Virus record (IMG/VR): IMGVR_UViG_3300033996_001294
Location: 1 to 30,968 of that record
Length of the DNA: 30,968 bases
From: a virus
Strand: one strand, 5' to 3'
Shown: piece after piece, positions 1-30,968 of the stretch
Layout: each line of letters starts with the position of its first letter
How positions within the stretch are numbered: the first letter of the stretch is position 1
The notes under the pieces: generated by a model
What the model saw: the letters and a program-made list of their open reading frames with translations, nothing else
Database searches by the model: none
Told to the model about the DNA's origin: nothing
Made by a program: the position numbers and the translations under genes

Positions 1-111
1 CTGATCACACTCGTAATACTCAACAGCACTTTGATAAAACTCGGAGCCATGAGTATATGTGTCGTATGATTTTTGGCTGCTGTAAAAGCATGTGCCACAA
101 CATTTAGACAT
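1..111 (-). CDS. Cys-rich small protein, 3' end cut by window edge
   Basis: A reading frame starts with ATG at 111 and stays open to base 1, giving 37 codons. The visible protein begins MSKCCGTCFYSSQKSYDTY and carries four Cys (positions 4, 5, 8 and one near the edge), so metal binding is conceivable but unproven. The start is well supported by AAGGAGGAC seven bases upstream, one of the best ribosome sites in the window. It overlaps the last bases of the upstream gene (104-403) by 8 bases, which points to translational coupling at the end of the leftward operon. I do not recognise the family. The stop codon lies outside the window. Confidence 0.65.
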   Translation of the reverse strand, partial: MSKCCGTCFYSSQKSYDTYTHGSEFYQSAVEYYECDQ

Positions 112-403
112 TTTTGTCCTCCTTGTAACTGTTTACATAATGTAATGCAATCTCGTACCAGTCGATGCGGTGATCGCCCATGATGTCCTCAATGACCTGA
201 GGCACATTAAGGGGAACCATGTAATTACGTTCCCAATGATCTGCAAGAATGTACTGAAAACCTTGTTCGTCAAGATCTTCTTCCCTTTCTATGCAGTACT
301 TAACGTAATCAACAAAGAGTCTGTCAAACTCATAGCACAAATGTAGCTGTACCACACATGTCTCACGGTTAGGCCAGCCATTCCAATATATTTTTTCTGT
401 CAT
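104..403 (-). CDS. Hypothetical acidic protein, 99 aa
   Basis: The start chosen is ATG at 403 (MTEKIYWNGWPNRET), which overlaps the stop of the gene before it as ATGA and has CGGAGC upstream. A longer frame up to 445 has no ribosome site and would run deep into the preceding gene. The protein is rich in Tyr, Trp, Asp and Glu with no membrane segment or signal peptide, and I see no family motif. It belongs to the leftward small-gene operon headed by the RadC-like gene. The function is unknown; tight coupling on both sides suggests co-expression as one early operon. Confidence 0.6.
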   Translation of the reverse strand: MTEKIYWNGWPNRETCVVQLHLCYEFDRLFVDYVKYCIEREEDLDEQGFQYILADHWERNYMVPLNVPQVIEDIMGDHRIDWYEIALHYVNSYKEDKNV

Positions 404-750
404 GGTTCTTGCTCCGTTTTGAAGTTGATAACAGTTAGATCCCACAGATGCTGGATTTCTTCATTGAGTGCATGCGCTTCGCTCTGTAATGCCCTTGTAA
501 TCGCAGGCATATCATAATCCGATGTTGGCTTTGCACCACGTAGCATAGCAAGGATTGAACGTATACCTGGCAGGATCATCTCATACTCAAACAATCGGTT
601 AGCTACATCAAGCAGCATTTTGCGATCATTAGGTTGTATCTCTGCCTTTGCATTGACATCAGGTGCAAGACCTGCAAAAGCAAGGCTACGTAAAAAACGT
701 TTCATGTCTGATGTAGACAGTTCTGGTTTATCAATTTCAACGCCGTACAT
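400..750 (-). CDS. Hypothetical protein, 116 aa
   Basis: The start chosen is ATG at 750 (MYGVEIDKPELS) because GGGAG sits just upstream, inside the end of the preceding gene, whose TAA is only two bases away. The upstream GTG at 771 lacks such a site. The product looks soluble and mostly helical, with segments such as MLLDVANRLFEYEM and ITRALQSEAHALNEEIQHL. There is no catalytic motif, membrane segment or signal peptide that I recognise. It ends as ATGA with the next gene, so it is translationally coupled within the operon. Confidence 0.6.
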   Translation of the reverse strand: MYGVEIDKPELSTSDMKRFLRSLAFAGLAPDVNAKAEIQPNDRKMLLDVANRLFEYEMILPGIRSILAMLRGAKPTSDYDMPAITRALQSEAHALNEEIQHLWDLTVINFKTEQEP

Positions 751-752
751 AT

Positions 753-1028
753 TTACTCCCATCCTCTGCACCCACAGTAATAGCTATCTGTATTACTTGT
801 AGGGCGGTAATTGAAAAATGCTAGCTTAAAGCTACTTGGTTGTTGATTACTGCATCGACCTTCAGCACACTTTGCCATGCGGTTAGAAAGATCGACGTCA
901 TCTTTACTTGCAATGATGCTGGCGTTAGGGGTAAACCCCGTACACATAACGCATACGGGGTTTCCTAATCCATCTGTTCCATTGGCAACATGGTTACATG
1001 CCATCAGTACTGGTTCATTGGTACTCAT
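753..1028 (-). CDS. Putative zinc-binding small protein, 91 aa
   Basis: The protein has a Cys/His pattern that looks like a metal site: CNH at 11-13, then CVMC at 26-29, later CAEGRC near 54-59, and a Cys-Gly-Cys pair before the final Gly-Trp-Glu. The N-terminal half (CNHVANGTDGLGNPVCVMC) resembles treble-clef or zinc-ribbon knuckles, but no exact family is assigned. The start at 1028 (MSTNEPVLMACNH) has only a weak upstream AGG. It overlaps the upstream gene (1015-1218) by 14 bases. A role in binding nucleic acid or a host protein is speculative. Confidence 0.6.
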   Translation of the reverse strand: MSTNEPVLMACNHVANGTDGLGNPVCVMCTGFTPNASIIASKDDVDLSNRMAKCAEGRCSNQQPSSFKLAFFNYRPTSNTDSYYCGCRGWE

Positions 1029-1218
1029 TGTCGTACCTATCTACATTGCCGAAGATCTTGCCTTCACGCCATAGCTGGTTGTAGCCCTCGCAGATCTTAT
1101 CGGCTGTCTCTTTAGTTGAGATCGGATCTGGATCAGGGAACATACCTGTGTAGGCATCCTGTACCATGTATGCACCTTTGAAGTTAGGTACAACGACAAA
1201 TCTAATTCCCGTTCGCAT
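1015..1218 (-). CDS. Hypothetical protein, 67 aa
   Basis: A small soluble protein starting MRTGIRFVVVPNFKGAYM, with GAGGTAA nine bases upstream of the ATG at 1218, a good ribosome site. It contains a short beta-like N-terminus and a helical stretch (TKETADKICEGYNQLWREG). The start lies inside the 3' end of the YubB-like gene (17-base overlap), and its own end overlaps the next gene by 14 bases, so it is embedded in the operon. No recognised family or catalytic motif. Confidence 0.55.
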   Translation of the reverse strand: MRTGIRFVVVPNFKGAYMVQDAYTGMFPDPDPISTKETADKICEGYNQLWREGKIFGNVDRYDNEYQ

Positions 1219-1810
1219 TGCTTACCTCTGTTGTGGTAGTTATAATATCTGCCAGGTGATCCCACATAGCAGTTTCTTCTTCATCATCAGGCTCAAAACC
1301 CCATAGTTCACAGGCAAATTCATATGAGCCATCGTCAATATAGCTGACCTCGCCATTTGTATAGGAGTAACAGCCATTGTTACCGCCTCCGCAATCTTCA
1401 TCAGCAAACTTGACAGTTATCGTTACCTCAGGGAACTTTTCTGACAATGCCTTGATGACTGGTTCGGCATTTGCCCATGCTGTATTGAATGTGAAAACGC
1501 TATTGCCTACGTATACGTCGTCGGCGTTCCACTTAGTACCCCAGTTTTCGCAACGCCATTCATACCAATATGGCATCTGCATGTATGCAGGAGCTTGGCT
1601 TAGAGCTTCTAAGCTTACCGTAATCCCCATGATGTCTTTGGGCTGAGGTACGATAGAGTCAAAGTCGAATTCACTTATTGGCTCTGGCTCAAGGTTATGA
1701 GGTTGCGTCTTTACATACGCTTTGATTGCATTCCATAGCTTGGGATTATTTGTTGACACAAGGCTGTTACCGATAGTAAATTCAACCTCGTGCAATACCC
1801 AGTTTGGCAT
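1202..1810 (-). CDS. YubB/DUF1281-type ferredoxin-like domain protein
   Basis: The 202-residue protein matches the layout of YubB-type (DUF1281, Api92-like) proteins of plasmids and phages: an N-terminal MPNWVLHEVEF strand, a central WRCENWGTKWNA signature at about 85-96, then FNTAWANAEPVIKALSEKFP at about 108-127, and an acidic C-terminus. The biochemical role of this family is not established. The start at 1810 is preferred over longer versions because AACGGAGG lies directly before it and the Met-Pro-Asn-Trp start is family-like. It follows the RadC-like gene after ten bases, clearly in one operon. A Cys-Gly-Gly-Gly-Asn loop at about 140 is unusual. Confidence 0.75.
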   Translation of the reverse strand: MPNWVLHEVEFTIGNSLVSTNNPKLWNAIKAYVKTQPHNLEPEPISEFDFDSIVPQPKDIMGITVSLEALSQAPAYMQMPYWYEWRCENWGTKWNADDVYVGNSVFTFNTAWANAEPVIKALSEKFPEVTITVKFADEDCGGGNNGCYSYTNGEVSYIDDGSYEFACELWGFEPDDEEETAMWDHLADIITTTTEVSNANGN

Positions 1811-1820
1811 AAAGCCTCCG

Positions 1821-2426
1821 TTAAGAAAGTGGTAGATTGTTTTCCGAGAATGAGTAGTAATCATTGTTGTTAAGACTAACAATGATATGGTCGAGTACTT
1901 CAATCTGTAAACTTTTACTTGCGCTACCTATCATACGGGTAACAGCAATGTCGTCAGGGCTTGGCTGCAGATTCCCAGAGGGATGGTTATGTACGATGAT
2001 GAGGCTTTTGGCAGCACAGATAACAGCACTACGCAGGATAGGTGCAGGCGAGATAGTAACCTTGTCTACCTGACCTTTAAACACATGGTGGATGCCAATA
2101 GGGATGTTGGCGTTGTTGAGCATGAAGGCGAAGAAGTGCTCGACGTTGTCGTGAGTTTCAAGAAACTTTTGGACAAACAGTTTAGCATACAATCCTATCT
2201 GACTGGCAGAGCGAATCTGGAAGTCAGCATTGTAAAGCGGAGCAGGATTGGTGTACGATACATACACCTCTCTGAACTTAACTTGGAAGCCTTCGGCTTC
2301 AGCAATGACGTTGTCTCGCTTGAGATGTTCTTGATACATCCCATCGAGATCTGGTTCTTCCTCAAACTGCTTAGTCCACTTGAGGAATTCTAACTGGTCT
2401 GTGGTTAGACCATCTACCTGTGGCAT
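1821..2426 (-). CDS. RadC-like JAMM/MPN-domain protein
   Basis: The C-terminal half carries the JAMM metal site of RadC-family proteins: IIVHNHPSGNLQPSPDDI at about 143-160, with His146 and His148 and Asp158/159 as expected zinc ligands and Glu96 as the likely catalytic Glu. RadC proteins are predicted metal-dependent hydrolases; the historical DNA-repair assignment is doubtful. The first 60 residues do not resemble the usual RadC helix-hairpin-helix and may be phage-specific. The start is ATG 2426 because AACGGAGGCGACC precedes it. An in-frame extension to 2549 would cross the divergent promoter region and the small terminase start. It heads the leftward operon that runs off the window. Confidence 0.85.
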   Translation of the reverse strand: MPQVDGLTTDQLEFLKWTKQFEEEPDLDGMYQEHLKRDNVIAEAEGFQVKFREVYVSYTNPAPLYNADFQIRSASQIGLYAKLFVQKFLETHDNVEHFFAFMLNNANIPIGIHHVFKGQVDKVTISPAPILRSAVICAAKSLIIVHNHPSGNLQPSPDDIAVTRMIGSASKSLQIEVLDHIIVSLNNNDYYSFSENNLPLS

Positions 2427-2499
2427 GGTCGCCTCCGTTATGTGAAACAAACAGGACGTCCTATATTGCACACACAGAGGCCACAACCAAAGCAAAGGC
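2427..2499. promoter_or_regulatory. Divergent promoter region with copy A of the repeated intergenic motif
   Basis: These 73 bases separate the RadC-like gene (minus) from the small terminase gene (plus), so they must hold the 5' signals of both. They contain copy A of the repeated motif (2456-2467, ACGTCCTATATT) overlapping a perfect 10-base palindrome AGGACGTCCT at 2453-2462. The motif is 29 bases upstream of the minus start. No convincing -35 box is seen on either strand. Promoter or operator function is inferred from position and from the five other copies. Confidence 0.55.
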
Positions 2500-3243
2500 A
2501 TGATACAAATACAACGGCAGCGAGAGTCTGGTGCGACGCACACATACACTATCTATGAGGCTGGTGACGTAGTGCCTGCAACAGTACGGTTAGTGCCATA
2601 TGCAAAGCGGTTTGAGGCGATGTCTGGTGAGTACGTCGAGGACATCAATGGCAGGTTCGTACCATTACTACGGCGCATCTGTATTAACAAGCAACTCAAA
2701 CACCATAACATGATATTCCCAGGATTTACGTGGCAACCCTGGAAGAACGTTATGTTTAGTTACAGTATAGAGAAGGGGAGTGCTGCGTCAATACCGCAAG
2801 GACTGCGTGGTAAGGACATACTGGTAGCTAAACTGATCGAGCAGGGCCTTGATGCGGAGGCATGTGTACGTCGTGCCTATCCTACATATGGGCGTAGGCA
2901 GATAATGTCCTACCTAACTCGTATGTTTATGAACCAAAAGTTTATCCAGTACTTATTTGTTGAGTTAGGATTTGTGAAAAAGCTAAAGAAAGCACTCGAG
3001 AACAAGGGAGTAACGGTCGATCGTATTGCAGAAGAGATCGATCAGTTACTTGCTGATGAACGTTCTAATCCCACACTACGTCGATGGGCTTTGGAGACTG
3101 CTCTTGCTGCATTGGAATCACAAGACAAGTCAACACCTATACCACAGATAGGTGCTAACGATGCCGGGCTTGACGAGATTATGCAGCAGTTGATTGGTGT
3201 GCCAGCCTTAAAAGAGCTCCCAAGCACTAGCACCGAAGCGTGA
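2500..3243 (+). CDS. Probable terminase small subunit
   Basis: A 247-residue basic, helical protein. The region at about 105-215 has the look of phage small terminases: a segment ending in a Y-x-x-YGRRQIM helix, then KKALENKGVTVDRIAEEIDQ and PTLRRWALETALAALE, the last resembling the oligomerisation helices of TerS. TerS recognises packaging sites and feeds DNA to the TerL motor. Placement next to TerL supports the call. Oddly, it is the only plus-strand gene in the left 12 kb and its 3' end overlaps TerL's 3' end by 36 bases in opposite orientation. The ATG at 2500 has AAAGG directly before it. The alternative is an unrelated DNA-binding protein. Confidence 0.55.
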   Translation: MIQIQRQRESGATHTYTIYEAGDVVPATVRLVPYAKRFEAMSGEYVEDINGRFVPLLRRICINKQLKHHNMIFPGFTWQPWKNVMFSYSIEKGSAASIPQGLRGKDILVAKLIEQGLDAEACVRRAYPTYGRRQIMSYLTRMFMNQKFIQYLFVELGFVKKLKKALENKGVTVDRIAEEIDQLLADERSNPTLRRWALETALAALESQDKSTPIPQIGANDAGLDEIMQQLIGVPALKELPSTSTEA

Positions 3244-5076
3244 TATGTCGTTGTAGCTATCATCAAGCTGCACATACTGTGTTTCTTTGGTGTTACTAAT
3301 AGCAGGCGTTGGGTGATAGGTAAACGTGCGTGGGTTAATCGCAGACTTACGGAAGGCTAGTGATGTAGCATCGGGATAGTCGTCGTGTCCACCACTAGGG
3401 TTGAGCGACAATAGCTGCGTTATCATCTTCATGACAGGTTCATGGCATCGTGTATCGTAGAGTATAGCCTCATACTGTGCAAACACAGGCTCCATGTCAG
3501 CTTTGATACGGTCAATCTTACGATCACGGTTGACGATACTGTATATGGGTGTGTTAAGAGTTTTTTCTGCTTCCCGTCTTACATTCTCTTGAGTTGCGTT
3601 ACACTCGATATACATCTTATCGATTGGGATTATCTGACTAATGCGTACCATTTGATCGACAATGCCAGGTCGTACAAAGCGTGGGTTACGTGAGTCTTCA
3701 TAGATACCCCAACCACGTCCACCTTCGAGGTGTAAGATAATTGGGAATGTTTTTTCAATTAGCTTATCACTACCTGTCTTCTGTCCTATTGCATTTACGT
3801 AAGCAGTAACAGCAATAACAGAATCATCGGCGGTAGATTTCTCTGATGAAGCTACGTCAACGACCATAGTCGGGTCGGCGATAGCCTTATACAATACGTC
3901 GTTATATGTGAAGGTCAGTAGTCCGGCAGCGTCATAGCCAAAGTCAACAGCCTTAAGTTTATTACGATCAAACTTAGCTTCTTCAGGTGCTTCTGATATG
4001 TTGAGATACTCTTGGTAAAAGTATTTGATGTTGCCCTGTTCCCATTCACGTTTGTACAGTGATAGGATGTAGTGCAACGTATGCTTCTGAGGCCATGACA
4101 TCGTGGTCAATGTAGCTTGTATCTCTTTGCACTTTTCCTTGCTGGGTATGTGTACCTTACCATGCTTGAGCTCGCAGTGTTTATCGAGTACATCACGCAG
4201 TTCTTCAAGGCCAATGATAGGTTTATTTAATCCAAACCATTGGTCACTACCTTGTATCTGCTGTGCAACCGTATCAGGGTGTACGATAGTGCCTAGAAAA
4301 AATAGCTTGCCTTTTTCATTGTCCAGCGAATTTGATAGCTCGGCGAAGAACCACCTATTAAGATCTTTAAGTCGAGCTTCCGTCTTCGTATTGTTACGAG
4401 AGTACATGTCATCGACAAACGCAAGATGCGGACGTTTACCGAAAAAGTTCGTTCCACGTATTTGCTGGCCTGCTCCTTTGCCGACCACCATCGTACCGTC
4501 ATTAGTCCGAAAAGCATTCTTCCTCCAAATCTTAGTCCCCCTAACTGTGTCTTCATCTTCTTCTTGCTCAATGATTTGTGGATCTTTATTGCCAAAGAAC
4601 TTACGTAGTCCTTTGTGTGTGTCGATGTTGTCTTTGATGTTTGTTACAAAGTACTCTGACTGTGTAGCAGTCTCGGACAAAATGAGGATAACAGGCTCGT
4701 TGATAGGCGGTAGCTTCACTATATCATAGTCATGTCTATCAGATCCTTCCCACCCTTCTGCTTCGTACCTTACATATGGTGAGTAACCTTTAAGCCATAT
4801 GAAATAGTTGGGAAAACCAAATGATGACAACGTAGTCTTAGCTGCTTCACGGTGAATGATGAAGTAACCCTGACGTTCAACACGAGACTCTTTGTTAGGA
4901 CGGAACATCTCAAACAGAATCTTAGTCATGTCAAAGTGATGTGCTGCCCAATCTTTATTGTAGTAGTCAGGAAACCAATGCTTAAGAAAAGCAAGTAGTC
5001 CCTGCTTATCAGCAGTCTTATGGGTGTGGGTATTGTCAAGCCATGAAGCTAGCAATGCCTGGCGATTTTGTTCCAT
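3208..5076 (-). CDS. terL: Terminase large subunit (ATPase-nuclease packaging motor)
   Basis: A 622-residue protein with both terminase domains. ATPase: an atypical Walker A HREAAKTT at 75-82, Walker B LAFVDDM at 218-224 and a coupling motif FLGTIVHPDT near 260-269. RNase H-like nuclease: Asp407 in VVDVASSEKSTADDS, Glu491 in MYIECNATQ, and the Asp cluster HDDYPDA at 564-570. It cuts concatemers and pumps DNA into the prohead through the portal. It starts at ATG 5076 overlapping the previous stop as TGATG, so it is translationally coupled to the 144-residue gene. Its 3' end overlaps the convergent small terminase gene. Portal and capsid genes are 7 kb away on the other strand, an unusual separation. 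Confidence 0.95.
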   Translation of the reverse strand: MEQNRQALLASWLDNTHTHKTADKQGLLAFLKHWFPDYYNKDWAAHHFDMTKILFEMFRPNKESRVERQGYFIIHREAAKTTLSSFGFPNYFIWLKGYSPYVRYEAEGWEGSDRHDYDIVKLPPINEPVILILSETATQSEYFVTNIKDNIDTHKGLRKFFGNKDPQIIEQEEDEDTVRGTKIWRKNAFRTNDGTMVVGKGAGQQIRGTNFFGKRPHLAFVDDMYSRNNTKTEARLKDLNRWFFAELSNSLDNEKGKLFFLGTIVHPDTVAQQIQGSDQWFGLNKPIIGLEELRDVLDKHCELKHGKVHIPSKEKCKEIQATLTTMSWPQKHTLHYILSLYKREWEQGNIKYFYQEYLNISEAPEEAKFDRNKLKAVDFGYDAAGLLTFTYNDVLYKAIADPTMVVDVASSEKSTADDSVIAVTAYVNAIGQKTGSDKLIEKTFPIILHLEGGRGWGIYEDSRNPRFVRPGIVDQMVRISQIIPIDKMYIECNATQENVRREAEKTLNTPIYSIVNRDRKIDRIKADMEPVFAQYEAILYDTRCHEPVMKMITQLLSLNPSGGHDDYPDATSLAFRKSAINPRTFTYHPTPAISNTKETQYVQLDDSYNDISRFGASAWELF

Positions 5077-5510
5077 CAGTTGAGGGATTGTTCAGGGAAG
5101 TTAGTAGTAGGTGTTTCAACGCTTACGCTCGCCATGTCTTTTAGATCGTCGAGCATCTGATCTTCAAGATCGTTGAGCTGATTCATAACAGCATTAACGC
5201 TGTCGTTAATACCAATAGGGATTTGCATTGGTGTTGATGGCGATATGTTTAGTTGGAGCGTATGACCATGTAAGCTACATAGCATGTGAGCAGTACACTT
5301 ACCGATGGTGTAGGGGGATATGGTTGTGTCGATAGGATCTAGAATTACATTAGACTCGAACGTGTATTGTTTATCGCCAATGATTACGGGCAATATCTTT
5401 ACGCGCATATATGAATCGCCTATGTTAAATGTTTCAGGTAGCTCAGGAATGTCTGTGTAAATGGAGGCATTATTCTGCCCAACATAGTAGACGAAAGTAG
5501 GATCTGGCAT
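5076..5510 (-). CDS. Hypothetical protein coupled to TerL, 144 aa
   Basis: The protein begins MPDPTFVYYVGQNNASIY and looks beta-rich over its first 115 residues, then ends in a helix (VNAVMNQLNDLEDQMLDDLKDM) and a Ser/Thr-rich tail. That layout suits a small virion or assembly protein, but I recognise no family. Its stop overlaps the TerL start (TGATG), so the two are expected to be made together. No clear Shine-Dalgarno site precedes the ATG at 5510, which is unusual here. About 107 bases separate it from the upstream terminator-bearing gene, so it should have its own promoter in 5511-5588. Confidence 0.6.
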   Translation of the reverse strand: MPDPTFVYYVGQNNASIYTDIPELPETFNIGDSYMRVKILPVIIGDKQYTFESNVILDPIDTTISPYTIGKCTAHMLCSLHGHTLQLNISPSTPMQIPIGINDSVNAVMNQLNDLEDQMLDDLKDMASVSVETPTTNFPEQSLN

Positions 5511-5588
5511 TTGTCACGCAATGTATATGGGGAAAGGGTTGAGTTAAGCGTCGAGCTACAACACACAACTTACAAGGATCTGCGGTTC
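5511..5588 (-). promoter_or_regulatory. Presumed promoter region for the TerL operon
   Basis: A gene-free stretch between the terminator of the 156-residue gene and the start of the TerL operon. Because the terminator should stop upstream transcription, a promoter is expected here. On the minus strand I see TATACAT about 10 bases before the ATG and a TTAACT farther upstream, with poor spacing for a sigma-70 promoter. The six-copy motif found elsewhere is absent, which would fit a different timing class (late) for this operon. This is inference only. Confidence 0.3.
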
Positions 5589-5612
5589 AAAAAAAACCGC
5601 CCGAAGGCGGTT
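5589..5612 (-). terminator. Rho-independent terminator
   Basis: On the minus strand a 7-bp GC-rich stem AACCGCC/GGCGGTT (5595-5601 with 5606-5612) with a TTCG tetraloop is followed directly by eight T. It lies five bases past the stop codon of the 156-residue gene, so it ends that transcription unit. This is the cleanest intrinsic terminator in the window; the UUCG-type loop is a very stable one. Confidence 0.95.
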
Positions 5613-5617
5613 GTTGG

Positions 5618-6088
5618 TTACGCTGTGACGGCCTGCTGTGCGTACACGCTGTCAACGTCGAACTTGTAGACAGTGCCGACTGGCTCACACCGAATCATGA
5701 CGGTTGACGCAGGGATGCGCTTGTCGTCAGGCTTGGCCTGCGGACGGTAGAAGAACACGCGGAGTTGAGTGGTTGGTGTACCATCTTCGGCAAGGTGGAA
5801 CGGCACAGTAACTGGAGAGAACAGTTTTGGTCTGCCGTTTTCGTCTTGCGCACCGTGTGCAAAGAGGAACGTCGTGAGCGCATACTGAACAACAACACGC
5901 TCTTCGACGAACTTGATGTCGCTGGTGTCGAGATTGAGAACACCGACGAACATACCGTCGCTTGTTTCGCGAGCTTTGGCAGTACGATACTGCAATTCAC
6001 GCGCAATGATAGCATCGACAGATTCGCCGAATGCTGGTGAGAAAGCTGCCGTCTTGGCAACGTTGCTGATATTGATGTTTGCACTCAT
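5618..6088 (-). CDS. Strongly translated 156-aa protein of unknown function
   Basis: The start at 6088 (MSANINISNVAKTAAFSP) is chosen over one 14 codons upstream because TAGGAGG lies seven bases before it. The protein is soluble with no signal or membrane segment, and contains TTFLFAHGAQDENGRP and a beta-rich C-terminus (TQLRVFFYRPQAKPDDKRIP). It looks to be a single-gene transcription unit: copy C of the repeated motif, a long hairpin and an AT-rich leader lie upstream, and a strong terminator follows. That arrangement, plus the ideal ribosome site, suggests an abundant early protein, for example a single-stranded DNA-binding protein or host-takeover protein. I cannot assign either from the sequence. 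Confidence 0.75.
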   Translation of the reverse strand: MSANINISNVAKTAAFSPAFGESVDAIIARELQYRTAKARETSDGMFVGVLNLDTSDIKFVEERVVVQYALTTFLFAHGAQDENGRPKLFSPVTVPFHLAEDGTPTTQLRVFFYRPQAKPDDKRIPASTVMIRCEPVGTVYKFDVDSVYAQQAVTA

Positions 6089-6117
6089 GGCAAACCTCCT
6101 AAAAGAAAATGAAAAAA

Positions 6118-6140
6118 TGCACACGGACACTCCGTATGCA
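6118..6140 (-). promoter_or_regulatory. Leader hairpin with T-run before the 156-aa gene
   Basis: On the minus strand, two 10-base arms (6131-6140 and 6118-6127) pair fully, with one G-T wobble, around a GTG loop; the core is ACGGA-GTG-TCCGT. Six T follow immediately (6112-6117), then an AT-rich spacer and TAGGAGG. It starts about three bases after motif copy C, so it would form at the very 5' end of an RNA begun there. It could stabilise the message, act as an attenuator, or terminate read-through from the upstream small-gene block. Confidence 0.6.
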
Positions 6141-6160
6141 GGGCGTAATATATTATGCCC
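6141..6160. promoter_or_regulatory. Repeated intergenic motif, copy C (near-palindrome)
   Basis: GGGCGTAATATATTATGCCC is a 20-base palindrome with a single mismatched pair. It contains the shared core GCGTAATATATT (6143-6154), 54 bases upstream of the 156-residue gene's ATG. It falls between two minus-strand genes. Promoter or operator function is inferred from the six-copy pattern. Confidence 0.55.
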
Positions 6161-6202
6161 ACAACGGCGCAGAACATAGTCTACGCCGTAATTGGCACAA
6201 CG

Positions 6203-6583
6203 TTAGAATGGAAAGTCAGCAGGGTGTACTGCGTATTGTGGTTCGCGAACACGACCTGTTGTTTGAGCGAGAACACCGTATAGGGAGTTGTTACGTACCT
6301 CACATTCCTTGACAAAGTCAAGTAGCAAGGCGACACGGTTGTGTAGCAGACGCTTGACAGGTGATTTGCTGTGGCGGTCGATGTCAAGGTCGAGAAGAGC
6401 GAGCATGTACTTTGCAACATTGAGGTCGTGAACGATAGCGTCGATTTGACCTATGTCGTAGAGGCTATCGCTGTTAGCATAGTCGTCGATTTTGGCATCG
6501 TTGAACATGATAATGTCGTTGAGTTCTTCGAGACGTGCGATTACTTCGCTCCATGTTGGGGCTTGGTTGATGAGGCGTGGCAT
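6203..6583 (-). CDS. Hypothetical protein, 126 aa
   Basis: The start is ATG 6583 (MPRLINQAPTWSEVIARLEE) with ACGGAG upstream, the leader shared by neighbouring small genes. An upstream in-frame start at 6637 would overlap the preceding mini-gene and lacks a ribosome site. The product looks all-helical and acidic over residues 10-95, with a basic C-terminal third (SPVKRLLHNRVALLLDFVKE). No membrane segment or known motif. It is the last gene of the small-gene block before motif copy C. Function unknown. Confidence 0.6.
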   Translation of the reverse strand: MPRLINQAPTWSEVIARLEELNDIIMFNDAKIDDYANSDSLYDIGQIDAIVHDLNVAKYMLALLDLDIDRHSKSPVKRLLHNRVALLLDFVKECEVRNNSLYGVLAQTTGRVREPQYAVHPADFPF

Positions 6584-6606
6584 GATTGACTCCGTTGTAT
6601 TGGTTG

Positions 6607-6732
6607 TTATGAACGTTGTTGATTGAAAGGAACACACTCGACAATAATGTCGATTTTGTCAGAACCTGGGTATGTACCAGTACGTCGGATGTCGTATTGG
6701 TACAAGCTGATAGCAAGCAATATGGCAAGCAT
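6607..6732 (-). CDS. Mini-protein, 41 aa, possible membrane anchor
   Basis: The frame begins MLAILLAISLYQYDIRRTG, a short hydrophobic stretch followed by a charged tail. The ATG at 6732 is one base after the TAA of the upstream mini-gene (TAATATG), so it would be translated by re-initiation; its own ribosome site is poor. The same frame stays open upstream to 6849 but that part overlaps the 42-residue gene. It may be a membrane-anchored small regulator or a membrane-active peptide. The call rests on context and the absence of any stop, not on homology. Confidence 0.4.
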   Translation of the reverse strand: MLAILLAISLYQYDIRRTGTYPGSDKIDIIVECVPFNQQRS

Positions 6733-6733
6733 A

Positions 6734-6862
6734 TTACACCAACCTTTCTGTGAGTAGGAAGATTGCGAATTTGATTGTACGGCGAATGATGTCGCCAATG
6801 ACAATTGAATACAGTACAACAAGAGCGATGTTGCAAGCGATGATAACATGGTCGAGGTTCAT
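6734..6862 (-). CDS. Mini-protein, 42 aa, predicted single-span membrane peptide
   Basis: The 42-codon frame begins MNLDHVIIACNIALVVLYS and is dominated by one hydrophobic segment (about residues 5-26), then IRRTIKFAIFLLTERLV, a basic amphipathic tail. It is supported by the exact leader ACGGAGTCTGCC before its ATG, the same 12 bases that precede the gene starting at 7619. It sits between two genes with the same leader and so fills what would otherwise be a gap. The next mini-gene begins one base after its stop. A role in the membrane is inferred; no family is recognised. Confidence 0.6.
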   Translation of the reverse strand: MNLDHVIIACNIALVVLYSIVIGDIIRRTIKFAIFLLTERLV

Positions 6863-6876
6863 GGCAGACTCCGTGG

Positions 6877-7296
6877 TTATTGGTGTGGGAAACGATAGCA
6901 ATCTTCGTCGATTTCGTCATCGGCATGCCAGTTGTCGTTGTCACGACAATCGTCAGGGTCTGGAATGTCGTCTGTTTCATCGCCGACAAGAGCAACAAGC
7001 TCGTGTGGGAATTCGAGCAACAGTAGGCTGTGTATGAATGAGTGCATATACTCACATTCATTCATTTCTGCTGTTAGCAATGCTTCGTTGTACGGTTGGT
7101 GTTCGCTGATGTGGTTGCGAATACGTACGGCACGAAGTATGCAGTCAGTTGCGTAGTCCCACAGTTTGTCGGCAAGTGGAAGCCGTGTGTGAAACGGCAG
7201 TTGGTCGTATGGCTGAGGGACAGTTGCAAGTATGTCGTGGTAGTCAGACCATACCTCGATTGGAAGACGAGCGATAAGAAAAATGAGCGGTTTCAT
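6877..7296 (-). CDS. Hypothetical protein with acidic tail, 139 aa
   Basis: The protein begins MKPLIFLIARLPIEVWSDY and ends in a strongly acidic, Asp-rich tail (about residues 105-137, with DDIPDPDDCRDNDNWHADDE). Highly acidic tails occur in phage DNA mimics and host-protein inhibitors, but nothing here proves that role. The start at 7296 has CACGGAG upstream, the shared leader type. The N-terminus is hydrophobic for only about ten residues and lacks a clear cleavage site, so I do not call a signal peptide. It sits in the middle of the block of six small unknown genes. Confidence 0.6.
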   Translation of the reverse strand: MKPLIFLIARLPIEVWSDYHDILATVPQPYDQLPFHTRLPLADKLWDYATDCILRAVRIRNHISEHQPYNEALLTAEMNECEYMHSFIHSLLLLEFPHELVALVGDETDDIPDPDDCRDNDNWHADDEIDEDCYRFPHQ

Positions 7297-7310
7297 TGTG
7301 TTCTCCGTGG

Positions 7311-7619
7311 TTAAAGTAGTGGAAGTTCGTTTTGAATAGCACGGTCAATAGCGTCAGCCCATGTACGCAGTTCGGCAAGAATAGCAGGGAGGTGAGCGGA
7401 TTTGAGTGGCTCACGTTCTTGGTATTCAAGTACGTACGGTGCGACGTCAACGATATGTTGGCCTGCTAGAGTAAGAGCGTCATAGCATGCAAGTGGGATT
7501 GCAAGTGTGCGCTCAGAGTTAATTAGACCTTGTGCGTCTGACAGGAATGTATGAATATCGTCGAATGAGCTGACGATATGATGATACATTGCACGAGTTA
7601 CGGCAGGGTTGTATGGCAT
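7311..7619 (-). CDS. Hypothetical protein, 102 aa
   Basis: A helical soluble protein beginning MPYNPAVTRAMYHHIVSSFD, with leucine/alanine-rich helices through to ALPILL-like ends (AILAELRTWADAIDRAIQNE). The start at 7619 is fixed by the leader ACGGAGTCTGCC, identical over 12 bases to that of the mini-gene at 6862. Copy F of the repeated motif lies 66 bases upstream of the ATG, in the gap after the 70-residue gene, so this gene may begin a transcript of its own. No family recognised. Confidence 0.6.
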   Translation of the reverse strand: MPYNPAVTRAMYHHIVSSFDDIHTFLSDAQGLINSERTLAIPLACYDALTLAGQHIVDVAPYVLEYQEREPLKSAHLPAILAELRTWADAIDRAIQNELPLL

Positions 7620-7685
7620 GGCAGACTCCGTGAATATGTGGTTGTTGTTGGTGACAGCACCTCCGCCACCAAAGTACGTAATAGA

Positions 7686-7700
7686 ACGTGATATATCACG
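7686..7700. promoter_or_regulatory. Repeated intergenic motif, copy F (palindromic)
   Basis: ACGTGATATATCACG contains the shared core (7686-7697) and a perfect 14-base palindrome CGTGATATATCACG at 7687-7700. It lies in the 87-base gap between two minus-strand small genes, 66 bases before the downstream start at 7619. The perfect symmetry suggests a dimeric protein target, while the TATAT core also fits a promoter. Inference only. Confidence 0.5.
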
Positions 7701-7706
7701 CTGTGG

Positions 7707-7919
7707 TTAGCATCCAATCATTTCCCACCAGTCGTGGTCAGTTGGGATTTCGTATTCCTGTTGGTCACGCTCTATCTCGATTTGTACTTCGAGGTATGCG
7801 ATTTCATCGATGAGAGCATCGAAGATGCTGTGGAATTGAGCACCATCGCTGAGTCCCATCTTGTGTTCAATCTCAGCTTGGTCGAGAGCTATGTAAAGCT
7901 CGGATAGTTCGTAACGCAT
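7707..7919 (-). CDS. Hypothetical acidic protein, 70 aa
   Basis: A short, acidic, helical protein starting MRYELSELYIALDQAEIEHK; the pattern suggests a coiled coil through residue 55, then a Trp-Trp-containing tail. The ATG at 7919 has AAAGGG upstream. It is the first gene of the small-gene block, with motif copies D and E 52 and 160 bases upstream, so it should be the first gene on that transcript. Function unknown. Confidence 0.55.
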   Translation of the reverse strand: MRYELSELYIALDQAEIEHKMGLSDGAQFHSIFDALIDEIAYLEVQIEIERDQQEYEIPTDHDWWEMIGC

Positions 7920-7953
7920 GGCAGTACCCTTTCGGTAAGGTTGTGAGATGTCC

Positions 7954-7968
7954 GCTAGAGTTTCTAGC
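7954..7968. repeat. Inverted repeat between motif D and the 7919 start
   Basis: GCTAGA-GTT-TCTAGC is a perfect 6-bp inverted repeat with a 3-base spacer. It lies three bases downstream (minus strand) of motif copy D, the same relative place as the hairpin next to copy C. It could be an operator at the transcription start or a 5' RNA stem-loop. Confidence 0.45.
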
Positions 7969-7971
7969 AGG

Positions 7972-7983
7972 CAGTAATATATC
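7972..7983. promoter_or_regulatory. Repeated intergenic motif, copy D
   Basis: CAGTAATATATC matches the shared core except that A replaces C in the CGT part. It is preceded by CAGG like copies A and C. It lies 52 bases upstream of the first small gene of the block (start 7919). Promoter or operator role inferred. Confidence 0.45.
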
Positions 7984-8026
7984 TAGGTGATTGTGTCTAA
8001 CACGTCAGGTTACAAGCCCATTGTGT

Positions 8027-8072
8027 CGAGCCTACGCTGACGCTTGGACGAGCACTACATATGGTAGGCTCG
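8027..8072. repeat. Long-loop inverted repeat, 9-bp arms
   Basis: CGAGCCTAC (8027-8035) and GTAGGCTCG (8064-8072) are perfect reverse complements around a 28-base spacer. In RNA from either strand this could fold; as DNA it could bind a protein at two half sites. It lies between motif copies D and E. Confidence 0.5.
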
Positions 8073-8079
8073 TTGTAGA

Positions 8080-8105
8080 GCGTAATATATCCTGTGCATG
8101 CAGGA
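8080..8105. promoter_or_regulatory. Repeated intergenic motif, copy E, with overlapping inverted repeat
   Basis: GCGTAATATATC (8080-8091) is followed without a gap by TCCTGTGCATGCAGGA (8090-8105), a 5-bp inverted repeat around TGCATG. The overlap of motif and repeat resembles a promoter under operator control. It is the copy closest to the helicase-side terminator and 160 bases upstream of the 7919 start. Confidence 0.5.
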
Positions 8106-8120
8106 CGTTTTTTCGGAGAC

Positions 8121-8152
8121 GGGGGGAGGGGGGGAAGCCCACCGGGGGGAGG
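8121..8152 (+). other. G-tract cluster, possible G-quadruplex
   Basis: The plus strand has a run of six G (8121-8126), seven G (8128-8134), six G (8144-8149) and then GG. The first two runs are split by a single A. Since each long run can supply two G-triplets, a G-quadruplex is possible on the plus strand, with a matching C-rich minus strand. Nothing else in the window has such G-runs except the shorter tracts at 8457-8476. Confidence 0.6.
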
Positions 8153-8246
8153 TTGTTGGAAGAAGTCAGCCCAGGGATGGGGAAGCTTCACGCATATTTT
8201 CTACCAAAAATCTGTGCAGGGATCTAGCGTTATCTCGTATGCCTAG

Positions 8247-8270
8247 CATTTTGTTGACGTTAACAAAATG
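8247..8270. repeat. Perfect inverted repeat, 9-bp arms
   Basis: CATTTTGTT (8247-8255) and AACAAAATG (8262-8270) flank GACGTT. It borders an AT-rich stretch of about 150 bases. No T-run follows on either strand, so it is more likely a protein-binding site or origin element than a terminator. Confidence 0.55.
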
Positions 8271-8420
8271 ATCTGTGGCCTATTATATTATGTTATAGTT
8301 ATTATAGTTTCTTTTTTTTACCTGTTCTTTTGCCCCCTGTTCGGTGTAAACCTAAGAAATAATCACTATACGTGTCAAGTAAAAATATTGGTCTTTTCTT
8401 TACATGTCGCAATAACGTGT

Positions 8421-8451
8421 AAAAAAAAACCCTACCTTTTGACAGGTAGGG
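8421..8451 (-). terminator. Rho-independent terminator after the helicase operon
   Basis: On the minus strand an 8-bp stem CCCTACCT/AGGTAGGG (8430-8437 with 8444-8451) and 6-base loop are followed by nine T (8421-8429). It lies about 60 bases past the helicase stop and should end the replication/recombination transcript before the small-gene block begins. Confidence 0.92.
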
Positions 8452-8485
8452 CTCGAGGGGGAAGAAATGGAGGGGGTGTCAATGC

Positions 8486-8510
8486 GAACACCTCTGCAAT
8501 ATAGGTGTTC
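8486..8510 (-). repeat. Hairpin directly after the helicase stop
   Basis: GAACACCT (8486-8493) and AGGTGTTC (8503-8510) are perfect 8-bp arms around a 9-base loop, three bases past the helicase stop codon. No T-run follows, so on its own it is not an intrinsic terminator. It may protect the 3' end of the message or work with the terminator 35 bases further on. Confidence 0.6.
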
Positions 8511-8512
8511 TA

Positions 8513-9862
8513 TCAGTTAAATGCAACTTCTACCTGCTCTAACCAGCTTGGGTTATTTTCAGGTCTACGTTCACTGACTAGCGTCAGATCTCCAACAAAA
8601 TCAAGGATTACTGACCCAGGTATACCATTACGCACTTTAGCTGCAATAACTTCCATACGGTTCTTGGCTACTGTAATACCGTCTTCAAACGTATGAAGGT
8701 TGTAATACTCTGGGCGGTACGACATAAGTACAATGTCTGCTTCTTGCTCTATTGAGCCTGACTCACGTAGATCTGACAGCATAGGCCGTTTATCTGCGCG
8801 TAACTCTACATTACGGTTGAGCTGTACTAACGAAACGATTGTGATGTTGAACTCTTTGGCTAGTGCTTTAAGACCTTGTACAATGATAGATACTTCCTGC
8901 TCACGGCTATTAGCCTTTTCAGGGCGTATCTTGCCTAGGTGGTCGATAAACACGACCTGTATTTTGTGTTTGAGTACCATCTGCCGTGTTATCATCCGTA
9001 TCTCGGCAAGAGTATGATATGGATCTGTGTCAACCCACATCGGGAGACTTTTAAGCTCGTTGACAGCAGTCTGTATCGTCTGTACCTGTGTATCGTCGAA
9101 TAGCTTGCCAGACTCAAGATGGCTAACGCTGATGTTGGAGCATTGGCTGATGTAGCGTGACCATAGCTGTTTTCTACCCATGTCAAGCGAGAAGCATAAA
9201 CTTGGTATGCTACGCAGAGCCAGATCACGCTGCGCCGTTACCATCAACGCCGTTTTACCCATCGCAGGACGTCCTGCCATAAGTACCAGCTCCTCTGGGC
9301 GATAGCCGCCAATGAGTTTGTCAAGGCTAGGCCAAGCAGTGCCGAGGCAATCATGGCTAACTGGATTAAGTATCTTATGTTCAATTTCATCTAACTCTGC
9401 CTCTTTGTTAAGATGCGAATGTTGTGCGTCCGCGACGACATCAAGAACTGACTGGTCGATTTTAGCGACAATATCCTTGATATTGGTTTTACCCTGGTTT
9501 AATTCGTCCATAGCGCGCACTAAAGCGTTGCTAGTTATCCGCCGTTGATGCAGATTCCGCAGAATCTTGAGATGCCGATCAGTCGCAGTCGTCGGGCAGT
9601 TAGCTACGACCTTAGCCACATTGCCTGCACCGCCTACAAGGTCAATCAAACCTTCACGCTGCAAAGCTCCTGTGACTGTCACAAGATCAATAGGTACGCC
9701 TGCAAGCCATTCTTTGAACGCTACTGACCAGATTGTCCGTAGATATTGCAGGGTAAAATGCTCTGCTTTGACGATGGTAGGGTCAAAGGCATTAGGGTTG
9801 GTGAGGAACGATCCGACAATTAGACACTCTAATTCGGTGTCGATCCATTCTGTTTGCTCCAT
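8513..9862 (-). CDS. dnaB: DnaB-type replicative helicase
   Basis: A 449-residue protein of normal DnaB length. Residues 1-100 match the helical N-terminal domain (ILLGS-like LIVGSFLTNPNAFD). The RecA-like motor has Walker A GRPAMGKT at 197-204, Walker B VVFIDH near 303-308, SLVQLNR at 344-350, DLRESGSIEQEADIV at 364-378 and an arginine-finger-like KVRNGIPG at 409-416. It would unwind DNA at the fork as a hexamer. Walker B reads FIDHLG where most family members have IDYLQ. No primase, loader or polymerase is in the window, so those come from elsewhere in the genome or the host. The start overlaps the nuclease gene by 34 bases; GGGAAG lies upstream. A terminator follows. Confidence 0.95.
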   Translation of the reverse strand: MEQTEWIDTELECLIVGSFLTNPNAFDPTIVKAEHFTLQYLRTIWSVAFKEWLAGVPIDLVTVTGALQREGLIDLVGGAGNVAKVVANCPTTATDRHLKILRNLHQRRITSNALVRAMDELNQGKTNIKDIVAKIDQSVLDVVADAQHSHLNKEAELDEIEHKILNPVSHDCLGTAWPSLDKLIGGYRPEELVLMAGRPAMGKTALMVTAQRDLALRSIPSLCFSLDMGRKQLWSRYISQCSNISVSHLESGKLFDDTQVQTIQTAVNELKSLPMWVDTDPYHTLAEIRMITRQMVLKHKIQVVFIDHLGKIRPEKANSREQEVSIIVQGLKALAKEFNITIVSLVQLNRNVELRADKRPMLSDLRESGSIEQEADIVLMSYRPEYYNLHTFEDGITVAKNRMEVIAAKVRNGIPGSVILDFVGDLTLVSERRPENNPSWLEQVEVAFN

Positions 9863-10200
9863 TGGTACGCTTCCCGTATTTGGTTGATAGTTTCGTTACT
9901 CGTCATTTGCTGTGGTGTGTAATACAGCAGTCGCCATCCGTTGCAGGCAGCTATGTTAGCTTTGGTATATCCTGATAATATACCGTAGATGCTACCGTGC
10001 GCACCGCGTGTATAAACACCGCCTTGTATTTCGATGCCTAGCTTGATGTCAGGCCAAGCGTAATCGATGCGAAAGCGTCGTTTATCTACCATTTTGACTT
10101 CAATCTGTGGCTCTGGCATGCCAGCTTCTTTGATAAGAAGTAAAAACAGTTTTTCGTTACGCTTCGTAGCGTTAGTGCGTAGGTTTTCTTTGCCTGCCAT
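9829..10200 (-). CDS. Small PD-(D/E)XK / VSR-like endonuclease, possible resolvase
   Basis: A 123-residue protein. The core RFRIDYAWPDIKLGIEIQGG (about 42-61) gives Asp46, Glu57 and a Gln in place of the usual Lys, as in VSR/DUF559-like endonuclease folds. The following YTKANIAACNGWRLLYYTP is typical of the family's last helix and strand. Such small phage enzymes often resolve branched DNA or repair mismatches. It sits between the Gp157-like gene and the helicase in a recombination/replication operon, which supports a role in processing phage DNA intermediates. No clear Shine-Dalgarno site precedes the ATG at 10200; a hairpin lies upstream. The exact substrate is unknown. Confidence 0.7.
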   Translation of the reverse strand: MAGKENLRTNATKRNEKLFLLLIKEAGMPEPQIEVKMVDKRRFRIDYAWPDIKLGIEIQGGVYTRGAHGSIYGILSGYTKANIAACNGWRLLYYTPQQMTSNETINQIREAYQWSKQNGSTPN

Positions 10201-10214
10201 AGAAGATTAAAATA

Positions 10215-10239
10215 GGGATCTATGATAAATCATAGACCC
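10215..10239 (-). terminator. Hairpin between Gp157-like and nuclease genes, possible attenuator
   Basis: GGG-A-TCTATGAT (10215-10226) pairs with ATCATAGA-CCC (10229-10239) around a 2-base AA loop, with one bulged A. On the minus strand it is followed by CTATTTTAATC, an imperfect T-run. It lies in the only 49-base gap of the operon. It may terminate part of the transcripts and so lower nuclease and helicase output, or be a processing site; the weak T-run makes full termination unlikely. Confidence 0.5.
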
Positions 10240-10249
10240 CATTATTGAT

Positions 10250-10873
10250 TTACGCTGAAGCATCTTCGCATTTTTTGATGGTTATACCTTGATCGCGTAT
10301 GAGGCGGAAACCTTTTGATTCTGCCCATTCGTGCGATAGATCGCCTGCTGCCAAACCAGCTTTAATATTGGCTATATCCCATTCAAATTTACGCTTGACA
10401 CATCCTTCGCCCCATTTGTCGTAGTCCGCTTCGGAAGGTTCGACGTCAGTTTTGAGTGTTCCGGGCTTGAGCTTGGTACGCACCTCATACCCCGACGCTG
10501 TAACCATCTGATTACAATCTAATTCATTTAACGCAATTATTAGTTCCTGTTCAATACGTTGCGTTAAATATTTGTTGGCATCGACAGCCTCCTTTGCCTG
10601 ACGCGCAGCAGCGTCGAGGCTTAGTCTGCGCTCCTGCAACGTCTCGCGAGCTTGCAGTAACAAGTTAATCGCTTTGTCTTTGACGGTCTTTGTGTCGCCC
10701 GATGCAAAGAGGCATGACAGCGTTTGCGACATTTCATGAGCGATATAGGACGCCTGCAATGTGTCTTTGAATACTTGACACAAATCGTCTATGTTCTTCT
10801 TGTCATAATCAAACATATCGTGGTTCGTGACATGATAAAACCACGCTGGTACGGCTGGGCTGGTCTGTGGCAT
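10250..10873 (-). CDS. Gp157-like (PF05565-type) coiled-coil protein
   Basis: A 207-residue protein with a long helical/coiled-coil part (about 40-125, with ARETLQERRLSLDAAARQAK) and a C-terminal part where a strand (YEVRTKLKPGTLKTD) is followed by a basic helix and a final GFRLIRDQGITIKK. That order resembles siphophage Gp157-family proteins, which often sit beside ERF or Rad52-like annealing genes; their biochemical role is unclear. The ATG at 10873 is chosen because GGAGG precedes it; a TTG four codons earlier overlaps that ribosome site. It begins as TAATG on the stop of the upstream gene. Confidence in the family is moderate. Confidence 0.55.
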   Translation of the reverse strand: MPQTSPAVPAWFYHVTNHDMFDYDKKNIDDLCQVFKDTLQASYIAHEMSQTLSCLFASGDTKTVKDKAINLLLQARETLQERRLSLDAAARQAKEAVDANKYLTQRIEQELIIALNELDCNQMVTASGYEVRTKLKPGTLKTDVEPSEADYDKWGEGCVKRKFEWDIANIKAGLAAGDLSHEWAESKGFRLIRDQGITIKKCEDASA

Positions 10874-11394
10874 TAGATCCTCCAAAAGAATTTAGTGAGT
10901 TTGTTGTAGTAATCAGTTGCTTGGTGCATTAGCTTGTTGTGCCAGTAACCTTCTTGGTCGCTGTACCAATCCAGCCCATTCTGCCTGGCGATCTCTGGCA
11001 AAGTAGCCGCATTGAATTGGACGGTGTATGTGTCTACGTCGGTTACTTCTTCAGGGATTTCTTCGAACATCGGCAGAGAAATTCTGCCGTGTTCAGCATC
11101 GCTGATTTTCATATTAGGTGTTAGCGTCATATCCCTAATGACAAGATCACCATCATTGCCAATCTCATGCTCAACAGTATTGTTTAGCATGTTATGTAGC
11201 AGTACATACAGCGTAAAGATCTGCATTTCGTTTGGGCGATAGCTTTTGCCATGTGTTTGAAACAGATGAGCACCAATGATAGCTGCGGGCGGGAACTGCC
11301 CATACAGAATATCATAGTTGCCGTAAATGTCGATGTAAAAGCAATCCAAAAAACTTTCTGCGCTTTGTTGCCAGGTTATTGTGTCTGAACTCAT
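10873..11394 (-). CDS. Hypothetical protein in recombination operon, 173 aa
   Basis: A soluble protein beginning MSSDTITWQQSAESFLDCFY. It has a helical middle (QIFTLYVLLHNMLNNTV), an acidic central region and a Trp/Tyr-rich C-terminus. No family is recognised. It lies one base after the ERF gene's stop (TAATATG) and overlaps the Gp157-like start (TAATG), so it is made with both. Coupling suggests a function in recombination or in protecting phage DNA, but this is context only. Confidence 0.6.
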   Translation of the reverse strand: MSSDTITWQQSAESFLDCFYIDIYGNYDILYGQFPPAAIIGAHLFQTHGKSYRPNEMQIFTLYVLLHNMLNNTVEHEIGNDGDLVIRDMTLTPNMKISDAEHGRISLPMFEEIPEEVTDVDTYTVQFNAATLPEIARQNGLDWYSDQEGYWHNKLMHQATDYYNKLTKFFWRI

Positions 11395-11395
11395 A

Positions 11396-11974
11396 TTAGT
11401 CTTTCTTTGGGTTTTTGATAATCCATTGGATAAATTTTTCGCACATTTCTGGCGTTAGCTGATCTGCTCGGAAAATTCCTTTTGTCTTGAGTTTATCCAG
11501 TATATCTTGCTTTGAGTAGCCGTGTTCAGCAGCCGTCGCATACAGTGTTATTACGTCGGATTTAGAAACTTTGACAGTTGCTTTGACGCTTGATGCGTTG
11601 CCGTCATCATCTTCGTCAGTAATAATACCTAGCATTGATGAAAGTGCATACCTGCGTGCGTACGTAATCGCGCTGCCGAATGCCTGCGGCGTTTTATTTG
11701 GGCCGATCGGTACAGTTGTCATTGTCGAAAACGTTTCGTTGGTATCAACATCAACGATCGTAGTACTAATTGCTAGCACATCTGGCGATGGCGATTCCTG
11801 CAATGGCTGCAACAGGAGCAAGTTGTACTTGGCAAGTAATGGCTTTATCGACTCCATTATGGTGGGTAAATCCGCATATTTACTTTTAAAATGCGGGTTA
11901 GTTGCTGTTTTAGGTATAGTAGGTAACTCCTGCTGTACCTTAAACAGTTTGGCAAAAAGATTTGCTGAGGCCAT
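11396..11974 (-). CDS. erf: ERF-family single-strand annealing recombinase
   Basis: A 192-residue protein with the ERF hallmarks: an N-terminal helix, TNPHFKSKYADLPTIMESIK at about 26-45, and PQAFGSAITYARRYALSSML near 95-114 followed by the acidic DEDDDGN. ERF proteins bind single-stranded DNA and anneal complementary strands during phage recombination and circularisation. The C-terminal 60 residues form a helical domain (KQDILDKLKTKG) that may bind partners. AGGAG precedes the ATG at 11974. It heads the minus-strand operon that continues through the Gp157-like protein, nuclease and helicase, with motif copy B 67 bases upstream. Confidence 0.93.
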   Translation of the reverse strand: MASANLFAKLFKVQQELPTIPKTATNPHFKSKYADLPTIMESIKPLLAKYNLLLLQPLQESPSPDVLAISTTIVDVDTNETFSTMTTVPIGPNKTPQAFGSAITYARRYALSSMLGIITDEDDDGNASSVKATVKVSKSDVITLYATAAEHGYSKQDILDKLKTKGIFRADQLTPEMCEKFIQWIIKNPKKD

Positions 11975-12073
11975 TACGGCTCCTGTAAAAGATTGGAAAA
12001 ACTGGACTTAGTCTGTATGTTCGTACAAGACAGAGACCAAAACGTTCTATATTCCCACAAAAACGTCCCACGT
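11975..12073. promoter_or_regulatory. Divergent promoter region with motif copy B
   Basis: This stretch separates the minus-strand recombination operon from the plus-strand structural operon. It contains motif copy B (12042-12053, ACGTTCTATATT), 67 bases from the ERF start and 20 bases from the portal start, and an imperfect inverted repeat TGTA-TGTTCG-TACA at about 12014-12027. It probably drives ERF leftward; whether it also starts the late structural transcript is unknown. No consensus -35 box is evident. Confidence 0.5.
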
Positions 12074-14335
12074 ATGGCAAAAAAGAACACCGCCCAAGAC
12101 ACAGGCGACGACCTAGTAGCGTTACTTAATAGCCAGTTTAGGCTTATGGTAGCTCAGTCGTCAACAGCCCGCAAGATCATGAAAGAAGATCTTGAGATTT
12201 ATTACAGCGATGTTGAAGGGACACGAACACAATTTACTCAAAACCAATTAGAGTTTATTGCTGAACGTTATGATATTCCCATAAGCACAAAAATTTCGTG
12301 GGCTATAATTGAGCAGATGGTCAGTTTCCTTACAGGGGCTAAGCCATCGCCACGTTTGCTTGCGTCTGGTGATGTAGGCGCAGACTTTACAAATATGTAC
12401 GAGCAGGCAATGAAAGCTGCTTGGTACGAAGGCCACATGAACCGTGAGCTTGTCATGGTTATCCGTGATTGTCTTGCATGTGGTATCGGCTGGTTTATGG
12501 TTCGTCCTAATGATTTCTATTCAGAGACAACATTTGGCGTTGTCGGTGAGTACGTCCAATGGGAAAAGGTTTATGTAGACCCGCACACGCGCAAGCCAGA
12601 TTTTAGCGATGCAGAGTATTTGTGCGTTGTCGATGTTCTACCGCGCCATAAAGCAGAACGTCGTTATGATATAACGATTACAGAAGATGACATCACCAAC
12701 TTTGCTCCTGATATTATGTGGGGTATTGATACTACTCACATCCCACTTGTAGCAGGTTGGCCTTTTGAAGCAGGGCTTACAGGCAATACTCGTGATCGTT
12801 ATGTGTGGGTGCGCGAGTTTTTCTCAAAGCAAACGGTTAACGTATACATTAGTGATACAGGTCAGGTATCTGCTAAAAAGCCTAAGCCCATTAACATACC
12901 TAATCCTGAAAAAGAACAACTTGGTATGCAAATGATGCAGCTCCAGCAACAAATGGAGCAGGTTATGCCAGCAGCGCAACAAGCTAGCCAGCAAATGGAT
13001 ATTGCTGAAGGCGGACTAACTGACAGCGTGACTCCTATGCAACAGGTTGCTGAACAGGTGCAAGGCAGCCAACGGCAGTGGGATCAGGTTTCGGAACAGA
13101 TGAATGGTATGGCAGCACAAATGCAGCAACTGCAGATGCAATACGCACAAATGCCAGATTTGGTTATGGCATACGAGTTTACACTGCTGAGTGATGAGGT
13201 AGTTACAGCACGTAATTACTTCCGTAAAAATCAAAAGATGGTTAAGCGATATTTGCTAATCAACAATCGCATTATCGAGCAGTCGCTGATACCTTCTGAC
13301 GAATATCCGCTGATACCATTTACACTGTCAATGGCTAATAGACCTGACAGAATCTATGGTATTATGCACTACATCAAAGACATTGTTAAAGCTCTGAATA
13401 AATTTTGGAGCCTTCTTATCTACGATATGCAAACAAGTGCACATCGTAAAGTTATCTACCCCAAAGGAAGTATCGTTGACCCTAGCAAAGCTGAAAAGGA
13501 ATGGGCAAAGCCAAATGCTTTTATTGAATACAATCCAAATAGTGACCTGCCAAATGGAGGTATGCCTAACATTACTGATGCTGGTAATCTAAACCCTGCT
13601 ATTGAGCGTATTCTTGGATTGCTCCAAAACCTTTTAGAATATATTACAGGTATTAGCAGCCTTATGCAAGGACAGGCAACTAGTGCTACGCCTGATACCT
13701 TTGGCGGTATACAAACAATGCAGTCGTTTGGTACGCAACGTATCAAGCTATACAGTCGGTGGCTTGAAGATGCACTCGAAAGATTGTCATATGTTATGGT
13801 AAGCTATCTTCAGGTATACGCTCCTAAAGACAAAGTACTCGCTTACCTTGATGAAAACGGAGATCAGCAGGAACTTACTCTACTCGAAAGTCCTGAAGAT
13901 GTTCGTTTTAAGGTACGAATCAATATGACAAGCGCATTGCCTACGGCACGTGCAATGGCTGCTCAATTACTTGGCGTTCTCGGCGGGCAGACTAAAGACC
14001 CTCATGTGCAGCAGTTACTTACTCAGTATATGATTGAGTATTTGGATTTACCTGAATCGCAGAAAATACGTGAGGAAGTAGACGCTGTTAAAAACCTCAG
14101 CCAGCAAGTTGAGTCAATACAGCAGCAAGTACAGAAGCTCGATGCTGAAAACAAGCAACTCCAGCAACAGATCTTCCAGAAAAATCTTGAAGTCGAATAC
14201 GCTAAAGCAAAAGCACAGCTTCAGGCAGAGGTTAAAATTGCCTCAAGTGAGATTGACGCAGGCCGTACGCCACAGATCCCAGAATCACCTGAGCTTACAG
14301 CAGCAATACAAGACAATACACCACCACCATTTTGA
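12074..14335 (+). CDS. Portal protein
   Basis: A 753-residue protein with portal features: an N-terminal helical region (VALLNSQFRLMVAQSSTARK), a central wing/stem region, and YGIMHYIKDIVKALNKFWSL followed by GISSLMQGQATSATPDTFGG, typical of podovirus portals. It forms the dodecameric vertex through which TerL pumps DNA. Two features stand out: a Gln/Met-rich insertion at about 275-365 and a Gln-rich coiled coil near the C-terminus. The start MAKKNTAQDTGDD at 12074 is chosen by likeness; no clear ribosome site precedes it, and an ATG 19 codons upstream is possible. It begins the structural operon. Confidence 0.92.
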   Translation: MAKKNTAQDTGDDLVALLNSQFRLMVAQSSTARKIMKEDLEIYYSDVEGTRTQFTQNQLEFIAERYDIPISTKISWAIIEQMVSFLTGAKPSPRLLASGDVGADFTNMYEQAMKAAWYEGHMNRELVMVIRDCLACGIGWFMVRPNDFYSETTFGVVGEYVQWEKVYVDPHTRKPDFSDAEYLCVVDVLPRHKAERRYDITITEDDITNFAPDIMWGIDTTHIPLVAGWPFEAGLTGNTRDRYVWVREFFSKQTVNVYISDTGQVSAKKPKPINIPNPEKEQLGMQMMQLQQQMEQVMPAAQQASQQMDIAEGGLTDSVTPMQQVAEQVQGSQRQWDQVSEQMNGMAAQMQQLQMQYAQMPDLVMAYEFTLLSDEVVTARNYFRKNQKMVKRYLLINNRIIEQSLIPSDEYPLIPFTLSMANRPDRIYGIMHYIKDIVKALNKFWSLLIYDMQTSAHRKVIYPKGSIVDPSKAEKEWAKPNAFIEYNPNSDLPNGGMPNITDAGNLNPAIERILGLLQNLLEYITGISSLMQGQATSATPDTFGGIQTMQSFGTQRIKLYSRWLEDALERLSYVMVSYLQVYAPKDKVLAYLDENGDQQELTLLESPEDVRFKVRINMTSALPTARAMAAQLLGVLGGQTKDPHVQQLLTQYMIEYLDLPESQKIREEVDAVKNLSQQVESIQQQVQKLDAENKQLQQQIFQKNLEVEYAKAKAQLQAEVKIASSEIDAGRTPQIPESPELTAAIQDNTPPPF

Positions 14336-14342
14336 GTAAACC

Positions 14343-15323
14343 ATGAGCGCATTTTATCAGTTATTGCAAGACGTACCGTCCGTAGACGAGACAAATCAGT
14401 CCGACGAACCGACGCAGGAAAGTGGCGGGTATTCCGAGGAGATAGAAAGCCAGGGCCTAGACTACGATTTTATTCCAGAAGCATGGCGTCCGACAAATAA
14501 ATTTGCATCATCAGATGAAGAGTTAGATTTTTACCGTAGTAAATATCCTGCTCTTTGGCAACATGTGACAAGTGACGAATTTGCTAATGCTTTTGTAGAC
14601 CAATACAGCGGTCTAATAACCGAACACGATTCGGAATTAAAGGCAGCAAAAGCAATTATGCGAGGGTTAGATACTGACCCAATTAATTTTTTGATGACCT
14701 ATATCCCTGAATATGCAGGTGAGTTAGGTCTCGGCAATTACTATTCTGATGAAGCGATTGATCAGATAGTACAAGATGAAGTAACAAGAAAGTTTGGCGA
14801 AAACTGGCGTGAGGCATATGATCCAAGCGATCTTATTCGCCGTAACTCAGTAAGCAGTCAAATACTTAAATACACACAACAAGTTGAAAATCAGCTTGAA
14901 CAACAAAACCGACAATACGTACAAAACCGTAATCGGCGTGTTCAAGAGTTTTCACAAATGCAACAGCAACCACATGCACCGCAGACGCAGAATATTGAGA
15001 ACATTATGGATATGGCTATTGATTCTTATCTCAATGATCTTGCTCCCGAAGGTGTTACAGAAGATGAGTTTATTGAAACTTTCGTTAACGCAATGGCTTA
15101 CCAGCCTACTATGAAGGATATTCATAGGTTAATGAACTACAACAACGTTATTGAACAGGAGCGCAAGCGCGCGTATGAGCAAGGACGTAAAGCAATGCTC
15201 GATGAGTACCGCCGTGGCAGTAAGCAAGCTGCTAACGACTATGTACCGCGAACAGAAACATTTGAAGATAACAGACCAAAATCATTCATGGGACTTCGGT
15301 TGGGGAACATGAGTGGATATTAA
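14343..15323 (+). CDS. Probable scaffolding protein
   Basis: A 326-residue, acidic, helical protein directly between portal and capsid genes, the usual place of scaffold. Residues 1-45 are acidic and disordered; a long coiled coil follows at about 170-215 (QVENQLEQQNRQYVQNRNRR); the C-terminus is basic (EQERKRAYEQGRKA, then DNRPKSFMGLRLG), as expected for binding coat protein. It would guide prohead assembly and be absent from the mature virion. It starts seven bases after the portal stop with only a weak ribosome site. An internal-core or protease role is less likely; no protease motif is seen. Confidence 0.75.
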   Translation: MSAFYQLLQDVPSVDETNQSDEPTQESGGYSEEIESQGLDYDFIPEAWRPTNKFASSDEELDFYRSKYPALWQHVTSDEFANAFVDQYSGLITEHDSELKAAKAIMRGLDTDPINFLMTYIPEYAGELGLGNYYSDEAIDQIVQDEVTRKFGENWREAYDPSDLIRRNSVSSQILKYTQQVENQLEQQNRQYVQNRNRRVQEFSQMQQQPHAPQTQNIENIMDMAIDSYLNDLAPEGVTEDEFIETFVNAMAYQPTMKDIHRLMNYNNVIEQERKRAYEQGRKAMLDEYRRGSKQAANDYVPRTETFEDNRPKSFMGLRLGNMSGY

Positions 15324-15356
15324 CAACAACCATTTTCATTTTAGGAACTAAACCTA

Positions 15357-16841
15357 ATGGCTACCGTACCACAAACACAGCAGGAAGGCTCGTTTTGGCA
15401 GAGTCTCTATACTAGCGGTGCGCTCCCTGAGCGTTTTCGCAAGTATGGTATGGATAACATGGGAGCGATGTCATATATCACTCGTGATTATACAAAGTTT
15501 GCTTCGATGCTATCCCAGCGTTTTCCAAAGACCAAAAATGTATCAGACCGTGAACATCGCGTACACGAGCTGACAGAACTCGATCGTACAATTACGGTCA
15601 CGACAGGAACAGCAGCAACAGATAACCACACAACATTTGGTGTAAGCAACGCTCAAGCAGCGATGTTCCAACCAAATGACATGTTTTTTGTACGTGGTCT
15701 CTACGCTTATGCTCTTGCTACTCCACTTGTAGCAGGTCAAGTAAACCCAGCTACAAACCAAGTACCTACACCAAACAACCCGCCAGCTCTCGGTTATACT
15801 GTGGGCGGTCAACCTACGGCAGTCGTATACGGTCGTACATGGGGTGAAGATCCTGCTAACACAGGTTTTTACTTTATTGACTACGATCAGTGCGTTGTGC
15901 GTAACGTAGGTGCGCCTAACTCAGCAGGTGCAGGCAACACACTTGTTACAGTAGAACGCTTCTATTGTGGCCCCGGCCCTCGTGACTTTGGTGGTGCTCG
16001 TGTGCCTATTGGCCTCGTCAACACAGGTGTCAACCTTAATAACGCTGGTGCTATTCTCCCTGGCGATGTACTGCTTCGTGCAACACCAACATGGCCTGAA
16101 GGTTCTGGTACAGCTCGTGGTTTCCACAAGAATCCAGTAATCGACAACAACTTTACTCAAGAGTTTAAGTATGCTGTTGAAATCGTTAAGGAATCCAAGA
16201 TCAACGCAACATATCTTGATAAGGATCCTCTCGAAATCAACCGTATGCTTCGCATGAAGCAAATGGCTCTTGACTGGGAGCGCACACTTCTGTTTGGTCG
16301 TAAGGGCAAGACAGTAGACAGCTTGGGTAATAGTGTTTACACAATGGGTGGTATTGCGGAATATATCCCACGCGATACAGACCACGTTCTACGCCACACA
16401 GCTCCAACAATCTCATACCCATCGCTTCAGCGTCTGCTGGATCAGGTTATGAAGAACGGTGGTTCAACAGAAAAGATTTGTCCTATTGGCACAACTCTTT
16501 ATACAGATTTCAAGATTGCTTTCTACGATTCAGGCTACATGCGCTATGATGAAGAAGCATCAAAGGAATTTGATATTCCAGTTGAATCAATCGTCCATGC
16601 AGGTTGCAAGCTGATCCTTGTTCCTTCACAAACGATGGAAGAAACAGGCTACGCTCGCAAGATGCTGTGCCTTGATCTTGGTGTACCATCCTTTACTGTT
16701 ACTACTCACAAGGAGTGGGACATGATTATCAATAAGGATATTGGTAATAAGGGTGAGCAGATCTACAAAGAAGAGTGGATCGGCATCAAGGGTCTTGAGC
16801 GTCGTTATGCTCAATATCAATCAATCATTTCTTTTGAATAA
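15357..16841 (+). CDS. Major capsid protein
   Basis: A 494-residue protein after the scaffold gene, the right size and place for an HK97-fold coat. It opens with MATVPQTQQEGSFWQSLYTS and contains FKYAVEIVKESKINATYLDKD-type and DWERTLLFGRKG segments expected of the spine helix and P-domain. An additional domain of about 130 residues (about 100-230), rich in Gly, Asn and Pro, may be surface exposed. AGGAACT precedes the ATG. Lysine codons in its second half are almost all AAG and Arg mostly CGT/CGC, in contrast to its neighbours, consistent with selection for high expression. Confidence 0.9.
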   Translation: MATVPQTQQEGSFWQSLYTSGALPERFRKYGMDNMGAMSYITRDYTKFASMLSQRFPKTKNVSDREHRVHELTELDRTITVTTGTAATDNHTTFGVSNAQAAMFQPNDMFFVRGLYAYALATPLVAGQVNPATNQVPTPNNPPALGYTVGGQPTAVVYGRTWGEDPANTGFYFIDYDQCVVRNVGAPNSAGAGNTLVTVERFYCGPGPRDFGGARVPIGLVNTGVNLNNAGAILPGDVLLRATPTWPEGSGTARGFHKNPVIDNNFTQEFKYAVEIVKESKINATYLDKDPLEINRMLRMKQMALDWERTLLFGRKGKTVDSLGNSVYTMGGIAEYIPRDTDHVLRHTAPTISYPSLQRLLDQVMKNGGSTEKICPIGTTLYTDFKIAFYDSGYMRYDEEASKEFDIPVESIVHAGCKLILVPSQTMEETGYARKMLCLDLGVPSFTVTTHKEWDMIINKDIGNKGEQIYKEEWIGIKGLERRYAQYQSIISFE

Positions 16842-16847
16842 GGAACC

Positions 16848-17333
16848 ATGAAGAACTTTATCATTGCTATCGTTCTCCTTGTTGCTGGTGTCGTTACGAC
16901 ATCAGCACAGGGAGTGGTGCAAACACGTGCACCGCAAACTCCAACAGTCCGCCCTGAACTTGTCTTTACATCAACAAAGACAGGTGGTGCAGCAACAGAC
17001 ACTGTATTTAGTGATATTGTCGCTCTTAAGGGTACGCTGTATTCAGCAACCATTGATACAATCCATCGTTTTGTAGGGTATCAAATTGTTACAGGTGATA
17101 CTTGTACATATACTATTGCATTCCAAGATTGCACACCAGAAGGTGCGCCATTTAATCCTGGAACATGGACAACAGTTGGAACAGCATTGCAATTTGTTCC
17201 GAATCGTGGTAACCAAATCTGGAACATTGTAGGTCTTTCTACCCACTTTGTTCGTTTTCGTTTGATCCGTGCACAAGGTGCTACGCAAAGTGTAAACGGA
17301 TCACGGTATTCTCTTTCACTATATCGTTACTAA
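16848..17333 (+). CDS. Exported protein with signal peptide, 161 aa
   Basis: The N-terminus MKNFIIAIVLLVAGVVTTSA followed by Gln-Gly is a textbook Sec signal peptide: a Lys, a 14-residue hydrophobic core, and a TSA cleavage site at residue 20. The rest looks like a beta-sandwich (GTWTTVGTALQFVP, then THFVRFRLIRAQG) ending YSLSLYRY. It lies six bases after the capsid stop with AAGGAA as ribosome site, so it should be made in large amount with the coat protein. Candidate roles are a periplasmic or surface factor such as superinfection exclusion, or a head decoration protein whose N-terminus only looks like a signal. I recognise no family. Confidence 0.75.
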   Translation: MKNFIIAIVLLVAGVVTTSAQGVVQTRAPQTPTVRPELVFTSTKTGGAATDTVFSDIVALKGTLYSATIDTIHRFVGYQIVTGDTCTYTIAFQDCTPEGAPFNPGTWTTVGTALQFVPNRGNQIWNIVGLSTHFVRFRLIRAQGATQSVNGSRYSLSLYRY

Positions 17334-17342
17334 GAGGTAATT

Positions 17343-17633
17343 ATGTTTTTCAATTGTGTTCGGCTCGAAGACATTAACGTCAAGTTCGGCCCTAACCCAG
17401 CCGACCGCATTGCTGTAATCACACAGTTTGCATCGCTTGCTGCTACTAACAACCAAGTATCTACACCATTCGCACCTGGAACAACAGTTCTCGTAGTGCC
17501 TTTGGCAACAGCTACCGTTGATGCTAACGGCGACGTATTGCTTACACCTAACCCTGAGCCAGGAACAGGCACAGCAGGTGGTTACATCGTACTCGGCCTC
17601 GGTCATCAGACACAAGGCGGTATTCGCGACTAA
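17343..17633 (+). CDS. Small structural-operon protein, 96 aa
   Basis: A Gly/Pro/Thr-rich, probably beta-structured protein (MFFNCVRLEDINVKFGPN). It has GAGGTAATT just before the ATG, one of the better plus-strand ribosome sites. Size and place, between capsid and neck genes, suit a head decoration or completion protein, but no family is recognised. Its TAA overlaps the next start as TAATG. Confidence 0.6.
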   Translation: MFFNCVRLEDINVKFGPNPADRIAVITQFASLAATNNQVSTPFAPGTTVLVVPLATATVDANGDVLLTPNPEPGTGTAGGYIVLGLGHQTQGGIRD

Positions 17634-18301
17634 TGCGTATTTGGCAAGCCCATATAGCTTTAGCACAGATGATGGGAGACCCGATCATAGTATCGGGTTC
17701 TCCCGTCACTGTTATTCCTGATGGCGTACGTTACAGTAGGCAGTTGCGTGATTTATATCTATATCGCGCAATGCTATCTATCATGGACAGTATTGTTCAG
17801 CCTGCGTTGCAGGTAGCAGACGTAGAAGCATCATCGCAGTTACAGCGATACATGCCTAATTACGTTGTCGAAGACATAATCCCATTTGCTTCATGGTCAC
17901 TTGACGATGAGCTGTTGTTGTCGCGTCGGCCTGTGACAGTTCATTCAGTATGGTTTGAACGTACGCAAATTGCCTTCGCACGACAGCCTGCTAACAGGTT
18001 TCATGCTATACAAAGCACAAACCCATATCATGACATTAGTCATGACGCTATGTATAGTATTCTGCCTGCACAGGTAGCAGGTGGAACAGAAGCATATGGT
18101 AAAGGGCGTCTTAAAATACGTGTGCCTGCGTTTGTAAATACAACTGACGACATACACGTGCTTTATGTGCCGACGCCATTAGATCCTTCAACACAGACAG
18201 CAAACAGCATATTAGACTTTGAACCGTTGATGTACGATAAGATTATCACAACGGCTAACACATTTGCTAAGGCAGATGCACAAGAGACACAGGCGCAATG
18301 A
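17633..18301 (+). CDS. Probable neck/connector protein, 222 aa
   Basis: Starts MRIWQAHIALAQMMGDPIIV, coupled to the previous gene by TAATG. Residues 30-70 form a helical RQLRDLYLYRAMLSIMDSIVQ segment; a long beta-rich part follows (PNYVVEDIIPFASWSLDDEL to RLKIRVPAFVN), then a C-terminal helix (YDKIITTANTFAKADAQETQ). The helix-beta-helix plan resembles head-tail adaptor proteins that bind under the portal. It ends as ATGA with the next gene. Exact role unproven. Confidence 0.55.
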   Translation: MRIWQAHIALAQMMGDPIIVSGSPVTVIPDGVRYSRQLRDLYLYRAMLSIMDSIVQPALQVADVEASSQLQRYMPNYVVEDIIPFASWSLDDELLLSRRPVTVHSVWFERTQIAFARQPANRFHAIQSTNPYHDISHDAMYSILPAQVAGGTEAYGKGRLKIRVPAFVNTTDDIHVLYVPTPLDPSTQTANSILDFEPLMYDKIITTANTFAKADAQETQAQ

Positions 18302-19188
18302 TAGTTAACATACCTAATATTGTTCCGTCTAATAGTTACTGGACTACTAAGATGCTTGTCACCAGTTTACGCAGTATGCTGCGTGATTATGGTGGGCAAG
18401 ACTTACAGACCTATGATCTACGACTATGGCTTAACATAGGTCTCACGCGAGCAGCTACGTTCATACGGCAGTTTGCTCCGCAGTTTTATACGTCACGATG
18501 GTCAGCAGTACTAAGCCCAGAAGTACTGGGGTCATTTGCCAATCTTCAATATGGTCTGACGCAGTTCCCATATTTGATTATTGATCTTAATACACCTGTT
18601 ACGGCAGGCATAGCAGACCCAGAGCGTGGTGAAAAGCAATGGCCTAACACTATTGGCTTTGCAACATTTAGCCCATATAAGTATGTAAGTTCTGTAAGCA
18701 GTTTGCAGATTATCCATAGGTATGCGAACACAACACAGAACTTTTGGATGGGCATACCTGAGCAAGTAGACATCAATAAGTTTGCTGCAATTAGCTCAGG
18801 ACTTAACGATCAATGGCGTCAGGATATTGTTTGGACGCAACAAGATTACAAAATATTGGTATGGGCTGGCAGCCAAGTGTTGCAAGACCCATCGTTAGGC
18901 AATCAAGCTATTACAAGCAATTGGTACAAAGATGCTGCTGTCGAGCTAACGATAGTACGTAAGCCAATTCTTGACGATCTATTGCCTCCTGACAGCAATC
19001 TTAGCAACTGGGAAGAGTTTGCTGATTGCCCTGATGAAGCTATTAACTTGGTATTACAATACGCGCGTGAGACAGCTATCGGTTATCTTGGTAAGCAAGA
19101 AGACCCTAATGCAAAACAAGTAACGTCGCTCATTGAACAATCACTATTGCTTTCATTGGGAAATGTCAACCAACAACCAACTCAGTAA
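18298..19188 (+). CDS. Probable neck/adaptor protein, 296 aa
   Basis: The ATG overlaps the previous stop (ATGA). It has an N-terminal helical pair (TTKMLVTSLRSMLRDYG and DLRLWLNIGLTRAATFIRQF), a beta-rich centre, and a C-terminal helical hairpin with CPDEAINLVLQYARETAIGY and QVTSLIEQSLLLSL. This pattern is shared with the 275-residue protein at 19692 and is typical of phage adaptor proteins under the portal. The two may be distant paralogues. The last 26 bases overlap the hydrolase start. Confidence 0.55.
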   Translation: MIVNIPNIVPSNSYWTTKMLVTSLRSMLRDYGGQDLQTYDLRLWLNIGLTRAATFIRQFAPQFYTSRWSAVLSPEVLGSFANLQYGLTQFPYLIIDLNTPVTAGIADPERGEKQWPNTIGFATFSPYKYVSSVSSLQIIHRYANTTQNFWMGIPEQVDINKFAAISSGLNDQWRQDIVWTQQDYKILVWAGSQVLQDPSLGNQAITSNWYKDAAVELTIVRKPILDDLLPPDSNLSNWEEFADCPDEAINLVLQYARETAIGYLGKQEDPNAKQVTSLIEQSLLLSLGNVNQQPTQ

Positions 19189-19723
19189 CATACAGCAAAA
19201 AATAGTAGACGAAGCACGTCGTTGGCTTCACGTACGGGAGATTGGGCGTAACGCATCGTTTAATGATCCTGAATTTGAAGCAGAGATGCGTAAAATTGGC
19301 TGGCGTCCAGGTCAAGCTTGGTGTGCCTACTTTGCCAAATTAGTATGGCTCAATGTCTACAAAGACACGCCTTTGCATGATATACTAGAGCGTACTCTCA
19401 GCGCAAGCGTACTTGTTACGTGGCGTAACGCCAAAGCATCCCCAGTAATTCATACAAGCGAAAAACCCATCGTGGGTGGCATAGTTTGTTGGGGTACAGG
19501 TAATGGCAAAGGTCATGAAGGAATACATGTTGAGATTAAAGACGAGTTTAACACTATAACTGTTGAAGGCAACACAAGCCGTGCTGGTGTCCGCGAGGGC
19601 GACAAAGTTATAGAAAAGCGTCGTAAGCTTCAACCCACAGCCAAGCACAATAAAGATTGGCGTTATTTAGGTACAATTATTCCTCCAAGCGATGGCAGCA
19701 ACAATACAGTCAGTTCTATCTAA
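19163..19723 (+). CDS. Peptidoglycan hydrolase, CHAP/NlpC-P60-like
   Basis: A 186-residue protein with a cysteine-hydrolase pattern: WRPGQAWCAYFAKLVW at 47-62 gives Cys54 as nucleophile; GHEGIHVEI at 117-125 gives a His (118 or 122); VEGNTS at 134-139 supplies a polar third residue. The WCAYF and GGIVCWG segments match the TIGR02594-like phage hydrolase group. It would cut peptide bridges of the cell wall. It could be the endolysin or a virion-carried enzyme for DNA entry; its place among connector genes favours the second or a dual role. No signal peptide. The ATG at 19163 has GGGAA upstream; a TTG start at 19133 is less likely. It overlaps both neighbours. Confidence 0.8.
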   Translation: MSTNNQLSNIQQKIVDEARRWLHVREIGRNASFNDPEFEAEMRKIGWRPGQAWCAYFAKLVWLNVYKDTPLHDILERTLSASVLVTWRNAKASPVIHTSEKPIVGGIVCWGTGNGKGHEGIHVEIKDEFNTITVEGNTSRAGVREGDKVIEKRRKLQPTAKHNKDWRYLGTIIPPSDGSNNTVSSI

Positions 19724-20519
19724 AGTACAGCGCACAATAGGCGATGAAGGATTCTTGCGCATTAAGCGCGCAGAACTCATTGACATTATTGACGATGCCA
19801 TCAAAAAGGTAGCAGACACTACACGTATGTGGATTGAGCAAGTCGAAATTGCTCCACGTAATGTGACTGAAACGTTTACTGTCAACACAGCTAACGATTT
19901 GACAAGTTTAACGCCTGTTGCATTAGATACAGCGTTTGTACTTGATCGTGGATTGCGTTATCGCTTTTACAACAATGCGTGGGAGATACACCCATACAAC
20001 ACCGTAAAAATTGATCCCGGCACAACCATCATCCACAAAACATTGCAGGTGTGGAAGAATGGCATACAATGCAATGAGCAGAGCTTACAGTCAATCAATC
20101 AAGGTTATGCTACTGGTTTGTTTTATACTGGGACAAACGTTGCAGAACCAAATGCCCTCGGCAATGAATATGCTCAGATACGCCGTCCAGACGACGGTAG
20201 TACCTTCATATTCAGCCGTGATTTTGAGTCAAGTGACATTGTCACCATTATTTACCTAAAAGAACGACCATACATACCTGTTCTATGGACAACTTCAATT
20301 AGTTTGCCAGATCCAGTTAAGGCAGCAATTGAATGGGAGACTATAGCCCAATGTCAGAACATTATGTACCTGCAAGGCAACGACAACGCATTAGGTCGTG
20401 TGCAGTTTGCCACTAAGCAAGCAGAAGATGAACTAAAGAGCGCAGACGCATATCTGCGTAATCTACTTAATGAAAATTCCTCAATAACTATACAGCCATT
20501 ACGCTGGCTCGCGGAGTAA
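19692..20519 (+). CDS. Probable head-tail adaptor, 275 aa
   Basis: Begins MAATIQSVLSKVQRTIGDEG with helices (RAELIDIIDDAIKKVADTTRMW) at about 25-50, then beta-rich to about 200, then SLPDPVKAAIEWETIAQCQNI and a final helix with KSADAYLRNLLNE. This is the usual layout of phage adaptor proteins that link portal to tail (gp4/gp11-like). It overlaps the hydrolase gene by 32 bases and is followed by one spacer base before the next gene. Family inferred from layout and context, not from a specific motif. Confidence 0.6.
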   Translation: MAATIQSVLSKVQRTIGDEGFLRIKRAELIDIIDDAIKKVADTTRMWIEQVEIAPRNVTETFTVNTANDLTSLTPVALDTAFVLDRGLRYRFYNNAWEIHPYNTVKIDPGTTIIHKTLQVWKNGIQCNEQSLQSINQGYATGLFYTGTNVAEPNALGNEYAQIRRPDDGSTFIFSRDFESSDIVTIIYLKERPYIPVLWTTSISLPDPVKAAIEWETIAQCQNIMYLQGNDNALGRVQFATKQAEDELKSADAYLRNLLNENSSITIQPLRWLAE

Positions 20520-20520
20520 T

Positions 20521-20775
20521 ATGGACTCACTCAAAAGCAGATTCGAGCGTATACTGCAAGGCAAAGACGTTAAACTAAAGTCGCGCGCTGCTAAAACAGA
20601 ATACGAAGAAGAAGACGACATTGAAGAAGAAGAAGAAGATGATGATTCCGATAAGACAAAATCAGGATCTATTGACGATGTTGACGGTCAAATTGTAAAA
20701 CTGTACTTGCTATCTAAACTAAAACAGCAAGTCAAATCAAACATGAAAGGTGATTATTATGGCAAAAGACAATAA
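20521..20775 (+). CDS. Acidic low-complexity protein, 84 aa
   Basis: MDSLKSRFERILQGKDVKLK is followed by a very acidic run at about 27-45 (nearly all Glu and Asp, from GAA/GAT repeats), then a helical basic C-terminus (QIVKLYLLSKLKQQVKSNMKG). Such a two-charge protein could be a small chaperone or assembly factor for the connector or ejection proteins; this is speculation. It overlaps the next gene by 17 bases. The Glu codon run is a short microsatellite-like tract prone to length change. Confidence 0.6.
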   Translation: MDSLKSRFERILQGKDVKLKSRAAKTEYEEEDDIEEEEEDDDSDKTKSGSIDDVDGQIVKLYLLSKLKQQVKSNMKGDYYGKRQ

Positions 20776-21280
20776 CAAAAGCCGCCGTGGAGTTGCATCT
20801 CCCAATCAAATCATGACGGCAATGCGAGCAGGTGCATACGATAAACTGCCATTGCGCGAAGAGGGTGTTCAAAATATGCCAATGAATAGGCCAAATTATG
20901 ACACATACCGACCTGATAAGCCAATTGGATCAATGGTAAACACAGATTTACCTGATAATGTTTATGGCCCACAACTTCCAGATTTGGAAGCATCAGCGCG
21001 CGCTTATGGCAATCGTTTTGCACGTCAGTTTAATGCCGATGAAGTTACACGGGACATTACAGCACAACAAGCAATGTATGATATGAACAATGCTTACGCT
21101 CCACGTCTTCTTGGGGATCCATCACCTCAAGATTATGCGGATGTAATGAATGACCCACGTTTGCGCGATCAGGTATATCAAGGTGGTAGCCCAGATGTAA
21201 GAACTATACTTATTAATCGTTTGCGCGCTCGCATGGGTGGCGCACAACCTCCAACATCAGGTAACGTAACAGGCCGATAA
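20759..21280 (+). CDS. Structural-operon protein of unknown function, 173 aa
   Basis: The ATG at 20759 (MAKDNNKSRRGVASPNQIMT) is chosen because AAAGGTGATT precedes it; a GTG three codons earlier is not favoured. The protein is polar, rich in Asn, Pro, Arg and Asp and without strong secondary structure, with YAPRLLGDPSPQDYADVMND in the C-terminal half. It resembles the disordered proteins found before large tail proteins in podoviruses, possibly an ejection or assembly factor, but nothing proves it. It ends as TAATG with the next gene. Confidence 0.6.
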   Translation: MAKDNNKSRRGVASPNQIMTAMRAGAYDKLPLREEGVQNMPMNRPNYDTYRPDKPIGSMVNTDLPDNVYGPQLPDLEASARAYGNRFARQFNADEVTRDITAQQAMYDMNNAYAPRLLGDPSPQDYADVMNDPRLRDQVYQGGSPDVRTILINRLRARMGGAQPPTSGNVTGR

Positions 21281-24200
21281 TGCCACAGAAAAAGCTATAC
21301 CTACAAGTATCTTTTGAAGGTGGCATGGTAGATACCGTAGTCAGTGACTACGACTACCAAGATGGTGATCTACGTTGGCAAAAGCCACAATCACGGTCAG
21401 CCGTTTACATCAAAAATTACGATCCTTCTCTTGTCAAAGGTGCTTTGACAAAGCGAGGTGGGTATGCTTTATTGCGTGAAACAAACAAACACATCAATGG
21501 AGATATTGGCCTAGTAGACTACCGTACACAGGTAGCTCTAGGCCAGTCTCCTGCTATTAAAGGTCTGCCAGTAACCTATTCACAATCAAACATTAACAAT
21601 GTCGATTTGAGTAGGTTTACAACACTTGTAGATCTTGAAACAGATCAATTCCAAAGTTTAACAACTGGGCGGACTGATCCTTTTACGGTATGTGGTGCAA
21701 CTGTTGTACCATACAACAAGCCAATAGGCCAGAATGTATTGGTCTATTTTTTGCGTCACATTATTGACAATGCTGCGCCTACGCCAGACGAAGAACGTAC
21801 GCGCATTGTACACTATGGTTGGCATGTAAGTAGCCCTAACACATCCCCACGTTGGTACAACGCCCTAACAAATGGGCAGGGGCCTAATTACAACGGCAGT
21901 TTGCGGACAACGGTTGAGCCTGCCCCATTCCCAGGGTGGGATATACGAGGCACATTTACTGACGCTGCGCGTCATGGAGGCACATTAGTTATTACAACCG
22001 ATGTTGCCATAGAAACACATCCGTGGGCAAATGGTATAGTAACAGGAACAACGTTTACATGGACAGCAAATCCGTGGACTGACGACATGTACCCATGTTA
22101 TGTTTGGTCATACTGGGATATACGTCGTAAACGTGATAAACGAAAGTTTTGGCAGATCATTCGTGATGGTGACCCAGCTAACCCCAACGTAACGTTCCTT
22201 AATGACCTAAGCAACAATTACACGGCTGACGACAAGTATTCGTTGTTTAAGGTGCTGCAGCCTTCTATGCGCCCTACAAGAGACACAAGCTTTGTAAGCT
22301 GGCGTACATACATTAAGGGTGCTGTTGATGGCAATTCTTCGTTAGTAGCAGGTAGCTGCGCTTATGCTGCTCCACCATTTGGCGGAGAAATGGCTTCAGC
22401 AGTAGCATATCAAACACCATATGTTGCTGCAGACAATCTATTAACCACAGAACCTATTAATAGTGCTATTGAAGTTGCGATTGTTGAAGCACGTGGGCGT
22501 GTGTTCAACATAACGCCTATACCATACGTCAACGACCAAAACCCGTTGACTGATAGGTTGACGGCCTCGTCTGAATATCGTTGGTTAAATAATTACAACA
22601 ACTATATCCAGACAATTGAAATACCCAAGAACTACGACATCCAGCCTAGCACTGACGATTACTGGAAAGTATATCGCGAAAAAAATACTGGCAATGTTGT
22701 CGAATACATTACTGTTACAAGTGGTGTATTGAGTTATAGCAATGTACAGCGTGTAACTAAGATTGTTGGGTATTCTCTTACTAACAAAGAAAATAAAGAT
22801 CTCATTATCGGCAATGGTAAAACAGGTGCTGATTTTCTAGAGATTAAAGAATCAGCTTTCTATTGGACTGTCGGAGTTACACTGCCTGATTATTTGCAGG
22901 ATAATTGTCCTCGTCCGTGGCTAAAAGGTGAAAAGATTCCTTTGTTGCTTACTGGTACAATCCGTGGCGTTGAGATTGTTTTGAGTAAGTACACGCACGT
23001 AGTAACATCAGATGACTACGAAGCGTACCCAACCATGCAATTCCCACGTTTCTTTTACGAAGAAACATTTGGGCAAATGGGGGCTAACGTATCAGATGCT
23101 ACAACAAACCTCGAAAATCAACTGGGGGCATTTGCACATAATGGGCCTGCTGTTAACCGCAGTTTGCCTGTTGAGCAATATTATTTAGCCCTTAACCAAA
23201 GCATACGGTTTAATGGCAAAACAACCTTGCCTGCTGCAGTACGTGGGTATGCGCTTTCAAATGGTACGTTTGTAGCTGGGCAAGGTAACAATGTACGTTA
23301 CAGACTATATGAAGGCTATAAAACCTATTGCATTGAACCGTTTAATTCTACCGCTAACGCACCATATGTAGCTCCAAAAGGATTAGTGCCTGCTGATAGT
23401 GACGATGTGCGTACAAGAATATATGCTCGTCCAGTTGATAGTTGCGTAGTTGGCACAGATCTAAAGGAAGGTCTCGATAACTTTAAGGTAGGTTATCGCC
23501 GTGAACACACTAATCCTAAGCTTTTGCTATTTACGATCAAGCTTAAAAAGTCTAGGTTGTCAGAGATCCTTGAGCAAGGTATTGAATCATTGAACTTATA
23601 CTGCGCGCAAGCTTCAGATATAAGCGCGTTTAATAGCGTCGGGTTGTTCTCTTTGCAAGAACCTACGCCTGGCATTTATATGCTGCCTGACATACCTGAT
23701 GAAAACGAGTACAGCAAATACCGCTTGGTTAAAAAGTTTGTGCTAGATGGCGATGGATCGCCATTCCATGATTTTAGAACAACGCAAGACGACCAGTACT
23801 GGAAAGATTTTTATCGTGGAGCACCAGTAGCAACTAACTCATGGGTTGAAGTCGGCAATTCAACTACTGGCTTTTTGATTGCAACAGGACAACACGAAAC
23901 AGAAATAAGTAACACAAACGCAAGCAATTTGCTTACACCTGATTTTCTGCTGTGGGATTATCCTATTAGCGCACCATTGTCACTTAATAGCAGTGGTAAT
24001 TACTGGCAAGGACGAGGCGCGAAACTTACAGCCAACATTAAAGGTCGTACTTTTATAGGTGGTTGTTTAGATCGCTATGGCGAAGAAGAGCAAGCACTTA
24101 TACGATATAGCGACGTTCAATCAGGGGTGATCTCACTCGACGTATTTTCAGAAGAAAACTACATCAAAGTAGGTGGATTGCCACATGTAGCATTTACTGA

Positions 24201-24753
24201 GTATCGCGAGCATCTGTGGGTGTACAGTCGCAGTGAGTGTCATCGTATACAGATGCCAGACGTTGTAGACGTGACGTCATGGGAGTATTTGGATAAGATA
24301 CCAGGGCAAGGTACGTACAACCAAAAGACGCTAATCACGACGCCACATGGCGTTGTATGGGCTAATGAAGGTGGTGTATGGCTTTCTGATGGGCGTATGC
24401 CTGAGAACCTCGCCCAGTCAGTCCTTACCTTTTACAAGCGTATGGCGACAAACTTCCCGCCGTATTATGCTACAAAGATTGAACTGCCACAATTCCCATT
24501 TGATGAAAATGGCATTAACCCTTACATGGAAGTAGCTTATAATGAGTTTGCCAACGAGCTTGTTATATGTTCGCCAACTGCTATGTATGTTGGTGTAACT
24601 GACTTCCAACCAGAAGATCACCAGCAGCTAGGCGAGGAATACCGTTTAGTGTATTCGTTTGATACAAAGCTGTGGCATGTCGAGCATGCAGATCTTCCGA
24701 GGTTTGGCACGTATCTAAACGAATTTGATGCTGGTGGAAAGGTAACCTTCTAA
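21280..24753 (+). CDS. Large tail protein, probable nozzle/stabilisation protein
   Basis: At 1157 residues this is the largest gene here. It is soluble, beta-rich and Trp/Tyr-rich. The start (MPQKKLYLQVSFEGGMVDTV, then KRGGYALLRE) and the C-terminal third (ANIKGRTFIGGCLDRYGEEE, YREHLWVYSRSECHRIQMPD, TPHGVVWANEGGVWLSDGRM) look like beta-propeller repeats of podovirus tail nozzle or stabilisation proteins (gp10/gp12-type). These form the tip of the short tail and hold DNA in. It is longer than usual (about 470-800), perhaps because of inserted domains between about 150 and 850. The absence of a tape-measure gene supports the short-tail reading. It is coupled by TAATG on both sides. Confidence 0.65.
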   Translation: MPQKKLYLQVSFEGGMVDTVVSDYDYQDGDLRWQKPQSRSAVYIKNYDPSLVKGALTKRGGYALLRETNKHINGDIGLVDYRTQVALGQSPAIKGLPVTYSQSNINNVDLSRFTTLVDLETDQFQSLTTGRTDPFTVCGATVVPYNKPIGQNVLVYFLRHIIDNAAPTPDEERTRIVHYGWHVSSPNTSPRWYNALTNGQGPNYNGSLRTTVEPAPFPGWDIRGTFTDAARHGGTLVITTDVAIETHPWANGIVTGTTFTWTANPWTDDMYPCYVWSYWDIRRKRDKRKFWQIIRDGDPANPNVTFLNDLSNNYTADDKYSLFKVLQPSMRPTRDTSFVSWRTYIKGAVDGNSSLVAGSCAYAAPPFGGEMASAVAYQTPYVAADNLLTTEPINSAIEVAIVEARGRVFNITPIPYVNDQNPLTDRLTASSEYRWLNNYNNYIQTIEIPKNYDIQPSTDDYWKVYREKNTGNVVEYITVTSGVLSYSNVQRVTKIVGYSLTNKENKDLIIGNGKTGADFLEIKESAFYWTVGVTLPDYLQDNCPRPWLKGEKIPLLLTGTIRGVEIVLSKYTHVVTSDDYEAYPTMQFPRFFYEETFGQMGANVSDATTNLENQLGAFAHNGPAVNRSLPVEQYYLALNQSIRFNGKTTLPAAVRGYALSNGTFVAGQGNNVRYRLYEGYKTYCIEPFNSTANAPYVAPKGLVPADSDDVRTRIYARPVDSCVVGTDLKEGLDNFKVGYRREHTNPKLLLFTIKLKKSRLSEILEQGIESLNLYCAQASDISAFNSVGLFSLQEPTPGIYMLPDIPDENEYSKYRLVKKFVLDGDGSPFHDFRTTQDDQYWKDFYRGAPVATNSWVEVGNSTTGFLIATGQHETEISNTNASNLLTPDFLLWDYPISAPLSLNSSGNYWQGRGAKLTANIKGRTFIGGCLDRYGEEEQALIRYSDVQSGVISLDVFSEENYIKVGGLPHVAFTEYREHLWVYSRSECHRIQMPDVVDVTSWEYLDKIPGQGTYNQKTLITTPHGVVWANEGGVWLSDGRMPENLAQSVLTFYKRMATNFPPYYATKIELPQFPFDENGINPYMEVAYNEFANELVICSPTAMYVGVTDFQPEDHQQLGEEYRLVYSFDTKLWHVEHADLPRFGTYLNEFDAGGKVTF

Positions 24754-25535
24754 TGCGTGTAAAATTCATTGGTCAAGATCTGCGCCCATTTACATACAGC
24801 AGACGTTGGAGGATGAAGTTCAATCTTACCAGATTTACATCGGCTAAGTGTTATAAGAAGACTACTGCAACTGTTGTTAAGCTACGTGGTGCTTTCTGGG
24901 TTAACCGCCAAAATCTACGTTATGATGAGTACTTTGGCTTTGGTAACGACCAACAGTATTACCTTAAAAATCCAGCTCCTAGTACAGTACACTATCAAGG
25001 CGTTTATCCTTTTAGGGAAATAGCGGGGCTTGTCATTACCCATGATATAGGTAATGGCGAGAGCGATTATCAACTCGATAAGGTCATTGTAGACGCACAA
25101 ACAGATACTGTTAACTACGGGCCTTACCGTATACCTAACGTAACGCCTGCTAATACCATACCAGGTTATACATATACGGCAGTCGCTCCTGACCCTGTAA
25201 TCAACGTAGAGCTGCGTAATACAAGCTACATGGGCGAAACACCTACTCTGACACTTAACCTGATTGCCCAAAACTTTGCGGCATCGCCAGGCATTTCAGT
25301 ATTAGGTACAACGTTTATTGCTGGTGTCAACCCGTGGGTATCTAAATCGAATACTCCAGGTGGAACGTCTATAAGCGGAAATGATGTACCAGCGTATCGA
25401 GAATCGCTGGCTTTGGTTGTGCCGTTTAGTAAGTATCGCCGTTGCCGTGTATATCTCGAAACATTGCAGAAAATGACGACCATCAGATCGTTGCAGTTAT
25501 TTAGTACTGAATTCCCAAGAAGGACATTTGGTTAA
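24753..25535 (+). CDS. Tail protein coupled to the nozzle gene, 260 aa
   Basis: Starts MRVKFIGQDLRPFTYSRRWR, overlapping the previous stop as TAATG. It looks beta-rich with basic ends; the C-terminus (RESLALVVPFSKYRRCRVYL and EFPRRTFG) resembles the final strands of nozzle-like proteins, so it may be a domain that is part of the nozzle in other phages. It is rich in Pro, Asn and Thr in the middle. Probable virion protein; no known motif. Confidence 0.55.
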   Translation: MRVKFIGQDLRPFTYSRRWRMKFNLTRFTSAKCYKKTTATVVKLRGAFWVNRQNLRYDEYFGFGNDQQYYLKNPAPSTVHYQGVYPFREIAGLVITHDIGNGESDYQLDKVIVDAQTDTVNYGPYRIPNVTPANTIPGYTYTAVAPDPVINVELRNTSYMGETPTLTLNLIAQNFAASPGISVLGTTFIAGVNPWVSKSNTPGGTSISGNDVPAYRESLALVVPFSKYRRCRVYLETLQKMTTIRSLQLFSTEFPRRTFG

Positions 25536-26710
25536 TGCAAACGGCTTGGCGTCACAATGACCATGAATCGCAACGTGAATTTGAGCGGTTGCGTAAACAA
25601 AAGGTATCGGCTGCTGCTGCCGTAACACCAACGCCTGCACCTAGTGGTGGAGGTGGTAGTACGCCAATAGTTGCCCCAGTTAAAGAATATGAGATACGAT
25701 CACCGCTAAATACAATACAGATAACAACACAGCGGTCGCCTATTAAGACCATATGGGATTTGGAAAGATTCCTAACAGTAAGTGTAAGTAATTTAGAAAT
25801 CCCGACACGTATTTACAGCCCTTACAATCTTAATTATAGGTTTGATACTGTTAAGCATATTGACATTGTAGGCGGTAAAAACATCGAAGTATATGGTCAC
25901 AACGTCGAAGAAGACAAGGTTTCTATCCATATTGAAGGTACTGCGCCAACTACATCAAGTTTAGATGGAGCATTGTCTACTGTCTGGATTAAAGATGCGA
26001 ATGGGGATTTTGCTACTGGGTTTGGCTACAATACCGTAACAGCTTCATATTTCAATTCGTTGATGATTGGGCCCTGGGGATGGCAAGACGCTATCAACAG
26101 TACTACGCCATATACAGCTTCTAATTACTCTAACAACGCCAAAGACACAGAATGGGATTGGGGCACATCTATACGCGCTAACCCGCTGCATGCTTACACT
26201 CGTTTTGGCAAAGTAAATAAAGCTGGTCTATACTGGGTTTATATGACTACGCAGGGGTATCGTTGGGTTTCTAACGCCATACTTGCGAGCATGACTCCTT
26301 TTATTAACAATCGCGTGTTTTATTACTGTATGGTACGGCGAAGTGGTTTAGCCCCTAAAATTTATAAGAGTCTAGACATTATGCCGTGGGATCTATACGC
26401 TCCAAGCTTGGGTTCAAGTGTAGACGAACGAGGCGTGTTTATCGAACGGTTTAGTTCACTACCGTGGTCATTAAATGGCGGTTGTCTTATTTGGCTTAAC
26501 GTAGATGACGAAGTAGGCACAGCTATTAGCTATTACAATGGTAATGGTGGAGAGGCAAGATTCGGCTATCAGGTAACGTATCATGCGTTTGAAGCAGTTT
26601 TGGTAGCTGATAATACAACCCTCGATCCAGCTACACAGGTAAATCTTACCCCTATCAACGACCCAGACGTATTTACAAACTACCACAACATGCAGTTTAC
26701 TAACGTTTAG
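25535..26710 (+). CDS. Tail protein with flexible linker, 391 aa
   Basis: Begins MQTAWRHNDHESQREFERLR, a charged helix, followed by a Pro/Gly linker with a Gly4 run (about residues 29-47), then a beta-rich body of more than 330 residues with many Trp and Tyr (WEWGTS-like WDWGTSIRANPLHAYTRFG). An N-terminal anchor helix, linker and large distal domain suit a tail appendage such as a fibre or adaptor on the nozzle. Coupled by TAATG to the previous gene. A short hairpin ATTGC-ATAATC-GCAAT lies right after its stop. No family recognised. Confidence 0.55.
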   Translation: MQTAWRHNDHESQREFERLRKQKVSAAAAVTPTPAPSGGGGSTPIVAPVKEYEIRSPLNTIQITTQRSPIKTIWDLERFLTVSVSNLEIPTRIYSPYNLNYRFDTVKHIDIVGGKNIEVYGHNVEEDKVSIHIEGTAPTTSSLDGALSTVWIKDANGDFATGFGYNTVTASYFNSLMIGPWGWQDAINSTTPYTASNYSNNAKDTEWDWGTSIRANPLHAYTRFGKVNKAGLYWVYMTTQGYRWVSNAILASMTPFINNRVFYYCMVRRSGLAPKIYKSLDIMPWDLYAPSLGSSVDERGVFIERFSSLPWSLNGGCLIWLNVDDEVGTAISYYNGNGGEARFGYQVTYHAFEAVLVADNTTLDPATQVNLTPINDPDVFTNYHNMQFTNV

Positions 26711-26750
26711 TATTGCATAATCGCAATTTACCCTACAACTTTGAAGCACT

Positions 26751-27119
26751 ATGGCACATACACTACGAGTAGAAAACATAACGATTAGCACTGCTAATAC
26801 CAATACAAACGGTACTGGCACAATTACGGCTTTAGTTACAGGGACAAATCAAGGTACTCGTGTTGACTATGTTGTAGTTAAAGCTATTGCTAATGTTACT
26901 GCCGGGATGATCAGATTGTTCACAAAAGAAAATGGTGGTAGTTGGGTTTTGCTTGCTGAACTTCCTGTAACGCAAACTACTGGCAATGCTTTTACACCGT
27001 TTTGGACAAGCCCATATCGTATTCCAGCAATCTATCTTGGGCATAACCAACAGCTAGGTGCTAGTACAAACAATGCAGAAAGTTTCACCGTAACGGCTAT
27101 GTGTGCCGATTTACAGTAA
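26751..27119 (+). CDS. Small beta-rich tail protein, 122 aa
   Basis: A compact Thr/Asn-rich protein (MAHTLRVENITISTANTNTN) with alternating polar and apolar residues expected of a beta-sandwich, ending FTVTAMCADLQ. It follows a 40-base gap that contains an inverted repeat but no clear ribosome site. It lies just before two more tail proteins, so it is likely part of the tail appendage. No family recognised. Confidence 0.55.
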   Translation: MAHTLRVENITISTANTNTNGTGTITALVTGTNQGTRVDYVVVKAIANVTAGMIRLFTKENGGSWVLLAELPVTQTTGNAFTPFWTSPYRIPAIYLGHNQQLGASTNNAESFTVTAMCADLQ

Positions 27120-27128
27120 GAGGTTATT

Positions 27129-27572
27129 ATGGCAGCAGGACAATACCATAACAATATAGAGCCAACGCTAGTTGTTGGCACTACTGCACAGAAGCAAAAC
27201 TATCAGCTAATTGATCGTGAAAATATGCTGGTAGGCCCTGCTGGATCGCAACAACGTGCTAACTATACGCATGTCAAGTGTCGTAATGGTTTGGTATACC
27301 ACTTTTTGATTCCTGGAGGCATGCCAGGTGGTCAGGCAATCCAGATTATCCCATTCCAAGATGCTAATAATAACTGGCCTTCATTGACATATACGCTACA
27401 AGGTACGATTGATGGAGTCAACTTTGTTGCTTTGCCTACGCCAGTAACAGGGGTAGCAGTAACAAATACTCAAAGCGTAGCACATTTGCTTTTGCTTCCA
27501 TTTAGCGCATATAATTTAACGGTCACAGGCGCAAGTGATAACGGTTTCTTTTCTGTTATAGCATCGGTGTAA
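27129..27572 (+). CDS. Small beta-rich tail protein, 147 aa
   Basis: MAAGQYHNNIEPTLVVGTTA begins a protein whose C-terminal half (LTYTLQGTIDGVNFVALPTP onwards) has the strand-plus-DG-loop look of virion beta-sandwich or carbohydrate-binding domains. AGAGGTTATT directly before the ATG is a good ribosome site. It precedes the fibre gene by one base and probably serves as an attachment or accessory part of the fibre. Function inferred from place. Confidence 0.55.
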   Translation: MAAGQYHNNIEPTLVVGTTAQKQNYQLIDRENMLVGPAGSQQRANYTHVKCRNGLVYHFLIPGGMPGGQAIQIIPFQDANNNWPSLTYTLQGTIDGVNFVALPTPVTGVAVTNTQSVAHLLLLPFSAYNLTVTGASDNGFFSVIASV

Positions 27573-27573
27573 C

Positions 27574-28767
27574 ATGTCAACTTCACAATTGCAAAGTGGT
27601 TACGCACCAGCAGGCGGTGGTGGTGCAGGTCTTACAGGCTTTACATCTGCTGCATACGATACTTCCCCTCATTTAAGTGTTAATACATCCGCAATTATTG
27701 CTACTGGAGCAACAGCTAATGTTGATGCCGTATTGCAACCTAAAGGGCAAGGAGCAATTGCAGCGCAAGTTGCTGACGGAACGGCAACTGGCGGTAACAA
27801 ACGAGGCACAGGAGCTGTTGATTTTCAAGTTGCGAGAACTGCAAATACCCAAATAGCTGCTGGAGCATTCGCAGTTTTGGTTGGAGGAAACCAAAATACA
27901 GTCACAGGGTCATACAATGCTATGCTTGGTGGACAAGTAAATTCAATTAGCACTGGCATGTTTAATGTAGTTGGTGGGGGATCGGCTAACAGTTTGACTG
28001 GCGCATCAGATTATAGTTTTTTAGGAGCAGGCCAATCAAATTCAATAAGCAACCAATTTGCATTTATAGGTGCTGGATCGTCAAACTCTGCTAGTGGTAG
28101 TAGAAGTGTTATTGGCGGGGGTATGTCAAATACTGCAACAGGATCTAGCGCAACGGTCAGCGGTGGTTCGCAAAATGGTAGCCGTAATTTTGTTGCTACT
28201 GTTGGTGGTGGGTCAAGTAATAATGTCTGGGCCCAGGCAGGTACTATTCCTGGCGGTGACGCTAATTATGTTGGCCCAGATGCTTACGGATCTACGGTAG
28301 TAGGCACAAATGGGCGTACAGATCTTAGAAACGCTTTTATCCACGGTGGTGGAGCACTTGGTCAGCAAGGTGATTGCCAGTTTGAAAGATTTATTTATGG
28401 TAGACGCACAACAGATGCTGTACAAACTGAAATTGCAAATAGTAATGCCACGGCAGATGATACAAACACTTACCGTATTACTAGTACTGGCTTGGCATAT
28501 TTCAAACTTGATTTAATAGCACGTCAAGAAGGTACACCAGGCCATATAGCAGTTTGGCAAATTTCTGGGGTTCTTAGGAATGAAGGTGGTACACATTTTT
28601 TTGTAGGGACACCAACAGTAACTTCAATAGCTACTCTAGGCAACGGCAGCACATGGAGTGTAGCAGTAGCGGTAGCAACTACAAGGTTGCGAATTTTAGC
28701 AACTGGCCAAGCTGCCACAAATATTAAATGGGCTGGATCTTTGGAAACGATTAGAGTATTAACCTAA
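27574..28767 (+). CDS. Adhesin-like tail fibre (beta-roll repeats)
   Basis: A 397-residue protein. After an anchor part with ANVDAVLQPKGQGAIAAQVA (about 48-67) and TGGNKRGTGAVDFQVART, there are about eight repeats of 15-17 residues (about 104-230) of the form GGxxNxxxGxxxxVI, as in trimeric autotransporter (YadA/Hep_Hag-type) head domains. The C-terminal 150 residues are a different, beta-rich domain that would bind the host surface. Such proteins form trimeric fibres that set host range. No chaperone or deacetylase motif is seen. The C-terminal domain is the likely receptor-binding part. Confidence 0.85.
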   Translation: MSTSQLQSGYAPAGGGGAGLTGFTSAAYDTSPHLSVNTSAIIATGATANVDAVLQPKGQGAIAAQVADGTATGGNKRGTGAVDFQVARTANTQIAAGAFAVLVGGNQNTVTGSYNAMLGGQVNSISTGMFNVVGGGSANSLTGASDYSFLGAGQSNSISNQFAFIGAGSSNSASGSRSVIGGGMSNTATGSSATVSGGSQNGSRNFVATVGGGSSNNVWAQAGTIPGGDANYVGPDAYGSTVVGTNGRTDLRNAFIHGGGALGQQGDCQFERFIYGRRTTDAVQTEIANSNATADDTNTYRITSTGLAYFKLDLIARQEGTPGHIAVWQISGVLRNEGGTHFFVGTPTVTSIATLGNGSTWSVAVAVATTRLRILATGQAATNIKWAGSLETIRVLT

Positions 28768-28778
28768 AGGAACTAATA

Positions 28779-29027
28779 ATGGCACTTGAACAACCAATCG
28801 AAGAAACAGTTATTGTAAAGCCAGCAGTATTGCTCAAAATTGAGCAAGTAATTGTACGGTTTATGGAACAGGATAGTTATGCAACAGCTATTTATTCATT
28901 GCTAAATGATGACAATGTTCCAGTAACAACGCAACCAATTGGTCTTACAGAAGCTGAATTAAGTGGATGGGAAGCAGATGATCAGTTTGTTGTTGATCTT
29001 ATCAAGACAAAGCTTAATCTATCATGA
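28779..29027 (+). CDS. Small protein after the fibre gene, 82 aa
   Basis: A soluble protein (MALEQPIEETVIVKPAVLLK) with an acidic C-terminus. AAAGGAACT gives it a good ribosome site. It starts a run of small genes after the fibre gene and ends as ATGA with the membrane protein that follows. It could be a fibre assembly chaperone, which often lies directly after the fibre gene, but no motif proves it. Confidence 0.5.
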   Translation: MALEQPIEETVIVKPAVLLKIEQVIVRFMEQDSYATAIYSLLNDDNVPVTTQPIGLTEAELSGWEADDQFVVDLIKTKLNLS

Positions 29028-29323
29028 CAATCAATACGTTGCTTGGGCTTATCATTACTACTATGATAGGCGTAATCGGCTATATGCTCAAAAGCCTTAT
29101 AGCCGAACATCACAAGACCCGTGATAGCTTTATAGCTATGCACGAGAATTTGAAGTTTACTACTGAAGAAATAGTCAACCTCAAAAAGTCTGATGAGTTA
29201 ATTACTCAACGTATTGTAGACATTATTGAACGTTTGGTCAGGCTGGAAGAACGAACAAACACAGAAAGACATGTGTATGGCAAACCTGCGCGACGAACCA
29301 CTCATTACAAGAGTTCCTCCTAG
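29024..29323 (+). CDS. Membrane protein with coiled coil, possible lysis or spanin-like factor
   Basis: A 99-residue protein with one N-terminal membrane span (about 4-25, TLLGLIITTMIGVIGYML) and a long charged coiled coil (about 26-80, with EEIVNLKKSDELITQRIVDI). One span plus a coiled coil is the shape of i-spanins and of some holin-associated proteins (XhlA-like). It overlaps the 82-residue gene by ATGA and the holin-like gene by 53 bases. No outer-membrane partner (o-spanin lipobox) is seen nearby, so its role is open. Confidence 0.6.
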   Translation: MTINTLLGLIITTMIGVIGYMLKSLIAEHHKTRDSFIAMHENLKFTTEEIVNLKKSDELITQRIVDIIERLVRLEERTNTERHVYGKPARRTTHYKSSS

Positions 29324-29699
29324 AAAGATAGAACGACCAGGTTTTACGCCATTTAACCTACCTGACCGTTACAAACCAAAGCAAATTGACCTCGAACCAA
29401 AGAACATCCCAATAGCAGAAACTGCTATGACTCTTTGGGAACGGACTAAATTCTACGCGAACCTTACAGTATTGGCAATAAGGCTGATACCAATTTTAAT
29501 AACTCTCAAGATGAGTACCATGAAAAAAGATTGGAAAACAACAGTAACAGGCATCGTCAAAGCAGTATTTCTAGCTTTGAGTATCTTTGGCGTAAGCACA
29601 GGCAACGTAACTGAAAGCCTTGTACTTGGCGTAGGTTATGCCATTGTCGATCTAGTTCAATCGTTCTTTACTGCCGACTCAGTTAAAAATGAACAATAA
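29271..29699 (+). CDS. Multi-span membrane protein, possible holin
   Basis: The frame from ATG 29271 (ATG 29277 is equally possible) gives about 142 residues: a Pro-rich soluble N-terminus, then hydrophobic spans at FYANLTVLAIRLIPILITL, VTGIVKAVFLALSIFGVS and ESLVLGVGYAIVDLVQSFF. The last 63 residues (from 29511, MSTMKKDWKTTVTGI) resemble small phage holins that begin with a short Lys/Trp/Thr segment, so an internal start may make a second, shorter product. It would form pores that release the lysin. It overlaps the membrane/coiled-coil gene before it and the phosphatase start by 11 bases. Confidence 0.55.
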   Translation: MCMANLRDEPLITRVPPRKIERPGFTPFNLPDRYKPKQIDLEPKNIPIAETAMTLWERTKFYANLTVLAIRLIPILITLKMSTMKKDWKTTVTGIVKAVFLALSIFGVSTGNVTESLVLGVGYAIVDLVQSFFTADSVKNEQ

Positions 29700-30810
29700 A
29701 CGTTACCGTTTAACTGATGACGAATATGAGATAATTGCTGAAAGCCGTAAGCAGCGCATACATGAACGTAACGTTGCTAACGGTAAAAAGCGCGGTGAAC
29801 AAATCAAAGAAGCACACCAGCAGGAAACACGAGAGGTCGTCAAAAAACGTACCTCTCGTACTGTATTTGGTACTCCGCCACGTCAGACGGACGAACAATA
29901 CAAAGCCAATGGTAAACGGCTGAGTGAGAAGTTAGCCGAAAAAGAATCTCGTATTAAAGGCATTGAGATGATAACCCAGGAAATTAAACGCCGTGGGTTA
30001 GTGCCTAGTAACGACCAGTTAGAAAGTAGTTTGATTGCTGGATCAGTAAGAGAAGATGACGTCTGCGAGGTTACCAGTAGCCGTGTAGGTATCATATCTG
30101 ATATGCACTGGCCTTTTCACGATCTGCACCAAGCTGCTAATGGCGAGTATTATGGGTCGTATATTAGCGCATTAGAACATTTGAAGGAACAGGGCATTGG
30201 CACGTTGATTATTAACGGCGATGCTATGGACTGCTACCAATTATCGCGCCATGAAAAAGTCGAAAAAAACAGAGAGTTCTCGTGGGAGCTTGACGTTGCC
30301 CGTTCCATGCTATCGCATCTACGAGAATATTTTGGTGACCGAGTTAGGATCATCTATCGTGAGGGTAATCACGAGGAAAGATTTGCTAAATACGTCGCTG
30401 ACAAAGCCGATGCTCTCAAGGGAGTCGTTGATCTACCGACCTTACTCAAGCTATCAAGTCTTCACATTGAATGGGTGGGAGAAAAGCGTAAACTTTCCAT
30501 TGGAAAGCTCTGGGTGGATCACGGTCATGAATGGTTTGGATCAGGAGGTGTTAACCCAGCACGTGCTTATCGAATGAAAGCCAATGATAATATCTTGTTG
30601 GGTCACGTTCATCGCACTACTTTTGATATGGTCAAGAGGCCGTTAGATGGGTCTGTATTTGCAGGGTGGACAATGGGATGCCTTTGTGATTTAAACCCAT
30701 ATTATGCTCCACGCAATATGTGGAATCATGGTGTCTGTACGGTTGATCTTGAAAAAACTGGTGACTTTACTCTTAACAACCGTATCATAATCAATGGCAA
30801 AGTCAGATGA
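29689..30810 (+). CDS. Metallophosphoesterase (calcineurin-like) with basic N-terminus
   Basis: A 373-residue protein. The C-terminal domain has the full metal-site set: SDMHWPFHD with Asp138 and His140, INGDAMD with Asp178, GNHE at 226-229, DHGHEW with His278/280, and GHVH at 305-308. Such enzymes cut phosphomono- or diesters with two metals. The N-terminal 120 residues are charged and helical, with no known domain, and may bind nucleic acid or a partner. Lying after the lysis genes, it may act on DNA ends, RNA ends or nucleotides; none can be chosen. It overlaps the previous gene by 11 bases and the next by 17. Confidence 0.85.
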   Translation: MNNKRYRLTDDEYEIIAESRKQRIHERNVANGKKRGEQIKEAHQQETREVVKKRTSRTVFGTPPRQTDEQYKANGKRLSEKLAEKESRIKGIEMITQEIKRRGLVPSNDQLESSLIAGSVREDDVCEVTSSRVGIISDMHWPFHDLHQAANGEYYGSYISALEHLKEQGIGTLIINGDAMDCYQLSRHEKVEKNREFSWELDVARSMLSHLREYFGDRVRIIYREGNHEERFAKYVADKADALKGVVDLPTLLKLSSLHIEWVGEKRKLSIGKLWVDHGHEWFGSGGVNPARAYRMKANDNILLGHVHRTTFDMVKRPLDGSVFAGWTMGCLCDLNPYYAPRNMWNHGVCTVDLEKTGDFTLNNRIIINGKVR

Positions 30811-30968
30811 CAAATACCAGATACCTGTATCATTTATGCTAGGTGGTAATAGGTGGCGTGTTATCCATAAGGAAATGCGTGATTACTACGGCGAATGTGA
30901 TTGTGACAGGCGACGGATCTACATATCGACACGAGTTGAGGGTATGCCCACTAGCCGCAAGGATCAGT
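30794..30968 (+). CDS. Partial gene, possible ImmA-like metallopeptidase N-terminus
   Basis: An ATG at 30794, 17 bases inside the phosphatase gene's end, opens a frame that runs off the window for 58 codons. The start MAKSDDKYQIPVSFMLGGNR, then WRVIHKEMRDYYGECDCDRR and IYISTRVEG, resembles the beginning of small phage metallopeptidases (ImmA/IrrE-like or DUF955-like), which have a 'v-f-lGg-ykV...G-cd-d-k-I-I' pattern before a His-Glu-x-x-His motif. That motif would lie past the end and is not visible, so the family is only suggested. Confidence 0.55.
   Translation, partial: MAKSDDKYQIPVSFMLGGNRWRVIHKEMRDYYGECDCDRRRIYISTRVEGMPTSRKDQ

Follow-up and report, generated by a model that had tools for sequence, protein, structure and literature searches.

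Promoter-driven origins and attenuated leaders

The origin of the lactococcal phage c2 is a non-coding region that is driven by an early promoter and whose transcript is left untranslated. In mitochondria, the light-strand promoter lies upstream of conserved sequence block II (CSB II), a doublet of G/C tracts, and the transcript is G-rich. In the minimal anatomy of the bacteriophage T4 origins oriF (ori uvsY) and oriG (ori 34), as outlined in PMC3016281, an A+T-rich unwinding element comes after a promoter. The transcript is described as forming an R-loop in the unwinding element, where it very likely primes leading-strand synthesis, and heterologous unwinding elements are functional there (PMC3016281). 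Together with oriE, both origins are placed near strand switches of transcription in the same account (PMC3016281). In Rho-dependent attenuators, a C content above that of G is part of the published search signature for Rho utilization (RUT) sites, following the definition given in PMC6407284.

The region discussed here occupies positions 7920-8512 of a 30,968-base virus record, the whole of which is referred to as the window. From its sequence, the region is tentatively read as a module of terminator, promoter and leader that is most likely also a transcription-primed replication origin, a reading given a little less than an even chance. An origin that doubles as the promoter of a second leftward operon is placed slightly ahead of a purely regulatory leader, and the origin and the mere promoter share most of the evidence. 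For many uncultivated phages, the lack of any recognised initiator or iterons makes the origin difficult to locate, as is the case here.

The likeness to the c2 origin lies in this general anatomy. The likeness to CSB II is that of a promoter standing before a G/C-tract doublet, which in the window is G6AG7. The mitochondrial transcript is G-rich, whereas the conserved promoter here would yield a C-rich one. A G-rich primer RNA of the CSB II kind was discarded, since transcription from the conserved promoter yields the C-rich strand and the promoter scan gave none pointing rightward within 7920-8121. As in T4 oriF and oriG, a conserved promoter is found directly upstream of an AT-rich element, here at the level of sequence. 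The T4 unwinding element is interchangeable in sequence, and the AT-rich element of the window's family is unconserved in its letters. A phage replicative helicase is encoded both in this contig and, as described in PMC3016281, in T4. T4 relies on MotA middle promoters and supplies primase, polymerase and RNase H itself, whereas the promoter here is sigma70-like and DnaB alone was recognised. Unlike at the T4 origins, a C-tract follows the AT-rich element, and in place of the strand switch of transcription near oriE, oriF and oriG both flanks run leftward. Like leader attenuators with a RUT site as defined in PMC6407284, the locus has a 78-nt region of C above G within an untranslated leader. 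A Rho-dependent leader would be expected to have regularly spaced cytosines in this region. The Cs of the window stand in homopolymer runs, and the likeness is one of composition.

The contig, its relatives and its longest gap

The window reads as a tailed-phage genome or a fragment of one. Profile searches detected a P22-like portal protein (PF16510, E 4.9e-49), an ERF annealing protein and a RadC-like protein, and the terminase large subunit matches phrog_38. The genes from ERF to the helicase form a leftward set ending at 8513. The last gene of this replication operon (8513-9862, minus strand) encodes a DnaB-like replicative helicase (PF03796, DnaB_C, E 2.3e-74; phrog_19, E 1.8e-88). A second set of leftward ORFs extends from 7919 through the terminase. 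Its first member in the ORF list (7707-7919, minus strand, 70 aa) had no family match. Between the 41 genes picked from the ORF list, the longest non-coding gap is 7920-8512 (593 bp, the next being 107 bp), in agreement with the gene-free region beside the helicase gene that had been reported in the initial annotation. No initiator or primase was recognised among the 30 of 41 picked genes that were scanned, and several proteins of the replication operon have no family. Two further proteins of the window (9829-10200 / 10250-10885) were judged by eye. The one of 123 aa we take to resemble a PD-(D/E)XK resolvase-like nuclease, and the one of 211 aa a Gp157-like coiled coil. Neither had a Pfam or NCBIfam match of note, and the 123-aa protein matches phrog_503, of unknown function. 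Elsewhere, the coding strand of the leftward genes at 5076-7619 is C-rich (plus-strand skew 0.08 to 0.29), unlike that of the helicase operon.

In an annotated phage collection, the helicase is 31-33% identical to its counterparts among 20 matches listed of 1,255, and all records fall below 60%. The portal had no match in the same collection, and the terminase reached about 22% identity among 12 matches listed of 60. A terminase search of a genome collection returned a single 27% match in a WOR-3 MAG, which is too remote to name a host.

Relatives were gathered by scanning viral contigs with the helicase and the terminase, which yielded a small family. L002 is identical to the window across its 8.5 kb, and L003 is a near relative. 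Further lineages have helicases 74% (L004 and L005), 69% (L007) and 75% (L013 and L091) identical to that of the window. The helicase of L006 is 79% identical, and its contig stops within the helicase. Four lineages, with helicases 69-100% identical, were compared by way of five family stretches, namely the window, L011, L091, L007 and L004. Of these, L011 and L004 belong to one lineage, and the L011 and L091 stretches are parts of longer contigs.

Terminator and conserved promoter

Just after the end of the helicase gene lies an intrinsic terminator of the helicase operon (8427-8454, minus strand), made of an 11-pair stem with a T-run; the initial annotation had already pointed out a terminator in the region. 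On inspection by eye, the helicase of L004, L005, L007 and L091 is likewise followed by a hairpin and T-run, with partly different letters. The 3' untranslated end of the operon carries a C-rich tract (8455-8482, minus strand), which ranks second by G4Hunter in the window, L011, L004 and L007 and third in L091. Comparable tracts stand before the terminator in L004, L005/L011, L007 and L091.

Beyond the terminator, a leftward promoter-like block is conserved in all four lineages: TTGACN-N18-TANGTT, followed by a G-rich start sequence, GAACAGGGG...ACAGG. The initial annotation was thus right that the gap separates two leftward units. In the window, the -35 hexamer is TTGACA (8373-8378, minus strand), present there in a single copy, and TTGAC is invariant in all five aligned rows of the four lineages. 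The -10 hexamer, after an 18-nt spacer, is TAGGTT (8349-8354, minus strand) and is aligned with TATGTT in L091, so that 24 bases lie between the -35 start and the -10 start in TTGACNCRTATAG...TANGTT. The initially transcribed sequence, with its G clusters (GAACAGGGG...ACAGG, 8318-8342, minus strand), is conserved in the same alignment, with the putative start site at its head. Ungapped identity among the four lineages is 0.65-0.85 in the promoter block, 0.18-0.64 just upstream of it and 0.25-0.48 in the AT-rich element. The -10 matches three of six positions of the E. coli consensus, and a consensus promoter scan did not list the conserved promoter. From the shape of the -10, an actinobacterial host may be considered.

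The block is found in all six contigs that continue past the helicase, with one copy per stretch examined. Exact-pattern scans of the viral collection returned it in five contigs and a narrower pattern in four, both patterns missing L003, which differs by one base. In a scan of genome contigs, none matched the pattern of the conserved block. Matches found with blastn outside the family (a Staphylococcus phage, E 0.06; a plasmid, E 0.7) were taken as chance, the record of the Staphylococcus phage carrying no annotation.

In L091, the helicase terminator and the conserved promoter are separated by a deoxycytidylate deaminase-like gene (PF00383; L091:3761-4183), which is read in the opposite direction. 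The position of this gene indicates that terminator and promoter are separable.

The near identity of the gap in two relatives was not counted as evidence, since equally identical stretches occur elsewhere. Window and L003 differ at one of 477 positions in the gap (8036-8512), namely base 8355 just outside the -10 hexamer, but at 32 of 1350 in dnaB. L089 is identical to the window for about 215 nt upstream of its diverged counterpart of the 70-aa ORF (66% identical at the protein level). In both alignments (window 7911-8120 with L089:1-240, and 8036-8512 with L003), the leader is identical or nearly so and the neighbouring genes have diverged. Because about 1 kb of the terminase stretch of L089 likewise matches the window without a difference, mosaic recombination with a junction near the leader is a simpler reading of these identities than constraint.

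Layout of the leader

The distances of the leader elements from the start of the -35 are nearly fixed among the lineages. GAACAGGGG stands at +36 and the second ACAGG at +52 to +54, the 60-bp AT maximum begins at +46 to +58, and a TAGRAAATRTG motif follows at +144 to +175. A single C4-C5 run lies at +180 to +196 in four of five rows, and a cluster of C-runs extends from about +202 to +260. Across the four lineages, the densest C-tract of the transcribed strand begins about 200-230 bp from the -35. The TAGRAAATRTG motif (8193-8203, minus strand, in the window) is present in all of them. Measured from GAACAGG to the next ATG, the untranslated leader is 423 nt long in the window, 432 in L004, 359 in L007 and 314 in L091. 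No conserved ORF was seen by eye in the leader after the TAGRAAATATG motif.

The AT-rich element

Within the leader, the AT-rich element at 8260-8320 is the least stable 60 bp of the contig by nearest-neighbour calculation and a candidate DNA unwinding element. Among 60-base windows of the contig, AT content peaks at 8261-8320 (80%). This peak lies inside the AT-rich stretch that the initial annotation had noticed, here delimited at 8246-8430 (70% AT, against 56% overall). In all five family stretches, and thus in four lineages, the least stable 60-bp and 100-bp windows are on or beside the AT-rich element, right after the inferred start. The z of the 60-bp minimum ranges from 3.0 to 5.4 across these stretches, and the 100-bp minimum of the window has a small margin over the next site (-115.9 against -118.4). 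The AT content of the element is kept at 0.74-0.81 in the four lineages despite its low ungapped identity. Judged from these alignments, the element is conserved in AT-richness and position and not in letters. Stability that is kept without sequence is what would be predicted for an unwinding element. What is telling about the locus, and was not named in the initial annotation, is that the AT-rich element, conserved in composition, comes directly after the promoter.

As controls, stretches were used whose helicases are only distantly related (30-40% identity). There were 73 of them among 80 loci kept of 197, and five were dropped for a short flank. Of the remaining 68, 15 have their stability minimum, and three their G4Hunter maximum, no more than 900 nt 3' of the helicase. 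Both extremes lie there in one control (L080) and in all five family stretches (L002 replacing the window), figures that serve as an illustration and not as a probability, since the 900-nt limit was chosen knowing the family values (L091 at 792) and many controls are near duplicates.

Could transcription control alone account for the region? On this alternative, the boundary of two leftward gene sets would consist of a terminator, a strong promoter and an extended leader that is left untranslated (314-432 nt), and the AT-rich stretch would be unstructured leader. Such an arrangement is a serious contender, somewhat short of an even chance. Downstream genes vary between lineages and the promoter stays, as control of transcription would lead one to expect. 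However, regulation by itself gives no account of why the least stable DNA should lie directly past the start site. It covers the terminator, the promoter and the C-tract, which leaves the AT-rich element as the odd part.

The C-tract

Further downstream, the leader contains a cluster of C-tracts on the transcribed strand (8121-8149, minus strand; G-tracts on the plus strand). Its runs are G6 at 8121, G7 at 8128 and G6 at 8144, and no other run of six or more Gs or Cs occurs in the 30,968 bases, which bears out the long G-runs of the initial annotation. They had been taken there as a strand-asymmetric origin feature. With respect to the conserved promoter, these G-tracts belong to the template strand. 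The C-tract is the 78-nt window with the largest excess of C over G in four of five family stretches and is tied first in L091. It also carries the strongest G4Hunter window in all five, narrowly so in L091 (2.20, against 2.16 for a coding stretch). As a sequence motif, four G-runs of at least three with loops of 1-7 are present in L011, L091, L007 and L004, and in the window only with loops of up to 12.

If the leader served only to control transcription, this C-rich, G-poor tract would be a rut-like Rho utilization site, or the G-quadruplex-like motif on the template strand would act as a roadblock, and the downstream genes would be attenuated until phage expression changes. The size of the C>G bubble across the family argues for such a role. 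The C-rich tract just ahead of the helicase terminator in the window, L004, L011, L007 and L091 likewise ties such tracts to transcript ends. The fold of the leader does not add to this. RNA folding z-scores are -1.4 in the window, 0.1 in L091, -3.8 in L007 and -2.4 in L004, and the covariation term of the consensus fold of five sequences was unfavourable (+2.16, RNAalifold). A conserved RNA fold is supported by neither measure, which speaks against a regulatory leader of that kind.

The same folds bear on a different possibility, a phage gene for a small non-coding RNA of about 200-250 nt that would end near the C-tract. Its 5' G clusters would pair with the 3' C-tract, or its C-rich loops with G-rich ribosome-binding sites. 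RNAalifold pairs the 5' GGGG and GGG with C-runs, the first helix being unchanged in four of four pairs in the five sequences and the second in two of three. Elsewhere, three of 31 predicted pairs change on both sides in some sequence, and the leader is without a conserved-looking open frame by eye. However, the pairs between G clusters and C-runs never change on both sides and so lend no covariation. On the transcribed strand of the window, no terminator-like site was listed past the C-tract. The window had no Rfam match at gathering score, and matches within the gap were at E 0.63 or worse. A small RNA gene is accordingly regarded as improbable.

Inverted repeats and initiator sites

Five inverted repeats and two motif copies had been listed in the initial annotation. 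Four strong inverted repeats were recovered in 7920-8512 (8027/8064, 8247/8262, the terminator stem at 8430, and 8486/8503), with perfect arms of at least eight and loops of 3 to 40. A weaker 6-pair hairpin lies at 8090-8105. In 100 dinucleotide shuffles, the mean was 0.27 (sd 0.58) and none reached four. When the contig was divided into 52 successive windows of 593 bases, two of them overlapping the gap, the mean was 0.48 and the largest count three. The motif copies are GTAATATATC at 7974 and 8082 and CGGGGGGAGG at 8120 and 8143.

Most of the individual repeats were not seen in distant relatives. For the palindrome CATTTTGTT-N6-AACAAAATG (8247-8270), no counterpart was seen at the corresponding alignment position of L004, L005, L007 or L091. 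The 9-bp inverted repeat of the distal leader (8027-8072, 28-nt loop) is shared without change by L089, which at this locus belongs with the lineage of the window. Both, together with the letters of G6AG7, are confined to that lineage. What the distant relatives keep is the promoter block and the compositional layout. A lack of conservation, which the initial annotation had named among the refuting outcomes, largely holds for the repeats, though not for the region. Its two ideas, an origin or a control hub, both survive on changed reasons.

It is very improbable that the inverted repeats mark a packaging site or an origin that depends on an initiator, whether of the DnaA or the iteron type. 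Their number, far above chance in the window, would fit such a role, but they are mostly lineage-specific, and no initiator was recognised among the 30 of 41 picked genes scanned. The gap contains no iterons or tandem array, its direct repeats being pairs of 10-16 nt without conservation. A single site with one mismatch to the DnaA box TTATNCACA was found in the window, and none in L004, L007 or L091.

A proposed transcription-primed origin

The gap is, judged from sequence features, the best origin candidate in the contig because it is the longest gap, contains the least stable DNA and lies beside DnaB. As a transcription-primed origin, the region could work as follows. Transcription of the helicase operon would stop at 8427-8454, and a host-type RNA polymerase would start leftward at about 8342 from the promoter at 8349-8378. 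The nascent RNA, with its G-clustered 5' end, would re-anneal behind the polymerase while the AT-rich element (8260-8320) melts, giving an R-loop. The 3' end of this RNA would prime leftward leading-strand synthesis, and the displaced strand would take on the phage DnaB helicase. The C-tract (8121-8149), whose template is G-rich, may act as a downstream boundary by pausing the polymerase or recruiting Rho. Only part of the transcripts would then read on into the genes from 7919 to the terminase.

R-loop formation was predicted from dinucleotide values in a simple superhelical model in the style of the description in PMC6442632. In four of five family stretches, the leader is predicted to fall within roughly the best 5% of positions, or higher still. 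Under both parameter sets it tops the ranking in L091, and under one set in L011 and L004, and in L007 it is at about the top 5%. The window is the exception, as 25% or 13% of its positions score higher. In the relatives, R-loops are favoured about 90-200 nt downstream of the start, at positions that are mostly beyond the AT-rich element. GC skew, a check suggested in the initial annotation, speaks against an origin: read in the helicase direction, it changes near the gap from about zero or positive to negative in the window and L091, opposite in sign to the expected change from negative to positive.

The region may represent a compact origin that does without an initiator, an idea that is speculative and rather unlikely in this full form. 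Promoter and G-clustered start would be fixed in sequence, the unwinding element and C-tract boundary would be kept solely as composition at a fixed distance, and the module would balance the priming of replication against the expression of the genes up to the terminase. The order of conserved promoter, least stable DNA and C-tract is a rule that could be scanned for in metagenomic phages. Should its role turn out to be purely regulatory, the region would remain a conserved attenuator-like leader, carried by a group of phages without a close match in the annotated phage collection.

Other elements in related loci

A GC-rich phage group with helicases about 30-33% identical contains 18 loci (L036:1976, L037:1577, L050:2579 and 15 others) with a conserved intergenic G7-8-A/C-G5 tract that is followed by a C5-7 run. 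The tract is upstream of a gene start in the loci looked at, and TATAAT lies about 50 bases before it in 10 of 18 flanks. The L036 copy had no match in annotated phages. With its different place in gene order and opposite G-tract orientation, this element was taken as unrelated to the tract of the window, and it may be a separate structural element of RNA or DNA. A second motif, CGTGGTTTAACTACG (with TATC variants), is repeated on the coding strand in relatives of the window, several times ahead of gene starts. Sites are at L011:7125, 11509, 11570 and 12058, L004:2961, 3022 and 3510, L091:4556, 5014 and 8751, L090:64 and 3801, and L088:458 and 4360. The window has only matches with three mismatches. 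In the relatives, the motif is possibly a promoter or a leader hairpin.

What the first reader, a model, noticed from the sequence alone, without database searches (positions are those of the whole stretch)
16848..17333. Signal-peptide protein encoded directly after the capsid gene
A clear Sec signal (Lys, 14-residue hydrophobic core, TSA cleavage, then Gln) starts a 161-residue beta-rich protein with a good ribosome site in the most highly expressed part of the structural operon. Exported proteins are rare in the head module. It may coat the cell surface, block superinfection, or be a structural protein made through the envelope.
Basis: partly seen in the sequence, partly recalled or inferred. 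Interest (0 to 1): 0.55.

Follow-up and report, generated by a model that had tools for sequence, protein, structure and literature searches.

The report
Exported protein encoded beside phage capsid
This phage, like nearly all of its relatives that could be read, carries right behind its capsid gene a gene for a protein that looks built to be exported out of the cytoplasm; what that protein does outside is not known.

Summary
ORF 16848-17333 (161 aa) starts with a textbook Sec signal peptide (MKN, hydrophobic core, TTSA|Q). Relatives (99, 98, 62 and 51-56% identical) rewrite the leader, some with 7 extra residues, yet keep its hydrophobic character and the A|Q junction, while the mature part is under purifying selection.

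The feature goes beyond this gene. In 18 of 19 related contigs whose gene after the capsid gene could be read, with capsid identity down to about 35%, that gene starts with a Sec-type signal; six contigs have two in tandem. One (L028) lacks it. A rule-based scan of 280 genes in 17 loci gave 19 hits, 18 at this spot. Six stretches of five other phages gave 1 in 187, not in the head module.

Export by Sec and signal peptidase I is therefore very likely. A +1 glutamine fits the Bacteroidetes Q-rule. Function is open: a low-confidence model is a jelly-roll-like beta sandwich resembling glycan-binding modules and a capsid cement protein. I favour a surface or periplasmic protein made with the capsid that limits re-adsorption; an exported capsid coat is the bold alternative. 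Nine paper searches showed no description of such a gene.

The parts
16840..16844 (+). AAGGA, ribosome-binding-site-like, 3 bases before the ATG
   Evidence: read; same in L002, L003, L004
16848..16907 (+). signal peptide, residues 1-20 (MKNFIIAIVLLVAGVVTTSA); cut expected after Ala20
   Evidence: kept in kind in relatives
16908..17333 (+). mature part, residues 21-161, with Gln at +1; segment PQ.PTVRPE.VF near its start is nearly unchanged in all seven homologues; predicted beta sandwich; stop included
15357..16841 (+). major capsid protein, SU10 type, directly upstream
   Evidence: Pfam SU10_MCP E 2.6e-18; PHROG major head protein E 7.5e-6
17343..17633 (+). 96-aa protein next downstream; a protein of about 92-126 aa follows the exported gene(s) in the relatives too
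17633..18301 (+). 222-aa protein, conserved next gene (start R.WEAH-like), probably a neck protein (inference)
   Evidence: tblastn to distant relatives
14343..15323 (+). 326-aa protein in the usual place of a scaffold (inference)
   Evidence: position; relatives
11993..14335 (+). portal protein, P22 type; used to find distant relatives
   Evidence: Pfam P22_portal E 4.9e-49

Best explanation
A phage protein made from the same operon as the capsid protein, sent through the host Sec translocon, cut by signal peptidase I after Ala20 and probably capped by cyclisation of Gln21. It then sits in the periplasm or on the surface of the infected cell as a compact beta-sandwich binding protein. Steps: a coding gene with a conserved signal peptide is shown by sequence; export and cutting are inferred (about 0.9); the cap is inferred from the Q-rule and needs a host with a glutaminyl cyclase; the role is inferred with low confidence. 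The role I commit to (about 0.35) is that abundant late export masks or jams a surface receptor or glycan, so that new virions are not lost on the infected cell, its debris or already infected neighbours.
For: Signal peptide of standard anatomy. Leader drifts in sequence (dN 0.65 and 0.80 against 0.23 and 0.36 for the mature part) but keeps core and A|Q in all seven homologues. Sec-type leader in the gene after the capsid gene in 18 of 19 readable contigs. Nearly confined to this spot: 18 of 19 rule hits in 280 genes. +1 Gln in the window group, L029, L030, L031, L033 fits the Q-rule (PMC5837995, passages), and exported Q-rule proteins are reported in Porphyromonas phages (PMC10367356, passages). 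For the role: a small exported phage protein that shuts a receptor is known in T5 Llp (PMC9586334, passages); fold neighbours include glycan-binding modules (weak).
Against: No localisation data. The window protein has no lipobox, unlike Llp. It lies behind the capsid gene, not behind a receptor-binding gene. Its constant place and a divergence between that of the capsid and that of the neck proteins fit a head-linked role as well or better. L028 lacks the gene. Host unknown. Model confidence low. The window group is not linked by sequence to the exported proteins of the distant relatives.
Confidence: 0.42

Rival explanations
1. An exported capsid coat: the protein is a cement or decoration protein in its usual place behind the capsid gene, but is stored outside the cytoplasm and binds finished heads when the cell bursts.
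For: Place behind the capsid gene in 18 of 19 contigs; beta-sandwich proteins occupy this place in BPP-1 (jelly-roll cement protein Bbp16, needed for infectious particles; PMC3863775, passages) and phiEco32 (Ig-domain protein); model resembles BPP-1 cement protein with Z 8.2, rmsd 3.6, 114 residues, 14% identity; divergence follows the head genes more than the neck and tail genes.
Against: Tailed-phage heads are built in the cytoplasm (established knowledge), so export removes the protein from them; Bbp16 is not cleaved and has no leader; no sequence similarity to Bbp16 or phiEco32 gp12; the cement match is tied with many unrelated folds.
Confidence: 0.2
2. A periplasmic or outer-membrane protein of lysis or envelope remodelling, acting late with the endolysin.
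For: Late operon, exported; other lysis-type genes lie downstream (CHAP-like 19133-19723).
Against: Not next to the lysis-type genes; beta sandwich without an enzyme match in Pfam or PHROGs; its constant place is with the capsid gene.
Confidence: 0.15
3. Not export: the hydrophobic N-terminus is a membrane anchor or a head-protein propeptide cut by a phage protease.
For: PMC10367356 explains signal-peptide calls on capsid proteins of Porphyromonas phages by prohead protease cutting (passages).
Against: Leader has all three Sec regions and a small-residue site in every group; A|Q is invariant in seven homologues while the leader around it drifts; the protein is not the capsid protein; no prohead protease was recognised in the window (searched only for the 20 proteins).
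Confidence: 0.08

Closest known systems
Q-rule signal-peptide proteins of Porphyromonas gingivalis phages, proposed family Nixviridae (PMC10367356, passages)
   Same: Phage genes of unknown function with a Sec leader that exposes Gln after cutting
   Different: That paper's passages describe five such genes in temperate siphovirus-like phages and tie none to the place behind the capsid gene; here the gene is held there across a lineage. No sequence comparison was made
T5 Llp and Cor superinfection-exclusion lipoproteins (PMC9586334, passages)
   Same: Small exported phage protein encoded next to a structural gene
   Different: Llp is a lipoprotein behind the receptor-binding gene pb5; here signal peptidase I type, no Cys at +1, behind the capsid gene
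BPP-1 cement protein Bbp16 (PMC3863775, passages; locus L042)
   Same: Gene directly after the capsid gene, 140 aa, jelly roll; weak model match
   Different: No signal peptide, not cleaved, no sequence similarity
phiEco32 gp12, Ig-domain protein (locus L041)
   Same: Gene directly after the capsid gene, 170 aa
   Different: No signal peptide, no sequence similarity
T4 Spackle, periplasmic superinfection-exclusion protein (PMC7677548, abstract start in listing)
   Same: Phage protein that acts in the periplasm
   Different: Early gene product that inhibits the lysozyme of the tail spike; no comparison made here

Membership tests
Sec / signal peptidase I substrate | Positive n-region, hydrophobic h-region, small residues at -3 and -1 | tested here: met
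   kept in seven homologues. No SignalP was available
Sec / signal peptidase I substrate | Exported and cut in the cell | not testable with these tools
   needs localisation and N-terminal sequencing
Bacteroidetes Q-rule substrate | Gln at +1 of the cut | tested here: met
   7 of 7 in the window group; also L029, L030, L031, L033; not in L016, L020, L022
Bacteroidetes Q-rule substrate | Host of that phylum with a glutaminyl cyclase | not testable with these tools
   host not found
Llp/Cor superinfection-exclusion lipoprotein | Lipobox Cys at +1 | tested here: not met
   Gln at +1 in all seven
Llp/Cor superinfection-exclusion lipoprotein | Blocks the phage receptor | not testable with these tools
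   needs adsorption tests
Jelly-roll capsid cement protein (BPP-1 Bbp16 type) | Gene next to the capsid gene | tested here: met
Jelly-roll capsid cement protein (BPP-1 Bbp16 type) | Jelly-roll fold | tested here: inconclusive
   model pLDDT 59.8; Z 8.2 to 3j4u_H, tied with unrelated folds
Jelly-roll capsid cement protein (BPP-1 Bbp16 type) | Made and kept in the cytoplasm, no leader | tested here: not met
   signal peptide present; Bbp16 has none
Jelly-roll capsid cement protein (BPP-1 Bbp16 type) | Present on the virion | not testable with these tools
   needs virion proteomics
Exported family of the distant relatives (first and second proteins of L016, L020, L030, L031, L033) | Sequence homology of the mature part | tested here: inconclusive
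   E 0.15 against the first proteins, 0.016 and 0.066 against the pooled profile, controls 0.27 or more

The most novel reading that the evidence does not exclude
A tailed-phage capsid coat made through the envelope: a cement-type jelly-roll protein, encoded with the capsid protein, is exported by Sec, matured and stored outside the cytoplasm, and put on the heads only when the cell bursts. A whole lineage of uncultured phages would then finish its particles outside the cytoplasm.
Probability: 0.2. Interest if true: 0.85.

Novelty: new variant of a known kind. Interest (0 to 1): 0.57.

Why it matters
Tailed phages build their heads in the cytoplasm, so an export signal held behind the capsid gene across a deep lineage is unexpected. 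Either the capsid operon also carries a surface-acting protein, which would mean that most members of this lineage invest in masking or reworking the infected cell's surface, or a virion component is routed through the envelope, which to my knowledge would be new for tailed phages. One localisation test and one virion proteomics test would settle which.

Tried and rejected
Homologues in named phages: tblastn of the target, its L030 counterpart, the capsid proteins of the window and L016, and the 1157-aa protein found nothing usable; the 11 mycobacteriophage hits are at E 0.6 and were taken as chance. The portal and terminase gave only distant hits. The L030 capsid protein hit one Vibrio phage at 24% identity; the gene after its capsid gene has no signal peptide.

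A profile scan with the three-row target alignment confirmed no locus, not even the known ones, because its two patterns were poor; not read as absence. Integrated copies: two scans of genome contigs, with the capsid protein and with the portal profile, found no relative, so no host was found.

One mature family for all groups: profile comparison links the first proteins of L016/L020, L030/L031 and L033 with each other and with the second proteins (pooled profiles E 1.6e-9 and 6.7e-10; L033 to G008 E 2e-4), L029 weakly (E 8e-5, probability 61), but not the window group. A shared motif seen by eye (D-S/T..F..E, later SP.G) is a lead only. In one search many rows came out as end-to-end alignments of a few columns; local mode was set.

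The second (59.8) used 13 rows, ten of them not shown to be homologous to the window protein. Its top hits (birnavirus VP2 domain, Eph ligand-binding domains, CBM22) were not taken as function. Foldseek's lists gave no match above TM-score 0.57 by query length. Sequence search of the Protein Data Bank gave only hits at E 0.72 and above.

Disulfides as a reason for export: cysteine positions are not conserved between groups; rejected as a general reason. Type IX secretion: considered, not tested.

Literature: nine searches over open PubMed Central papers showed no description of a conserved signal-peptide gene behind the capsid gene; most listings were judged by title and abstract start only, and subscription journals and preprints are largely missing. 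PMC7677548 and PMC10653852 were seen only as abstract starts in listings; PMC6199706 and PMC8143477 as passages, with nothing that bears on the gene.

Full report
The window is a 30,968-base virus record of IMG/VR from a tailed phage with a P22-type portal (11993-14335), a 326-aa gene in the usual place of a scaffold, and an SU10-type capsid protein (15357-16841). The finding concerns the next gene, 16848-17333.

The 161-aa protein starts MKNFIIAIVLLVAGVVTTSA|QGVVQ. Its N-terminus is the most hydrophobic of 38 hand-picked window ORFs and the only one to pass a simple signal-peptide rule (Lys/Arg near the start, no acid in the first 12 residues, a nine-residue core, small residues at -3 and -1): 1 of 33 genes of at least 100 aa, 1 of 42 of at least 60 aa. 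The rule finds candidates; it does not place the cut, which I put after Ala20 by eye. No SignalP was available.

Close relatives show that the leader is a kept function, not a chance run. L002 and L003 are 99 and 98% identical, L004 62-64%, L013, L014 and L015 51-56% depending on the alignment. L004 has a rewritten leader (MKNIIFIVAFVLSTAASVLA|Q) and L013-L015 one 7 residues longer (MKTIITFLSAVILAVTLFTVNSVEGVA|Q). All seven keep the core and A|Q. Against L004 and L013 the first 20 codons show about two to three times the amino-acid-changing divergence of the mature part (dN 0.65 and 0.80 against 0.23 and 0.36), and close pairs give dN/dS of 0.03-0.08 over the mature part (synonymous sites are saturated for the L004 pair). 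A leader that drifts while its kind is kept is what a signal peptide does.

The portal brought in distant relatives. Counting contigs whose gene after the capsid gene can be read from its start, the window included, 18 of 19 have a Sec-type leader there: the window, L002, L003, L004, L013, L014, L015, L016, L017, L020, L021, L022, L023, leader only, L029, L030, L031, L033, and the L034 record, where the capsid gene runs across the record's ends and the gene lies at its start. The exception is L028, where the 100-aa protein follows the capsid gene directly. Three contigs were left out because they end before or inside the capsid gene: L008, L010, L027. Several of the 19 are near-identical pairs, so the number of well-separated lineages is smaller, by my reading seven to nine. 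By tblastn, capsid identity to the window falls to 34-47% for the distant ones. L016, L017, L020, L021, L030 and L031 have two such genes in tandem, L021's second being cut by the contig end.

The place is special within these genomes. In 17 loci the rule hit 19 of 280 genes; 18 are genes after the capsid gene, one is a doubtful reading frame in L028. In seven records, six of them 51-57 kb, it hit 14 of 427 genes: 9 at this place, 3 small and membrane-like, 1 lipoprotein-like, 1 doubtful (there the rule also allowed Cys at -1, and it missed the second gene of G007). As controls, six stretches of five other phages (MW202512, phi38:1 twice, phiEco32, BPP-1, crAss001) gave 1 hit in 187 genes, in phi38:1 away from its structural genes; the genes after the capsid gene in MW202512, phiEco32 and BPP-1 have no leader, nor has that of the Vibrio phage MF497422. 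The crAss001 stretch did not include a capsid gene. These are few controls.

What the proteins share beyond the leader is only partly shown. The first proteins of L016/L020, L030/L031 and L033 are one family, and the second proteins belong to it (pooled profiles E 1.6e-9). L029 is probable. The window group is not linked, save weakly to the pooled profile of both (E 0.016 and 0.066 in the two directions; controls for the window group 0.27 or more). So for the window group the claim across the lineage is one of place and leader, not of proven descent.

Residues at the cut follow two patterns: Gln at +1 in the window group, L029, L030, L031 and L033, but Lys or Met in L016, L020 and L022. The Q-rule (most signal peptidase I substrates of Bacteroidetes expose Gln, later cyclised) is described in PMC5837995 (passages), where a few Chlorobi and Ignavibacterium album also score high. 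The host here is unknown. Shine-Dalgarno-like sites are common in relatives (46 of 69 genes against 18 after one shuffle in G004) and weaker in the window (11 of 42 against 6); from memory, classical Bacteroidota use such sites little, so a Q-rule lineage outside them is possible. Porphyromonas phages are reported to carry five Q-rule genes of unknown function (PMC10367356, passages); the same passage explains signal-peptide calls on capsid proteins by prohead protease cutting, which I weighed as a rival.

Structure prediction for the mature part gives a beta sandwich of low confidence (mean pLDDT 59.8). Its neighbours are jelly-roll-like sandwiches: birnavirus VP2 domain (Z 10.3, rmsd 5.9, 133 aligned), Eph receptor ligand-binding domains (8.1-9.2), CBM22 (8.6), Bacteroides SGBP-B (8.2) and the BPP-1 cement protein (8.2, rmsd 3.6, 114 aligned, 14% identity). 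This says only that the fold may be a binding-type sandwich.

How it works, most likely: export by Sec is inferred at about 0.9. For the role, two readings compete. As a surface or periplasmic protein made with the capsid late in infection it could mask receptors, as T5 Llp does by another route (PMC9586334, passages). As a cement-type protein in the cement gene's place it could coat heads after lysis. The constant place and the pattern of divergence (target 62 and 52%, 96-aa protein 72 and 60%, capsid 89 and 77%, 222-aa protein 51 and 43% in L024 and L026) speak for a core role tied to the head; the export signal speaks for a role outside the cytoplasm. I put 0.35 on masking, about 0.2 on the coat, and leave the rest to lysis, envelope and unknown roles.

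Novelty: exported phage proteins are known, and so are beta-sandwich proteins encoded behind capsid genes. A signal peptide held in that place across a deep lineage was not found in nine searches of open papers, and none of the 13 mature proteins tested matches a Pfam or PHROGs family better than E 0.016.

Noticed in passing
16848-17333 against L002/L025 (contig 3300044695_004231): The target is 99% identical while its neighbours are less so (326-aa gene 44%, capsid 91%, 96-aa gene 94%, 222-aa gene 75%), which suggests local exchange between phages.
   Followed up: partly
L030:14849-15795, L031:14920-15872, L016:13274-14283, L020:9590-10599: Two exported-type genes in tandem after the capsid gene; the first and second proteins are homologous by pooled profiles (E 1.6e-9), so probably an old duplication.
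   Followed up: partly
L060:18602-18940 (record G007): A 112-aa lipoprotein-like gene on the minus strand, the only other exported-type candidate of that record in the scan.
   Followed up: no
19133-19723: CHAP-like protein (E 0.00032, below Pfam's cut-off) inside the structural operon, with relatives at the same place; a candidate endolysin.
   Followed up: no
29024-29323 and 29226-29699: Two overlapping genes with hydrophobic segments and no convincing Pfam match; candidates for holin or spanin functions.
   Followed up: no
27574-28767: 397-aa protein with a weak match to the grass antifreeze beta-roll (E 0.0016, below the cut-off), with repeated G.SN-type motifs; perhaps a fibre.
   Followed up: no
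L028:13263-13582: The one relative without the exported gene; the 100-aa protein follows the capsid gene directly. Its G+C is 0.52, against 0.32-0.46 in the other loci.
   Followed up: partly
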